This document shows, in pieces, positions 1-64,000 of a stretch of 64,000 nucleotides of DNA. Numbering within the stretch: the first letter of the stretch is position 1; each line of letters opens with the position of its first letter. The notes below the pieces were generated by a model that saw only the letters and a program-made list of their open reading frames with translations, was not told the origin of the DNA and ran no database searches. Position numbers and translations under genes: made by a program. The DNA comes from Sulfuricystis thermophila. Lineage in GTDB: Bacteria > Pseudomonadota > Gammaproteobacteria > Burkholderiales > Rhodocyclaceae. The stretch covers positions 496,001-560,000 of the forward strand of contig NZ_AP019373.1 of assembly GCF_004323595.1 (NCBI RefSeq), in the 5' to 3' direction.

Positions 1-3000
1 CTCGAGCCCATGGCAACGAAGGGCGAGGAAGCCACCGGCTCGATGGGCAACGACAGCCCGCTGCCGGTACTGTCGAACCGCAGCAAGCCACTGTTCAACT
101 ACTTCAAGCAACTTTTCGCCCAGGTCACCAACCCGCCGATCGACCCGATCCGCGAGGAAATCGTCATGTCGCTGATCTCGATGGTCAGCCCCAGCCCGAA
201 TCTGCTCGAGATCGACGCAAGCGAGCCAGCACCGCGTCTGCAAGTGCGGCAGCCCATCCTCACGCCGGCCGACATGGCCCGGCTGAAGGAGATCGACCGT
301 TTGACGAATGGCACTTTCCGCGCCTGCGTGATCGATATCACCATGCCTGCCGCCGCGGGCCCTGCCGGCATGAGCGATGCCCTGTTCCGGGTCTGTTTCG
401 AGGCCGAGCGTGCCATCGGCGAGGGCGCGAGCGTGATCATTCTCTCCGATCGCAACGTCGATGCCGAGCGTGCACCGATTCCCGCACTGCTGGCCTGCTC
501 AGCCGTGCATCAGCACCTCGTCAAGACGGGCTTGCGCACTTCCTGCGGCCTGGTGATCGAAACCGGCGCTGCCCGCGAGGTGCATCATTTCGCGACGCTC
601 GCCGGCTATGGCGCCGAGGCGATCCATCCCTGGCTCGCCTTCGAAAGCCTGGCGGCGATCGCGCCGACGCTGCCCGGTAAGCCGTCGCCCTATGACTGTC
701 AGAAGAACTTCGTCAAGGCGATCGGCAAGGGATTGATGAAGGTGATGTCGAAGATGGGCATCTCCACCTACCAGTCCTACTGTGGCGCGCAGATTTTCGA
801 GGCAGTGGGCTTGTCCTCCGATTTCGTCGCCCGCTATTTCACCGGCACGCCGACCAAGATCGAGGGCATCGGTCTCAAGGAAGTCGCGCGCGAGGCGCTG
901 GCGACGCATGCCGCCGCGTTTGGCAACGATCCGCTCCTTGCCAACACGCTCGAGATCGGCGGCGAATATGCTTTCCGCGTGCGCGGCGAAGAGCATATGT
1001 GGACGCCCGACGCGATCGCCAAGCTGCAGCATGCGACGCGCGCGGGCAAGTTCAAGACCTATCAGGAATATGCAAAAATCATCAACGACCAGAGCCGCCG
1101 TTTGATGACGCTGCGCGGCCTGTTCGAAATCAAGCCGGCTGGCCCGCCCGTGCCGCTCGACGAGGTCGAGCCGGCGAGCGAGATCGTCAAGCGTTTCGCC
1201 ACCGGCGCGATGTCGCTCGGCTCGATTTCCACCGAGGCGCACAGCACGCTGGCGATCGCGATGAACCGCATCGGCGGCAAGTCCAACACCGGCGAGGGCG
1301 GCGAGGATCCGAAGCGGTTCGCCAAGATCACCGCCCCGACGACGCTCGCCGGGGTGATCGGCGCCAACCGCGTCGAGCGCGACATTCCGCTCAAGGAAGG
1401 TGACAGCCTGCGCTCGGCGATCAAGCAGGTCGCTTCGGGCCGCTTCGGCGTGACGACCGAATATCTCGCCAACTCCGACCAGATCCAGATCAAGATGGCG
1501 CAGGGCGCGAAGCCCGGCGAAGGCGGCCAGTTGCCGGGTCACAAGGTATCGGACTACATCGGCTTTTTGCGCCACTCGGTGCCAGGCGTGCAGCTGATTT
1601 CGCCACCGCCGCACCATGACATCTATTCGATCGAGGATCTGGCGCAGCTGATCCATGACCTGAAGAATGCCAACCCGCAGGCGGATATCTCCGTCAAGCT
1701 GGTCTCGGAAATCGGCGTCGGCACGGTGGCTGCCGGTGTGGCCAAGGCCAAGGCCGACCATGTGGTGATTTCCGGTCACGACGGCGGCACCGGCGCCTCG
1801 CCCTGGTCGTCGATCAAGCATGCCGGCACGCCCTGGGAGCTGGGGCTCGCCGAGACGCAGCAGACCCTGGTGCTCAATCGCCTGCGCGGCCGCATCCGCG
1901 TACAGGTCGATGGCCAGATGAAGACCGGCCGTGACGTCGTCATCGGCGCGCTGCTCGGTGCCGACGAATTCGGCTTCGCCACCGCGCCGCTGGTGGTCGA
2001 AGGCTGCATCATGATGCGAAAGTGCCACCTCAACACCTGCCCGGTCGGCGTCGCCACCCAGGATCCGGTGCTGAGAAGGCGTTTCTCGGGACAGCCCGAA
2101 CACGTCGTCAATTACTTCTTCTTCGTCGCCGAAGAAGTGCGCCAGTTGATGGCCGAAATGGGCATCCGCAAGTTCGACGATCTGATCGGTCGTGCCGATC
2201 TGCTCGATATGAAGAAAGGCATCAATCACTGGAAAGCGCGTGGCCTGGATTTCTCGCGCATCTTCTACATGCCGGCGATGCCTGCGGAGGTGGCCCGTCA
2301 TCACTGCGAGATACAGGATCACGGCATCGAGCGCGCGCTGGATCACACGCTGATCGCCAAGGCGCGACCGGCGCTCGAACACGGCAAGAAGGTGGTCATC
2401 GAAACCGCGGTGAAAAACCGCAACCGCACCGTGGGCACGATGTTGTCTCATGAGGTGGCGAAACGCTACGGACATGCCGGTTTGCCGGATGACACCATCC
2501 ATATCCGCATGAAGGGCACGGCCGGGCAGAGCTTTGGCGCTTTCCTGGCGCGTGGCATCACCCTGGAGCTCACCGGCGAGGCCAACGACTATGTCGGCAA
2601 AGGCCTGTGCGGCGGCCGGATCATCGTCAAGCCGCCCAAGGAATTCCGCGGCAAGCCCTGCGAGAACATCATCGTCGGCAACACCGTGCTGTATGGCGCG
2701 ATCGAGGGCGAGGTATTCTTCCGCGGCGTCGCCGGCGAGCGTTTCGCGGTGCGCAACTCGGGCGCGACCGCTGTCGTCGAAGGCACCGGCGACCATTGCT
2801 GCGAGTACATGACGGGCGGCACCGTGGTCGTGTTGGGCCGCACCGGGCGCAACTTCGCCGCTGGCATGTCGGGCGGCATCGCCTATGTGCTCGACGAGGA
2901 TGGCGATTTCGCCGCGCGCTGCAATCTGTCGATGGTGAAGCTGGAAAAGGTCCTGCCGGCAGAAAAACAGCCTGACGATGGCACGCGTCATTGCGACAGC

Positions 3001-3183
3001 GCCGACGAGGTGCTGCTCAAGTCGCTGATCGAGAAGCATCAGGCGGCCACCGGTAGCGAGATGGCGCGACGTGTCTTGGCCGACTGGCCGGTTTTCCGTG
3101 AGAAGTTCGTCAAGGTATTCCCGCATGAATACCGTCGGGCGCTGACCGAAATGGCGGCCAAGCAGCTGAAGGAGGCAGCATGA
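1..3183 (+). CDS. gltB: glutamate synthase (NADPH) large subunit, 3' part
   Basis: Large (alpha) subunit of glutamate synthase, which makes two glutamates from glutamine and 2-oxoglutarate. The frame is open from base 1, so the gene starts upstream. About 1060 of roughly 1500 residues are present, and the N-terminal glutaminase domain and its catalytic Cys are outside the window. Visible parts are the central domain, then the FMN barrel with [11 protein letters not shown] and DGGTGASPW. The 3Fe-4S cysteines are encoded at 2005, 2023 and 2038 (C-x5-C-x4-C). The C-terminal beta-helix domain ends in [18 protein letters not shown]. The last codons contain GGAGG, which also begins the 113-bp repeat before gltD. 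GltD is its small-subunit partner. Identification is certain. Confidence 0.97.
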
Positions 3184-3406
3184 AGTCCCCCATCCCCCCA
3201 GCCCCCTTCCCGAGGAAGGGGGAGACTGCGAGCTCGCTTCGCTCGTATTTCGTTGATTGGCTGCCTCCTTGGGGCGGCCCTGCGGAGGCAGCATGAAGTC
3301 CCCCATCCCCCCAGCCCCCTTCCCGCGAAAGTGGGAGACTGCAGGCTCTTTTCGCTTGAGTTTTGTTGATTGGCTGCCTTCTTGGGGCGGCCCTGCGGAG
3401 GCAGCA
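3171..3406 (+). repeat. 113-bp tandem repeat between gltB and gltD
   Basis: Two diverged copies (3171-3283 and 3284-3396) are followed by the first 10 bases of a third (3397-3406). Each unit begins GGAGGCAGCATGA, so the end of gltB, including its Shine-Dalgarno-like GGAGG, is repeated. Each unit has a C-rich run, then an imperfect hairpin (CCCCCTTCCC with GGAAGGGGG in copy 1), and ends GGCTGCCTCC...CCCTGC. The copies are identical at their ends and differ mainly in the middle third. No reading frame of merit lies inside. The insertion separates two genes that are normally closely coupled. Confidence 0.9.
3373..3405 (+). promoter_or_regulatory. hairpin covering the gltD ribosome-binding site
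   Basis: GCTGCCTTC (3373-3381) can pair with GGAGGCAGC (3397-3405), with one G-U pair. The second arm is the only plausible Shine-Dalgarno for the gltD ATG at 3409. The same hairpin exists one unit upstream (GCTGCCTCC at 3260-3268 with 3284-3292), where it is perfect. The pairing is seen in the sequence. A role in lowering gltD translation relative to gltB is inference. Confidence 0.55.
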
Positions 3407-3408
3407 TA

Positions 3409-4875
3409 ATGGGCAAGCCCACCGGTTTTCTTGAGTTCGAGCGCGTTTCCGAAGGCTACGAGCCGGTCGATCAGCGCCTGAAGCACTATCACGAATTCGT
3501 CGCCCGTCTCACCGACGAGCAGGCCAAGGTACAGGGCGCGCGCTGCATGGATTGCGGCATCCCATTCTGCAACAACGGTTGTCCGGTGAACAACAACATC
3601 CCGGACTTCAACGATGCGGTGTATCGCGGCGACTGGCGCGCGGCGCTGGACATCCTGCATTCGACCAACAACTTTCCCGAAGTCACGGGGCGGGTTTGTC
3701 CGGCCCCCTGCGAGGCGGCGTGCACGCTGAACATCAATGCCAAGCCCGTCGGCATCAAGTCACTCGAGCATGCGATCATCGATCGCGCCGGCGAGAACGG
3801 CTGGGTCGTGCCGCTGATCGCCACCGTCAAGACCGGCAAGAAGGTCGCCATCGTCGGCTCCGGCCCGGCGGGGCTGGCTGCCGCTCAGCAGCTGGTGCGC
3901 GCCGGGCATGACGTGACGGTGTTCGAGAAGAACGATGCCATCGGCGGCCTGATGCGTTATGGCATACCGGACTTCAAGCTCGACAAGCGCGTGATCGAAT
4001 GGCGCGTCGCGCAGCTCAAGGTCGAGGGCGTGAAGTTCCGCCTGAAAACGCTGGTGGCGGCAGACGACAAGCTGCCGAAGGGCGTGGCCTGCGATGCGAC
4101 GAAGCTCATCGCGCCCGCCGAGCTGCTCGCAGAGTTCGATGCGGTGATCCTCGCCGGCGGCGCCGAGACGCCGCGCGATCTACCGATCCCGGGCCGCGAG
4201 CTCGACGGCGTGCACTTCGCGCTCGAATTCCTGATCCCACAGAACAAAGAAGTCGGCGGCGGCCGCAAGAATCCGATCAACGCACATGGCAAGCGCGTCG
4301 TCGTGATCGGCGGCGGTGATACCGGTTCCGACTGCGTCGGCACCTCCAACCGCCATGGCGCCGCGAGTGTCACGCAAATCGAACTGCTGCCCAAGCCGCC
4401 CGAACGGGAAGACAAGCTGCTCACCTGGCCCTATTGGCCGAACAAGCTGCGCACCTCATCGTCCCATGAGGAAGGCTGCACGCGCGACTGGGCGATCGCC
4501 ACCAAGGAGTTCATCGGCGAGAAGGGGAAACTCAAGGCGCTCAAGTGCGTGCGTCTCGACTGGAGCGGCGGCAAGATGAAGGAGATCCCGGGTTCCGAGT
4601 TCTTCATCGAAGCCGATCTCGTCTTCCTCGCCATGGGCTTCACGCAGCCGGTGCAGGCCTTGCTTGATGCCTTCGGCGTGGCCAAGGACGCGCGCGGCAA
4701 TGCGGCGGCGACCACCGATGGCCCCGGCTGCTATGCGACCAGCGTGCCCAAGGTGTTCGCCGCCGGCGACATGCGGCGCGGCCAGTCGCTGGTGGTCTGG
4801 GCGATCCGCGAGGGGCGTCAGTGTGCCCGTGCGGTCGACGAGTTCCTGATGGGGACGAGCCTCCTGCCGCGCTGA
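3409..4875 (+). CDS. gltD: glutamate synthase small subunit
   Basis: Small (beta) subunit of glutamate synthase, 488 aa. It oxidises NADPH on FAD and passes electrons through 4Fe-4S clusters to GltB. The start is the ATG at 3409, giving the family's typical [13 protein letters not shown]. An in-frame upstream start at 3370 would translate repeat DNA and is rejected. N-terminal cluster cysteines lie in [14 protein letters not shown] and CPAPCEAAC. The FAD dinucleotide fold is [14 protein letters not shown], and the NADPH fold is [13 protein letters not shown]. The C-terminal ATG motif region reads [18 protein letters not shown]. It follows gltB after the 113-bp repeats and probably shares its transcript. 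Confidence 0.97.
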
Positions 4876-4890
4876 CCCAGGGTGCGCGCG

Positions 4891-6216
4891 ATGCTCGACG
4901 TCGTCATCCTCGCTGCCGGCCAGGGCAAGCGCATGCACTCATCGCTGCCGAAGGTGCTGCATCCAGTCGCCGGCAAGCCGATGCTCGCGCATGTCATCGA
5001 CACGGCGCGGCAACTCGAACCGGCGCAGATCTGCGTGGTCTATGGCCATGGCGGCGAGGCCGTGCGCGAGGCGCTCGAGGCGCCCGATCTCATGTGGGCG
5101 AAACAGGAACCGCAGCTCGGCACCGGCCATGCGGTGATGCAAGCCCTGCCTCTGCTCAAAGTCGGCGCTGGTGACACGGCACAAGTGCTCGTCCTCTACG
5201 GCGATGTGCCGCTGATTCGGGCTGCGACACTCGAGCGGCTGATCGACGCGGCTGGAAACGACAAGCTTGCGCTGCTCACCGCGCAGCTCGATGATCCGCA
5301 TGGCTATGGTCGTATCGTGCGTGTCGATGGCCAGGTCGTACGCATCGTCGAGGAGAAGGATGCCGACGATGCCGAACGAATGATCCGCGAGGTCAATACC
5401 GGCATCCTCGTCGCGCCGGGCGCTGCGCTGGTGCGCTGGCTGCCACGACTCTCGAACAGCAATGCGCAAGGCGAGTACTACCTGACCGACATCGTCGCCT
5501 TGGCCGTGGCCGACGGCGTCGAGATCGTCACCGCGCAGCCGGCTGACTGCTGGGAAACCGACGGGGTCAACAGCAAAGCCCAGCTGGCACGTTTGGAGCG
5601 CATCCACCAGCGCAACATCGCCGAAGCCCTGATGGCGCAGGGCGTGACCTTGGCCGACCCAGAGCGCATCGACGTGCGCGGGGAACTCATCTGCGGCCGC
5701 GATGTGTTCATCGATGTCAATTGCGTCTTCGAAGGCCACGTCGAGCTGCACGATGGCGTGCGCATCAATGCCCACTGCGTGATCCAGGATGCCGTGGTGG
5801 GACCGAACTCGATCATCGGCCCTTTCGCCCGCTTGCGGCCGGGCACCGTGCTCGCCGAAGACGTGCATATCGGCAACTTCGTCGAGGTCAAGAATTCGAC
5901 CATCGCTGCCCATTCGAAGGCGAACCATCTCGCCTACATCGGTGATACGACGATGGGCAGCCGCGTCAATGTCGGCGCCGGCACGATCACCTGCAACTAC
6001 GACGGCGCCAACAAGCACCGCACCGTGATCGAGGACGACGTCTTCATCGGCTCGGACACGCAGCTCGTCGCGCCGGTGACCGTCGGCCGTGGTGCGACGC
6101 TCGGCGCCGGCACGACCTTGACGCGTGACGCGCCCCCCGACCAGCTCACCCTCTCGCGCGCGAAGCAGGTGACGGTTCCCGGCTGGAAGCGGCCGGTCAA
6201 GAAGAAAAAGGAATAA
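4891..6216 (+). CDS. glmU: bifunctional UDP-GlcNAc pyrophosphorylase / glucosamine-1-P acetyltransferase
   Basis: Makes UDP-N-acetylglucosamine for peptidoglycan and LPS: it acetylates glucosamine-1-phosphate, then transfers UMP. 441 aa from the ATG at 4891; a GTG at 4882 is in frame but adds only three residues. The N-terminal uridyltransferase has LAAGQGKRM and LYGDVPLI. The C-terminal left-handed beta-helix acetyltransferase has [12 protein letters not shown] and [19 protein letters not shown]. It sits 15 bp after gltD and 3 bp before glmS, so the last two steps and the first step of the pathway are co-expressed. Residues KVGAGDTA, just before LYGDVPLI, are encoded by a copy of the dispersed 25-bp repeat (5158-5182). 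Confidence 0.97.
5158..5182 (+). repeat. 25-bp dispersed repeat inside glmU
   Basis: Matches the AAAGTCGGCGCTGG...GACGGCAC family at 22 of 25 positions by eye. It is read in frame as KVGAGDTA, in the loop before the conserved LYGDVPLI. This loop is about four residues longer than in E. coli GlmU as I recall it. Confidence 0.6.
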
Positions 6217-6219
6217 AAC

Positions 6220-8037
6220 ATGTGCGGCATCGTCGCAGCGGTGGCCAATCGCAACATCGTTCCAGTGCTCATCGAGGGATTGCGCAAGCTCGAATACCGC
6301 GGCTACGATTCGGCGGGTCTCGCGGTACTCAATCCAGGCCTGACGCGCGTGCGCAGCGTCGGCCGTGTCAGTGAGCTCGCCTCCCAGGCCGAGGGTCTGA
6401 CCGCGGAAATCGGCATCGCCCACACGCGCTGGGCAACGCATGGCGTGCCCTGCGAAAAGAATGCCCATCCCCACGTGTCAGGTGGGCTTGCCGTCGTCCA
6501 TAACGGCATCATCGAGAACTACGCCGAGCTCAAACAGGAACTCATGGGCAAGGGCTATGCCTTCACTTCGGATACCGACACCGAGGTGATCGCCCACCTC
6601 ATCAGGGCAACGTTGGATTCGTGCTCCGGCCTCTTCGAGGCGGTGCAGCGCGCAACGCAGCGCCTTACCGGCGCTTATGCGATTGCGGTGCTGTGTGAGG
6701 GGGGCAGCCGCATCGTCGTGGCCCGTCACGGCGCACCGCTGCTGCTCGGCATTGGCACGGATGGCCACTATGCCGCCTCGGATGCCGCGGCGCTGTTGCA
6801 GGTCACGCGCCGCATGGTCTATCTGGAAGACGGCGATGTCGCCGAATTGCGGCGCGATGGCTACCGGATCGTCGGCGCTGGCGGCACGGCAGTTGAACGC
6901 GCAGTGCATGAGAGCACCCTTTCTGCCGAGGCGGTCGAACTGGGGAATTACCGCCACTACATGCAAAAGGAGATCTTCGAGCAGCCGCAGGCGCTGGCGG
7001 CGACGCTCGAGCTGATCGGCGGCGCGCAGACTTTCTCGGCCCACCTGTTCGGCGCCAGTGCGCCGGAAGTCTTCACCGACGTGAAATCAGTGTTGATCGT
7101 CGCCTGCGGCACGAGCTACCACGCCGGCCTCGTGGCGCGCTACTGGATCGAGCAGCTGGCCGGCATTCCCTGCACCGTCGAGGTGGCGAGCGAATACCGC
7201 TATCGCGTCTCGGTGCCCGATCCCGATGAGCTCGTCGTGGCGATCTCGCAGTCGGGCGAGACGGCCGATACGCTCGCTTCGATCAGACATGCCAAGTCCC
7301 TCGGCATGACGAAGACATTGGCAATCTGCAATGTGCCGGAGTCCGCCATCGTGCGCGAATGCGCATTGCGTTTCCTGACACGCGCCGGTCCGGAGATCGG
7401 CGTGGCCTCGACCAAGGCGTTCACCACGCAGCTCGTCAGCCTGTTCCTGCTCGCTGCAACCTTGGCCAAGCAAAACGGCCGGCTGACGGCGGATCAGGAG
7501 GCCGCTTACCTCGCCTCGCTGCGTCATCTGCCGGTGGCGGTACAAAAAGTGCTGGCCCTGGAGCCCGAGATCGCCGCCTGGGCACAGCGCTTCGCCGGCA
7601 AGCGCCATGCGCTGTTCCTCGGTCGGGGACATCATTATCCGATCGCGCTCGAAGGCGCGCTGAAGCTGAAGGAAATCTCCTACATCCATGCCGAAGCCTA
7701 TCCGGCCGGCGAGTTGAAACACGGGCCGCTCGCCTTGGTGGATAAGGAAATGCCGGTGGTGAGCGTCGCCCCAAACGACGCGCTGCTCGAAAAGCTGAAA
7801 TCCAACCTCAAGGAAGTCGCGGCGCGCGGCGGCGAGCTCTATGTCTTCGCCGATGCCGATTCCCAGGTCGAGGAGGAAGCGGGTTTGCACATCCTGCGCC
7901 TGCCCGAGCATTACGGGCTGCTCTCGCCGGTACTGCATGTCGTGCCCCTGCAGCTGTTGGCTTATCATGCGGCACAGGTCCTGGGCACCGACGTCGACAA
8001 GCCGCGCAATCTCGCCAAGTCGGTGACCGTCGAATAA
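6220..8037 (+). CDS. glmS: glutamine-fructose-6-phosphate aminotransferase (isomerizing)
   Basis: First committed step of amino-sugar synthesis: fructose-6-phosphate plus glutamine gives glucosamine-6-phosphate. 605 aa, the usual length. The N-terminal nucleophile Cys2 follows the start Met ([10 protein letters not shown]), and the glutaminase domain carries RWATHG. Two SIS sugar-isomerase domains follow: [40 protein letters not shown] and [19 protein letters not shown]. The gene is 3 bp behind glmU. No glmS ribozyme is expected in this group and there is no room for one. Residues VGAGGTA in the linker before YRHYMQKEI coincide with a copy of the dispersed repeat (6868-6892), without a length change relative to E. 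coli GlmS. Confidence 0.98.
6868..6892 (+). repeat. 25-bp dispersed repeat inside glmS (partial match)
   Basis: GTCGGCGCTGGCGG followed by CACGGCAG matches the last 22 bases of the family at about 20 positions. The leading AAA is not kept. It is read as VGAGGTA in the variable linker between the glutaminase and isomerase domains. Protein length is unchanged here, so this may be substitution or chance. Confidence 0.45.
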
Positions 8038-8059
8038 CGATCGTCAGGGAGAGTCAGAG

Positions 8060-10096
8060 ATGCCGAAATTCCATACCGCTTCGATTCGTGCCGTCGCCCT
8101 CGTCGGCCACGGTGGCGCCGGCAAGACCACGCTGGCCGAGGCCTTGCTCGCCCGTGCCGGTGTGATTCCGGCCGCCGGCAGCGTCGAGAAGGGCAACACC
8201 GTCTGCGACTACGATGCGCAGGAAAAGGCCGCCGGTCACTCGCTGCAGTCGGCGCTGGTCAATTTCGCCTGGGAAGACGTGCATGTGCATCTCATCGATA
8301 CGCCGGGCTATCCCGATTTCGCCGGTCAGGCCCTCGCGGCCTTGGCGGGGGTCGATACGGCGCTCGTCGTGATCAATGCCCAGACCGGCGTGGAGCTGAT
8401 GACCGAGCGCATGATGCGTGCCGCCCAGCAGCGTGGCCTCGCCTGCATGATCGTGGTCAACAAGATCGATGCCGAGAACCTCGATCTTTCCGGGCTGATG
8501 GCCGACATCCGCGCGCGCTTCGGCCCGGCCTGCAAGTTTCTCGATTTGCCCACGCCCGATCATCGCCAGGTCGTCGAGGTGATGGAACACGACTCGGGTG
8601 AGGCCGACATCGATACGGTGGCTCACGCCCATCGGGAGCTGATCGATCAGCTCGTCGAAGAGGATGAGAGCCTGATGGAGCGCTATCTCGAAGACGGCAA
8701 AGACCCATCGACTGGCGAGCTTCATGCGCCGTTCGAAAAGGCACTGCGGGAAGGTCATCTGATCCCGGTGCTGTTCGTCTCGGCGAAGACCGGCGTGGGG
8801 CTAGACGAACTGTTGCACGTGCTGGCGACGCTCGCGCCCAATCCTGCCGAGGCCAACGTGCCGCCGTTCTACAAGGATGGCAAGCCGTTCCAGCGCGAGC
8901 CGGATGCGAACAAGCACGTGCTGGCCCACGTCTTCAAGGTGATCGTCGACCCCTACATGGGCAAGGTGGGCGTATTCCGCGTCCATCAGGGCACGATCAG
9001 GAAGGATTCGCAGCTTTTCGTCGGCGATGGCAAGAAGCCGTTCAAGGTCGGCCATCTGTACCAGTTGCAGGGCAAGGATTACGTCGAGGTCGATGAGCTG
9101 TTGCCGGGCGATCTGGGCGCGATCGCCAAGGTCGAGGAAATCGAATTCGACAGCGTCCTGCACGACTCGCACGACGAGGATCATATTCATCTCAAGCCGC
9201 TCGAATTCCCGAAACCGATGCAGGGCCTGGCCGTCGAGACGACCAAGAAGGGCGACGAACAGCGGCTGTTCGAAATCCTCCATAAGCTCGAGCTCGAAGA
9301 CCCCTGCTTCAAGGTCGAACGTCATCCAACCACGCACGAGACCGTGATCTTCGGTCTCGGCGAGATGCACCTCAAAACCAAGCTCGAGCGCATGGCGACG
9401 CAATACAAGCTGGAGCTCGCCACCCGTCCGCCGCAGATTCCCTACCGCGAGACGGTCACTCGGCCGGCAGAGGGACACTGCCGCCACAAGAAGCAATCGG
9501 GCGGCGCCGGCCAGTTCGGCGAGGTGTATCTGAAAATTGAACCACTGGAGCGCGGAGCTGGCTTCGAATTCGTCGATCAGGTCAAGGGCGGCGTGATCCC
9601 CGGCGTGTTCATGCCGGCGGTCGAGAAAGGCGTGCGCATGGCGCTCGAAGGCGGCGTGGTCGCGGGCTTTCCGGTCGAGGATGTGCGCGTCATCGTCTAT
9701 GACGGCAAGACCCACCCGGTCGATGGCAAGGAGGTCGCCTTCGTCCAGGCGGGCAAGAAAGCCACCATCGCCGCCGTGCAGGCGGCCGCTCCGGTGGTGC
9801 TCGAACCGATCGTGCGCATCGAAGTGCACGCCGACGAGGACCAGATGGGCGACATCGCCGGCGACCTGTCGAGCCGCCGCGGCCACGTGACGGGCACCGC
9901 GGCACGCGGCGCGGGCCGCATCGCGGTGATGGGCGAGGTGCCGCTCGCCGAGATCGGTGACTATGCCTCGCGCTTGAAGTCGCTGACCGGCGGGCGCGGC
10001 AGCTACACGATCGAGTTCTCGCACTACGCGCAGGTGCCGCCGCCGGTGCAGCAGAAGTTGGCGGCTTCGTTCCAATTGAAGGAAGACGAGGAGTGA
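8060..10096 (+). CDS. elongation factor G-like GTPase (EF-G2 type)
   Basis: Translational GTPase of the EF-G fold, 678 aa, but of the secondary EF-G-like group rather than the housekeeping fusA product. The G domain has P-loop GHGGAGKTT (residues 16-24), DTPG, NKID and SAK. Domains II to V follow, with the domain IV segment GGVIPGVFMPAVEKGVRMAL. Switch I, which in canonical EF-G reads RGITI, reads AGHSL here, so the Thr that contacts Mg/GTP is Ser. The gene is not in the str operon context; it stands alone between glmS and the copper cluster. AGGGAGAG upstream of the ATG is the ribosome-binding site. A ribosome-linked role is inferred, and paralogues of this kind often lack translocase activity. 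Confidence 0.85.
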   Translation: MPKFHTASIRAVALVGHGGAGKTTLAEALLARAGVIPAAGSVEKGNTVCDYDAQEKAAGHSLQSALVNFAWEDVHVHLIDTPGYPDFAGQALAALAGVDTALVVINAQTGVELMTERMMRAAQQRGLACMIVVNKIDAENLDLSGLMADIRARFGPACKFLDLPTPDHRQVVEVMEHDSGEADIDTVAHAHRELIDQLVEEDESLMERYLEDGKDPSTGELHAPFEKALREGHLIPVLFVSAKTGVGLDELLHVLATLAPNPAEANVPPFYKDGKPFQREPDANKHVLAHVFKVIVDPYMGKVGVFRVHQGTIRKDSQLFVGDGKKPFKVGHLYQLQGKDYVEVDELLPGDLGAIAKVEEIEFDSVLHDSHDEDHIHLKPLEFPKPMQGLAVETTKKGDEQRLFEILHKLELEDPCFKVERHPTTHETVIFGLGEMHLKTKLERMATQYKLELATRPPQIPYRETVTRPAEGHCRHKKQSGGAGQFGEVYLKIEPLERGAGFEFVDQVKGGVIPGVFMPAVEKGVRMALEGGVVAGFPVEDVRVIVYDGKTHPVDGKEVAFVQAGKKATIAAVQAAAPVVLEPIVRIEVHADEDQMGDIAGDLSSRRGHVTGTAARGAGRIAVMGEVPLAEIGDYASRLKSLTGGRGSYTIEFSHYAQVPPPVQQKLAASFQLKEDEE

Positions 10097-10113
10097 AGTA
10101 GCATCGGGCTGCC

Positions 10114-10455
10114 ATGCGCCGAATCCAGAGCCTGCTGATGATTCTGATCTCGCTGTGGCTGCCGATCCAGGCAGCCGCGGCGGTGACCATGCCGTTCTGC
10201 CGCCATGCGCCGGAACAGGCGGTCACGGCCGCGGCGCATTGCCACGAGCAGGCTGCGGAGCAGGTCGCACCGGCCAAGGTGGGCGATCTCGATTGTGATA
10301 ACTGCACGCTGTGCCATCTCGCCTGCACTGGCTTTCTGCTGGCGGCTGTCAGTGCAACGCCTTCTCCGCTGACGGCGAGCATCCTGGTGCCGAAGCTGCA
10401 GCCGGCGATGTCCAGCCACATCCCCGAACCGCCGCAACAACCCCCCAGACGCTGA
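10114..10455 (+). CDS. small secreted Cys/His-rich protein of the copper efflux cluster
   Basis: 113 aa, starting 17 bp after the EF-G-like gene. Residues 1-23 form a signal peptide (basic start, then LLMILISLWLPIQAAAA). The mature part has a possible metal site: histidines in CRHAPEQ and HCHEQ, and the cluster CDNCTLCHLAC at about residues 61-71. A second hydrophobic stretch (TGFLLAAVSA) follows, then a Pro-rich tail. Similar small proteins often precede cus/czc operons and are called DUF2946-like; I cannot confirm the family. A periplasmic metal-binding or sensing role is inferred from position and residues only. Confidence 0.6.
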   Translation: MRRIQSLLMILISLWLPIQAAAAVTMPFCRHAPEQAVTAAAHCHEQAAEQVAPAKVGDLDCDNCTLCHLACTGFLLAAVSATPSPLTASILVPKLQPAMSSHIPEPPQQPPRR

Positions 10456-10525
10456 ACGCCCAGTCAGGCAGGACCTGCCGTCCTGCCAACGCCGGTATTC
10501 GTTCAACTTTTGTCTGGAGGTCGTC

Positions 10526-10816
10526 ATGAAATCCCTTGCATCCCTGCTGGCTGCGGCCAGCCTGCTCGTTTCCGCCCATGTTTCCGCTGCCGAGGAATTG
10601 TCCGAAGGCATCGTCAAGAAGATCGATGCGCCAACCCAGCGCATCATGCTCGCCCACGGGCCGATCAAGAACCTCGGCATGATGCCGATGACCATGATGT
10701 TCAAGGTCAAGGAGCCGGCAATGCTCAAGGCCGTTTCGGTCGGCGACAAGGTGCGGTTCCGGGTCGAGGACATCGGCGGCAACTACACGATCACCCGCCT
10801 CGAACGGGCGAAGTAG
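10526..10816 (+). CDS. cusF: periplasmic CusF-like copper/silver-binding protein
   Basis: 96 aa with a cleavable signal peptide (residues 1-22, ending SAHVSAAEE) and one CusF-type small beta-barrel. CusF hands Cu(I) or Ag(I) to the CusCBA pump. The metal motif is at residues 51-58 (GMMPMTMM), with H44 upstream. E. coli CusF uses His, two Met and a Trp that caps the ion (NWPEMTM). Here the two MxM methionines and a His are present, but the Trp position appears to be Met. CTGGAGG precedes the ATG. The stop codon is 2 bp from the start of cusC, so the genes form an operon. Confidence 0.85.
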   Translation: MKSLASLLAAASLLVSAHVSAAEELSEGIVKKIDAPTQRIMLAHGPIKNLGMMPMTMMFKVKEPAMLKAVSVGDKVRFRVEDIGGNYTITRLERAK

Positions 10817-10818
10817 CC

Positions 10819-12096
10819 ATGCGCGCCCTCCCCCTGTGGCTGACGGTGTGCCTCACCGTCGGCGGGGTGGCGCTGGCGCAGGAAGAGGCAGCGCGCGGCG
10901 GGGACGTCGCCCTTGGCGGCCGTGTCGAGCAGCTGCTCGCCTTCGCGCGCGAGCGTCATCCCGAATTCGCGGCGATGCGTCACGAGGCGGCCGCTGCCGC
11001 CCTGCGCATCGAAGCGGCGGGCGCGTTGCCCGATCCGATGTTCGGCATCGAACTGCGCGACTTCGCCACGCCCGATGCCGGCCCGAACCTGCTGCCGGCG
11101 CGCGTCGGCAGCACGCGCTACACCGTGACGCAAAGCCTGCCCTGGTTCGGCAAGCGCGATCTCAAGCGCGACATCGCCGCAGCCAGCACCAGCGAAGCGG
11201 AAGGGCGCGCCCAGCTTGCCTGGATCAATCTCGCCTGGCAGATCAAGCAGACCTTCGCGCAGCACTATTTGCTTCAGAGCCGGCTGCGCTATGGCCGGGA
11301 AAACCTCGATCTGCTCGAACGGCTCGAGCGGATCGCGTTGGCGCGCTATGGCAGCGGGCTGGTCCCACAGCAAGACGTGATCCGCGCACAGACCGAACGT
11401 ACCGCCCTGGCGAGCGAGCTCGTCCAGCTCGAAAGCGAACAGGCGCAGACCGCGACGCGCATGAAGAGCCTGCTCGGCGCAGACGCCGGAGTAAAGTTGC
11501 TACCGCCCGAACGGCTGCGTCCCCTGCCGCCGGCCGCACGTCTCGACGCCGCGGCACTGCAGGAGCGGCTCCTCGCTGCCAATCCGCGCCTGGCCATCGA
11601 GGCGGCGCGCATTAGCGCGGCCGAGAAAGCGCGCGAGCTGACCTACAGAAACCGCTACCCGGACGTCAGCGTCGGTCTGGCCGCGATCCAGTCACGCGAC
11701 CGTGTCACCGGCTGGGATCTGATGTTCGAGATCAACATCCCGCTGCAGCAGGACAGCCGCCGCGCGCAAGAGCATGAGGCCGAGCGCATGTTGGAGGCCG
11801 CCAGGAGCCGCCGCGAGGCGGCGCTGAATCAGGTGAATGCGGAATTGCAGGAAAACCTCACGGCCCTGCATGCCGCGCGCCGTGTCGAGGAACTGGTGAG
11901 CCTGCGCCTCTTGCCACAGGCCGAACTCACGCTGCAATCGGCGCTGGCCGGGTATGAAACCGGCAAGGTCGATTTCGCCACCGTGCTGGATGCGCAACGA
12001 CAGATCCGCAAAGCCAAGGAAGACCTCGTGCGCGCGCGCGTCACGCAGGAGCTGCGCCGCGCCGACATCGAGCGTGCGATCGGAGACGAACTATGA
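10819..12096 (+). CDS. cusC: outer-membrane efflux protein of the Cus system (TolC family)
   Basis: 425 aa. The start is the ATG at 10819, followed by a signal peptide (MRALPLWLTVCLTVGGVALAQ); an open frame extends upstream through cusF but has no role. The mature protein has the two repeated outer-membrane-efflux domains of the TolC fold, rich in Ala, Arg, Glu and Leu heptads, with TQSLPWFGKRDLKRD near the end of the first strand. It would form the exit duct of the CusCBA tripartite pump. The last four bases, ATGA, overlap the start of cusB, indicating translational coupling. Confidence 0.9.
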   Translation: MRALPLWLTVCLTVGGVALAQEEAARGGDVALGGRVEQLLAFARERHPEFAAMRHEAAAAALRIEAAGALPDPMFGIELRDFATPDAGPNLLPARVGSTRYTVTQSLPWFGKRDLKRDIAAASTSEAEGRAQLAWINLAWQIKQTFAQHYLLQSRLRYGRENLDLLERLERIALARYGSGLVPQQDVIRAQTERTALASELVQLESEQAQTATRMKSLLGADAGVKLLPPERLRPLPPAARLDAAALQERLLAANPRLAIEAARISAAEKARELTYRNRYPDVSVGLAAIQSRDRVTGWDLMFEINIPLQQDSRRAQEHEAERMLEAARSRREAALNQVNAELQENLTALHAARRVEELVSLRLLPQAELTLQSALAGYETGKVDFATVLDAQRQIRKAKEDLVRARVTQELRRADIERAIGDEL

Positions 12097-13595
12097 AGAA
12101 CATGGCGATCATCGTGCTGCTGGTCATCGCCGGCCTGGGCGGTTACTGGCTGGGCGGGCGGAAAGTCGGCGCTGACGGTACGGCACTGCAGAGCGCTGCG
12201 GCGCCGTCAGGCAAAAAAATCCTCTACTACCGCAATCCGATGGGCCTCCCCGACACCTCACCGACACCCAAGAAGGATGCGATGGGCATGGACTACATCC
12301 CCGTGTATGAGGGGGAGGAAGAAGGCATTGAGGGCGCGGTGAAGATCAGCCCGGCGAAGGTGCAGAAGCTCGGCGTGCGCACCGAGGCGGCCGCCCTGCG
12401 CAAGCTGTCGCGTCCGATTCGCGCGGTCGGCCGCGTCGCGGTCGACGAGCGGCGCGTCTATGCCATCGCGCCGAAGTTCGAAGGCTGGATCGAGCGTCTC
12501 TTCGTCAATGCCACCGGCCAGCCGGTCGGCCGTGGCCAGGCGCTGTTCGAGGTCTATAGCCCGGAGCTCGTCTCGGCGCAACGCGAATACCAGATCGCCG
12601 CCCGCGCGGTCGACCAGCACGACGGCGCGGCGCAATCGAGTTTGCGTCCGGTGGCCGAAGCGGCCTTGGCGCGCCTGCGCAACTGGGACATTTCATTGGA
12701 GCAGATCGAGCGGCTCAAGGCGGGCGGCGAGCCCACGCGCACGCTGATCTACCGTTCGCCCGTCGCCGGCGTGGTGCTCGAGAAGAAAGCGCTGCAAGGG
12801 CAGCGCTTCACGCCCGGCGAGGCGCTCTACCAGATCGCCGATATCGGCACGGTCTGGGTGCTGGCCGATGTCTTCGAGCGCGACATCGCCGCGGTGAGGG
12901 TCGGCATGCCGGTGACGGTGAAGATCGACGCCTGGCCCGGGCGCGAATTCGCTGGCAGGGTCGGCTTCATCTACCCGACGCTCGATGCCACCACGCGCAC
13001 GGTGCCGGTGCGCATCGAGCTGACGAATCCGCGCGGCGAATTGCGCCCGGCGATGTATGCGAACGTCGATATCAAGGCTGACGCGGGCGGGACGACGCCT
13101 GCGGGGAAAGTCGGCGCTGACAGGACGGCACTGACCGTGCCGGTATCGGCGGTGATCGACGGCGGGACTTCCCAGCGCGTCATCGTACAGTTGGCGGAAG
13201 GCCGCTTCGAGCCGCGCGAGGTGAAGCTGGGCGTGAGGAGCGACGACTATGTCGAGGTGATAGAAGGCGTCCGGGAAGGTGAGCAGGTCGTGGTTGCCGC
13301 CAACTTCCTGATCGATTCGGAAAGCAATCTCAAGGCGGCACTCGGCGGGATGAGGGAGGCAAAGACCCCGGTCAGTCACCAGGCAGTCGGCACGCTCGAT
13401 GGCATCGAGGCGGATGGCACGCTGATGATCTCCCACGAACCGGTGGCGAGTCTGAACTGGCCGAAGATGACGATGGGCTTCGTGCCCGCCCATGCCGCGC
13501 TGGCGGCGAATCTCAAGCCGGGAATGCCCATCGCCTTCGAGTTCGTCGAAAGGCGGCCCGGCGAGTGGGTGATCACGAAGATCGAGAGGCGCTGA
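12093..13595 (+). CDS. cusB: Cus efflux periplasmic adaptor with C-terminal CusF-like domain
   Basis: 500-aa membrane-fusion protein linking CusA to CusC. Residues 4-22 are an N-terminal membrane anchor. Residues about 42-72 are the Cys-free heavy-metal-binding segment typical of CusB (YYRNPMG...DAMGMDYIPVYE). Barrel-sandwich and beta-barrel domains follow. Residues about 427-500 form a fused CusF-like domain with LNWPKMTMGF, keeping the Trp that the separate CusF lacks. Two copies of the dispersed 25-bp repeat are translated in frame: KVGADGTA right after the membrane anchor (12162-12186), and KVGADRTA in the linker after the beta-barrel (13107-13131). It overlaps cusC by 4 bp and ends 1 bp before cusA. 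Confidence 0.93.
   Translation: MKNMAIIVLLVIAGLGGYWLGGRKVGADGTALQSAAAPSGKKILYYRNPMGLPDTSPTPKKDAMGMDYIPVYEGEEEGIEGAVKISPAKVQKLGVRTEAAALRKLSRPIRAVGRVAVDERRVYAIAPKFEGWIERLFVNATGQPVGRGQALFEVYSPELVSAQREYQIAARAVDQHDGAAQSSLRPVAEAALARLRNWDISLEQIERLKAGGEPTRTLIYRSPVAGVVLEKKALQGQRFTPGEALYQIADIGTVWVLADVFERDIAAVRVGMPVTVKIDAWPGREFAGRVGFIYPTLDATTRTVPVRIELTNPRGELRPAMYANVDIKADAGGTTPAGKVGADRTALTVPVSAVIDGGTSQRVIVQLAEGRFEPREVKLGVRSDDYVEVIEGVREGEQVVVAANFLIDSESNLKAALGGMREAKTPVSHQAVGTLDGIEADGTLMISHEPVASLNWPKMTMGFVPAHAALAANLKPGMPIAFEFVERRPGEWVITKIERR
12162..12186 (+). repeat. 25-bp dispersed repeat inside cusB, copy 1
   Basis: 23 of 25 positions match the family. It is translated as KVGADGTA immediately after the membrane anchor, in a low-complexity linker where an insertion should be harmless. 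Confidence 0.8.
13107..13131 (+). repeat. 25-bp dispersed repeat inside cusB, copy 2
   Basis: 23 of 25 positions match the family. It is translated as KVGADRTA in the linker between the beta-barrel strands and the VPVSAVID segment, in the same frame as copy 1. Confidence 0.8.
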
Positions 13596-13596
13596 A

Positions 13597-16500
13597 ATGC
13601 TTTCACGGCTCATCGACTGGTCGGCGCGCAACCGGTTCCTCGTCTTGCTCGTCACGCTGGGCGTCGTGCTGGCGGGCAGCTACGCCCTGCTGAAGACGCC
13701 GCTCGACGCGCTGCCCGATCTCTCCGACGTCCAGGTGATCGTCTATACCGAGTTCCCCGGCCAGGCGCCGCAGGTGGTCGAGGACCAGGTCACCTATCCG
13801 CTGACCACGGCGCTGCTCGCAGTGCCGAAGTCGAAGGTGGTGCGCGGCTTTTCGTACTTCGGCGCAAGCTTCGTCTACGTGATCTTCGAGGACGGCACCG
13901 ACCCCTACTGGGCGCGTTCCCGCGTGCTCGAATACCTCAACACGGTGGCCGGCCGCCTGCCGCAGAATGTGTCGCCCAGCCTCGGGCCGGATGCCTCGGG
14001 CGTGGGCTGGGTGTTCCAGTATGCGGTGCTCGGCGCGAACCGGACGCTGGCCGAGCTGCGCACCCTGCAAGACTGGTATCTGCGCTACCCGCTCACCAAG
14101 GCACAGGGGGTCGCCGAGGTGGCAAGCATCGGCGGCTATCAGCAGCAGTACCAGGTGGTGGTCGACCCCATCAAGCTGCGCGGCTACGGCATCCCGCTGG
14201 CGGCCGTCACCAACGCGATCCGCAACTCGAACCGCGACGTCGGCGGCCGTGTCGTCGAACTGGCCGAGACCGAATACATGGTGCGCGGGCGCGGTTACCT
14301 CACGGGCAAGACCGATCTCGAACGGCTGGTGGTGAAAGCGGACCGGGGCACGCCGGTGCTGCTCTCGGATGTCGCACGCGTCGAGCTCGGTCCCGACGAG
14401 CGGCGCGGGCTTGCCGAACTCAACGGCGAAGGCGAGGTGGTATCGGGCATCGTCGTCGCACGGCATGGCCAGAACGCGCTCGAAGTCATCGGCAACATCA
14501 AGGAGAAGATCCGCGAAGCCGCAGCGGGCCTGCCCGAAGGCGTGACGATCGAGACAGTGTATGACCGTTCGGAACTGATCGAGCGCGCGATCAATACGCT
14601 GCAGGCGACGCTGAGCGAGGAGGCGCTGATCGTGGCCGCCGTGTGCGTCGTCTTCCTGCTGCATGTGCGCAGCGCCTTGGTGGCGATCCTGATGCTGCCC
14701 GTCGGCGTGTTGATCGCCTTCATCGCGATGCGCCTCATCGGCATCAACTCGAACATCATGAGCCTGGGGGGCATCGCCATCGCCATTGGCGCGATGGTCG
14801 ATGCGGCGATCGTGATGATCGAGAATGCGCACAAGCATCTCGAACGGCTCGAGCCGGGCGAATCGCGCAGCGAAGCGATGATCGCCGCGTGCAAGGAAGT
14901 CGGCCCGGCGCTGTTCTTCTCGCTGTTGATCATCACCGTCTCCTTCCTGCCGGTATTCACGCTCGAAGCGCAGGAAGGCCGGCTGTTCGCGCCGCTGGCG
15001 TGGACCAAGACCTTCGCGATGGCCGGCGCGGCGCTGCTGTCGGTGACGCTGGTGCCGGTGCTGATGCTGCTGTTCGTGCGCGGGCGCATCCTGCCCGAGA
15101 CGCAAAACCCGGTGAATCGCTTGCTGATCGCGCTCTACCGGCCGATGATCGCGCTGGTGATGCGCTGGAAGCTGACGACGATCCTCGTTGCGGTCTTGGT
15201 GATGCTGATCTCGCTCTGGCCGGTGCGGCAGCTCGGCAGCGAATTCATGCCGACGCTCAACGAAGGCACGCTGTTCTACATGCCGACCGGCCTGCCGGGG
15301 ATGTCGGTGACCAAGGCGGCCGAGCTGCTGCAAACGCAGAACAAGATCATCAAGAGCTTTCCCGAGGTGGCCTCGGTGATCGGTAAGGCCGGCCGCGCCA
15401 ATACGGCGACCGATCCGGCGCCGCTCGAGATGTTCGAGACGGTGATCAACCTCAAGCCCGAGCAGGAATGGCGCCCGGGCATGACCCTCGACACGCTGAT
15501 CGCCGAGATGGACAAGGCGTTGCAGTTTCCCGGGATCGCCAATTCGTGGACGATGCCGATCAAGGCGCGCATCGACATGCTCTCGACCGGTATCCGCACG
15601 CCGGTCGGCATCAAGGTATTCGGCAAGGACCTCAAAGAGATGGAGGCACTGGCGCGCAGCATCGAGCAGGTGGTGAAGACCGTACCCGGCACCCGCTCCG
15701 CCTATGCCGAGCGCATCACCGGTGGCTGGTATCTCGACATCACGCCAGACCGGGCGCAGCTGGCGCGCTATGGCATCCTCGTCAATGATCTGCAGGAAGT
15801 CGTCGCCACGGCGCTCGGTGGCGAGAGCGTGACGACCACCGTCGAAGGGCGCGAGCGCTATGGAGTGGCCGTGCGCTATCCGCGCGAGTTGCGCGACGAC
15901 CCCGCGAAGATCGCCGCTCATGTGCTGGTGCCGGCGATGGCCGACGCTACGCAAATGAGGGGTGGGCCTCCCGTCATGGTGCCGCTGGGGCAGGTCGCCA
16001 AGGTGAGCATCGAAAATGGCGCGCCGGCGATCCGCACCGAAAATGCGCTGCTGTCAGCCTACATCTACGTCGATATCGAGGGGCGCGACATCGGCTCGTA
16101 TGTGAAAGACGCGCAGCGCGCGGTGGCCGAGCAGGTGTCGTTCCCGCCGGGAACGTATGTCACCTGGAGCGGGCAGTTCGAGTACATGGAGCGGGCGCTG
16201 GAGCGGCTGAAGATCGTCGTGCCGGCAACGCTACTGATCATCTTCCTGCTGCTCTACCTCAACTTTCGGCAGCTCGCGCCGACGCTGATCGTGATGCTCT
16301 CGGTGCCCTTTGCACTGGTCGGCGGCCTCTGGCTGCTCTGGGGACTCGATTACAACCTCTCGGTCGCAGTCGCGGTGGGCTTCATCGCCCTGGCCGGCGT
16401 GGCCGCCGAGACCGGCGTGGTGATGCTGATCTACCTCGATCACGCCTGGGCGGCGGCGAAGCAAAAGTCGGCGCTGGCGGGACGGCAGCCGACGGTTGCC

Positions 16501-16767
16501 GACCTTTACGCGGCGGTGATGGCCGGGGCGGTGGAGCGCGTGCGGCCGAAGATGATGACCGTGGTGGCGATCATGGCCGGCCTGTTGCCGATCATGTGGG
16601 GCAGCGGCACCGGCTCGGAGGTGATGCGCCGCATCGCCGCGCCGATGGTGGGCGGCATGATTTCGTCGACCCTTCTGACGCTGGTCGTGATCCCGGCGCT
16701 CTACGCGCTGATCGAGGAATGGCGGCTTCGGAGGCAACGGGTGACGTTGACGTCAACGTCAACGTAA
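13597..16767 (+). CDS. cusA: heavy-metal RND efflux pump, Cu(I)/Ag(I) type
   Basis: 1056-aa inner-membrane RND transporter driven by the proton gradient. It has twelve predicted membrane segments in two halves with two large periplasmic loops. TM4 carries GGIAIAIGAMVDAAIVMIEN with the Asp of the heavy-metal RND proton relay. The first loop has TYPLTTALLAVP. The second loop has LPGMSVTKA and RIDMLSTGI, a region that holds a Met ligand in E. coli CusA. Overall similarity is closer to CusA than to CzcA (for example GSGTGSEVMRRIAAPMVGGM), so monovalent Cu/Ag is the likely substrate. A cytoplasmic loop near the C-terminus (KSALAGRQ) is encoded by the dispersed repeat at 16464-16488, in a different frame from the cusB copies. 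Confidence 0.95.
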   Translation: MLSRLIDWSARNRFLVLLVTLGVVLAGSYALLKTPLDALPDLSDVQVIVYTEFPGQAPQVVEDQVTYPLTTALLAVPKSKVVRGFSYFGASFVYVIFEDGTDPYWARSRVLEYLNTVAGRLPQNVSPSLGPDASGVGWVFQYAVLGANRTLAELRTLQDWYLRYPLTKAQGVAEVASIGGYQQQYQVVVDPIKLRGYGIPLAAVTNAIRNSNRDVGGRVVELAETEYMVRGRGYLTGKTDLERLVVKADRGTPVLLSDVARVELGPDERRGLAELNGEGEVVSGIVVARHGQNALEVIGNIKEKIREAAAGLPEGVTIETVYDRSELIERAINTLQATLSEEALIVAAVCVVFLLHVRSALVAILMLPVGVLIAFIAMRLIGINSNIMSLGGIAIAIGAMVDAAIVMIENAHKHLERLEPGESRSEAMIAACKEVGPALFFSLLIITVSFLPVFTLEAQEGRLFAPLAWTKTFAMAGAALLSVTLVPVLMLLFVRGRILPETQNPVNRLLIALYRPMIALVMRWKLTTILVAVLVMLISLWPVRQLGSEFMPTLNEGTLFYMPTGLPGMSVTKAAELLQTQNKIIKSFPEVASVIGKAGRANTATDPAPLEMFETVINLKPEQEWRPGMTLDTLIAEMDKALQFPGIANSWTMPIKARIDMLSTGIRTPVGIKVFGKDLKEMEALARSIEQVVKTVPGTRSAYAERITGGWYLDITPDRAQLARYGILVNDLQEVVATALGGESVTTTVEGRERYGVAVRYPRELRDDPAKIAAHVLVPAMADATQMRGGPPVMVPLGQVAKVSIENGAPAIRTENALLSAYIYVDIEGRDIGSYVKDAQRAVAEQVSFPPGTYVTWSGQFEYMERALERLKIVVPATLLIIFLLLYLNFRQLAPTLIVMLSVPFALVGGLWLLWGLDYNLSVAVAVGFIALAGVAAETGVVMLIYLDHAWAAAKQKSALAGRQPTVADLYAAVMAGAVERVRPKMMTVVAIMAGLLPIMWGSGTGSEVMRRIAAPMVGGMISSTLLTLVVIPALYALIEEWRLRRQRVTLTSTST
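16464..16488 (+). repeat. 25-bp dispersed repeat inside cusA
   Basis: 24 of 25 positions match the family. It is read as KSALAGRQ, a different frame from the KVGADGTA copies in cusB, so DNA rather than protein sequence is what is shared. It lies in a variable cytoplasmic loop between YLDHAW and GAVERVRPKMMTV. Confidence 0.85.
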
Positions 16768-16821
16768 GCCAGAATCGCCGCAACGCGTTAATCTGCAATC
16801 CCAGCCCCGGAGGCCCTTGCC

Positions 16822-19800
16822 ATGTCCGATCCCGCCATCGCCGCGAAGCTTGCCCCCTACAAGCCGAAGCACAAGGTGCGCTTCGTCACCGCCGCCGCGC
16901 TGTTCGACGGTCACGATGCCGCGATCAACATCATGCGGCGCATCCTGCAGGCCACCGGCGTCGAGGTGATCCATCTCGGCCACAACCGTTCGGTGCAGGA
17001 GATCGTCAATGCCGCACTGCAGGAAGACGTGCAGGGCATCGCCGTCACTTCCTACCAGGGCGGGCATGTCGAGTTCTTCAAATACATGATCGATCTGTTG
17101 CGGCAAAACGGCGGCGGCGAGATCAAGGTGTTCGGCGGCGGTGGCGGCGTGATCGTGCCGGACGAGATCCGCGAGCTGCACGCTTATGGCGTGACGCGCA
17201 TCTACTCGCCCGAGGACGGCGCGCAGCTGGGTTTGCAGGGCATGATCGACGATGTGGTGGCGCAAAGCGATTTCGCGTTACCGGGTAATGTGACACTGGC
17301 GGAATTGAAGAGTGGCGACCGGCGCAAGCTCGCGCGCGCGATCACGCAGCTGGAGAACGATCCTCAGGGGGCTTTTGCTGAAGCCGTGCGGGCGGCCGAA
17401 GTGGCTGCCGTGCCGGTGCTCGGCATCACCGGCACTGGTGGCGCAGGCAAGTCTTCCTTGACGGACGAATTGATTCGCCGCTTCCGGCTCGATCAGGACG
17501 ACCGTCTGCGCATTGCCGTGATTTCCATCGACCCGTCGCGCAAGCGCACCGGCGGCGCCCTCTTGGGCGACCGCATCCGCATGAACGCGATCGAACACCC
17601 GCACATCTTCATGCGCTCGATGGCGACGCGCGAGGCGGGCAGCGAGATTTCCGCCGCCCTGCCGGAGGTGATCAAGGCCTGCAAGCTCTCCGGTTTCGAC
17701 CTGATCATCGTCGAGACCTCCGGCATCGGCCAGGGCGATGCGGCGATCGTGCCGCATGTCGATTGCGCGCTGTATGTGATGACGCCGGAATTCGGCGCGG
17801 CGAGCCAGCTCGAGAAGATCGACATGCTCGACTTCGCCGACTTCGTCGCCATCAACAAGTTCGACCGCAAAGGGGCGCTCGATGCGCTGCGCGACGTGCG
17901 CAAGCAATACCAGCGCAACCACGGACTGTTTGCCGCCCGCGTCGAGGACATGCCGGTGTTCGGCACCCAGGCCGCGCGCTTCAATGACGATGGGGTGACG
18001 GCGCTCTACCAGCATTTGGCGGAGCATCTCGTCGGCAAAGGGCTCAAGCTCCAGCCTGGCAAGCTGCCCAGGGTCACCACGAAACATTCCTCGCCGGGCC
18101 GCGCCATCGTCCCCGCGGCGCGCAGCCGCTATCTCGCCGAGATTGCCGACACCGTGCGCGCCTATCACACGCATGTCGCTGAACAGGTCGCCATCGCGCG
18201 CGAGCGTCAGAGCCTGCGTCTCTCCAAGGCCGTTTTCGCCGGCTGCGGCAAAGCGACGGACCATTTCGACGAGCTGATCGCCTGGAAGGATGGCCAGTTC
18301 GATCCCAAAGCCAAAAAACTGCTCGAGATGTGGCCCGATACCGTCAAGGCCTATGGCGGCGACGAATATGTCGTGAAGATTCGCGACAAGGAAATCCGCA
18401 CCAAACTCACCCACGAGACGCTCTCCGGCACGAAGATCCGCAAGGTGGTGCTACCGAAATTCGAGGACGAGGGCGAGCGGCTGCGCTGGCTGATGAAGGA
18501 GAATGTGCCGGGCAGCTTCCCCTATACCGCCGGGGTGTTCGCCTTCAAGCGTGAGAACGAGGATCCGACCCGGATGTTCGCCGGCGAGGGCGATGCCTTC
18601 CGCACCAATCGGCGTTTCAAGAAACTCTCCGAGGGCATGCCGGCCAAGCGTTTGTCTACCGCCTTCGATTCGGTAACGCTGTATGGCTGCGATCCCGACG
18701 AGCGGCCGGACATCTACGGCAAGATCGGCAACTCCGGCGTGTCGATCGCCACCCTCGACGACATGAAGGTGCTCTACGACGGCTTCGATCTGTGCGATCC
18801 GGCGACCTCGGTGTCGATGACCATCAATGGCCCGGCGCCGATCATCCTGGCGATGTTCTTCAACACCGCGATCGACCAGCAGCTCGACAAATTCCGGCTG
18901 GAGAACGGCCGCGAGCCGACCGAGGACGAGGCGGAGAAGATCCGCGAGTGGGTGCTCTCCACCGTGCGCGGCACGGTGCAGGCCGACATCCTCAAAGAAG
19001 ACCAAGGCCAGAACACCTGCATCTTCTCGACCGAGTTCGCGTTGAAGATGATGGGCGACATCCAGGAATTCTTCGTGCACAACCAGGTGCGGAACTTCTA
19101 CTCGGTGTCGATCTCCGGCTATCACATCGCCGAAGCCGGCGCGAATCCGATCTCCCAGCTCGCCTTCACGCTCGCCAACGGCTTCACCTACGTCGAGTCG
19201 TATCTGGCGCGCGGCATGCACATCGACGACTTCGCGCCCAACCTCTCCTTCTTCTTCTCGAACGGCATGGATGCCGAATACACGGTGATCGGCCGCGTCG
19301 CCCGGCGCATCTGGGCCGTGGCGATGAAGCACAAGTACGGCGCCAACGAGCGCAGTCAGAAACTCAAATACCACGTGCAGACCTCGGGCCGCAGCCTGCA
19401 CGCACAGGAGATGGCCTTCAACGACATCCGCACCACGCTGCAGGCGCTGATCGCCATTTACGACAACTGCAACAGCCTGCACACCAATGCCTATGACGAA
19501 GCGATCACCACGCCGACCGAGGAGAGCGTGCGCCGGGCGATGGCGATCCAGCTAATCATCAACCGCGAGTGGGGCCTGGCGAAGAACGAGAATCCCAATC
19601 AGGGCAGCTTCGTCATCGAGGAGCTCACCGATCTGGTCGAGGAGGCGGTGCTCAAGGAATTCGAGGCGCTCGCCGAGCGCGGCGGCGTGCTCGGCGCCAT
19701 GGAAACGGGTTATCAGCGCGGCAAGATCCAGGAAGAATCGCTCTACTACGAGCAGAAGAAGCACGACGGCTCGCATCCGATCATCGGGGTCAATACCTTC

Positions 19801-20067
19801 CGCAATCCGCATGGTGACCCGATTCCGGAAAAACTCGAGCTCGCCCGCTCGACCGAGGAAGAAAAGCGCTCGCAGATCGAGCGCCTGCGTGCTTTTCAGG
19901 CTCGTCATGCCGCGGAGTCGGGGCCGATGCTGGCACGCCTCAAGCAGACCGTGATCGACAACGGCAATGTGTTCGAGGTGTTGATGGATGCCGTGCGCGT
20001 GTGCTCGCTGGGGCAGATTTCCGCGGCGCTCTATGAGGTCGGCGGGCAGTATCGGCGCTCGATGTGA
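16822..20067 (+). CDS. icmF: fused isobutyryl-CoA mutase with chaperone GTPase domain
   Basis: 1081 aa, the length of IcmF. It joins a B12-binding domain, a MeaB-type GTPase and an acyl-CoA mutase. Residues about 17-150 bind cobalamin, with the DxH motif [10 protein letters not shown] (D29, H31) and the [12 protein letters not shown] loop. Residues 203-212 are the P-loop [10 protein letters not shown], followed by [21 protein letters not shown]. From about residue 560 the TIM-barrel mutase carries the substrate segment [21 protein letters not shown]. It interconverts isobutyryl-CoA and n-butyryl-CoA, and some members also use isovaleryl/pivalyl-CoA. GGAGG lies 8 bp before the ATG. It is convergent with the next gene, separated by the hairpin repeat. 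Confidence 0.95.
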
Positions 20068-20072
20068 CTCAC

Positions 20073-20126
20073 CCGTCCCGCCGGCTGCCGACTCGTTTCG
20101 GAAAGTCGGCGCTGGCGGGACGGCAC
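20073..20126. repeat. complete hairpin form of the dispersed repeat
   Basis: GTCCCGCC...GCCGACT on the left is nearly the reverse complement of AGTCGGCGCTGG...GGGAC on the right (20102-20126 matches the family consensus at 25 of 25). They are separated by a short CGTTTCGGA spacer. The element fills almost the whole 65-bp gap between the convergent ends of icmF and the ABC transporter. It could act as a bidirectional terminator, although no T-run follows. The same spacer plus arms recur at 23048-23101. Confidence 0.85.
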
Positions 20127-20132
20127 CCTCGC

Positions 20133-21821
20133 CTAGGCGACCGTCTCGTACAGCCGCCAATCGCCGTCACCGGTCAGTTCCAAAACGCGGCGATGGAAGC
20201 GCAGCAGCGTGTCGCGATGGCTGACGCTGATCAATGTCGTGCCGGCCGCCGCCAGTTCCTGATACAGCGCGGCTTCGTTGTCGGGGTCGAGCGCACTGGT
20301 CGCCTCGTCGAGCACCGCGTAACGCGGGCGTGACAGCAACACGCGAGCAATGGCGATGCGTTGTTGCTCGCCGATCGAAAGCGTCTTTGACCAATCACGT
20401 TCGGCATCCAGCCCGCCGCAGCGCTCGGCGAGCGTCGGCAGATGTACGCGTTCGAGCAGGCGCAGCAATTCGCTGTCGCTGACACGACGCTCGGGCTCCG
20501 GGTAAGACAATTGCTGGCGCAGGCTGCCAAGGATCATGTAGGGCTGCTGCGGCAGGAACATCATTTGTGTCTGCGGCGGGCGGACGATTCGCCCGCTGCC
20601 GCGGCACCACAGGCCGGCGAGCGCGCGCAGCAAGGAGCTCTTGCCCATGCCGCTGGCGCCGGCGATCATCAGGCTGGCGCCCGGTTCGATCGTCAGCGAC
20701 AGATCGGCGATGATGAGCCGCTCGCCGCCGGGCGTCTGCAATGTCACGTGTTCGAGCGCCAGCTGCGGGCCTTCGATCACCTCGATCCGTTCGGCGCCAG
20801 GCAGCCGATGGCCGGGTGGCGCGGCCAGCACGCGCGCGAAGGTGTGTAGACGATCGATGCCCGCGGCGAAGCGGCTTAAGCCCTCGAAGTTGTCGACGAT
20901 CACCGACAGCGCCGTGAGCACGGCGACGAAGGCGCCGCTCGCCTGTACCGCCTTGCCGACTTCGAGTTCGCCCGAGAGCACGTCGTGGGCGATCAGCGCG
21001 CTCGGCAGCACGATCGTCAGTAGGCTGAAGGCATACTGGAACAGGTTGAGGAACAGCTGGCTGCGGATCAGCCGGTTGTAGTTTTCGTAGAGGGCGGCGA
21101 AGCGCCGGCGTACCTGTTGCGATTCCTGCGCCTCGCCGCGGTAGAAGGCGATTGCCTCGGCGTTCTCGCGGATACGCACCAGACCAAAACGGAAATCCGC
21201 TTCGCGGCGTAGCTGCAGGAAATTCAGGCCGAGAAGGACGCGGCCGAACACGGCGAGCGTGACACTGGTGCCGAATACTGCGTAGCCGACGAGGAAATAG
21301 ACCAGGCTGTGCGAGATCGACCAGAGCACGACGCTGAAGGCGACGAGCTGCATGATGGAGCCGATCAGGATCAGCAGGTAGTAGAGCGAACGCTGCGTGA
21401 AGGTGTTGATGTCCTCGGCGATGCGCTGGTCCGGATTGTCGATCGCGCTGTTGGCATTCAGCGCGTAGTAGTGGCGCGCGGCGAAGTAACTGTCGAGAAA
21501 ACGGTCGGTCAGCCAGCGTCGCCAGAAAATGCCGAGTTTGTCGCGCACATAGTAATAAAACGCATAGGCCGGCACGGCCAGTGCCAGCAGTGCCAGGCTA
21601 TAGCGGATCGCGGCCCAGAAGCGTTCCGCCTGATGCGCCGCCAATGCGGACGTGAATTCGCCGGTCTGCTCGTTGAGCAGCACGGCGATGCGCGCCTGGG
21701 CCAGCAGCAGGGCGAGGAGCAGCACGAGAAAGCCCCAGGCGCGCCACTTTTCCTCATGGCGCCAGTAAGGGGCGGCGATGGTCCAAAAGCGGTGCCAGAC
21801 CGGCCGATCGGTGAGACGCAT
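20133..21821 (-). CDS. SbmA/BacA-like ABC transporter, fused permease and ATPase (YddA type)
   Basis: 562 aa. The N-terminal half is an ABC_membrane_2 permease with about six membrane segments (for example WGFLVLLLALLLAQARIAVLL) and the motif NPDQRIAEDI typical of this family. The C-terminal half is the ATPase: Walker A GASGMGKSS, signature LSIGEQQRIAIAR, Walker B YAVLDEATSALD and a switch His in ISVSHRD. Relatives (E. coli YddA, mycobacterial Rv1819c) are annotated for uptake of vitamin B12, bleomycin or antimicrobial peptides. The substrate here is unknown. Its convergent neighbour icmF needs B12, which is suggestive only. Confidence 0.87.
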   Translation of the reverse strand: MRLTDRPVWHRFWTIAAPYWRHEEKWRAWGFLVLLLALLLAQARIAVLLNEQTGEFTSALAAHQAERFWAAIRYSLALLALAVPAYAFYYYVRDKLGIFWRRWLTDRFLDSYFAARHYYALNANSAIDNPDQRIAEDINTFTQRSLYYLLILIGSIMQLVAFSVVLWSISHSLVYFLVGYAVFGTSVTLAVFGRVLLGLNFLQLRREADFRFGLVRIRENAEAIAFYRGEAQESQQVRRRFAALYENYNRLIRSQLFLNLFQYAFSLLTIVLPSALIAHDVLSGELEVGKAVQASGAFVAVLTALSVIVDNFEGLSRFAAGIDRLHTFARVLAAPPGHRLPGAERIEVIEGPQLALEHVTLQTPGGERLIIADLSLTIEPGASLMIAGASGMGKSSLLRALAGLWCRGSGRIVRPPQTQMMFLPQQPYMILGSLRQQLSYPEPERRVSDSELLRLLERVHLPTLAERCGGLDAERDWSKTLSIGEQQRIAIARVLLSRPRYAVLDEATSALDPDNEAALYQELAAAGTTLISVSHRDTLLRFHRRVLELTGDGDWRLYETVA

Positions 21822-21869
21822 GGACTGGGCACCGCTGCTATGATTTGCCCTATCCGCCGGGCATGGCGG

Positions 21870-22910
21870 TCATTCGCCTGCCTTGATGCGCTCGGCCACT
21901 GCGCTGGCGAATTCCAGTGTCGTCGCGCTGCCGCCCAGGTCGCCGGTGCGCACCTTGTCCTCGTTGAGGGTCGCATTGATGGCGCGACGCAGCCGGTTGC
22001 CGAGATCGAGGCGGCCGACATGGTCGAGCATCATCGCTGCCGCGAGCATCAGGGCGATCGGGTTGGCGATGCCCTTGCCGGCGATGTCCGGTGCCGAGCC
22101 ATGCACGGCCTCGAAGATCGCCGCATGATCACCGATGTTGGCGCCCGGTGCCATGCCCAGGCCGCCGACCAGTCCGGCGATCTCATCGGAGAGGATGTCG
22201 CCGAACAGGTTGGTCGTGACGATCACGTCAAACTGCCAAGGGTTCATCACCAGCTTCATCGCGCAGGCATCGACGATGCATTCGTCGAATTCGATCTGGC
22301 CCTTGTAATCGCTCTCGTACATTTGGCGCGCGGTTTCAAGGAAGATGCCGGTGAGTGCCTTCATGATGTTGGCTTTGTGCACCACGGTCACCTTCTTGCG
22401 CCCTTTGCGGATCGCGTAATCGAAGGCGAATTTCAGGATGTGCCGGCAGCCCTGACGTGTATTGATACCGGTGGCCATGCCGACCGCATGCGGATCGTCG
22501 TCGATCGGGATGAAGTGCTCGTAGCCCATGTAGAGGCCTTCGTTGTTCTCGCGCACCAGCACCAGGTCGATGTTCTCGTAACGTCCGCCAGGGACCAGCG
22601 TCATCGCGGGCCGGACATTGGCGTAGAGCTTGAATTCCTCACGCAGGCGCACGTTCGACGAGCGGTAGCCGCCGCCGATCGGCGTTTCCAGCGGCCCCTT
22701 GAGCGCCAGTTTGGTCTTGCGGATGCTGTTGACGCATTCCGGCGGCAACGGGTCGCCGACGGCGGCGACGCCTGCGGCGCCGGCAACCTGGCGGTCCCAG
22801 ACGAACGGCGCACCGAGCGCATCGAGCGCCATTAGGGTGGCGGCGGTGATTTCGGGCCCGATGCCATCGCCGGGGATCAGGGTTGCGGGAATGGGTTTGT
22901 TGGTCGTCAT
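21870..22910 (-). CDS. isocitrate/isopropylmalate dehydrogenase family, NAD-dependent IDH type
   Basis: 346-aa beta-decarboxylating dehydrogenase. It has the substrate-binding Arg cluster in [11 protein letters not shown], the family motif [14 protein letters not shown], the catalytic Tyr/Lys region (VVHKANIMK) and the metal Asp segment [27 protein letters not shown]. The C-terminus has the cofactor loop [17 protein letters not shown], whose Asp and Ile favour NAD over NADP. The NENEGLY-type motif fits NAD-isocitrate dehydrogenase better than LeuB. It is divergent from cimA-leuC-leuD. GAGGAC precedes the ATG. Because leuB is missing beside leuCD, a broader 2-hydroxyacid role cannot be excluded. 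Confidence 0.87.
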
Positions 22911-22952
22911 GATGTCCTCGTCTCCATCTCCATGTGGTGTTTGTTTGCCCGC

Positions 22953-22958
22953 ATTCTA
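22953..22958 (-). promoter_or_regulatory. putative -10 box of the isocitrate dehydrogenase-like gene
   Basis: Reads TAGAAT on the minus strand, five of six consensus bases, about 43 bp before the ATG. The matching -35 position falls at the edge of the repeat array and is not recognisable. Confidence 0.35.
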
Positions 22959-22967
22959 ATCGCGGGA

Positions 22968-23101
22968 AAAATTCGGCGCTGGCGGAAAAGAAAACGTCCC
23001 GCCGGGCGCCGACTCACCTCGGAAAGTCGGCGCTGGCGGAAATGAAAACGTCCCGCCGGGCACCGACTCGTTTCGGAAAGTCGGCGCTGGCGGGACGGCA
23101 C
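22968..23101. repeat. 54-bp-period array of the dispersed palindromic repeat
   Basis: Forward arms start near 22968, 23023 and 23077 and alternate with reverse arms at 22994-23014 and 23048-23068. The tcggcgctgg core recurs at exactly 54 bp (22973, 23027, 23081). Spacers are A-rich after forward arms (AAAAGAAAA, AAATGAAAA) and CACCTCGGA or CGTTTCGGA after reverse arms. The last arm matches the consensus fully. The array fills the gap between the divergent dehydrogenase and cimA genes. It has open frames only by chance. Confidence 0.9.
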
Positions 23102-23111
23102 GCTGTGCCGG

Positions 23112-23117
23112 TAGAAT
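23112..23117 (+). promoter_or_regulatory. putative -10 box of cimA
   Basis: TAGAAT lies 28 bp before the cimA ATG. The position 17 bp upstream falls inside the last repeat arm (23077-23101) and does not resemble TTGACA. Confidence 0.35.
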
Positions 23118-23145
23118 CCATGCGGCACTGCACAATCGAATCCCG

Positions 23146-24720
23146 ATGGCACAGATTTCGATCTACGACTCCACGCTGCGCGACGGCGCGCAGGCACAAG
23201 GCATTTCCTATTCGGTCGAGGACAAGCTGAAGATCGTCGCGCATCTCGACGCGCTCGGTGTTGCCTGGATCGAGGCCGGCAATCCCGGCTCGAATCCGAA
23301 GGATCTGGAATTCTTCTCCCGCGCCGGGGCGCTCGAGCTCGAGCATGCCCGGCTGATTGCCTTCGGCGCCACGCGCAAGGCCGGTCGCCCGGTCGGTGAG
23401 GATGCGAACCTCCAGTCGCTGCTCGCGGCCGGCACCGCCGCCGTGGCGATCTTCGGCAAGAGCTGGGATGCCCAGGTGCGCGACGTGCTGCGCACTTCGC
23501 TGAGCGAAAACCTGGCGATGATCGCCGACACGGTGCGCTTCCTGAAGGAGCGCGGCAAGACCGTCGTCTTCGATGCCGAGCATTTCTTCGACGGCTGGAA
23601 GAGCCATGCCGATTACGCGTTGAAAACACTGGCGGCGGCTGCGGCGGCCGGAGCCGACTGCCTTTGTCTATGCGATACCAATGGCGGCGCGTTTCCCGAG
23701 GAGATCTACGAGATCACCCGCGCGGTCGGCGCGCGCTTTCCCGGCTGCGTCATCGGCATCCATTGCCACAACGACGGCGAAATGGCGGTGGCGAATTCGA
23801 TCCGCGCCGTGCAGGCCGGCGCGACCCAGGTGCAGGGCACGATCAACGGACTGGGCGAGCGCTGCGGCAACGCCAATCTCTGTTCGATCATTCCCAACCT
23901 GCAGCTCAAGCTCGGCTACGAGTGCATTCCCGATCAGGCGCTGCGGCATCTGACCAATGTCGCGCGTGCGGTGAGCGAGATCGCCAACCTGCCGCTTCCT
24001 GACAAGGCCCCCTACGTCGGCAGCCATGCCTTCGCCCACAAGGGCGGCATGCACATCGACGCGGTGGTGAAGAAACCGGCCTCCTATGAGCACATCGATC
24101 CGGCGCTGGTCGGCAACAGCCGGCGCGTGCTGATGTCCGAGGTGGCGGGGCGCAGCACGCTGCTCTCGCGCCTCCAGACGATCGACCCTTCGCTCGGCAA
24201 GGATTCGCCGGAGACGAAGAAGATCATCGACAAGCTCAAGACGCTCGAACACGAGGGCTACCAGTTCGAGGCGGCGGAAAGCTCCTTCGATCTCGTCGTG
24301 CGCAAGCTGCTCGGCCGTTACCGGCCGTTCTTCGAGCTGGTCGAGTTCAAGGTGCTCACCAACGAGCCTGCCGTCAATGACGTGAATTCGTCGGTGATCA
24401 TCAAGGTGCGTGTCGGCGAGCAGGAGGTGCTCACCGTCGCCGAGGGCGACGGCCCGGTCAACGCCCTCGACAAGGCGGCGCGGAAGGCGCTCGAACGGCT
24501 CTACCCGGCGATCGGCGAGGTGCGTCTGACCGACTACAAGGTGCGGGTGCTCGATTCGGACAAGGCCTCGGCGGCCAAGGTGCGCGTGTTGATCGAATCG
24601 AGCGACGGGCGCGAGCGCTGGACCACCGTCGGCGTGTCGACGGATATCCTCAACGCTTCGTGGCAGGCGCTGGTAGACTCGCTCGAATACAAGCTGCTCA
24701 AGGACCAGGAAGGAAACTGA
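23146..24720 (+). CDS. cimA: (R)-citramalate synthase
   Basis: 524 aa, of the Geobacter/Leptospira CimA type. It condenses acetyl-CoA and pyruvate to citramalate, the threonine-independent route to 2-oxobutyrate and isoleucine. The TIM barrel starts DSTLRDGAQ (residues 7-15) and carries the CimA signature GNPGSNPKD, metal-binding [10 protein letters not shown] and NGLGERCGN. The C-terminal LeuA-type allosteric domain (about 390-520) suggests feedback control by isoleucine. No good ribosome-binding site is seen before the ATG. It is followed 4 bp later by leuC, and leuCD can isomerise citramalate as well as isopropylmalate. Homocitrate synthase is the main alternative, judged less likely. Confidence 0.9.
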
Positions 24721-24724
24721 CGAC

Positions 24725-26134
24725 ATGGCTGGCAAGACGCTCTACGACAAACTCTGGGATTCGCACGTCGTCCGCGAGGAGGATGACGGCACCTGTCTGA
24801 TCTACATCGACCGCCATCTGGTGCATGAGGTGACCAGCCCGCAGGCCTTCGAGGGGCTGCGTCTGGCCGGCCGCAAGCCCTGGCGGGCGCAAAGCGTGGT
24901 CGCCACCGCCGACCACAACACGCCGACCGATCACTGGGAGCGCGGCATCGAAGATCCGATTTCGCGCCTGCAGGTCGAGACGCTCGACCAGAACATCCAT
25001 GATTTTGGCGCGCTGGTCTATTACCCGTTCAAGCATCCCAACCAGGGCATCATCCACGTCATCGGCCCGGAAAACGGCATCACCCTGCCGGGGATGACGA
25101 TCGTCTGCGGCGACAGCCACACCTCGACACACGGCGCCTTCGGCGCGCTGGCGCACGGCATCGGCACGTCCGAGGTCGAGCACGTGCTCGCCACACAGAC
25201 GCTGGTGGCGAAGAAGTCCAAGCGCATGCTGATCGAGGTCAAGGGCAAAGTCGGCGCTGGCGTCACGGCAAAGGACATCGCACTGGCGATCATCGGCAAG
25301 ATCGGCACGGCCGGCGGCACCGGTTTCGCCGTGGAATTCGCCGGCGAGGCGATCCGCGATCTGTCGATGGAAGGGCGCATGACCGTCTGCAACATGGCGA
25401 TCGAAGCCGGCGCGCGCGCCGGGCTCGTGGCGCCCGATGACAAGACCTTCGCCTATCTCGAAGGGCGGCCCTTCGCGCCGAAAGGCGCGCTGTGGGACCA
25501 GGCGCTCGCCTACTGGCGCACGCTGCACAGCGATGCCGACGCGGATTTCGACGCCGTCGTCACGATCGACGCCGCAAGCATCGAGCCGCAGGTGACCTGG
25601 GGCACCTCGCCCGAACAGGTGGTGCCGGTCGGCGGCCGGGTACCCAATCCCGCCGACGAGCAAGACCCGGTCAAGCGCGCCGCGATCGAACGCGCCCTGA
25701 ACTACATGGGGCTCACCGCCGGCACGCCGATCCAGTCGATCGGCGTGGACAAGGTGTTCATCGGCAGCTGCACCAACTCGCGCATTGAGGATCTGCGCGC
25801 GGCCGCGGCGGTGGTGCGCGGCAAGAAGAAGGCCGCCAGCGTGAAGCAGGTGCTGGTGGTGCCCGGTTCCGGCCAGGTCAGACGCCAGGCCGAGGCCGAG
25901 GGGCTGGACAAGATCTTCATCGACGCCGGTTTCGAATGGCGCGAGCCGGGCTGCTCGATGTGTCTGGCGATGAATGCCGACCGTCTCGAGCCGGGCGAGC
26001 GCTGTGCCTCGACCTCGAACCGCAATTTCGAAGGCCGCCAGGGTGCCGGCGGCCGCACCCACCTCGTCAGTCCGCAGATGGCCGCCGCCGCCGCCATCGT
26101 CGGCCACTTCGTCGATATCCGGAGTTTTTCATGA
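24725..26134 (+). CDS. leuC: 3-isopropylmalate / citramalate dehydratase large subunit
   Basis: 469-aa aconitase-family subunit with a 4Fe-4S cluster held by Cys in IGSCTNSR (about residue 347) and in [10 protein letters not shown]. Other family motifs are [20 protein letters not shown] and [12 protein letters not shown]. With LeuD it isomerises isopropylmalate, and given the linked cimA probably also citramalate. AGGAAACTGAC before the ATG overlaps the end of cimA. The stop codon overlaps the leuD start (ATGA). The segment [11 protein letters not shown] coincides with a 22/25 match to the dispersed repeat, but E. coli LeuC has a same-length GK...GITAKDI there, so that match may be chance. 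Confidence 0.96.
25247..25271 (+). repeat. possible 25-bp dispersed repeat inside leuC
   Basis: 22 of 25 positions match the family, but the encoded segment is conserved in length in LeuC proteins. It may be coincidence or the result of sequence conversion rather than insertion. Confidence 0.3.
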
Positions 26135-26769
26135 AGCCCTTCACCTCCCTCGATGGCCTCGTCTGCCCACTCGACCGCGCGAACGTCGACACCGACGCGA
26201 TCATCCCGAAGCAGTTTTTGAAGTCGATCAAGCGTTCCGGCTTCGGGCCGTATCTCTTCGACGAATGGCGTTACGAGGACGTCGGCCAACCCGGCATGGA
26301 TTGCAGCAAGCGCCCGCTGAGGAAGGATTTCGTCCTCAACCAGCCGCGCTACCAGGGCGCGGAGATCCTGCTGGCGCGCGACAACTTCGGTTGCGGCTCA
26401 TCCCGCGAACACGCCCCGTGGGCGATCGCCGATTATGGTTTTCGTGTCATCATCGCCCCGTCGTTCGCCGACATCTTCTTCTCCAACTGCTACAAGAACG
26501 GCCTCCTGCCGATCGTCGCCGCGCACGAGATCGTCGATCGGCTATTCCGCGAATGTGAGGCGACCCCGGGCTATCGCCTGCACGTCGATCTGGAGACGCA
26601 GACCGTGCGCCTGCCCAGCGGCGATTCGTTCACCTTCGAGATCACGCCGCACCGCAAGCACTGTCTGTTGAACGGCCTCGACGAGATCGGCCTGACGCTG
26701 CAGCACGCCGACGAGATCCGCGCCTTCGAGCAAAGGCACAAGACCGCGCAGCCCTGGCTGTTTGCCTGA
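26131..26769 (+). CDS. leuD: 3-isopropylmalate / citramalate dehydratase small subunit
   Basis: 212 aa from the ATG at 26131, overlapping the leuC stop; an upstream open frame inside leuC is not used. It has the swivel-domain motifs [29 protein letters not shown] and [13 protein letters not shown]. It forms the LeuCD heterodimer. No leuB follows. The next 331 bp hold no gene. Confidence 0.96.
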
Positions 26770-26927
26770 CGATGACGGTGACGATATACCGCTGCAGAAG
26801 ATGAAACCGGTGGGCCGTCTGGCTCATGGTTCGCGGCTGGGGCGGCCGTACTCGAAGCTTCACGCCCGTCCTTTCGCCCCGATTGCCCACGGCGGCGAAC
26901 TGGGGCATAGTTGACATGCTTGCTCAT

Positions 26928-27069
26928 AGCTTGTGAAAAAATTCGTCGCGAGCGGGCTGATGGCAAGGCGCCCGGAGCGCAGCGACCGAGACATAACACG
27001 GAGTTAGGCGAGGGAGCGAGCACCGCGCAACGCAGCCAGCGGGCCGCGCAGCAGAATTTTTCACAAGCT
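26928..27069. mobile_element. MITE-like element, copy A
   Basis: About 142 bp, bounded by inverted repeats AGCTTGTGAAAAAATTC (26928-26944) and GAATTTTTCACAAGCT (27054-27069), which are complementary apart from one A/T. They are flanked by CTCAT and CTCAC. The core has GGCGCCCGGAGCGCAGCG, then CCGAGACA, a variable dozen bases, and AGGCGAGGGAGCGAGCACCG followed by CGCAACGCAGC. The same core, inverted, is at 50789-50930. No transposase or credible protein is encoded. It lies in the 331-bp gap between leuD and cfa. The rest of that gap (26770-26927 and 27070-27100) shows nothing recognisable apart from TTGACA at 26911. Confidence 0.8.
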
Positions 27070-27100
27070 CTCACTTCTTCGTGGTGATGGGGAGGCATGC

Positions 27101-28264
27101 ATGGAAACCTGTTCCGGGCATGATTGGCGCGCCGAAACCGTCCACCCCGCCCCGCCGGCCGTACTGGCCGAGCTGGCGGCGATCGCCGGCGTGCGCTTCA
27201 ACGGCGATGCGCCGTGGGACATCCGTGTCCATGATGAGGACGTTTATCGGCTGATCCTGACGCGCGGTCCGCTGGGCTTTGGCGAAGCCTACATGGACGG
27301 CCTGTGGGACTGCGCACGGCTCGACGAGCTGTTTTACCGTCTGCTCAAACACCGCATCGACGAACGGCTCGGCGGCTGGAACCGGCTGCGGCTGCTGGGC
27401 GAGATGCTGCGGCACCGCTTCCTCAACCTGCAGTCGCCGCGGAGGGCCTTCCAGGTCGGCGTCGAGCACTACGACATCGGCAACGACGTCTTCGCCGCGA
27501 TGCTCGATCCGACGATGAGCTATTCCTGCGCCTACTGGCGCGATGCCGCGGATCTGGCCGCCGCCCAGCAGGCCAAGCTCGATCTGGTCTGTCGCAAACT
27601 CGGGCTCGAGCCCGGCGAGCGGGTGCTCGAAATCGGCTGCGGCTGGGGCGGTTTTGCCCACTATGCCGCGACGCACTACGGTGTCGAGGTGTTCGGTATC
27701 ACCGTCTCGAAGGAACAGCAGCGGCTCGCGGCCGAGCGCTGCGCCGGTCTGCCGGTGACGATCGCGCTGATGGATTACCGCGAAGTCACCGGCCAGTTCG
27801 ACAAGATCGTTTCGATCGGCATGTTCGAGCATGTCGGGCCGAAGAACTATCCGGCCTATTTCGAGGTCGCGCGCCGCGCGCTCGCCCCGCAAGGGCTGCT
27901 CCTCCTCCATACCATCGGCATCGACCGCACGACGCCGCACACCGATCCGTGGATCGACAAATACATCTTCCCGAACGGCAAGCTGCCCTCGGCCGCCGAG
28001 ATCGCACGGGCCATCGACGGCCGTTTCGTGCTCGAAGACTGGCACAATTTCGGGCCGGATTACGATCGCACCCTGATGGCCTGGTGGGACAATTTCGACC
28101 GCGCCTGGCCGGCACTGGCGCCGAAGTATGGCGAGCGCTTCCGCCGCATGTGGCGGTATTACCTGATGAGCTGCGCCGGTTTCTTCCGTTCGCGCCAGGG
28201 CCAGTTGTGGCAGATCGTATTGAGCCGGCCGGAGCGCAGCGGCGATTACCGCTCGATACGCTGA
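27101..28264 (+). CDS. cfa: cyclopropane-fatty-acyl-phospholipid synthase
   Basis: 387 aa, the usual size. It methylenates cis-unsaturated acyl chains of membrane phospholipids using S-adenosylmethionine. The N-terminal domain has GPLGFGEAYMDGLWD. The SAM domain has HYDIGNDVFAAMLDPTMSYS, the nucleotide motif VLEIGCGWGGFA and SIGMFEHVGPKNYP. The C-terminal part has FPNGKLPS and WHNFGPDYDRTLMAWW. GGGGAGG lies 6 to 12 bp upstream of the ATG, just beyond the MITE-like element. The final base of the stop codon is also the first base of a repeat arm. Confidence 0.95.
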   Translation: METCSGHDWRAETVHPAPPAVLAELAAIAGVRFNGDAPWDIRVHDEDVYRLILTRGPLGFGEAYMDGLWDCARLDELFYRLLKHRIDERLGGWNRLRLLGEMLRHRFLNLQSPRRAFQVGVEHYDIGNDVFAAMLDPTMSYSCAYWRDAADLAAAQQAKLDLVCRKLGLEPGERVLEIGCGWGGFAHYAATHYGVEVFGITVSKEQQRLAAERCAGLPVTIALMDYREVTGQFDKIVSIGMFEHVGPKNYPAYFEVARRALAPQGLLLLHTIGIDRTTPHTDPWIDKYIFPNGKLPSAAEIARAIDGRFVLEDWHNFGPDYDRTLMAWWDNFDRAWPALAPKYGERFRRMWRYYLMSCAGFFRSRQGQLWQIVLSRPERSGDYRSIR

Positions 28265-28288
28265 AACTCGGCGCTGGTGGGACGGCAC
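28264..28288 (+). repeat. 25-bp dispersed repeat, single arm between convergent genes
   Basis: 23 of 25 positions match the family. It starts at the last base of the cfa stop codon and ends 3 bp before the end of the convergent methyltransferase gene, filling the whole gap. Confidence 0.85.
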
Positions 28289-28291
28289 CGC

Positions 28292-28906
28292 TCACTTGCG
28301 GATCAGCACCACCGCCAGCTCTTCGCGCTCGATGCGCCGGTTTTCGCTACGCGGGTAAGGCGGCTTTGGCCAGTGCCACAGCGTTGCCGGAAACAGCGCG
28401 CGCATCGCGTTGATGTCGCAGTGATAGGGCGGGCCTTCGATGAAACCTTCGGCCGCCGAGGGACGCGGCGCCTGCAGAAAGAGCGCGAGCAGCTTGCCGC
28501 CGGGCCTGAGCCAGCGATGGAGCTGCGCGGCATAGTGGGTCCAATAGTCCGGATAGAGCGCGCACAGACAGGTCTGCTCGAAGATCGCATCGACCGTCGC
28601 CGCCGGTTGCCAGTGCAGCACGTCGGCATCGATGAGCCGGGCTTGGCTTCCGTCGCGCTCCAAGAGCCGTTGGCACAGCGTCAGCGCCTCCGGCGCGAAG
28701 TCGATGCCGGTGACCTCGAGGCCCGCCGCGGCGAGCGCCGCGACTTCCCAACCCTGGCCACAGCCGGGCACGACGATCTGCTGGCCTGAAACGAGCGTGC
28801 CGTCGGCGAGCCAGCTCAAGAGCTGCGGGTTCGGCGCGCCGCGATCCCACGGGATGCTGCCGGTGGCGAAGCGTTCGTTCCAGAATTCGCGTGTCGGTCC
28901 GCTCAT
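28292..28906 (-). CDS. TPMT-like SAM-dependent methyltransferase
   Basis: 204 aa from the ATG at 28906; a longer reading from 28972 would extend into rlhA and lacks family similarity. N-terminal FWNERFATGSIPWDRGAPNP and VVPGCGQGWEVAALA are typical of bacterial thiopurine/thiol methyltransferase relatives, followed by GIDFAPEALTLC, DAIFEQTCLCAL and LRPGGKLLALFL. Family members methylate thiols, selenium or tellurium compounds, or halides; the substrate here cannot be told. It overlaps the end of rlhA by 4 bp (ATGA), so it is translationally coupled. AGGGGCTGG in the end of rlhA is the likely ribosome-binding site. Confidence 0.82.
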   Translation of the reverse strand: MSGPTREFWNERFATGSIPWDRGAPNPQLLSWLADGTLVSGQQIVVPGCGQGWEVAALAAAGLEVTGIDFAPEALTLCQRLLERDGSQARLIDADVLHWQPAATVDAIFEQTCLCALYPDYWTHYAAQLHRWLRPGGKLLALFLQAPRPSAAEGFIEGPPYHCDINAMRALFPATLWHWPKPPYPRSENRRIEREELAVVLIRK

Positions 28907-30828
28907 GTTCCAGCCCCTCTCAAGATGTGCGGTTTGATGCGCCCGACGACGTGCATTTCGCAGGCGCGGCAATCGAAGGTGAGTGTGAGGCGCTCGTTGC
29001 CCTGGATCAGCGTCATCGGTTCGGCGCGCACTTGGCCCTGCACGCCGGTCACGCCTTTGGCTTGGTGTGGGCAGAGGCTGAAGGCGTGGCGCAGGCAGTG
29101 CTTGGTGATCATCAATGAGACCTCGCCGGTCTCCTCGTGCGCCTCATAGGCGGCTTTGATCAGTTTGACGCCGTGCTTTTCGTAGAAACGCCGCGCCGCG
29201 CCGTTGAAGACGTTGGCAAGATAACTGAGCGCGGTTTCCGGATAGGGCGTCGGCGGCTCGACGGCAGGGCGGCGCAGCGGACGAACATAGGCCTTGCGGC
29301 GGGCGGCTTCGAGTGCGGTCACGGCGGCGCGGCGCAAGCCGTTGGCGGCGGAATTCGGGATGAACCACGGCTGTTGCCACTCGACGGTGCACTCGCGCAG
29401 CACGAAGTCGGTGCTGCCGAGACGTCCCAGTTGTGCTTTCAGGTTCTCGACGGCACGTTCCGGGTGCGCTGCCGGCTGCTTGTCGTGCGTGAGCGTTGCC
29501 GTTGCGGCGATGCCATCGCTGTCGGTCAAGGTCAGCGCGAAGCCATCCGGGGTTTCGCTAAGCCGCGTAGCGACGGCGATCTTCCGTTCGGCGGAGTCTT
29601 TCGCCAGCGCCTGCTCCCACGCCTGGTCGCGGTTGCGGTTGAGGTAGACGCCCGGTTTCAATCCCGGCAGCTGGTCGAGCGGTTCGTTCGGCCAGATGCG
29701 CCAGCTGTCGGGCGCGATTCTCTCCACCCGGTTCGCCTGTGTGCCGACCGCCTGCCGCTTATGGAGCCAGGAAAGGCCATCGCCGTTCGAGAGCGTCTCG
29801 TTCGTTTCGAGCTCGAAACTGTCGATGCCGACCCCGGTCACCCTGCCGATCGGCAGACCGACGAAGGCCGGCGTGTCGAAAGCCGCAATGTGTGCCGGAT
29901 CCTGGCTGCGACCATGGGTGAAGTAGTCGGTCGAACCGCGATGGAAGGTCTTGTCGGGATGCGGTACGAATTCGAGCCGCACCTTGCCGCTCGAGGCCGG
30001 CGCGAGCTCGGGATGGGCCTCGAAGATCGCATCGAGCAGCCGGCGGTAATGGCCGGTGATGTTCTTGACGTAGCCGACATCCTTGTAGCGTCCCTCGATC
30101 TTGAAGCTGCTCACGCCCGCTTCGATCAGTGGCAGCAGATTCGCGCTCTGGTCGTTGTCTTTCAGCGAGAGCAGGTGCTTTTCGAAGGCGACGATGCGGC
30201 CAGCCTTGTCCAAAAGCGTGTAGGGCAGCCGGCAGGCCTGCGAGCAGTCGCCGCGGTTGGCGCTCCTGCCGGTTTGCGCGTGGCTGATGTAGCACTGACC
30301 GGAGAAGGCCACGCACAGCGCGCCATGGACGAAATGTTCGACGACGACGTCTTCCGGAAGTGCAGCGCGGATCGCGGCGATTTCTCTCAGCGAAAGCTCG
30401 CGCGCCAGCACCAGTTGCGAGAAGCCGGCATCGGCGAGGAAGCGGGCTTTCGCCGGCGTGCGGATGTCGCACTGCGTCGAGGCATGCAGGTCGATCGGCG
30501 GCAGATCGAGCTCGAGAAGCCCCATGTCCTGCACGATCAGCGCGTCGACGCCCGCATTCCAGCAATCGATCGCCAGGCGGCGCGCGGGTTCGAGCTCGTC
30601 GTCGCGCAGGATCGTGTTCAGCGTCACATAGATGCGCGCATGGAAGCGGTGCGCGAACTCGACCAGCGCGGCGATGTCGGCGATGTCGTTGGCAGCTTTT
30701 TCCCGCGCGCCGAAAGCCGGCCCGCCGATATAGACGGCATCGGCGCCGTGCAGGATCGCCTGACGGCCGATCTCGGCGGTGCGGGCCGGAGCGAGCAGTT
30801 CGATTTTGGTGAGGGAGCCGTTACGCAA
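28903..30828 (-). CDS. rlhA: 23S rRNA 5-hydroxycytidine C2501 synthase (U32 peptidase-like)
   Basis: 641 aa. It aligns end to end with E. coli RlhA (YdcP): ELLAPARTAEIGRQAILHGADAVYIGG at the start (residues 10-36), then HASTQCDIRT, EHFVHGALCVAFSGQCYIS, SANRGDCSQACRLPY, SFKIEGRYKDVGYVKNITGHYR and a C-terminal TKHCLRHAFSLCP...FDCRACEMHVVG. The conserved cysteines are intact. RlhA hydroxylates cytidine 2501 of 23S rRNA using prephenate-dependent chemistry. The start appears to be TTG at 30828, as no ATG or GTG fits. It overlaps the DUF5615 gene by 8 bp and the methyltransferase gene by 4 bp, giving a four-gene operon. Confidence 0.9.
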   Translation of the reverse strand: MRNGSLTKIELLAPARTAEIGRQAILHGADAVYIGGPAFGAREKAANDIADIAALVEFAHRFHARIYVTLNTILRDDELEPARRLAIDCWNAGVDALIVQDMGLLELDLPPIDLHASTQCDIRTPAKARFLADAGFSQLVLARELSLREIAAIRAALPEDVVVEHFVHGALCVAFSGQCYISHAQTGRSANRGDCSQACRLPYTLLDKAGRIVAFEKHLLSLKDNDQSANLLPLIEAGVSSFKIEGRYKDVGYVKNITGHYRRLLDAIFEAHPELAPASSGKVRLEFVPHPDKTFHRGSTDYFTHGRSQDPAHIAAFDTPAFVGLPIGRVTGVGIDSFELETNETLSNGDGLSWLHKRQAVGTQANRVERIAPDSWRIWPNEPLDQLPGLKPGVYLNRNRDQAWEQALAKDSAERKIAVATRLSETPDGFALTLTDSDGIAATATLTHDKQPAAHPERAVENLKAQLGRLGSTDFVLRECTVEWQQPWFIPNSAANGLRRAAVTALEAARRKAYVRPLRRPAVEPPTPYPETALSYLANVFNGAARRFYEKHGVKLIKAAYEAHEETGEVSLMITKHCLRHAFSLCPHQAKGVTGVQGQVRAEPMTLIQGNERLTLTFDCRACEMHVVGRIKPHILRGAGT

Positions 30829-31159
30829 TGCTTTCGATGGCGTCGGGTAGAACGATGACGAGCTTGTGGTGGACGATCAAATCTTCCACGGTCGGCCAGA
30901 TGCGATCCACCAGTGTCCTGAATTCGCATAGCCGCAGATTGCCGACGCGGAAATGGACGACCCGCGGAGGGGGTCCGGCAAGCATCACCCAATCGGAAAA
31001 GTCACAGTCCTTCGTGACGATGACCAAGTCGTTGAGGCGGGCATGTTCCCAAATGACACGATCCGGCAGATCGTCGCCAAGATCGAAAACATGCTGAAAA
31101 CGATCGCCACGCCATACATCCCAGCGATAGGGCAGATTGGCATCGATCAGGAAGCGCAC
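30821..31159 (-). CDS. DUF5615 PIN-like protein (possible toxin)
   Basis: About 112 aa, starting at GTG 31159 or TTG 31162, directly after the DUF433 stop codon. FLIDANLPYRW at the N-terminus gives the first acidic residue of a PIN-like nuclease fold, WEHARLNDLVIVTKDCDFSDW holds the next acidic pair, and VVHFRVGNLRLCEF is typical of DUF5615. These proteins are usually paired with DUF433 proteins and proposed to be toxin-antitoxin modules; nuclease activity is an inference. The stop overlaps the start of rlhA. Confidence 0.8.
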   Translation of the reverse strand: MRFLIDANLPYRWDVWRGDRFQHVFDLGDDLPDRVIWEHARLNDLVIVTKDCDFSDWVMLAGPPPRVVHFRVGNLRLCEFRTLVDRIWPTVEDLIVHHKLVIVLPDAIESIA

Positions 31160-31162
31160 CAA

Positions 31163-31408
31163 TCAGGCAACCCGTGAGAATTCGTAGCGTTCGTTCATCA
31201 AGCGGGCCGCGCAGGTCAGGCAGGCCTTGATATCTTCCGGCTCAAGACTGGGATATTGGGCGAGTATTTCTTCTTCGCTATCCCCGGCCGCCAAGTATTC
31301 CAGGATCGTCTGCACCGCAATGCGCTTGCCGCGAATGGTCGGCTTACCGTTGCAAATCTCGGGATCGATGCTTACCCGACCGTGCAAAAAACTGATTGCC
31401 GCGCTCAT
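31163..31408 (-). CDS. DUF433 protein (possible antitoxin)
   Basis: 81 aa with the DUF433 core: ISIDPEICNGKPTIRGKRI-like segment at residues 13-30, then TILEYLAAGDSEEEILAQYP and LEPEDIKACL, a helix-turn-helix-like fold. It precedes and abuts the PIN-like gene, the usual order for antitoxin and toxin. GGGAGCAAGGC upstream of the ATG is a fair ribosome-binding site. Downstream coupling to rlhA is unusual. Confidence 0.8.
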   Translation of the reverse strand: MSAAISFLHGRVSIDPEICNGKPTIRGKRIAVQTILEYLAAGDSEEEILAQYPSLEPEDIKACLTCAARLMNERYEFSRVA

Positions 31409-31467
31409 GCCTTGCTCCCGTCGCTACCGTAGTCATTATTTTCTAGCATAACAAACATCCGTTCGGC

Positions 31468-31492
31468 AAAGTCGGCGCTGGCGGGACGGCAC
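31468..31492 (+). repeat. 25-bp dispersed repeat, intergenic
   Basis: A perfect match to the family consensus, preceded by CGTTCGGC, which resembles the CGTTTCGGA spacer of the hairpin forms. It lies downstream of the Crp/Fnr gene and upstream of the DUF433 gene. Confidence 0.9.
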
Positions 31493-31501
31493 GCAAAAGG
31501 G

Positions 31502-31550
31502 AAACGCGGCGGGACGACGCCGCAAGGAAAACGCGGCGGGACGACGCCGC
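31502..31550 (-). terminator. two tandem hairpins after the Crp/Fnr gene
   Basis: A 22-bp sequence occurs twice (31502-31523 and 31529-31550, period 27). On the minus strand each reads GCGGCG, loop TCGTCC, CGCCGC, then G and T-rich bases. They start immediately after the regulator's stop codon and look like duplicated intrinsic terminators. The T-runs are short, so efficiency is uncertain. Confidence 0.6.
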
Positions 31551-32255
31551 TTAGCCGCCGAATCTTCTCAGGCCGTCGAGGTCGAGGATCGTGATGCCGC
31601 CGTATTCGACGCGCAGGAAGCCGGCGTCTTCGAGCAGCTTGAGCGAGCGGTTGACGCGCTGGCGCGACACACCCGCCAGGTGGCCGAGCTCCTCCTGCGA
31701 GATGGTGAGCGTCGCGTTCTGGCCGGGATAGAGCACCGGGTTGAACATGATCGAGATGCTGCGTGCGACGCGCGTGTCGGTATCGTGCAGGCGCTCGGAT
31801 TCCAGGAGGCCGATGAACTGGCCGAGCCGTTCGTTGATCTGTTCGATGATCGCGTGGTTGAAGGCGATGCTGTGATCGAGCAGCCAATGGAAGGTGTCGC
31901 GCTTCATGCAGGCGATGCGCGTATCGCGCAGCGCGATCACGTCGTAGCGTCGCGGCTCGGGTTTGAGGAGCGAGCCTTCGCCGAACCAGCCGCCGGTCGG
32001 GATGCCGGCATAGGAAGCTGTCTTGCCGGTGACCCAGTCGGAGGACATCTTCGCCAGCCCGTCGATGATGCCGATCCAGCACGTCGGCATCTCGCCCTGG
32101 CGGCAGATGAAACCGCCGGCAGGGATGCGCTTCTCGACCATCCCCTGGCGTGCGCGTGCGAGCTCCTCGGGCGAGAGGTTGCGCGCCCAGCGCGACAGGG
32201 CGATCGCGTCGTCGAGGGTGGGCGAGGCGTTGAATTTGCTGGAATTGTCAGGCAC
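31551..32255 (-). CDS. Crp/Fnr-family transcriptional regulator
   Basis: 234 aa. The N-terminal cyclic-nucleotide-binding-type beta-roll (about 25-150) has IPAGGFICRQGEMP and GGWFGEGSLLKPEPR. The C-terminal winged helix has TISQEELGHLAGVSRQRVNRSLKLLEDAG, whose recognition helix is SRQRVNRSLK. The N-terminal Cys cluster of Fnr is absent, so it is not an iron-sulfur oxygen sensor, and its effector is unknown. The start is GTG at 32255 with no Shine-Dalgarno visible. It is divergent from the acyl-CoA ligase/ABC transporter operon, which it may control. Confidence 0.87.
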   Translation of the reverse strand: MPDNSSKFNASPTLDDAIALSRWARNLSPEELARARQGMVEKRIPAGGFICRQGEMPTCWIGIIDGLAKMSSDWVTGKTASYAGIPTGGWFGEGSLLKPEPRRYDVIALRDTRIACMKRDTFHWLLDHSIAFNHAIIEQINERLGQFIGLLESERLHDTDTRVARSISIMFNPVLYPGQNATLTISQEELGHLAGVSRQRVNRSLKLLEDAGFLRVEYGGITILDLDGLRRFGG

Positions 32256-32261
32256 GCGACA

Positions 32262-32267
32262 ATTATA
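32262..32267 (-). promoter_or_regulatory. TATAAT box just before the Crp/Fnr start codon
   Basis: A perfect TATAAT on the minus strand ends about 6 bp before the GTG start. Transcription would then begin at or next to the start codon, which would make a leaderless message. A 9-bp inverted repeat, CCTGCCAAG (32273-32281) and CTTGGCAGG (32328-32336), lies upstream between the divergent genes and could be an operator. No clear -35 is seen. Confidence 0.4.
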
Positions 32268-32398
32268 GGTGGCCTGCCAAGTTAAGGTTCGGGCAAATTC
32301 GGAACGATCGACCTTGCCAGGGGAATGCTTGGCAGGATAAAACGAGCATAGCCGCCCCCTGGCGGCGTGAAGATGCGTGATCGGATGGAGGAGTTGGC

Positions 32399-34369
32399 AT
32401 GACCGTTGGCGTATCGGGAGGCGAACCCGATCGGCTCGATACCTTCCCGCGCCTCATGCTGGCGCACGCGCGAGAGCGCGGCGACCGGCCGGCGATCCGC
32501 GAGAAGGATCTCGGCATCTGGCAGAGCTGGACCTGGGCACAAGCCGCGCGCGAGGTGCGCGGCATGGCCTGCGGCCTGGCCGAGCTGGGTTTCAGGCGTG
32601 GCGACCGGCTCGCCATCATCGGCGACAACCGGCCGCGCCTTTACTGGGCGATGTGCGCCGCGCAGATGCTGGGCGGCATTCCAGTGCCGCTCTACCAGGA
32701 CGCCGTCGCCCAGGAGATGACCTTCGTCTTGCAGGACGCCGGCATCCATATCGCGATCGTCGAGGACCAGGAGCAGGTCGATAAGCTGCTGGAAATCAAG
32801 GCGCAATGCCCCGAGCTGCAGCACATCGTCTATGACGATCCGCGCGGCATGCGTCATTACACACAAGCCTTCCTGCACGGTCTCGACGAGGTGATCGCGG
32901 CGGGCAAGATCCACGACGAGAATCAGCCGGATTTCCTCGACGGGGAGATTGCCCTGGGGCGGCCGGAGGACGTCTCGATCATCCTCTACACCTCGGGCAC
33001 CACCGGCAAGCCGAAGGGGGTGTGCCAGACGCATGCCTCCTTCATCGCCGCGGCGCGCGGCGGCTGCGGTTTCGATGGGCTCAGCGAAACCGACGAGGTG
33101 CTCTCCTATCTGCCGATGGCCTGGGTCGGCGACCACCTGTTTTCCTTCGCCCAGGCGCTGGTCGCCGGCTTCACGGTGAATTGCCCAGAATCGGGCGACA
33201 CGGTGATGAACGACATGCGCGAGATCGGCCCGACTTTCTATTTCGCGCCGCCACGCGTCTTCGAGAACCTGCTCACGCAGGTGATGATCCGCATGGAGGA
33301 TGCCGGCGCGATCAAGCGCAAGATGTTCCACTACTTCATGGGAGTCGCCAAGCGTTGCGGCGCCGACATCCTGGACGGGAAACCGGTGTCCATGAAGGAC
33401 CGACTGCTCTACGCGCTCGGCGAGGTGCTCGTCTATGGGCCGCTCAGGAACGTGTTGGGCATGAGCCGCATCCGCGTCGCCTATACGGCCGGTGCGGCGA
33501 TCGGTCCCGACCTGTTTCGCTTCTACCGTTCGATCGGCATCAACCTGAAACAGCTCTATGGCCAGACCGAGACCTGTGCCTACGTCTGCCTGCAGCCGGA
33601 TCGGCAGATCAAGCTCGATTCGGTTGGCCCCCCCGCACCGGGCGTCGAGATCAAGATCGCCGACAACGGCGAGATCCTCGTCAAGGGGCCGATGCTGCTC
33701 AAGGAGTATTACAAGCGGCCGGATGCCACCGCCGAGTCGATCAACGCCGAGGGCTACTTCATGACCGGCGATGCCGGTTTTATCGACGACGATGGCCATC
33801 TGAAGATCATCGACCGCGCCAAGGACGTCGGCAAACTCAACAATGGCGCGATGTTCGCACCCAACTACATCGAGAACAAGCTGAAGTTCTTCTCCTACAT
33901 CAAGGAGGCCGTCGCTTTCGGCAACGGCCGCGACATGGTCTGCGCCTTCATCAACATCGACATGGGGGCGGTCGGCAACTGGGCCGAGCGCCGCGGCATT
34001 CCCTACGCCGGCTATACCGATCTGGCCGGCAAGCCCGAGGTCTATCAGCTGATCCAGGAATGCGTCGAACAGGTCAATGCCGAACTGGCGCATGATGCGA
34101 TGGTGGCGGACACCCAGGTGCATCGCTTCCTGATCCTGCACAAGGAGCTCGATCCCGACGACGACGAGCTGACCAGAACGAGAAAAGTCAGGCGTGGCTT
34201 CATCGCCGAGAAATACGCGCTGCTGATCGATGCGCTCTATGGCGGCAAATCCTCGCAGTTCATCGAAACGGAGGTCAAATTCGAGGACGGCCGCAAAGGC
34301 AAGGTCGCCGCGGATCTCGTCATCCGCGATGTCAAGGTGTTTCCACCAGTTTCCGGGAGGGCCGCATAG
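32399..34369 (+). CDS. long-chain acyl-CoA synthetase-like AMP-forming ligase
   Basis: 656-aa ANL-superfamily ligase that activates a carboxylic acid to its CoA ester via an acyl-adenylate. Visible are the phosphate loop IILYTSGTTGKPKGV, the YGQTETCAYVC adenine motif, the TGDAGFIDDDGHLKIIDRAKD motif and a C-terminal KVRRGFIAEKY. Its length and the N-terminal layout resemble FadD15/FACL-type long-chain ligases. GGAGGAG lies before the ATG. It ends 1 bp into the LivG-type gene. Linkage to a complete Liv-type importer suggests that the imported substrate is a carboxylic acid, such as a fatty, dicarboxylic or aromatic acid. The exact substrate is unknown. Confidence 0.88.
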   Translation: MTVGVSGGEPDRLDTFPRLMLAHARERGDRPAIREKDLGIWQSWTWAQAAREVRGMACGLAELGFRRGDRLAIIGDNRPRLYWAMCAAQMLGGIPVPLYQDAVAQEMTFVLQDAGIHIAIVEDQEQVDKLLEIKAQCPELQHIVYDDPRGMRHYTQAFLHGLDEVIAAGKIHDENQPDFLDGEIALGRPEDVSIILYTSGTTGKPKGVCQTHASFIAAARGGCGFDGLSETDEVLSYLPMAWVGDHLFSFAQALVAGFTVNCPESGDTVMNDMREIGPTFYFAPPRVFENLLTQVMIRMEDAGAIKRKMFHYFMGVAKRCGADILDGKPVSMKDRLLYALGEVLVYGPLRNVLGMSRIRVAYTAGAAIGPDLFRFYRSIGINLKQLYGQTETCAYVCLQPDRQIKLDSVGPPAPGVEIKIADNGEILVKGPMLLKEYYKRPDATAESINAEGYFMTGDAGFIDDDGHLKIIDRAKDVGKLNNGAMFAPNYIENKLKFFSYIKEAVAFGNGRDMVCAFINIDMGAVGNWAERRGIPYAGYTDLAGKPEVYQLIQECVEQVNAELAHDAMVADTQVHRFLILHKELDPDDDELTRTRKVRRGFIAEKYALLIDALYGGKSSQFIETEVKFEDGRKGKVAADLVIRDVKVFPPVSGRAA

Positions 34370-35151
34370 TGGCACGGCAGATCGGCGACGTCATCCTCGA
34401 TTTGCGCAACATCTCGCTGTCGTTCGGCGGCGTCAAGGCGCTCACCGACATTTCCTTCGACGTGCGCGAGCACGAGATCCGCGCCATCATCGGCCCGAAC
34501 GGCGCGGGCAAGAGCTCGATGCTCAACGTCATCAACGGCGTCTATCGACCGCAACAAGGCGAGATCATCTTCCACGGCGAGCACCGCAAGGACATGGATA
34601 CCCACGCCGCCGCGGCCGCCGGCATCGCGCGCACCTTTCAGAACATCGCGCTGTTCAAGGGCATGAGCGTGCTCGACAACCTGATGGCCGGGCGCAACCT
34701 GAAGATGAAGTGCAATTTCCTGCAGCATGCCATCTGGTGGGGGCCCGCCCGTCGCGAGGAGCTGGAACACCGCAGGAAGGTCGAGGAGGTGATCGACTTC
34801 CTCGAGATCGAACACATCCGCAAGACGCCGGTCGGCCGCTTGCCTTATGGTCTGCAAAAGCGCGTCGAGCTGGGTCGGGCGCTGGCCGCCGAGCCGAAAA
34901 TGCTGCTTCTGGACGAACCGATGGCCGGCATGAACGTCGAGGAAAAGCAGGACATGTGCCGCTTCATCCTCGACGTCAATGACCAGTTCGGCACCACGAT
35001 CGTGCTGATCGAGCACGACATGGGCGTGGTGATGGACATCTCCGACCGTGTCGTCGTGCTCGATTACGGCAGGAAGATCGCCGACGGCGTGCCCGACGAA
35101 GTGAAGAACGATCCCGAGGTCATCGCGGCCTACCTCGGCACGCAGCATTGA
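34369..35151 (+). CDS. livG: Liv-type ABC transporter ATP-binding protein (LivG)
   Basis: 260 aa, starting at GTG 34369, which shares its G with the stop codon of the ligase gene. Walker A is GPNGAGKSSMLNVI, the signature is LPYGLQKRVELGRALA, Walker B is MLLLDEPMAGMN, and the switch is LIEHDMGVVMDI. It is one of two ATPases of the hydrophobic amino-acid-type (HAAT) importer encoded here. The symbol denotes family, not proven branched-chain amino-acid transport. Confidence 0.9.
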   Translation: MARQIGDVILDLRNISLSFGGVKALTDISFDVREHEIRAIIGPNGAGKSSMLNVINGVYRPQQGEIIFHGEHRKDMDTHAAAAAGIARTFQNIALFKGMSVLDNLMAGRNLKMKCNFLQHAIWWGPARREELEHRRKVEEVIDFLEIEHIRKTPVGRLPYGLQKRVELGRALAAEPKMLLLDEPMAGMNVEEKQDMCRFILDVNDQFGTTIVLIEHDMGVVMDISDRVVVLDYGRKIADGVPDEVKNDPEVIAAYLGTQH

Positions 35152-35164
35152 GGAGACGCAAGAG

Positions 35165-36079
35165 ATGCAATTCTTCCTCGAAGTCCTGATCGGCGGCCTG
35201 CTCTCCGGCGTGATGTATTCGCTGGTGGCATTGGGCTTCGTGCTGATCTTCAAGGCCTCGGGCGTGCTCAACTTCGCCCAGGGCGCGATGGTCTTTTTCG
35301 CGGCGCTTTCGCTGGTCGGCTGCATGGAGAAAGGCGCACCGTTCTGGCTGGCCTTCATTCTCGCTTTCGGCATCATGACGCTGCTGGGCATCGCCACCGA
35401 AAAGTTCGTGCTGCGCAAGATGGTCAATCAGCCGCCAATCGCACTGTTCATGGCCACCATCGGCCTGTCTTTCTTCATCGAGGGTCTGGCGCCGATGCTC
35501 TGGGGCAACGAAGTCCGCCCACTCGACATCGGTCTCGTCGATGAGCCGATTCCCTGGATCCTCGACAACTGGAACATGGTGATCAGCAAGTTCGATCTGT
35601 TCGCCTCGGGCCTCGCGCTCGCGCTGGTGGCGCTGCTGGCCGTATTCTTCCAATACACGCGCGTCGGCCGGGCGCTCAGGGCGGTGGCCGACGATCACCA
35701 GGCCGCGCTGTCGATCGGCATCCCGCTGCAGCACATCTGGGCGCTGGTGTGGGCGGTGGCCGGCTTCGTCGCGCTGGTGGCGGGCATGCTGTGGGGGGCG
35801 AGAAACGGCGTGCAGTTCGCGCTGACCTTCACGGCTTTGAAGGCCCTGCCGGTGCTGATCCTCGGCGGCTTCACCTCGGTGCCGGGCGCGATCGTCGGCG
35901 GGCTGATCATCGGCGCTGCCGAAAAACTGGCCGAGATCTACATCCCGCCGGTGCTGGCGGGTTGGTTCGGCGGCAACTTCGGCGGCATCGAGGGCTGGTT
36001 CCCTTATGTGATGGCGCTATTGTTCTTGTTGGTTCGCCCCGAAGGCTTGTTCGGGGAGAAGCACATCGACCGGGTGTGA
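35165..36079 (+). CDS. livH: Liv-type ABC transporter permease (LivH)
   Basis: 304-aa inner-membrane permease with about eight membrane segments, opening FFLEVLIGGLLSGVMYSLVA. The family core is VADDHQAALSIGI and GGFTSVPGAIVGGLIIGAAE. GAGGAGACGC precedes the ATG. It pairs with the LivM-type permease that starts 3 bp after its stop. Confidence 0.92.
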   Translation: MQFFLEVLIGGLLSGVMYSLVALGFVLIFKASGVLNFAQGAMVFFAALSLVGCMEKGAPFWLAFILAFGIMTLLGIATEKFVLRKMVNQPPIALFMATIGLSFFIEGLAPMLWGNEVRPLDIGLVDEPIPWILDNWNMVISKFDLFASGLALALVALLAVFFQYTRVGRALRAVADDHQAALSIGIPLQHIWALVWAVAGFVALVAGMLWGARNGVQFALTFTALKALPVLILGGFTSVPGAIVGGLIIGAAEKLAEIYIPPVLAGWFGGNFGGIEGWFPYVMALLFLLVRPEGLFGEKHIDRV

Positions 36080-36082
36080 CAG

Positions 36083-37159
36083 ATGATTTACCGAGAAACC
36101 GGACAATTCAAGACCAGCTACGCCGCCGACCAGCAGATCTTCCCGATCCGCCAGGATCGCATCGGCATCGGCATCCTGCTGGCGCTTGCTTTCGTCGTCG
36201 TGCCGCTCACCGCCGGCAACTACTGGTTCAACGCGATCCTGATCCCCTTCCTGATCTTCTCGCTCGCCGCGCTGGGCTTGAACATCCTCACCGGTTATGC
36301 GGGACAGCTCTCGCTCGGTTCTGCCGCCTTCATGGCGGTCGGTGCTTATGCGGCCTACAACTTTCAGGTGCGCATCGAGGGCATGCCGGTGCTGCTCTCC
36401 TTCATCCTCGCCGGGCTTACGGCGGCGGGAGTGGGCATCCTGTTCGGTTTGCCCTCCTTGCGCATCAAGGGCTTCTATCTCGCGGTGGCGACACTGGCCG
36501 CACAGTTCTTCATCGTCTGGTGCCTGACCAAGTTTCCTTATCTGTCGAACAATTCGGCCTCGGGCGTGATCTCGGTGCCGAACGTGGAGATCCTCGGCTT
36601 CACCTTCGATACGCCCCAGAGCCGCTATCTCTTGGTGCTGACGATCGTCGCGCTGCTCGCGTTGGCAGCGAAGAACATGGTGCGCTCGACCACCGGCCGC
36701 GCCTGGATGGCGGTGCGCGACATGGATGTCGCCGCCGAGGTGATCGGCATCCGGCTGATGCGCACCAAGCTCCTCGCCTTCGCGGTGAGCTCCTTCTATT
36801 GCGGGGTGGCCGGCGCGCTCTATGCCTTCTGTTATCTCGGCTCGGTCGAGCCCGACGGCTTCTCGCTCGATCTTTCCTTCAAGATCCTGTTCATGATCAT
36901 CGTCGGCGGCGTCGGCAGCATCCTCGGCAGCTTCCTCGGCGCAGCCTTCATCCTGCTGGTGCCGATCTTTCTCGACATCGTGCTGCCCTGGCTGTCTGCC
37001 CTCTTGCACCTGCCATTCGACGGTGCGACGGTCTCGCACATCCAGCTGATGGTGTTCGGGGCGCTGATCATGTTCTTCCTGATCGTCGAGCCGCATGGTC
37101 TGGCGCGGCTCTGGCAGATCGGCAAGGAGAAGCTGCGGCTGTGGCCGTTCCCGCATTGA
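36083..37159 (+). CDS. livM: Liv-type ABC transporter permease (LivM)
   Basis: 358 aa with a roughly 30-residue cytoplasmic N-terminus, then about nine to ten membrane segments. Typical LivM sequences are NILTGYAGQLSLGSAAFMAVG, IKGFYLAVATLAAQF, WMAVRDMDVAAEVIGI and GGVGSILGSFLGAAFI. Second permease subunit of the importer. Confidence 0.92.
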   Translation: MIYRETGQFKTSYAADQQIFPIRQDRIGIGILLALAFVVVPLTAGNYWFNAILIPFLIFSLAALGLNILTGYAGQLSLGSAAFMAVGAYAAYNFQVRIEGMPVLLSFILAGLTAAGVGILFGLPSLRIKGFYLAVATLAAQFFIVWCLTKFPYLSNNSASGVISVPNVEILGFTFDTPQSRYLLVLTIVALLALAAKNMVRSTTGRAWMAVRDMDVAAEVIGIRLMRTKLLAFAVSSFYCGVAGALYAFCYLGSVEPDGFSLDLSFKILFMIIVGGVGSILGSFLGAAFILLVPIFLDIVLPWLSALLHLPFDGATVSHIQLMVFGALIMFFLIVEPHGLARLWQIGKEKLRLWPFPH

Positions 37160-37188
37160 TGCATTACAACCACGAAGAGGAGACTCAA

Positions 37189-38517
37189 ATGATCAAACGC
37201 TTCAAGCAACTCACCCTCGCCACCTCGGTTGCGGTCGCCTGCTTCGCGGCGGCCGTGCCTGCCGCCCAGGCAGCCGAAGAGCAGTTTTTCCCCATCCTGT
37301 CCTATCGCGTCGGCCCTTATGGCGCCAACGGCGCCTCGCTGTTCGGTGGTTTCATCGATTACCTGAACTACGTCAATATGAAGGGTGGCGTCAATGGCGT
37401 GATGATGACTTGGGAAGAATGCGAAACCGAGTACAACAACGCCAAGGGGGTGGAATGCTACGAGCGCCTGAAATCGAAGGCTGCCAAGGCGCCGGGGCCG
37501 CTCCATCCGCTGTCGACGGGCATTTCCTACGCGCTCGTGGACAAGACCGCGGCCGACAAGCTGCCGCTGGTGATGATGGGCTATGGCCTGACGGCGGCCG
37601 TCGATGGTTCGGTCTTTCCCTGGGCCTTCCCGCTGGTAACCACCTACCAGATGCAGGCCTCGGCAATCATCAAGTTCCTCAAGGACAAGAATGGCGGCAG
37701 CCTCGCCGGCAAGAAGATCGTCTACCTCTATCACGATTCCGCCTATGGCAAAGAGCCGATCGTTGCGCTGGAAGCCGAGTCGAAGCTCGGCAAGTTCGAG
37801 CTGATCGAGATTCCGGTGCCTCACCCCGGCAACGAGCAGGGCGCGCAATGGCAGCGCATTCGCCAGGAAAAGCCTGACTACGTGATCATGTGGGGCTGGG
37901 GCGTGATGAACATGACCGCGATCAAGACCGCGCAGAAGATGGGTTTCCCGCGTGAGAAGATGATCGGTTCGTGGTGGGCGGGTTCCGAAGAGGATACGGT
38001 GCCGGCGGGTGATGCCGCCAAGGGCTATATGTCGGCGACGATGAACGTGGCCGGCAAGAACGTGCCGCTGATCGCCGACATCGAGAAGACCGTCTATGGC
38101 GCCGGCAAGGGCAACCTGAAGGACACCTCGAAGCTCGGCTCCGTACTCTACAACCGCGGTGTCGCCACGGCGATCGTTTCGGTCGAGGCGATTCGCACTG
38201 CCCAGGCGAAATTCGGCAAGGGCAAGGCGATGACCGGTGAGCAGGTGCGCTGGGGTCTGGAGAACCTCAACCTCACCGAAGCACGCCTGAAAGAGCTCGG
38301 CGCGACGGGGCTACTGCCCGAGGTGAAGACCTCCTGCAGCAATCACGAGGGCTCCGGCAAGGTGAAGATGCAGCAGTGGGACGGCACCAAGTGGGTGGCG
38401 CTGACCGACTGGATCGAGGGCAACAAGGCGCTGATCCACCCGCTGTTCCAGGCCGAGGCAGCGAAATATGCCAAGGAGAAGGGCATCACGCCGCGCGATT
38501 GCAGCAAGGAAAAATAA
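37189..38517 (+). CDS. Liv-type ABC transporter substrate-binding protein
   Basis: 442 aa. The start is ATG 37189 after AAGAGGAGACT; a much longer open frame upstream is the livH/livM shadow and is not coding. Signal peptide residues are 1-28 (ATSVAVACFAAAVPAAQAA). The mature part is a two-lobed periplasmic binding protein (Peripla_BP_6) with LSYRVGPYGANGASLFGG, LYHDSAYGKEPIVALE and IMWGWGVMNM. The ligand-binding family commonly clusters with acyl-CoA and phenylacetate-CoA ligases, so an aromatic or other organic acid is as likely as an amino acid. A hairpin follows the stop codon. Confidence 0.88.
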   Translation: MIKRFKQLTLATSVAVACFAAAVPAAQAAEEQFFPILSYRVGPYGANGASLFGGFIDYLNYVNMKGGVNGVMMTWEECETEYNNAKGVECYERLKSKAAKAPGPLHPLSTGISYALVDKTAADKLPLVMMGYGLTAAVDGSVFPWAFPLVTTYQMQASAIIKFLKDKNGGSLAGKKIVYLYHDSAYGKEPIVALEAESKLGKFELIEIPVPHPGNEQGAQWQRIRQEKPDYVIMWGWGVMNMTAIKTAQKMGFPREKMIGSWWAGSEEDTVPAGDAAKGYMSATMNVAGKNVPLIADIEKTVYGAGKGNLKDTSKLGSVLYNRGVATAIVSVEAIRTAQAKFGKGKAMTGEQVRWGLENLNLTEARLKELGATGLLPEVKTSCSNHEGSGKVKMQQWDGTKWVALTDWIEGNKALIHPLFQAEAAKYAKEKGITPRDCSKEK

Positions 38518-38528
38518 GCAACCGAAAC

Positions 38529-38561
38529 CGGCGCTGGTGCCGTCTCGCCAGCGCCGACTTT
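38529..38561. repeat. hairpin form of the dispersed repeat after the binding-protein gene
   Basis: 38537-38561 is a minus-strand copy of the family (24 of 25). CGGCGCTGG (38529-38537) and CCAGCGCCG (38548-38556) form a perfect 9-bp stem, followed by ACTTTTGG. It sits in the 54-bp gap before livF. By analogy with REP hairpins it may stabilise the upstream binding-protein message or reduce read-through; that is inference. Confidence 0.75.
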
Positions 38562-38571
38562 TGGAGCCCTC

Positions 38572-39375
38572 ATGAGCGCATATCTCAGCGTCAACAACAT
38601 CGAGGTCATCTACGACCACGTCATCCTCGTGCTCAAGGGCGTCTCGCTCGAAGTGCCCCAGGGTGGCATCGTCGCATTGCTCGGCGCCAACGGCGCCGGC
38701 AAGACGACGACCTTGAAGGCCATCTCGAACCTGCTTACCGCCGAGCGCGGCGAGGTGACCAAGGGCGATATCCAGTTCAAGGGCCGCCGCGTCGATCAGC
38801 TCACGCCCAACGAGCTGGTCAAGGGCGGTGTCATCCAGGTGATGGAAGGCCGTCATTGTTTCGCTCACCTGACCATCGAGGAAAATCTGCTCACCGGCGC
38901 TTACACGCGCCAGATTTCGCGTGGCGAGCTGAAGGCCAATCTCGAGAAGGTCTATGAATACTTTCCGCGCCTCAAGCAGCGGCGCAGTTCCCAGGCCGGC
39001 TACACCTCCGGCGGCGAGCAGCAAATGTGTGCGATCGGCCGCGCGCTGATGGCCGACCCGGAGATGATCCTGCTCGACGAGCCCTCGATGGGACTGGCGC
39101 CGCAGATCGTCGAGGAGATCTTCGAGATCGTGCGCGATCTCAACCAGCGCGAGAAGGTGAGCTTCCTGCTCGCCGAGCAGAACACGATGGTGGCGCTGCG
39201 CTATGCCGATTTCGGCTACATCCTCGAAAACGGTCGCGTGGTGATGGAAGGGCGGGCCGAAGAATTGAGGAACAACGAGGACGTCAAGGAGTTCTACCTC
39301 GGGCTTTCCAGCCAGGGACGCAAGAGCTTCCGCGAAGTCAAACATTATCGTCGCCGCAAACGTTGGCTCGCATGA
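38572..39375 (+). CDS. livF: Liv-type ABC transporter ATP-binding protein (LivF)
   Basis: 267 aa. Walker A is GANGAGKTTTLKAI, the signature region is TSGGEQQMCAIGRALM, Walker B is MILLDEPSMGLAP, and the switch region is LAEQNTMVALR. Its C-terminus (KSFREVKHYRRRKRWLA) is longer and more basic than in standard LivF. The stop codon overlaps the start of the PaaK-like gene (ATGA at 39372-39375). Confidence 0.92.
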   Translation: MSAYLSVNNIEVIYDHVILVLKGVSLEVPQGGIVALLGANGAGKTTTLKAISNLLTAERGEVTKGDIQFKGRRVDQLTPNELVKGGVIQVMEGRHCFAHLTIEENLLTGAYTRQISRGELKANLEKVYEYFPRLKQRRSSQAGYTSGGEQQMCAIGRALMADPEMILLDEPSMGLAPQIVEEIFEIVRDLNQREKVSFLLAEQNTMVALRYADFGYILENGRVVMEGRAEELRNNEDVKEFYLGLSSQGRKSFREVKHYRRRKRWLA

Positions 39376-40595
39376 ACGAACATTTCGATGCGCTGGAAAC
39401 GCGCGATCCGGAAGCGCGCGAACATGATCTGATGGCGCGCCTGCCGGAACAGATCGCTCATGCCAAGGCGCATGCGCCCTGGTTCGCGGAAAGTCTGCGC
39501 GATGTCGATCCGGCCGCGATCACCTCACGCGAGGCGCTGGCGCAGCTGCCCGTGCTGCGCAAGCACGCGCTGATCGAATTGCAGAAACGGCAGCGTCCCT
39601 TCGGCGGACTGGTCGCTTCCCGCTGGGGACAGATGGGGCGCGTATTCGCCTCCCCCGGCCCGATCTACGAACCGGAAGGCCGCCGGCCTGACTACTGGCG
39701 CACGGCCCGTGCGCTGTTCGCCGCCGGCTTTCGTGCCGGCGATCTGGTGCACAACAGCTTCTCCTACCACATGACGCCCGGTGCCTGGATCGTCGAAGGC
39801 GGCGCGCTGGCCTTGGGCTGCACGGTCTTTCCCGGCGGGGTGGGGCAAACCGAACAGCAGGTGCAGGCGATGGCCGATCTGCAGCCGCATGGCTATGTCG
39901 GCACGCCGAGTTTCCTGCGCATCCTGCTGGAGAAGGCCGACGAACTCGGCCTGAAGATTCCGTCGCTCACCAAGGCGCTGGTCTCGGGCGAAGCCTTCCT
40001 GCCAGCCGTGCGGGAGGCGCTCTCCGCGCGCGGCATCCAAGGCTTTCAGGCCTATGCCACTGCCGATCTCGGCGTCATCGCCTATGAAACGCCGGCGCGC
40101 GAGGGGCTGGTGGTCGATGAAGACGTGATCGTCGAGATCGTCCGTCCGGGCACGGGCGAGCCGGTGCCGCAAGGCGAAGTGGGCGAAGTCGTCGTCACGA
40201 CCTTCAACATCGCCTATCCGCTGATCCGCTTCGGCACGGGCGATCTGTCCGCCGTCCTGCCCGGCCTCTCGCCCTGTGGCCGCACCAACATGCGTATCCG
40301 AGGCTGGCTGGGACGCGCCGACCAGACCGTCAAGATCAAGGGCATGTTCGTCCATCCCGAACAAATCGCCGCGGTGGTCAAACGCCATCCGGGCATCACC
40401 CGCGCCCGGCTCGTCGTCACCAATCCGGATGCCAGCGACGCGATGACGTTGCTTTGCGAGGGGGCGGGCGATGTCGCCGCCATCGCCGCCAGCCTGCGCG
40501 AGCTCACCAAGCTGCGCGGCGAGGTCTGCTTCGTCCCATCAGGCAGCCTGCCGAACGACGGCAAAGTGATCAGTGACGAGCGCAAATTTGAGTAG
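39372..40595 (+). CDS. PaaK-like adenylate-forming protein with altered phosphate loop
   Basis: 407 aa from ATG 39372, similar throughout to phenylacetate-CoA ligase: AHAPWFAESL, a PEQIAH N-terminal helix, GCTVFPGGVGQTEQQVQAM, YVGTPSFLRILLEK, FQAYATADLGVIAYE, RFGTGDLSAVLPG and a C-terminal GRADQTVKIKGMFVHP. The usual SSGTTGKPT phosphate loop is replaced by FASPGPIYEPEG at the equivalent place. It may therefore be a specialised subgroup with different nucleotide handling or no ligase activity. Coupling to livF by a 4-bp overlap places it in the transporter operon. Confidence 0.8.
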   Translation: MNEHFDALETRDPEAREHDLMARLPEQIAHAKAHAPWFAESLRDVDPAAITSREALAQLPVLRKHALIELQKRQRPFGGLVASRWGQMGRVFASPGPIYEPEGRRPDYWRTARALFAAGFRAGDLVHNSFSYHMTPGAWIVEGGALALGCTVFPGGVGQTEQQVQAMADLQPHGYVGTPSFLRILLEKADELGLKIPSLTKALVSGEAFLPAVREALSARGIQGFQAYATADLGVIAYETPAREGLVVDEDVIVEIVRPGTGEPVPQGEVGEVVVTTFNIAYPLIRFGTGDLSAVLPGLSPCGRTNMRIRGWLGRADQTVKIKGMFVHPEQIAAVVKRHPGITRARLVVTNPDASDAMTLLCEGAGDVAAIAASLRELTKLRGEVCFVPSGSLPNDGKVISDERKFE

Positions 40596-40628
40596 ACTCA
40601 TGTCTCCGCAACCCGACCGGAGGAGACC

Positions 40629-41204
40629 ATGAAGCAAAAACGGATGATCCTGATGTTGCTGGCTGCCGGGCTGGCCATCGCTGGCGGCGTCAGGGCCGAC
40701 GAGGCACAACTGCTGCAGGAAGCACGCGGCATTCCGGCCAAGATGGTGCCGAAGCTGCTCGAAGTGCTGCAGGACGAGATCGACAAGAGCGGCCATGCCG
40801 GCGCGATTTCGGTCTGTCGCGAGAAGGCGCCCGAGATGGCGAAAAATCTTTCCGCCCAGCTCGGCTGGCAGATCCGGCGCGTCAGCCTGAAGAACCGCAA
40901 TCCGAAAGCGGTGCCGGATGCCTGGGAGCGCGCGACCTTGGAGGATTTCGAGCGTCGCCTCGCCGCCGGCGAGAAGCCGACCGGCATCGACAAGGGCGAG
41001 ATCGTCGAGGAAAACGGCCAGAAGTTCTATCGCTACATGAAGGCGCTGCCGACCCAGGATCTCTGCCTGAATTGTCATGGCACGCCGGAGCGCCTGGCGC
41101 CTGGGGTCGCCGAGAAACTGAAGGAGCTCTATCCCGACGACAAGGCCGTCGGTTATAGCTCGGCCCAGATTCGCGGCGCGATCACCGCGAAGAAGCCGCT
41201 CTGA
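40629..41204 (+). CDS. DUF3365 periplasmic haem protein
   Basis: 191 aa with a signal peptide (residues 1-23, ending GGVRADE). It has the DUF3365 (Tll0287-like) fold with one c-type haem motif, CLNCHG, at about residues 149-154, and the preceding FYRYMKALPTQDLC. Such domains occur alone or as sensor parts of histidine kinases, and are thought to respond to redox state or ligands. GGAGGAGACC precedes the ATG. It follows the PaaK-like gene by 33 bp and may be co-transcribed. Confidence 0.85.
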   Translation: MKQKRMILMLLAAGLAIAGGVRADEAQLLQEARGIPAKMVPKLLEVLQDEIDKSGHAGAISVCREKAPEMAKNLSAQLGWQIRRVSLKNRNPKAVPDAWERATLEDFERRLAAGEKPTGIDKGEIVEENGQKFYRYMKALPTQDLCLNCHGTPERLAPGVAEKLKELYPDDKAVGYSSAQIRGAITAKKPL

Positions 41205-41237
41205 TTCATCACGCCGGGCGGGTGCGCGCGAGGCGTG

Positions 41238-42425
41238 ATGACCGCATCCGATCGCCCTGGCGCGCCGCTCGCCGGCCTGAAGGTTCTCGATCTCACCCGC
41301 CTGCTGCCGGGGCCGGTGTGCACGCTGCATCTGGCCGACCTCGGCGCCGAGGTGATCAAGATCGAGGACACCGGTGCCGGCGACTACGCGCGCACGATGG
41401 GCCTGGGCGCCGCGCCGGGGGAGGACAGCTTCTTCTTCCGCCTCGTCAATCGCAACAAACGCAGCCTGCGGCTCGATCTCAAGCAGCCGGCGGGGGTCGA
41501 AGTCTTCCTGCGCCTGGCGCGTGATGCCGATGTGATCGTCGAGAGTTTCCGCCCCGGCGTGGTGGACAGACTCGGCGTTGGCTACACGGCAGTCAGGGCG
41601 ATCAATCCGCGCATCGTCTATTGTGCGATCACCGGCTACGGGCAGGATGGCCCCTGGCGCGACCGCGCCGGCCACGACCTCAATTACCTTGCCACCGCCG
41701 GCGTGCTCGACCAGATCGGCAGCGCCGGCGGAGCGCCGGCGATTCCGAACCTGCAGATCGGCGATCTGCTCGGCGGGGCGCTCACCGCCGTGATGGGCAT
41801 CCTTGCCGCGGTGATCGGCGCCCGCGCCACCGGCGAGGGGCGTTACCTCGATGTGGCGATGACCGACGCCACCTTCGCCCATGCCTATTCCCCGCTGCTC
41901 TCGGTGCTGGCGCGCGGTAGGACCCTGCCGCGCGGCACGGACGACCTGAACGGTGGGCTGCCGGCCTACGGGCTCTATCGCACGCAGGATGGGCGTTACA
42001 TGGCCGTCGGCGCGCTGGAGCCGAAGTTCTGGCAACGTTTCTGTGCCGCGATGGGCCGGCCCGAGCTCGAACCGTTCGGTCTGGCGCGCGGCGAGGCAGG
42101 CGTGCGCACCCGGCGCGAGCTCGAAGCGCTGTTCGCCAGCCAACCGCTCGCGCATTGGGCGGCGCTGTTCGAGACGGTCGATTGCGGAGTCACGCCGGTG
42201 CTGACCTTCGAAGAGGCGATGACCCATCCACAGTTGCAGGCGCGCGGCATGCTGCGCACGATCGAGGGTCTGCCGCAATTCGCGCCCCCGTTGAAGATGA
42301 GCGGGGTGGATTTTGCCGTACGGCTGCCTGCGCCAAAAGTCGGCGCTGACGGAATGGCACTGTTGCGCGCGGCAGGCTTCATGGATGCGGAAATCGAGGC
42401 GCTCTCCGCACAGGGCGTGATTTGA
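41238..42425 (+). CDS. CaiB/BaiF CoA-transferase family protein (AMACR-like)
   Basis: 395 aa from ATG 41238; a GTG just before it is possible. Class III CoA-transferase fold: LKVLDLTRLLPGPVCTLHLADLGAEVIKIED-type start, NRNKRSLRLDLK, and the segment GYGQDGPWRDRAGHDLNYLA with the His/Asp pair of alpha-methylacyl-CoA racemases. So it is either a racemase of 2-methylacyl-CoA or a CoA-transferase. A role with isobutyryl/branched acyl-CoAs would fit icmF and the ligases here but is unproven. Near the C-terminus, KVGADGMA is encoded by a copy of the dispersed repeat (42336-42360). Confidence 0.87.
   Translation: MTASDRPGAPLAGLKVLDLTRLLPGPVCTLHLADLGAEVIKIEDTGAGDYARTMGLGAAPGEDSFFFRLVNRNKRSLRLDLKQPAGVEVFLRLARDADVIVESFRPGVVDRLGVGYTAVRAINPRIVYCAITGYGQDGPWRDRAGHDLNYLATAGVLDQIGSAGGAPAIPNLQIGDLLGGALTAVMGILAAVIGARATGEGRYLDVAMTDATFAHAYSPLLSVLARGRTLPRGTDDLNGGLPAYGLYRTQDGRYMAVGALEPKFWQRFCAAMGRPELEPFGLARGEAGVRTRRELEALFASQPLAHWAALFETVDCGVTPVLTFEEAMTHPQLQARGMLRTIEGLPQFAPPLKMSGVDFAVRLPAPKVGADGMALLRAAGFMDAEIEALSAQGVI
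42336..42360 (+). repeat. 25-bp dispersed repeat inside the CoA-transferase gene
   Basis: 22 of 25 positions match the family. It is read as KVGADGMA, in the same frame as the cusB copies, between the VDFAVRLPAP strand and the LLRAAGF helix near the C-terminus. Confidence 0.7.
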
Positions 42426-42429
42426 TCGC

Positions 42430-43335
42430 GTGGATACCGCACTCACACTGCTGCCGGATTTCGCGTTGATCCTGCTCGGTTTCGGGCTGCGACGCGGGAT
42501 GGCGCTCGGCGACCATTTCTGGACGGGGCTGGAAAAGCTCGTCTATTTCGTGCTGTTTCCGGCGCTGTTGTTCAATGCGATGACCAAAACGCCGCTGACG
42601 TTCTCTGCCGTGCCGCTGATCGCCACCGGCGCGGCGGCGATGATGGGCGCGATGCTGCTGGCTTGGCTCGCGCGCCCCATGTTTCCGCTCACGCCGGTGT
42701 CCTTCGCTTCGCAGTTCCAGTGTGCGTTCCGCTTCAATTCCTACATCGGTTTGGCGGTGGCGGCCAAGCTGCACGGCGCGGCCGGCATCGCGGTGATGGG
42801 CCTCTTGGTCGGCAGCCTCGTGCCGTTGGCGAATCTCGCGGCGGTGGGCATGCTGGCGCGCCACGGCGAGACCTCGGTCTGGCGCGAGCTGGCGAAGAAC
42901 CCGCTGTTTCTGACGACGCTGGTGTCACTGGCCTGGAATCTCGCCGGGATGCCGGTGCCGGCGCCGTTCGGCCAGTTCCTCGGCCGGCTCGCCGAGGCGG
43001 CGATCGCCTTGGGCCTCCTGGCGGTCGGTGCGGCGCTCAAGCTGCGCGGCGCGATCGGCCGGGAGGGGCGTGCCGCAGCGGTCTATTTCCTGGCGGTGAA
43101 ATTGCTGGCGATGCCGGTCATCGCCTGGTGGGTCGCCCGGCAATTGGGACTCGCCGGCCTCCATTTCGATGTCGCGCTGGTCTTTGCGGCGCTGCCGACG
43201 GCCTCGTCGGCCTACATCCTCGCGCAGCGCATGGGCGGCGACGGACCGCGGGTGGCCTGGCTGATCTCGGCCAGCACGCTCGTCGGGATGGTGACGTTAC
43301 CGCTGTGGCTCGCCCTGCTGGCTTTTCTTGCGTGA
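42430..43335 (+). CDS. AEC-family (auxin efflux carrier-like) permease
   Basis: 301 aa with about ten membrane segments, starting at GTG 42430, 4 bp after the CoA-transferase stop. Family features are the opening LLPDFALILLGFGLRR, GLEKLVYFVLFPALLFNA, FRFNSYIGLAVA and the C-terminal ALVFAALPTASSAYILAQRMGGD. Bacterial members export or import small organic acids such as malate or malonate. The substrate is unknown. Its 3' end overlaps the convergent phaM gene by 39 bp. Confidence 0.88.
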   Translation: MDTALTLLPDFALILLGFGLRRGMALGDHFWTGLEKLVYFVLFPALLFNAMTKTPLTFSAVPLIATGAAAMMGAMLLAWLARPMFPLTPVSFASQFQCAFRFNSYIGLAVAAKLHGAAGIAVMGLLVGSLVPLANLAAVGMLARHGETSVWRELAKNPLFLTTLVSLAWNLAGMPVPAPFGQFLGRLAEAAIALGLLAVGAALKLRGAIGREGRAAAVYFLAVKLLAMPVIAWWVARQLGLAGLHFDVALVFAALPTASSAYILAQRMGGDGPRVAWLISASTLVGMVTLPLWLALLAFLA

Positions 43336-43743
43336 GCGTTTCGGTTTCGCGGGAGCGGGTTTGGCTGCCGGAGCTGCCGGCTCTGGCGCAAGGGCGCTTT
43401 TCATGAGCTCCCAGGGGGCCTGCCAGGCGGCAGGATCGAGGAAGGGATTGGCCGCTGGGGTATTTTCCGTTTCTTGGGAGGCCTCCTGCGCGGCCTGCCC
43501 CATCTGCTGAAAGGCCATCAGGGTGGCGCGTTGCATTTCCAGGCCCTGGATGGTCATCTGCAACAGGTTCAGGTTGGATTTCAGCCAGCCCTCGACGGCC
43601 TTCAGGTCGGCGATGCGCTTGGCCAACTCGTCGGTATCGACGGTCGGCGCAACCATGCCCGGCAGCGAAAAGCCCATGTTGCTCCACAGGTTCTTGACGA
43701 ATTCCAGCGGGTCGCCGGAATTCGGATGGGACGCGTTCGTCAT
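43297..43743 (-). CDS. phaM: PhaM-family polyhydroxyalkanoate granule protein
   Basis: 148 aa from ATG 43743. The N-terminal segment DPLEFVKNLWSNMGFSLPGM and the central TDELAKRIADLKAVEGWL with LQMTIQGLEMQRATLMAF are the PhaM signature. The C-terminus is an Ala/Pro/Lys-rich tail (PAAKPAPAKPKRSRKKS), like the DNA-binding tail of Ralstonia PhaM. PhaM activates PHA synthase and tethers granules to the nucleoid so that they segregate to both daughters. Its 3' end overlaps the AEC carrier gene. No PHA synthase gene is in the window. Confidence 0.88.
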   Translation of the reverse strand: MTNASHPNSGDPLEFVKNLWSNMGFSLPGMVAPTVDTDELAKRIADLKAVEGWLKSNLNLLQMTIQGLEMQRATLMAFQQMGQAAQEASQETENTPAANPFLDPAAWQAPWELMKSALAPEPAAPAAKPAPAKPKRSRKKSQQGEPQR

Positions 43744-43808
43744 GGACGGCCTCGACGGGTTTATGATTCGCACCCAATGATAACCTTAATCGGAACGGGG
43801 AGAGCAAG

Positions 43809-44444
43809 TTGCGGATTCTGGTCATCGAAGATCACGCACTGGTGCGCGAAGGCTTGTTGCTGGCGTTGAAGGCGCTGGAAGAATCGCCCGATGCCAGCCC
43901 GCTGGAGATTCTCGGCGCGCGCGATGCCGACGAGGCGACGCACTTCATCGAGCAGAACGATGATTTCGACCTTTGTCTGCTCGATCTGATGCTGCCGGGT
44001 ACCGGCGGGCTTGCGTTTTTGGGCGTGCTGCGCAAGCGTTATCCGCACATTCCGGTGGTCGTCCTTTTGGCGCTCGACGATGCCGACACGGTGGCGAAGG
44101 TGATGAAGGGCGGCGCGGCGGGTTTTGTCTCGAAAGCGAGCCCCACGGACGTGCTGCTCGGCGCCCTGCGCGAAGTGCTGGCAGGCGAGATCTGGCTGCC
44201 GCCCGAATACCGGGGCATGTCCGGCAAGAGGAAACGGGCGCGCACTGTCGCCGAACGCTATGGCCTGACGAAGAGCCAGGCCTGCGTGCTCGATCTGCTC
44301 GCCGAAGGCAAGACCAACCGCGAGATCGCCGAACTGCTCGGCGTCACCGAAGGCACGGTGAAGATCCACGTCTCGGCGATCTTCAAGGCGCTGGGCGTGA
44401 GCAACCGCTCGCAGGCCTTGCTCGTGGCGCAGGGAAAGAACTGA
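43809..44444 (+). CDS. LuxR/NarL-type response regulator
   Basis: 211 aa, starting at TTG 43809 after GGGAGAGC; no ATG is near. The receiver domain has the acidic pair E7/D8, phospho-acceptor D59 (LLDLMLPG) and K109 (GFVSKAS). The usual Thr/Ser before the last third is Leu/Ala (VVVLLALDD), which may alter signalling. The C-terminal LuxR helix-turn-helix is LTKSQACVLDLLAEGKTNREIAELLGV-like, with EGTVKIHVSAIFKALGVSNR. No cognate kinase is adjacent. It is divergent from phaM. Confidence 0.9.
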   Translation: MRILVIEDHALVREGLLLALKALEESPDASPLEILGARDADEATHFIEQNDDFDLCLLDLMLPGTGGLAFLGVLRKRYPHIPVVVLLALDDADTVAKVMKGGAAGFVSKASPTDVLLGALREVLAGEIWLPPEYRGMSGKRKRARTVAERYGLTKSQACVLDLLAEGKTNREIAELLGVTEGTVKIHVSAIFKALGVSNRSQALLVAQGKN

Positions 44445-44467
44445 GGAACTGAGCGCTGGTAAGAAAC

Positions 44468-45148
44468 TCAAGCCGCGGCGGCAGCAGGGCGCGGCCCATT
44501 CGCCGCGTTCCTGGCGATGCCCTGCACCGGCGTGGCCTCCTCTACGGGCAGCTGAAGCAGATCGATCACCTGGTGGGCGACGGCGCGACAGGCATTCGCC
44601 AGCGGCGTCGGCAGGCTGGCGGGAATCTGTTTCTGCAGCAACAGCTTGCTGGCCGAGAGGCTGAACACCGGCTCGAGGATGCGGTCGCGATACGGGGCCA
44701 GCAATTCTGCGACGGCCTTCTCGGCGGCCTCGCGCTGCCAGGCATTGGTCGGCCATTGGGTCGGCACCGCGTAGGCGCGCGGAAACATTTCGAGATCGCG
44801 GATCACGGTGCGGATGTCCTCGTGCGAATCGCGGAACGGCAGCAACACCAGATCGGCCAGCCCATAGAGCCGCCGGTCCATCTCGGTGCGGTTGCCGCCG
44901 CCGTCGATCACGCCGAGCCAGGCTTTCAGTGAGCGGATCTTTTCCGTCACCTTGGCGAGCGCCTCACGCGAACGGGCATCGGCGATCAGATAACGCCGAT
45001 CGGCCGGGTCGAGCGGCTCGCGATGGGTGTCGGTCAGCACGCAGACCGAGCGCTGGCCGAGCAGGCCGAGGCCCTGACAGAGCATGTGCGACAGCGTGGT
45101 CTTGCCGGTACCGCCCTTGTTGCCGATGATGCAGATGATGTCCGCCAT
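44468..45148 (-). CDS. ParA/MinD-like P-loop ATPase
   Basis: 226 aa with the deviant Walker A motif NKGGTGKTT (residues 10-17) that defines ParA/MinD ATPases. It then has SVCVLTDTHREPLDPADRR in place of the usual switch I, and WLGVIDGGGNR as the Walker B/switch II equivalent. There is no ParB partner gene next to it and no DNA-binding N-terminal domain. It might position a cargo such as PHA granules (phaM is 0.7 kb away), but this is speculation. The C-terminus is Ala-rich. Confidence 0.83.
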   Translation of the reverse strand: MADIICIIGNKGGTGKTTLSHMLCQGLGLLGQRSVCVLTDTHREPLDPADRRYLIADARSREALAKVTEKIRSLKAWLGVIDGGGNRTEMDRRLYGLADLVLLPFRDSHEDIRTVIRDLEMFPRAYAVPTQWPTNAWQREAAEKAVAELLAPYRDRILEPVFSLSASKLLLQKQIPASLPTPLANACRAVAHQVIDLLQLPVEEATPVQGIARNAANGPRPAAAAA

Positions 45149-45232
45149 GTCCGTGATTCCGTCGTGTGCGGAACGGATTATTCGCGATCGGCGCGACTGG
45201 AGATGGCCGGAAATGCAGCAGAATCGCCGGCC

Positions 45233-46015
45233 TTATCCGTCCGGGACGGGATGATAGAGAAACAGCCGCGTATTCCGGCGATCGGCGACTTCGATCGTGG
45301 CCTCCGCCGGCTGGCCGGGCACCGCGAAGCTGTTGCTGATCAACAGGGCGCCCGGCGACATCTCCCGTTGCGCCTTGGCCCAGAGCCTTGGCATCGGCGC
45401 CGGTGACAGAAAGGCATACACCACGGCATGACCGCCGAGGGATACGCTCCAGAAATCACGCCGCAGGATCGTCACGTTGGGAAGGCCCGCGCAGCGTAAC
45501 CGGGCGACGAGCCAAGGGAGCGGCGCATGCTCGATGCCGGTGAACAGACAGTCGGGTCGGGCCAGCGCCAGCCGGCGCAGCAGGCCGCCATCGCCACAAC
45601 CCAGATCGAGGATGCGACAGGGCGTGTCAGGCAATCGTTTCAGCAACGCCGCCGCGGTTGCCGCATTGGTCAGATAGAGCGGTACGCGGCTCTGATCGGT
45701 GCGCCAGAAGACGAGCAGCAGCAGAACGAAAGCGGCGAGGAACCAGCCGGGGGCGATGTCGAGTCCATGCACGATCACCCCCAGCGGCATGAAGCCGAGA
45801 TGGATCGGAAGCCACCAGCGCGGCGAGTGGAGCTTGAGCGCAATCATCGCTGCCAGCCCGCCCTGCAAGAGCGCGATCAGCAGCGGAATGCGCAGGAAAT
45901 CCGCCGACGAAATGCGGCTCAGACCCGCGACGAACAGGAAAGTCGCGGCAGCACCACCGAGCTGCGCGAGCACTGCCGTGCGCAGGGGCGATGGTTCAGG
46001 CGAGGAATTGCGCAC
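45233..46015 (-). CDS. membrane-anchored class I SAM-dependent methyltransferase
   Basis: 260 aa, starting at GTG 46015 within the end of the oxidoreductase gene (20-bp overlap). The first ~105 residues hold three to four hydrophobic segments (LGGAAATFLFVAGL, IPLLIALLQGGLAAMIAL, FMPLGVIVHGLDI, WFLAAFVLLLLVFW). A Rossmann methyltransferase follows: ILDLGCGDGGLLRRLAL, FTGIEHAPLPWLVARLR and VVYAFLSPAPMPRLW. The substrate is unknown; a membrane-proximal lipid or quinone-like target would fit the topology. Confidence 0.8.
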   Translation of the reverse strand: MRNSSPEPSPLRTAVLAQLGGAAATFLFVAGLSRISSADFLRIPLLIALLQGGLAAMIALKLHSPRWWLPIHLGFMPLGVIVHGLDIAPGWFLAAFVLLLLVFWRTDQSRVPLYLTNAATAAALLKRLPDTPCRILDLGCGDGGLLRRLALARPDCLFTGIEHAPLPWLVARLRCAGLPNVTILRRDFWSVSLGGHAVVYAFLSPAPMPRLWAKAQREMSPGALLISNSFAVPGQPAEATIEVADRRNTRLFLYHPVPDG

Positions 46016-49000
46016 GGGCGTTTTCCCTCTGCTGCCGTGCCGCTAGCGCCGACTTTTCGCGCACCGGGCCGAAGCCGCGCACCAGTTCCGGCCAATTGGC
46101 GAGCGCATGAGCGGCGGGCAGCCTGCCGGCATCGAGGTGGTCGAGGATCAGCGCGAGATCGTCCTCGTACTCCGCGATCAGTTGCCGGGCGAGCCGGCGT
46201 TCCGGGCTGTGCGCGAAGACATCCCAGCGCGTGCCGCGCAGCCGCCTCATCCCAGCCAGCCAGCGCAATGCCGTCATCATCCAGGAGCCATAGCGGCGCT
46301 TAATCACCATGCCGGTGTTCGGATCGGGCCGTGCCAGAAGCGGCGGCGCGAGATGGAAATGGATGCGGACAGCGCCCTCGAATTGCGCGGCGACGCGGTC
46401 GAGGAAATCGGTCTCGGCGTAGAGGCGGGCGACTTCGTATTCGTCCTTCACCGCCAAGAGCTTGTAGTAGTTACGCGCCACGATCAACGCGAGCGCTGCG
46501 TCTGCTGCCGGGTGATTGCGCACCGCCTCGACGCGGGCCCGGTAACGCTCGGCCAGCGCGGCATCCTGATAGGCGGTGAGCCGCTGCATGCGGTCGCTCA
46601 ATAGCGTGTTAAAAGTCGGCGCTGGCGAGACGGCACGGCGGGGCAGCAGTTCGGCAATACGGGCCGGCTCATGAGCCACGACGCGCCCCCAGCGGAAGGC
46701 ACGCAGATTCATCGCCACATCGGTGCCGTTGAGTTCGATCGCGCGCTCGAGCGCTGCGCTGCTCACCGGAATCAGCCCGCGCTGCCAGGCGAAACCGAGC
46801 AGCAGGGGGTTGGCGGTGATCGCATTGCCCAGCAGCCGGGTCGCCAATGTCGTGGCGTCGATGGATGCGAAGGCCGCACTGCCGATCGTCGTGGCGAGCG
46901 CGGCTTCGATCTGCGTCAGCGGAAAGCGCCACTCGGGGTTGGCAGTGAATTCGGCGGTCGGCGTCGCCGCCGCATTGATCGCGGCGCGTGTGCGGCCGGC
47001 GCGCATCTTCGACAAGGCTTCCGGCGAGGCGGCGACGATCGCGTCGGCACCGAGCACTACATCGGCGTCGCCGCTGGCGATGCGCGGCGCATGGATCGCT
47101 GCGGGGTCGTCACAGAGGCGCACATGCGAGAACACCGCGCCGCCCTTCTGCGCGATACCCGTCATGTCGAGCACCGAAACCCCCTTGCCGTCGAGGTGCG
47201 CCGCCATGCCGATCAGCGCGCCGAGCGTGACGATGCCCGTGCCGCCGACGCCGGTGATCAGGATGTTGAAGGGCTGTGGCGTCGCAGCCAAAGTCGGCGC
47301 TGGCGGAACGGCAGGTTCGATGTCGAGCGCGCTGCCCTTGCGCAGCCGGCCTCCCTCGATCGTCACGAAGCTCGGACAGAAACCCCTCAGGCACGAATAG
47401 TCCTTGTTGCAGGCCGACTGGTCGATCGCTCGCTTCGTGCCCAGCGGCGTCTCGACCGGCACGACGGCGAGGCAATTGGACTGCACCGAACAATCGCCGC
47501 AGCCTTCGCAGACCTCTTCGTTGATGAACACGCGCAGCGGCGGGTCGGCTAGCCTGCCGCGCTTGCGGCGCCGGCGCTTCTCGGCCGCGCAGGTCTGGTC
47601 ATAGATCAGCGCCGAGACGCCAGGGCAATCGCGCAGTTCCTTCTGAACCGTGTCGAGCTCATCGCGGTGGCGCACCAGCACGCCATGCGGCAGCTCGCTG
47701 TGACGCCAGCTGCGCGGCGTGCCATCGGTGACGACGACGATGTGGCCGACGCCTTCGGCACGCAACTGCTGCGCGATCTGTGGCACGGTCAGGCTGCCGT
47801 CGACCGGCTGGCCGCCGGTCATCGCCACTGCATCGTTGTAGAGGATCTTGTAGGTGAGGTTGACTTTGGCCGCGACGGCGGCGCGCAGTGCGAGGATGCC
47901 GGAGTGGAACCAGGTGCCGTCGCCGATATTGACGAACACATGGCGGGTTTCGGTAAAGGGCGCCTGGCCGATCCAGGCCGCGCCTTCGCCGCCCATCTGC
48001 GCGAAGGTCTCGGTGGCGCGGTTCATCCAGGTCACCATGAAATGGCAACCGATGCCGGCGAGCGCGCGCGAGCCCTCCGGTACGCGCGTCGACGTGTTGT
48101 GCGGGCAGCCGGGGCAGAACCAGGGCAGGCGTTTGGCCGGCAGGGTCGGGGTGGGACGACGCTCGACGGCTTCGATCTGTGCCAGCCGTTCGCGCACGAG
48201 CGCATCGTCGCCGGTGAGGCCTGCGATGATGCGGGCGATCTGCGTCGGCGTCAGCTCACCGGCGGACGGCAACAATGGCCGATCGTCCGCATCCCGTTTG
48301 CCGAGGATGCGCGGGCGCTGTGGCAGGGAATAGAGCGCCTCCTTGAGCTGCGATTCGATCAGCGCGCGCTTTTCCTCGACGACGAGCACGGTTTCCAGCC
48401 CCGCGCAGAAGCGGCGCATCTGTGTCGGATCGAGTGGCCAGACCATGCCGAGCTTGATGACGCGCAGGCCGAGTGCGGCGGCGCGTTCGGCGTCGATGCC
48501 GAGCAAGTCGAGCGCCTGACGCACGTCGAGATAGCTCTTGCCCGCAGCGAGGATGCCCAGCCGTGCCTGCGGCGCATCGAAGACGATGCGGTTGAGCGCA
48601 TTCGCCCGGCAATAGGCTTGTGCCGCGGCGAGCTTGGTTTCGAGCAGCCGCGCTTCCTGCGTCAGCCGGTCATCCGGCCAGCGAATGTTGAGACCGTCGG
48701 CAGGTAAAGGGAAGTCATCGGGAATGACGATGGTGACGCGTTCCGGATCGATCTCGACGGCCGCGGAGGATTCGATGGTATCGGCGACGGCCTTGAAGCC
48801 GACCCAGCAGCCCGAGTAGCGGGATAACGCCCAGCCGTGCAGGCCGAGATCGAGGTAATCCTGCACGCCGGACGGGGCGAGGATCGGCATCGCCGCGGCG
48901 ATGAACGCCTGTTCGGACTGGTGGGCCACCGTCGAGGAGCGCGCCGCGTGATCATCGCCGGCGATGGCGATGACGCCGCCGTAGCGCGCGCTGCCCGCGC

Positions 49001-49385
49001 CATTGGCGTGCTTGAACACATCGCCGCAGCGGTCGACGCCCGGGCCTTTGCCATACCAGATGCCGAACACGCCATCATGTTTCGCTCCAGCAAACAAGCC
49101 GGTCTGCTGCGTGCCCCACAGCGCCGTGGCGGCGAGCTCTTCATTGACGCCGGGCTGGAAGACGATGTGATGGCGGTCGAGATGGCGTTTCGCCTGCCAC
49201 AGCGCCAGGTCATAGCCACCGAGCGGCGAGCCGCGATAGCCGGAGATGAAGCCGGCAGTGTTGATCCCGGCGGCCACATCCCGTCGGCGCTGCAACATCG
49301 GCAGCAGCGTCAGCGCCTGCATGCCGGTCAAATAGGCACGGCCGCGCTCGAGCGTGTATTTGTCGTCGAGCGAAACGTCGCGCAT
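45996..49385 (-). CDS. fused indolepyruvate:ferredoxin oxidoreductase-type enzyme (IorA-IorB)
   Basis: 1129 aa. It oxidatively decarboxylates a 2-oxoacid (indolepyruvate/aryl-pyruvate type, or 3-methyl-2-oxobutanoate-like) to acyl-CoA with ferredoxin. The N-terminal pyrimidine-binding half has SGYRGSPLGGYDLALW. The TPP domain has CPGCPHNTST and NIGDGTWFHSG. Ferredoxin-like cysteines are in CEGCGDCSVQSNC and CNKDYSCLRGFCP. The IorB gamma domain starts ILITGVGGTGIVTLG. The C-terminal region (DUF6537-like) follows. Three copies of the dispersed repeat lie within it: two in linkers (AVPPAPTL, AVSPAPTF) and one in the C-terminal tail (KSALAARQ). It overlaps the FAD oxidase gene by 1 bp. Confidence 0.9.
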   Translation of the reverse strand: MRDVSLDDKYTLERGRAYLTGMQALTLLPMLQRRRDVAAGINTAGFISGYRGSPLGGYDLALWQAKRHLDRHHIVFQPGVNEELAATALWGTQQTGLFAGAKHDGVFGIWYGKGPGVDRCGDVFKHANGAGSARYGGVIAIAGDDHAARSSTVAHQSEQAFIAAAMPILAPSGVQDYLDLGLHGWALSRYSGCWVGFKAVADTIESSAAVEIDPERVTIVIPDDFPLPADGLNIRWPDDRLTQEARLLETKLAAAQAYCRANALNRIVFDAPQARLGILAAGKSYLDVRQALDLLGIDAERAAALGLRVIKLGMVWPLDPTQMRRFCAGLETVLVVEEKRALIESQLKEALYSLPQRPRILGKRDADDRPLLPSAGELTPTQIARIIAGLTGDDALVRERLAQIEAVERRPTPTLPAKRLPWFCPGCPHNTSTRVPEGSRALAGIGCHFMVTWMNRATETFAQMGGEGAAWIGQAPFTETRHVFVNIGDGTWFHSGILALRAAVAAKVNLTYKILYNDAVAMTGGQPVDGSLTVPQIAQQLRAEGVGHIVVVTDGTPRSWRHSELPHGVLVRHRDELDTVQKELRDCPGVSALIYDQTCAAEKRRRRKRGRLADPPLRVFINEEVCEGCGDCSVQSNCLAVVPVETPLGTKRAIDQSACNKDYSCLRGFCPSFVTIEGGRLRKGSALDIEPAVPPAPTLAATPQPFNILITGVGGTGIVTLGALIGMAAHLDGKGVSVLDMTGIAQKGGAVFSHVRLCDDPAAIHAPRIASGDADVVLGADAIVAASPEALSKMRAGRTRAAINAAATPTAEFTANPEWRFPLTQIEAALATTIGSAAFASIDATTLATRLLGNAITANPLLLGFAWQRGLIPVSSAALERAIELNGTDVAMNLRAFRWGRVVAHEPARIAELLPRRAVSPAPTFNTLLSDRMQRLTAYQDAALAERYRARVEAVRNHPAADAALALIVARNYYKLLAVKDEYEVARLYAETDFLDRVAAQFEGAVRIHFHLAPPLLARPDPNTGMVIKRRYGSWMMTALRWLAGMRRLRGTRWDVFAHSPERRLARQLIAEYEDDLALILDHLDAGRLPAAHALANWPELVRGFGPVREKSALAARQQRENARAQFLA
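46032..46056 (-). repeat. 25-bp dispersed repeat in the oxidoreductase C-terminal tail
   Basis: 22 of 25 positions match the family, on the minus strand. It is read as KSALAARQ, the same frame as the cusA copy, just before the last ten or so residues. Confidence 0.7.
46612..46636 (+). repeat. 25-bp dispersed repeat in the oxidoreductase gene, second copy
   Basis: 24 of 25 positions match on the plus strand, opposite to the gene. The gene therefore reads the reverse complement, as AVSPAPTF, in the linker between the IorB domain and the C-terminal domain. Confidence 0.85.
47290..47314 (+). repeat. 25-bp dispersed repeat in the oxidoreductase gene, third copy
   Basis: 23 of 25 positions match on the plus strand, opposite to the gene. 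It is read as AVPPAPTL, in the linker between the ferredoxin-like segment and ILITGVGGTG of the IorB domain. Confidence 0.8.
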
Positions 49386-50773
49386 CAGTCCGGCAGCACC
49401 TTGCCAGGATTCATCAGATCGTACGGGTCGAACGCCTGCTTGATCGCGCGCATCACCGCGAGCGCATCTTCACCATGTTCGAGCGCCATGAACTTCTTTT
49501 TCCCCAAACCGATGCCATGCTCGCCGGTGCAGGTGCCATCCATCGCAATGGCCCGCTCGGCGAGCCGCTGCGCGAAAGCCTGTGCCTTGGCGAACCCTTC
49601 TGCATCATCCGGCCGGACGAGGATCAGCATATGGAAGTTGCCGTCGCCGACATGGCCCAACAGCGGCGCCGTGAGCCCGGTGGCCTCGAGGTCGGCGCGC
49701 GTGGCCGCGATGCACTCGGCCAGTCGCGAAATCGGCACGCAGACATCGGTGGTGAGCGAACGCGCTCCTGGCTGCAGGTTCAGACAAGCGTAATAGGCAT
49801 CGTGCCGCGCCTGCCACAGACGCGAGCGCTCCTCGGGCTTGTTCGCCCATTCGAAATCCATGCCGCCATGCTCGGCGGCGATGGTCCGCAGGGCCGCGGT
49901 CTGCTCGGCTACACCGGCCGGCGAGCCGTGCAGTTCGAAGAACAGCGTCGGCGCCTCGCGCAGCGTGGTCTTGCTGTAGCGGTTGATGGCGTGGATCGAC
50001 AAACGGTCGAGCAGTTCGATCCGCGCCACCGGAATGCCGAGCTGGATGGTCTGGATCACGGTATTCACCGCCGCGGCGATGTCGGGAAACGCGCAGACTG
50101 CGCTGGCGATCGCTTCCGGCAGCGGGTAGAGGCGCACGGTCAGCTCGGTGATGATGCCTAGCGTGCCCTCCGAACCGACGAACAACCGCGTGAGGTCATA
50201 GCCGGCAGCCGATTTCTTGGCGCGCGTGCCGGTCTTGATGATACGCCCGTCGGGCAGCACCACCGTGGCGGCGAGCACGTTTTCGCGCATCGTGCCATAG
50301 CGCACCGCATTGGTGCCCGAGGCGCGCGTCGCCGCCATGCCGCCAAGGCTGGCATCCGCGCCTGGATCGATTGGGAAGAACAGACCGGTATCATGCAGCG
50401 CGGCATTGAGCGCCTTGCGCGTCACGCCGGCCTCGACGGTCGCGTCCAGATCCGCTGGCCGGATCGCCAGCACGCGGTTCATCCCGGAAAGATCGATGCT
50501 CACCCCACCCCTGACGGCGAGCAGATGGCCTTCCAGTGAAGTGCCGGTGCCGAAAGGGATGACCGGTACCCGGTGCTGATGGCACAGCGCTACGGCCGCC
50601 GCGACCTCCGCCGTTGATTGGGCGAACACCACGGCATCCGGCGGCAACGGCGCATGCGCGGATTCATCCTTGCCATGATGCTCCCGCACGGCGGCGCTGG
50701 TGGAGAAGCGGGCGCCGAAACGGCTCATCAAGGCTGTGCACAGAGAGGCTGGAAGTGATGCGGTCCTGTTCAT
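49385..50773 (-). CDS. FAD-linked oxidase, D-lactate/glycolate dehydrogenase type
   Basis: 462 aa. The PCMH-type FAD-binding domain comes first: VPVIPFGTGTSLEGHLLA, GVSIDLSGMNRVLAI, ASLGGMAATRASGTNAVRYG and GSEGTLGIITELTVRLYP. The FAD-oxidase C-terminal domain follows: GHVGDGNFHMLI and CTGEHGIGLGKKKFM, with metal/substrate histidines. It is most like cytochrome-type D-lactate dehydrogenase (Dld) or GlcD; the glycolate oxidase partners GlcE and GlcF are not adjacent, so D-lactate or another D-2-hydroxyacid is likely. It leads the operon with the oxidoreductase and methyltransferase genes. Confidence 0.87.
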   Translation of the reverse strand: MNRTASLPASLCTALMSRFGARFSTSAAVREHHGKDESAHAPLPPDAVVFAQSTAEVAAAVALCHQHRVPVIPFGTGTSLEGHLLAVRGGVSIDLSGMNRVLAIRPADLDATVEAGVTRKALNAALHDTGLFFPIDPGADASLGGMAATRASGTNAVRYGTMRENVLAATVVLPDGRIIKTGTRAKKSAAGYDLTRLFVGSEGTLGIITELTVRLYPLPEAIASAVCAFPDIAAAVNTVIQTIQLGIPVARIELLDRLSIHAINRYSKTTLREAPTLFFELHGSPAGVAEQTAALRTIAAEHGGMDFEWANKPEERSRLWQARHDAYYACLNLQPGARSLTTDVCVPISRLAECIAATRADLEATGLTAPLLGHVGDGNFHMLILVRPDDAEGFAKAQAFAQRLAERAIAMDGTCTGEHGIGLGKKKFMALEHGEDALAVMRAIKQAFDPYDLMNPGKVLPD

Positions 50774-50788
50774 GGCGTTTCATTCTAC

Positions 50789-50930
50789 GAAACCCCTGCG
50801 AAACTTGCTGTGCGGGCGGTCTGCTGCGTTGCGCGGTGCTCGCTCCCTCGCCTATCTATCTGATATGTCTCGGTCGCTGCGCTCCGGGCGCCGAGCTATC
50901 ATCCCGCTCGCGGCGTTTCGCAGGGGTTTC
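50789..50930. mobile_element. MITE-like element, copy B
   Basis: 142 bp, bounded by perfect 16-bp inverted repeats GAAACCCCTGCGAAAC (50789-50804) and GTTTCGCAGGGGTTTC (50915-50930). It is flanked by the direct repeat TCTAC (50784-50788 and 50931-50935), as expected of a target-site duplication. In reverse orientation its core matches copy A at 26928-27069 over about 70 bp, apart from a variable middle. The ends do not match copy A. Small open frames through it are not credible genes. It lies between the FAD oxidase gene and the tRNA-Tyr promoter; the rest of this 257-bp gap holds only that promoter. Confidence 0.85.
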
Positions 50931-50987
50931 TCTACGTCCCGGCTGGCCGCTACTACGACGTTTCGTGAATCGGAAACCGGATTGCCA

Positions 50988-51017
50988 TTGACAGCCTCGG
51001 CAACTTTCGTGCAAAAT
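50988..51017 (+). promoter_or_regulatory. sigma-70 promoter of the tRNA-tuf cluster
   Basis: A perfect -35 TTGACA (50988-50993), an 18-bp spacer and -10 CAAAAT (51012-51017). A GC-rich discriminator (GCCGCG) follows, typical of stable-RNA promoters under stringent control. tRNA-Tyr begins 13 bp after the -10 box. Confidence 0.65.
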
Positions 51018-51030
51018 GCCGCGTTTTACT

Positions 51031-51115
<85 letters not shown>

Positions 51116-51170
51116 GTTCAATGTCTGTAGCAGGCAGCAGATCGGATCAAGGTTGCAATAGTGCAGGCGG

Positions 51171-51244
<74 letters not shown>

Positions 51245-51261
51245 GGCAGGCTCAGGGTTTT

Positions 51262-51336
<75 letters not shown>

Positions 51337-51369
51337 GAAGTTTTTTCTTTTGATTTAGGGTGATCGATC

Positions 51370-52560
<1,191 letters not shown>

Positions 52561-52576
52561 GGTTTATTTGATGTTC

Positions 52577-52604
52577 AGGGCGGTGCCTTTCAGGGTGCCG
52601 CCCT
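52577..52604 (+). terminator. hairpin after tuf
   Basis: AGGGCGGTGCC and GGTGCCGCCCT form an 11-bp stem (two G-U pairs) around TTTCAG, followed by TTGTGGTCTTTATT. It is a probable intrinsic terminator or attenuator before tRNA-Trp. The T-run is interrupted. Confidence 0.6.
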
Positions 52605-52620
52605 TTGTGGTCTTTATTGC

Positions 52621-52696
52621 AGGGGTATAGCTCAATTGGCAGAGCGGCGGTCTCCAAAACCGCAGGTTGGGGGTTCGATTCCCTCTGCCCCTGCCA
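52621..52696 (+). tRNA. tRNA-Trp (CCA)
   Basis: 76 nt. Acceptor AGGGGTA pairs with TGCCCCT, the anticodon CCA is at 52654-52656, and the 3' CCA is encoded. It lies between tuf and secE, the usual place in beta- and gammaproteobacteria. Confidence 0.97.
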
Positions 52697-52726
52697 CTTG
52701 CCCGATGATTATGCTGATGGACGGAA

Positions 52727-53080
52727 ATGGCCGATAAACTGAAGATTGCCCTGGCGCTGTTGCTGCTCGTGGCGGGAATCGCAGGCTTTTATCTGCTCGC
52801 CGAGCAGGCGCTCGTGGTGCGTGTGCTTTCGGTTCTGCTCGGTGTCGCTGCTGGTGTCGCGGTTGCCTGGTTTACCGAGCCGGGGCAGCGCTTCGTGGTG
52901 TTTGGCCAGGAAGCAATCGTCGAGGCCAAGAAAGTCGTCTGGCCGACGCGCAAGGAAACCGTGCAGACCACGTTGATCGTCTTCGGCTTCGTGGTCATGA
53001 TGGCCTTGGTGCTGTTCCTGACGGACAAGACCCTGGAATGGGTTCTCTACGACCTGGTGCTGGGCTGGAAAAAATCATGA
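52727..53080 (+). CDS. secE: preprotein translocase subunit SecE
   Basis: 117 aa with three membrane segments (residues about 6-24, 29-47 and 84-105). The conserved amphipathic segment [20 protein letters not shown] precedes the last helix. It clamps SecY in the SecYEG channel. The stop codon overlaps the nusG start by 4 bp (ATGA). Confidence 0.96.
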
Positions 53081-53610
53081 CGAAACGCTGGTACGTGGTG
53101 CACGCCTATTCGGGCTTTGAAAAATCGGTGCAGCGCGCCCTGACGGAACGGATCGCGCGCGCCGGGATGCAGGACAAGTTTGGCAAGATTCTCGTGCCCG
53201 TCGAAGAGGTGGTCGAGATGAAGAGCGGCCAAAAAAGCATTTCCGAACGCAAGTTCTTCCCCGGCTATGTGTTGGTCGAGATGGAAATGAACGACGATAC
53301 CTGGCATCTGGTGAAGAGCACGCCCAAAGTGACGGGTTTCGTCGGTGGCACTGCGACCAAGCCAACGCCGATCACCGAAAAGGAAGTCGAGAAAATCATG
53401 CAGCAGATGCAGGAGGGGGTGGAAAAACCCCGTCCCAAGGTGCTGTTCGAAGTCGGCGAGATGGTACGGATCAAAGAGGGGCCGTTTACCGACTTCAATG
53501 GTACGGTCGAGGAAGTGAATTATGAAAAGAGCCGCTTGCGTGTTTCGGTGAGCATTTTCGGCCGTGCCACCCCGGTCGAACTCGAGTTTGCGCAGGTCGA
53601 AAAAGCATAG
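53077..53610 (+). CDS. nusG: transcription termination/antitermination protein NusG
   Basis: 177 aa from ATG 53077; upstream in-frame residues belong to secE sequence. The NGN domain begins [20 protein letters not shown]. The C-terminal KOW domain has [20 protein letters not shown]. It binds RNA polymerase to suppress pausing and links to Rho and ribosomal S10. Confidence 0.98.
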
Positions 53611-53701
53611 AGCATTACCGGCACCGCAGCGGTTCATCTGCGGCACGAGGAGCATTGCCAAGCGGCGATGCGTTATCACTCACTCACAGGAGTAAGTCAA
53701 C

Positions 53702-54133
53702 ATGGCGAAAAAAATCGTCGGCTACATCAAGCTGCAAGTGCCGGCCGGCAAGGCGAACCCATCGCCGCCGATCGGTCCCGCGCTCGGTCAGCGCGGCCTC
53801 AACATCATGGAATTCTGTAAGGCCTTCAATGCCCAGACCCAGGGATTGGAGCCGGGCCTGCCGATTCCGGTGGTGATTACCGCCTATGCGGACAAGTCAT
53901 TCACGTTCATCATGAAAACGCCGCCGGCGACCGTCCTGATCAAGAAGGCGGCCGGCGTGCAAAAGGGGTCCGCGAAACCTCACACCGACAAGGTCGGCAA
54001 GATCACCCGTGCGCAAGCCGAGGAGATCGCGAAAACCAAGATGAAGGATCTGACAGCCGCCGATATGGAAGCGGCAATCCGTACCATTGCGGGTTCCGCT
54101 CGCAGTATGGGTATTACCGTGGAGGGCGTGTGA
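53702..54133 (+). CDS. rplK: 50S ribosomal protein L11
   Basis: 143 aa, full length. The N-terminal domain has [21 protein letters not shown], including the Pro-rich linker that binds release factors and thiostrepton. The C-terminal rRNA-binding domain has [14 protein letters not shown] and [25 protein letters not shown] precedes the ATG. The 91 bp after nusG hold no clear promoter. Confidence 0.98.
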
Positions 54134-54134
54134 C

Positions 54135-54839
54135 ATGGCGAAGCATTCGAAGCGCGTTCGCTCCTTGCGTGCCAAGATTGATCGCAGCAAGAGCTACCCC
54201 TTGACGGAAGCATTGTCGCTGGTCAAGGAAAATGCGACGGCAAAGTTCAACGAGTCGATTGACGTGGCCGTGAATCTGGGTGTGGATGCGAAGAAATCCG
54301 ACCAGGTCGTGCGCGGCTCCGTCGTCCTTCCTGCCGGCACGGGAAAAACGGTGCGCGTTGCGGTGTTCGCGCAGGGTGCCAAGGCAGAGGAGGCCCGTGC
54401 CGCAGGTGCGGACATCGTCGGCTTCGACGACCTGGCTGCCACTGTAAAGTCGGGAACGATCGATTTCGATGTCTGCATCGCCACGCCGGATGCAATGAAG
54501 GTCGTTGGCCAACTGGGGCAGATTCTCGGTCCGCGCGGCTTGATGCCGAACCCCAAGGTAGGCACGGTGACCATGGATGTCGCTACCGCCGTCAAGAATG
54601 CCAAGGCTGGCCAAGTGCAGTATCGTACCGACAAGGCTGGTATTGTGATGTGCACCATCGGTCGGGCATCGTTCACAGTCGAACAATTGCAGCAGAACAT
54701 GGCTGCACTGATCGAGGCGCTCAACAAGGCCAAGCCGGCTGCTGCCAAGGGGCAATATTTGAAGAAGGTTTCCGTCTCCTCGACGATGGGGCCTGGTGTG
54801 CGGGTCGATCAGTCGTCTTTGGCGGGGGTTCAGGTGTAA
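54135..54839 (+). CDS. rplA: 50S ribosomal protein L1
   Basis: 234 aa from ATG 54135, 1 bp after the rplK stop; its GGAGG lies in the end of rplK. Family motifs are [35 protein letters not shown] and the C-terminal [13 protein letters not shown]1 binds 23S rRNA at the E site. It also commonly represses its own L11-L1 message. Confidence 0.98.
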
Positions 54840-55041
54840 AGACTTTGGGCCGTTGTCCGGCGGTTCGCGGGCAACGGGTTATCAAAGACCGCAGGTGTTC
54901 GCAAGAATTTAATTGCCGGGCAGTTTCGCCGGCGGCCTGCGCAGATGGCGTAACCCGAAGGCAGGAATGCAGATTCCTGAATGAAGGTCGCCGTATCGCC
55001 GCCATCGGCATCCGTTGGCGGAGTTTGCAAAGGAGTTGACC
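54840..55041 (+). promoter_or_regulatory. L10 ribosomal protein leader
   Basis: A 202-bp untranslated stretch before rplJ with several GC-rich stems and the unpaired-looking AAGAATTTAATTGCC. In many bacteria this region folds into the structure bound by the L10-(L12)4 complex, which represses rplJL translation. The position, length and several complementary segments fit; I have not folded it. A promoter for rplJL-rpoBC may also lie here but is not obvious. Confidence 0.6.
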
Positions 55042-55566
55042 GTGGGGCTCAATCTTGAAGACAAGAAGGCGGTCGTCGCCGAAGTATCTGCCGAAGTGGC
55101 GGGTGCTCAGTCGATCATCGTCGCCGAGTACCGTGGTCTCGAGGTAGGGGATATCACCGCCCTGCGTGCCGATGCACGTAAGGCGGGTGTGTATCTGCGT
55201 GTGCTGAAAAATACCCTGGTGCGTCGTGCCATCGCTGGTACGCCGTTCGAGGGGCTTGCCGAAAAAATGGTCGGCCCGCTGATCTATGGGATTTCCAAGG
55301 ATCCAGTAGCGGCAGCGAAGCTGTTGCACGATTTCGGCAAGAGCAACCCGAAGCTCGTCGTCAAGGCGGGCGCCATGCCGAATTACGTCATGGATGCGGA
55401 AGGTGTCAAGGCGCTCGCCTCGATGCCCAGCCGCGACGAGTTGCTGGCCAAGTTGCTCGGCACCATGCAGGCACCGATCGCCCAGTTCGTCCGTACCCTC
55501 AACGAAATCCCGACGAAATTCGTGCGGGGTCTCGCGGCGGTGCGCGACGCCAAAGAGGCTGCGTAA
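55042..55566 (+). CDS. rplJ: 50S ribosomal protein L10
   Basis: 174 aa from GTG 55042, with AAGGAG 7 bp upstream; an earlier in-frame start at 55015 would place nine extra residues ahead of the usual [11 protein letters not shown] and is rejected. Family motifs are [21 protein letters not shown] and [12 protein letters not shown]. The C-terminal helix binds L7/L12 dimers. Confidence 0.97.
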
Positions 55567-55605
55567 TCGCTTTATTGAACCAATTTTCATTCAGGAGTCA
55601 TCATC

Positions 55606-55989
<384 letters not shown>

Positions 55990-56004
55990 TTGCCTTTGCA
56001 TCAT

Positions 56005-56034
56005 GGGCTGGCCGCCAATCAGGGTGGCCAGCCC
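56005..56034 (+). terminator. hairpin between rplL and rpoB
   Basis: GGGCTGGCCGCC and GGTGGCCAGCCC form a 12-bp stem around AATCAG, followed by TTTCGCATT. It is 16 bp after the rplL stop. In E. coli a partial terminator and an RNase III site lie here and set the ribosomal protein to RNA polymerase ratio; the same role is likely. Confidence 0.7.
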
Positions 56035-56143
56035 TTTCGCATTGGATTTCCAGAACACAACGAATGTCACCGACAGGTTTCAGCGAACAGCCATCCCCTC
56101 GCTGCGGTTGGCTGCCCCCTGAATCCTGACAGACGGAGCGAAC

Positions 56144-59100
56144 ATGGCCTACTCGTACACCGAGAAAAAGCGTATCCGCAAGAGCTTCGCAAAGCGTGCG
56201 AACGTATTGAACGTTCCATTCCTGCTGGCGACCCAGCTGGAATCGTATACACAGTTTTTGCAGGCGGATGTCCCGCCTGCGAAACGCAAGGATCAAGGCC
56301 TGCAGGCTGCCTTCCGTTCGATCTTCCCGATCGTCGCGCATTCAGGCGGCGCGCGTCTCGAATTCGTCGAGTATCGCCTTGGAGAGCCGCCTTTCGACGT
56401 CAAGGAATGTCAACAGCGCGGCCTGACGTTCGCTTCCCCGCTGCGTGCCAAGGTGCGCCTGGTGATTCTCGATCGCGAGAGCAGTACCGAGAAGGTCAAG
56501 GAGGTCAAGGAACAAGAAGTGTACATGGGTGAAATCCCGCTCATGACCTCGACGGGATCCTTCGTGATCAACGGGACAGAACGGGTCATCGTCTCCCAGC
56601 TGCACCGCTCGCCCGGGGTATTTTTCGAGCATGACAAGGGCAAGACTCATAGTTCCGGGAAGCTGCTGTTCTCCGCCCGCATCATTCCCTATCGTGGTTC
56701 CTGGCTCGATTTCGAGTTCGATCCAAAGGATCTGCTTTACTTCCGCGTCGACCGCCGTCGCAAAATGCCGGCCACGATCCTGCTCAAGGCGATTGGCATG
56801 ACCCCGGAGCAGATCCTGGCGACCTTCTTCGAAATAGATACTTTCCATCTCGGGAAAAAAGGCATTCAGTTCGAGGTGGTTCCGGAACGCCTGCGCGGCG
56901 AGATTGCCAAATTCGATATCCATGACAAAAGTGGCAAGGTGTTGGTTGCCAAGGACAAGCGCATCACCGCAAAGCATATTCGCGAGTTGGCCGAGGCCGG
57001 GATCAAAAAACTCGCCGTGCCGGAGGAATTTCTGCTGGGCCGGGTGGTGGCTCAGAACATCGTCGATCCGACGACGGGAGAAATCCTGGCCAACGCCAAC
57101 GACGAGATCACTGAGAGCCTGCTGGCCAAGCTGCTGGAAGCTGGCGTAGAGACTCTGCAAACTCTCTATATCAACGACCTCGACCGCGGCCCGTACATTT
57201 CCCAGACGCTGCGTATCGATGAAACCGCCGATCAGTGGGCGGCGCGGGTGGCAATCTATCGCATGATGCGGCCTGGCGAACCCCCCACGGAAGATGCCGT
57301 CGAATCTCTCTTCCATGGTCTGTTTTTCTCCGAAGAGCGCTATGACCTTTCGGCCGTTGGCCGCATGAAATTCAACCGTCGCGTGGGTCGCGAAGAGGTT
57401 ACTGGATCCAGCGTGCTTTCCAATCAAGACATCATCGATGTCGTGCGCATTCTCATCGAATTGCGCAATGGCCGCGGTGAGGTCGATGACATCGATCACC
57501 TGGGCAACCGGCGTGTCCGTTCGGTTGGTGAGCTTGCCGAGAACCAGTTCCGTGCCGGTTTGGTACGGGTCGAGCGCGCGGTCAAGGAAAGGTTGAACCA
57601 GGCCGAATCCGAAAACCTGATGCCGCACGATTTGATCAACGCCAAGCCGATCAGCGCGGCGATCAAGGAGTTCTTCGGTTCGAGCCAGCTGTCCCAGTTC
57701 ATGGATCAGACCAACCCGCTCTCCGAGATCACTCATAAGCGACGCGTTTCGGCACTCGGTCCCGGTGGTTTGACGCGCGAGCGGGCAGGCTTCGAGGTGC
57801 GCGATGTGCATCCGACCCACTATGGTCGTGTTTGTCCGATCGAGACACCAGAGGGACCGAACATCGGTCTGATCAATTCGCTGGCTTTGTATGCTCGCAC
57901 GAACGAATATGGTTTCCTGGAAACCCCTTATCGCAAGGTTGTCGACGGGCGAGTGACGAGCGAGATCGAATATCTCTCTGCCATCGAGGAAGGCAAGTAC
58001 GTCATTGCGCAGGCCAATGCGCAACTCGACAAGGATGGCCGACTCCTCGACGAGCTGGTTTCTTGCCGTTACAAGGGCGAATTCGAGCTCAAGGAAGCAT
58101 CGGAGGTCCAGTACATGGACGTTGCGCCAGGGCAGATCGTCTCCGTGGCCGCGTCGTTGATCCCGTTCCTCGAACACGACGATGCAAACCGAGCTTTGAT
58201 GGGCGCCAACATGCAGCGCCAGGCAGTGCCTTGCCTGCGGCCGGAAAAGCCCCTCGTCGGTACAGGTCTGGAACGTACCGTGGCGGTCGATTCGGGTACC
58301 GCGGTACAGGCATTGCGCGGCGGTGTGGTCGATTACGTCGATGCCAACCGGATCGTCGTTCGTGTCAATGACGAAGAAACGGTTCCCGGCGAGGTAGGGG
58401 TCGATATTTACAACCTGATCAAATACACCCGCTCCAATCAGAACACCAACATCAACCAGCGGCCGATCGTCAAAGTAGGCGACGTCATCGAAAAGGGTGA
58501 TGTGGTCGCAGATGGAGCTTCCACCGACCTCGGCGAACTGGCGCTCGGTCAGAACATGCTCGTGGCTTTCATGCCATGGAATGGCTACAACTTCGAGGAC
58601 TCGATCTTGATTTCCGAGCGGGTGGTGGCCGAAGACCGCTTCACATCGATTCATATCGAGGAACTCACGGTCGTAGCCCGCGATACGAAATTGGGTCCGG
58701 AGGAAATCACCCGCGACATTGCTACTTTGGGAGAGGCACAACTGTCGCGCCTGGACGATTCCGGTATCGTGTACATCGGCGCCGAAGTCGAGGCGGGTGA
58801 TGTTCTGGTCGGCAAGGTGACGCCGAAAGGAGAAACGCAGCTCACCCCCGAAGAGAAGCTGCTACGTGCCATCTTTGGCGAGAAGGCTTCCGATGTGAAG
58901 GACACCAGCCTACGCGTGCCGTCCGGGATGGCCGGCACCGTGATCGATGTCCAAGTCTTTACGCGCGAGGGCATTGAGCGCGACAAGCGAGCCCAATCGA
59001 TCATCGATGACCAGTTGAAGAGCTACAAGCTCGACCTGGCTGATCAGATGCGCATCGTCGAGCGCGATACCTTTGCACGGATCGAGCGGCTGCTGGTTGG

Positions 59101-60247
59101 CAGGGTCGCGAACAAGGGTCCGAAAAAATTAGCCAAGGGAACCAAGATCACCAAGGATTATCTGGCTGGTCTCGAGCATTATCATTGGTTCGACATCAGT
59201 CTGGCGGACGAAGAAGCACAGCAACAACTCGAGAGTCTGCGTGACAGCCTGGAGCAGACACGCAAGGATTTCGACATTGCCTATGAAGCCAAGAAGAAAA
59301 AGCTGACGCAAGGCGATGAACTTCCGCCGGGGGTCCAAAAAATGGTCAAGGTCTATCTGGCGGTCAAGCGCAGATTGCAGCCAGGCGACAAAATGGCCGG
59401 GCGGCATGGCAACAAGGGTGTTGTTTCCCGCATCGTACCGGTCGAAGACATGCCTTACATGGAGGATGGCACTCCAGTTGACATCGTGCTCAATCCCCTC
59501 GGTGTGCCCTCGCGGATGAACATCGGCCAGATTCTCGAAGTCCATTTGGGGTGGGCCGCCAAAGGGCTTGGCGACAGGATCAACTCCATGCTGCAACGTC
59601 AGGCCACGGCAGCAGAAGTGCGCAAAATCCTCAAGCAGATCTATGACGTTTCCGGACGTGATGTGGGGATTGGTAGCATGAACGATGATGAAATTCTCGA
59701 ACTGGCAAACAATCTGAAGAGCGGGGTGCCTTTTGCGACCCCTGTCTTCGATGGCTGCAAGGAAGAGGAAATTCGTGCCATGCTCGATCTCGCCTACCCG
59801 GACGAGGTTGCCAAGTCCCTCAGCCTGACAGAGACGAAAACACAAGCCCGCCTCTATGACGGTCGCACCGGCGAAGCATTCGAGCGCCCAGTCACTGTCG
59901 GTTACATGCACGTCCTCAAGCTGCATCACCTGGTCGACGACAAGATGCATGCCCGTTCAACCGGCCCCTATAGCCTGGTCACCCAGCAGCCGCTCGGTGG
60001 TAAGGCACAGTTCGGTGGTCAGCGCTTTGGTGAAATGGAAGTGTGGGCGCTGGAGGCCTATGGCGCTGCCTATACGCTACAAGAAATGCTGACCGTGAAG
60101 TCGGATGACGTCACCGGTCGCACCAAGGTTTATGAAAACATCGTCAAGGGCGAACACAAAATTGACGCCGGCATGCCGGAATCCTTCAATGTCCTGGTGA
60201 AGGAAATTCGCTCTCTGGCGATCGATATCGACCTTGAACGTTACTGA
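56144..60247 (+). CDS. rpoB: DNA-directed RNA polymerase subunit beta
   Basis: 1367 aa, near the usual 1340-1370. The N-terminus is [17 protein letters not shown]. The rifampicin region reads [18 protein letters not shown] with [12 protein letters not shown], the sensitive wild-type pattern except for Thr in place of the E. coli Asn after [15 protein letters not shown] and [22 protein letters not shown] are intact. The C-terminus ends in [11 protein letters not shown]. It is translated from ATG 56144 and followed 30 bp later by rpoC. Confidence 0.99.
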
Positions 60248-60277
60248 TCACCTTCGACCCGCGACAGGAGTTAACCC

Positions 60278-63200
60278 ATGAAAGCATTGCTCGATCTGTT
60301 CAAGCAAGTCACGCCGGAGGAGGAGTTCGACGCGATCACCATCAGCCTGGCATCGCCCGAAAAAATCCGCAGCTGGTCGTATGGTGAAGTGAAAAAGCCG
60401 GAAACCATCAACTACCGGACCTTCAAGCCGGAGCGCGATGGTTTGTTCTGCGCCAAGATCTTCGGCCCCGTCAAGGATTATGAGTGCCTGTGTGGAAAAT
60501 ACAAGCGGCTCAAGCATCGTGGTGTGATCTGTGAAAAATGTGGTGTCGAGGTAACCCAGGCTAAAGTGCGCCGCGAACGTATGGGGCACATCGAACTGGC
60601 TTCACCAGTCGCCCATATCTGGTTCTTGAAGAGTCTGCCGAGCCGGCTCGGGATGGTGCTCGACATGACGCTGCGCGATATCGAGCGCGTTCTCTACTTC
60701 GAGGCTTACGTGGTCGTCGACCCAGGCATGACGCCCCTCACCCGCGGGCAATTGCTGAGTGAGGACGACTACTTGGCCAAGGTCGAGGAATATGGCGACG
60801 AATTTACTGCCATGATGGGTGCCGAAGGCGTGCGTGAATTGCTGCGCACCCTCGATCTGGCCCACGAAATAGAAACCTTGCGCCGCGAGCTGGAGGCGAC
60901 CGAGTCCGAAGCGAAAATCAAGAAATTCGCCAAGCGCCTGAAAATCCTCGAAGCTTTCCAGCAGTCCGGCATCAAACCGGAATGGATGATCCTCGACGTG
61001 CTGCCCGTCCTGCCGCCGGATTTGCGGCCATTGGTCCCGCTGGACGGTGGACGTTTCGCGACCTCGGATCTCAATGACCTGTATCGTCGTGTCATCAATC
61101 GTAACAACCGCCTGAAGCGTCTGCTTGAATTGAAGGCGCCGGACATCATCGTGCGCAATGAAAAGCGCATGCTGCAAGAGGCTGTCGATTCACTGCTCGA
61201 CAATGGCCGCCGGGGTAAGGCAATGACCGGCGCCAACAAACGTCCGCTCAAATCGTTAGCCGATATGATCAAAGGTAAAGGCGGCCGCTTCCGCCAAAAC
61301 CTTCTGGGTAAGCGTGTGGACTATTCCGGACGCTCGGTGATCGTGGTCGGCCCACAGCTCAAGCTGCACCAGTGCGGGCTACCGAAAAAGATGGCGCTCG
61401 AACTTTTCAAACCTTTCATTTTCGAAAGGCTCGAAAAGATGGGTATCGCCAGCACGATCAAGGCTGCCAAAAAAGAAGTCGAAAACGAAACTCCGGTCGT
61501 TTGGGATATTCTCGAAGAGGTCATCCGTGAGCATCCCGTTCTACTCAACCGTGCACCGACACTGCACCGGTTGGGCATTCAGGCATTCGAACCGGTGCTG
61601 ATCGAAGGTAAGGCGATCCAGCTTCATCCGCTGGTATGTACTGCTTTCAACGCCGACTTCGACGGCGACCAAATGGCTGTCCACGTTCCTCTATCGCTCG
61701 AGGCGCAGGTGGAAGCGCGCGTACTGATGCTGTCCTCGAACAATATTCTGTCGCCTGCCAACGGGGCACCGATCATCGTGCCTTCACAGGATGTGGTGCT
61801 CGGTCTCTATTATGCGACGCGGGAGAATGCTGCAGCGCGTGGAACGGGAATGAGTTTTGCCGACATCGCTGAAGTGTCTAGGGCAGTAGATCTGCGTCAG
61901 GTCGATCTGCATGCACGCATCTCGGTCCGTATTCGTGAGTATGAGCGTAATGGTGACGCTTGGATCGAGAAATTGACGCGCTATTCGACAACCGCTGGAC
62001 GAGCGCTGCTTTCGGAGATTCTTCCCAAAGGTCTGCCATTCAGGATTATTGACAAGCCGCTCAAGAAAAAAGAAATCTCCAAGCTCATCGATGAGAGTTT
62101 CCGGCGTTGCGGACTGAAAGAAACCGTGATTTTTGCGGATAAATTGATGCAGACGGGTTTTCGCCTTGCTACTCGCGGAGGCATTTCCATCTCCATTGAT
62201 GACATGCTGGTCCCGCCTCAGAAGCAGAGCATCATCGAGGCTGCCGAGGCCGAGGTCAAGGAAATCGAGAAGCAGTACACCTCTGGTCTCGTCACGGTGG
62301 GCGAACGTTACAACAAGGTAGTGGACATCTGGGGACGAGCTGGCGATCAAGTCGCAAAAGCGATGATGGATCAGCTCCAGCAAGAAAGAGTCGTGGATCC
62401 AAGCGGGAAAGAGGTCATCCAGGATTCTTTCAACTCGATCTATATGATGGCCGATTCCGGCGCACGGGGCTCTGCAGCTCAGATTCGCCAGCTGGCCGGT
62501 ATGCGTGGACTGATGGCCAAGCCGGATGGTTCGATCATTGAGACACCGATCACGACGAACTTCCGGGAAGGACTTAACGTTCTCCAGTACTTCATCTCTA
62601 CTCACGGTGCGCGTAAGGGTCTTGCCGATACAGCCTTGAAGACGGCGAATTCCGGTTACCTGACACGCCGCTTGGTGGATGTGACGCAAGATCTTGTCGT
62701 CACCGAAGAGGATTGCGGAACGACGAATGGTTTCGCGATGAAGGCGCTCGTCGAAGGGGGTGAAGTAGTCGAACCGCTACGCGAGCGGATACTCGGTCGT
62801 GTCGCGGCGGTGGATGTGATCAATCCGGAAAACCAGGAAGTGCTGTTTGCCGCCGGAACTCTGCTTGATGAAGATGCCGTGGATACCATCGAGCAGTTGG
62901 GGATCGACGAGGTCACGGTGCGCACGCCCCTGACTTGCGAAACACGCTATGGATTGTGCGCCAAATGCTATGGACGTGACCTCGGTCGCGGCTCCCTGGT
63001 GAATGTGGGTGAGGCTGTAGGCGTGATCGCGGCTCAGTCGATCGGCGAGCCGGGAACCCAGTTGACGATGCGTACCTTCCACGTCGGTGGTGCGGCATCC
63101 CGGGCTGCAGCGCAAAGCCAGATCGAAGCGAAGAGCGCGGGTACTGTGCGTTTCTCGGCGACGATGCGTTATGTGACCAATCCGAAGGGAGAGAAAATCG

Positions 63201-64000
63201 TCATTGCGCGCTCTGCGGAGGTTATGATCATCGATGGCAATGGCCGTGAGCGCGAGCGGCACAAAGTGCCCTACGGCGCCATATTGCTGGCAGAGGATGG
63301 CGCACAGGTCAAGGCCGGTACCCAACTGGCGACATGGGATCCTCACACCCGACCGATCGTCACCGAATATGCCGGTACGGTGCGCTTCGAGAACGTCGAA
63401 AAGGGTGTTACCGTTGCAGAGCAGATGGATGAGGTCACTGGCCTGTCAACGCTCGTCGTTATCGATCCGAAGCGTGGTGGCAAGACGCAAGCCAAGGGGC
63501 TGCGCCCGCAAGTCAAGCTGCTCGATGAAAACGGCCAGGAAATCAAAATCCATGGCACCGATCACTCTGTCGTCATTACCTTTCAGATCGGCTCGATCAT
63601 TACCGTCAAGGACGGCCAAGCAGTGAGTGTCGGCGATGTTCTGGCGAGGATTCCCCAGGAGTCCGTCAAAACACGCGATATCACGGGCGGCCTGCCGCGT
63701 GTGGCCGAGCTGTTTGAAGCTCGCTCTCCCAAGGACGCCGGCATGCTGGCTGAAGTGACTGGCACGGTATCCTTCGGCAAGGACACCAAGGGTAAACAGC
63801 GCTTGGTGATCACGGAATTGGATGGTACGACGCATGAATATCTGATCCCGAAAGACAGACACGTCATGGCGCATGACGGCCAGGTGGTCAATAAAGGCGA
63901 GGTAATCGTCGATGGCCCGGTCGATCCTCACGACATCCTGCGCCTCAAGGGCGTTGAGGAGTTGGCCCGCTACATTATCGATGAAGTTCAGGACGTATAC
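60278..64000 (+). CDS. rpoC: DNA-directed RNA polymerase subunit beta', 5' part
   Basis: Begins at ATG 60278 after ACAGGAG and stays open to the end of the window, covering 1241 codons of about 1400. The N-terminal zinc finger is [20 protein letters not shown]. The active-site Mg motif [15 protein letters not shown] is encoded near 61649-61693. The bridge-helix and trigger-loop region has [20 protein letters not shown]-like sequence near 62460. The second zinc site has [16 protein letters not shown] near 62938. The C-terminus is beyond the window. Confidence 0.98.

Follow-up and report, generated by a model that had tools for sequence, protein, structure and literature searches.

Two short elements of the window, the 64,000-nucleotide stretch of the Sulfuricystis thermophila genome analysed here, are best explained as non-autonomous MITEs belonging to a widespread, modular superfamily of hairpins, in which the core is kept through its part in spreading and the ends are exchangeable. 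We regard this explanation as a whole as reasonably well founded. That the two elements, copy A and copy B, are MITEs bringing their own ends is close to certain. Judged from sequence comparison, the terminal inverted repeats (TIRs) of the hairpin family have been exchanged several times while the predicted folded middle stays conserved. We hypothesize that the core has a role in the spread of the element, and the structured core is probably selected through that spread.

Copies A and B and their insertion sites

The interiors of copies A and B, compared in a genome-wide search, match at 90% over 90 nt in opposite orientation (E value of 2.7e-29). Their ends are unrelated, and within each copy the two arms are perfectly complementary, over 13 nt in copy A (26928-26940 and 27057-27069) and over 16 nt in copy B (the two B-type TIRs of Table 1), so that both observations of the first-pass annotation, a shared inverted core and unrelated but self-complementary ends, are confirmed. 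Family comparison gives the true extent of copy A as 26927-27070, with T, not G, as the terminal base at 26927. Copy A is bracketed on its left and right by TCA and copy B by TCTAC. On the strand with the GA-rich core, the predicted RNA fold of each copy is a single long rod in which small loops break the helix, and it is far more stable than the folds of dinucleotide shuffles (z values of -3.45 for copy A and -6.77 for copy B).

Empty sites are present in congeners. At the site of copy A, congener G002 reads GACATGCTTGC-CCA-CTTCTTCGTGG, where TTGC-TCA-(element)-TCA-CTTC is found here. At the site of copy B, congener G004 reads TCATTCTAC-GGAAAG and has one TCTAC as against two here; the G004 sequence immediately to the right of the insertion point is diverged. 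Neither orthologous empty site (A in G002, B in G004) contains a palindrome, and each has a single copy of the target.

Table 1. Positions of copies A and B and of their parts in the window
Feature	Positions	Strand	Basis
Copy A, complete element, A-type ends	26927..27070	+	TIR pair, target duplication, empty site in congener G002
Copy A, left target duplication TCA	26924..26926	.	Flanking repeat; single CCA at G002 empty site
Copy A, right target duplication TCA	27071..27073	.	Flanking repeat
Copy A, left A-type TIR	26927..26944	+	Common to 39 elements
Copy A, right A-type TIR	27053..27070	+	Common to 39 elements
Copy A, core hairpin	26970..27028	+	Covariation and kept loops in 58 relatives
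Copy A, helix P2, 5' side GCGACC	26982..26987	+	Partner GGGAGC 27012-27017; ten fully paired versions among relatives
Copy A, GA of GA/GA internal loop	26988..26989	+	Partner GA 27010-27011; GA/GA in 53/58 elements
Copy A, apical stem TAAC/GTTA and 5-nt loop	26994..27006	+	Middle pair U-A, C-G or A-U
Copy B, complete element, B-type ends	50789..50930	-	TIR pair, target duplication, empty site in congener G004
Copy B, target duplication TCTAC	50784..50788	.	Flanking repeat; single TCTAC in G004
Copy B, target duplication TCTAC, other side	50931..50935	.	Flanking repeat
Copy B, B-type TIR, GAAACCCCTGCGAAAC read on +	50789..50804	-	Present in 10/10 B elements
Copy B, B-type TIR, opposite end	50915..50930	-	Present in 10/10 B elements
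Copy B, core hairpin	50831..50889	-	Same core as copy A, opposite orientation

Terminal-repeat families and candidate transposases

The core and the ends were searched through the 2.74-Mb genome holding the window, and the ends were then paired in inverted orientation. The resulting 64 elements, 47-229 bp long, fall into five TIR families, with A-type (GAGCTTGTGAAAAAATTC, 39 elements), B-type (GAAACCCCTGCGAAAC, 10 elements), C-type (GGAAACGCTGAAGAAG, 10 elements), D-type (GAAACCTCTGCATAAC, 4 elements) and E-type ends (AACAGGCTGTTGAAAAAC, 1 element). In some of the A-ended elements a second core, A2, is found that resembles the first only distantly. The elements are short, multi-copy, non-coding and bounded by TIRs, and, as expected of MITEs, they show target duplications and, for copies A and B, empty sites in relatives. 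Because A and B ends each recur in many copies, the ends are family features rather than per-copy inventions. The view that the ends of A and B set them apart from ordinary MITEs thus does not hold, the ends being fixed within each TIR family. One fixed terminal sequence, which the first-pass annotation had named as an outcome that would speak against it, was found in part: fixed ends do exist, but as several sequences and not as one.

Target duplications differ between the families. The A family duplicates 3 bp (exact in 23 of 39 elements, mostly TCA or TGA) and the B family 5 bp (7 of 10). Counts from related genomes give duplications of 4 bp for the C family (14 of 31), for the E family (5 of 11) and for F, an additional sixth family with ends GGGCACCTCG (17 of 27), where fewer than 0.6 would be expected. 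The length of a target duplication is set by the transposase, and the family-specific lengths thus point to no fewer than three kinds of transposase.

In the mechanism that we propose, transposases of different insertion sequences would mobilise the element in trans by recognising ends that match their own, C- and E-type ends being served by IS5-family transposases and A and B ends by further transposases, and the ends would change when a lineage comes to use a different transposase, through adaptation or through recombination. The core would be retained for helping spread, its most likely form being a folded strand in which GA-mismatch loops are conserved, and selection would act on the spreading copies, not on each inserted copy.

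Complete IS5-family elements carry some of these ends. One of about 1.33 kb with E-type ends (TAGCAGGCCGTTGAAAAA) lies near 1.891 Mb in this genome, another with C-type ends (GGGAAACACTGA ... TCAGCGTTTCCC) and adjoining CTAG is found in congener G017, and D-like ends (GGGAAGGTCTGCACAAC) occur on IS5-family elements in more distant members of the order. The C-, D- and E-like ends have a common layout, and three of the IS5-type transposases found with them exceed the cut-off of NCBIfam IS5 model NF033581 by a wide margin. The E-ended element of this genome and the C-ended one of the congener are plausible helpers, and their matching ends suggest that C- and E-ended elements are mobilised in trans. 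On plasmids, an end search reached an IS5 transposase from E-type ends only. Scanning 150 relatives by TIR pattern gave no autonomous partner for A or B ends, and no A, B or F ends were found on IS5_3-family transposase elements in 300 relatives; this lack of a helper with A or B ends in the relatives searched counts against the proposed explanation, as does the seeding of our collection with part of the core.

A 1450-bp pair of A ends (L193, 1956260-1957709) was rejected as an autonomous element. It is an A2 hairpin broken near its apex by an element with a 418-aa ORF (VVGIDIAKQTFDAA), which we take, from its protein inspected by eye, to be IS110/IS1111-like; such an insertion fits the palindrome preference of that group. 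Three A-ended derivatives of 49-51 bp (L126, L128 and L199, at 988555, 1258914 and 2149607) have a common junction, GTCGCGAGCGCAGCAG, which would result either from three moves of a single mini-element or from three separate recombinations between GCGCAGC repeats. An extra short repeat, (C)CCGCCAGCGCCGAGTTT or its complement, adjoins several A and C copies (L007, L013, L027 and L122), and in the case of L013 it leads into a solitary B-type end (385452-385467). A Pseudomonas veronii plasmid carries another short hairpin (L327, ~2501-2645), whose ends are E-like (AACAAGCCGTTGAAAAAC) and whose interior is unrelated, the usual situation among ordinary MITEs.

Conservation and pairing of the core

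The core was found in 31 of the 150 genomes searched, this genome counted, and at least 120 stretches match a pattern of the apex and one arm. Among the matches listed are Rhodocyclaceae, Tepidiphilus, Tepidimonas, Halothiobacillus, relatives of Thiobacillus and Gallionellaceae, together with Geobacteraceae, Desulfuromonadales and two Nitrospirota MAGs. The hairpin family spans several phyla, the outer limits of its distribution being provisional because MAG contigs may be misbinned.

Covariation was calculated over 58 elements, selected at below 88% pairwise identity in a first alignment and then realigned. Over the 49 pairs of the whole hairpin, 90.6% of cells are paired and 34 pairs change on both sides. 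The pairing of the collected copies covaries strongly, as the first-pass annotation had anticipated, with a score of 0.431 for the whole hairpin as against 0.140 after shuffling and 0.070-0.119 with partners slid by 1-3 columns, and of 0.202 for the core, where shuffling gives 0.055 and sliding no more than 0.051. Covariation is seen in three of three helices, including core helix P2, which occurs in ten fully paired versions, a few of them with G-U (GGATGC/GCATCC, GGAACC/GGTTCC, GCACCC/GGGTGC, GCAGGC/GCCTGC and GGCCCC/GGGGCC are examples), and also in forms mismatched at the centre (GCGACC/GGGAGC). The covariation of P2 is not a product of query bias, because the scan pattern left P2 open. 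The GA/GA loop beside P2 is kept in 53 of the 58 elements and a GCA/GA loop in 46; tandem GA flanked by C-G pairs forms a stable mismatch motif. Counts of G-U and A-C pairs show no clear strand bias, the helices pointing opposite ways.

In the same 58 elements, mean column identity is lowest at the outermost TIR (48%; 55% over the whole TIR), intermediate in the middle stem (67%) and highest in the core, where it reaches 86%, or 93% once P2 and the apical loop are set aside; the core values are inflated since the collection was seeded with part of it. Same-family copies within this genome keep the core no better than the TIR, which also counts against the proposed explanation: the B copies show no changes in 306 TIR positions and 19 in 603 core positions, and the A1 copies 16 in 509 and 23 in 1005. 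Absence of per-copy conservation combined with long-term conservation would fit selection through propagation.

Parts of the core are combined with different ends. A TACC-ATACA-GGTA apex is shared by A- and C-ended elements and a TACC-TGGTA-GGTA apex by B- and C-ended ones, the two P2 types are found with C as well as D ends, and an insert module (AAACGAAGTTTCGGCG...) occupies the identical arm position in A1, A2, B and D elements. The nearest core belongs to a same-TIR element of another genome in 76 cases versus 14; core exchange between TIR families is occasional, and homogenisation of cores within a genome is unsupported by these counts. At L073 (1992803-1993053), an E-ended element directly precedes a chimera that is C-type at its left end and A-type at its right; the junction apparently lies at the common insert module.

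The alternative that survives best, which we rate as possible yet clearly less probable than the explanation proposed, is that arm-to-arm template switching in replication (quasipalindrome correction) renews complementarity and that the core is shared by descent only. Copying a mutation of one arm to the other would yield covariation without structural selection, and hairpins are known to arise and be repaired by template switching (PMC8794818). Consistent with it, three of the 39 A copies have private changes matched at both ends (permutation p value of 0.003), and G-U and A-C pairs are without clear strand bias. Neighbouring copies in a Nitrospirae MAG (L305, 5596-6746; three in 1.2 kb, with tips GGGCACTTCTAAT, GGGCACGCCCGAA and GGGCACCGCTCAA) also differ by several adjacent bases that are largely matched at their far ends. 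However, most changes that the A arms show over their first ten bases, 34 of 37, are unmatched (17 left, 20 right, 3 matched). Template switching would also erase mismatched loops, whereas GA/GA and GCA/GA are kept at the frequencies given above while P2 between them occurs in ten paired versions; because these specific mismatched loops persist, it is not the whole story. The interpretation in the first-pass annotation is upheld in part. Covariation in relatives is strong, and the middle and core stems speak better for structure than the ends do. For the ends, selection for a base-paired stem in RNA or single-stranded DNA is possible, but transposase recognition already explains their complementarity, matched private changes being confined to the three A copies.

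Somewhat less probable still is a single old element whose ends followed, by drift, an IS5 transposase lineage as it diverged, core conservation being mainly a query effect; neither end exchange nor a core function would then be required. The same-TIR affinity of nearest cores points to such coherent TIR lineages, the C-, D- and E-like ends are alike in layout and sit on IS5-family elements, and part of the core was in the scan pattern. Yet duplications of 3, 4 and 5 bp are hard to obtain from one drifting transposase, apex and P2 variants are mixed across TIR families, and covariation in the core helix, left open in the pattern, does not come from query bias.

It is unlikely that the host has adopted the core as a regulatory RNA, a terminator or a site of RNase III processing and that inserted copies are kept for their usefulness. 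Many A copies do lie at TGA/TCA targets adjoining ORF ends, and passages of a review describe Correia and ERIC transcripts as RNase targets (PMC10969869), but the cores of same-family copies are as diverged as their ends, the sites of A and B are not common to congeners, and Rfam covariance models give no match up to an E value of 5 around copy A. Insertion into the loop of pre-existing palindromes, the other origin of unrelated complementary ends first suggested and favoured only by the ends of the two window copies, has next to no chance of being right, being contradicted by identical ends at dozens of unrelated sites and ruled out for both window copies by palindrome-free empty sites with one target copy.

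Within the reading of A and B as modular MITEs, a more specific proposal, tentative and rather doubtful, is that the core acts as a portable functional cassette, folding as RNA or as single-stranded DNA with conserved tandem-GA loops, and aids spread under any transposase; the core would for this reason be retained under at least three kinds of target duplication and in several phyla. Counting against a need for the core, the A-ended derivatives of 49-51 bp lack it and sit between intact duplications. The core may thus be dispensable for A-type transposition, unless these derivatives were deleted in place between GCGCAGC repeats.

Usual MITEs are defined by their ends and their interior decays, whereas here the interior is conserved and covarying and the ends are exchangeable. 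Should this hold under unbiased sampling, selection of a MITE interior for spread becomes testable, as does the route by which a short element changes both ends together toward a new transposase. It also cautions that covariation in a bacterial repeat does not have to signal a host RNA.

Comparison with known elements

Correia (NEMIS) and ERIC elements resemble the present family as short imperfect palindromes in many copies whose transcripts are able to fold. To our knowledge, each has one characteristic terminal sequence, and we know of no core common to unrelated ends among them. The Chunjie MITE of Geobacter uraniireducens is likewise bacterial, has tens of copies and comes from a group that also carries the core described here; it is set apart by its description in passages of the review cited above (178-235 bp, conserved TIRs; PMC10969869), not by sequence. 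The passages of this 2024 review of prokaryotic MITEs matched by key terms contain nothing similar, and no description of the hairpin family was found in the openly accessible literature searched.

IS5-family insertion sequences and their derived MITEs are similar in that complete IS5-family elements match the C- and E-type ends and the YTAR-like duplications of 4 bp. They differ in that the hairpin interior does not appear to be a deleted transposase gene, and for A and B ends, with duplications of 3 or 5 bp, no IS5 partner was found in the relatives searched.

The closest precedent found is that of the CMITEs of Acropora corals, piggyBac-related elements whose interior, in the parts of their description considered here, is more conserved between families than their TIRs (PMC2872659). 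The same relation is seen in our collection (86% in the core and 48% in the outer TIR, query bias included), and cross-mobilisation by several transposases has been proposed in those passages for CMITEs (PMC2872659). CMITEs are eukaryotic, however, and their TIRs all keep the piggyBac CCYT tip, whereas tips and duplication lengths vary here; unlike for these hairpins, the same passages describe no covarying structure (PMC2872659). MITEs as such are known; a conserved structured core with exchangeable ends is what appears to be new here.
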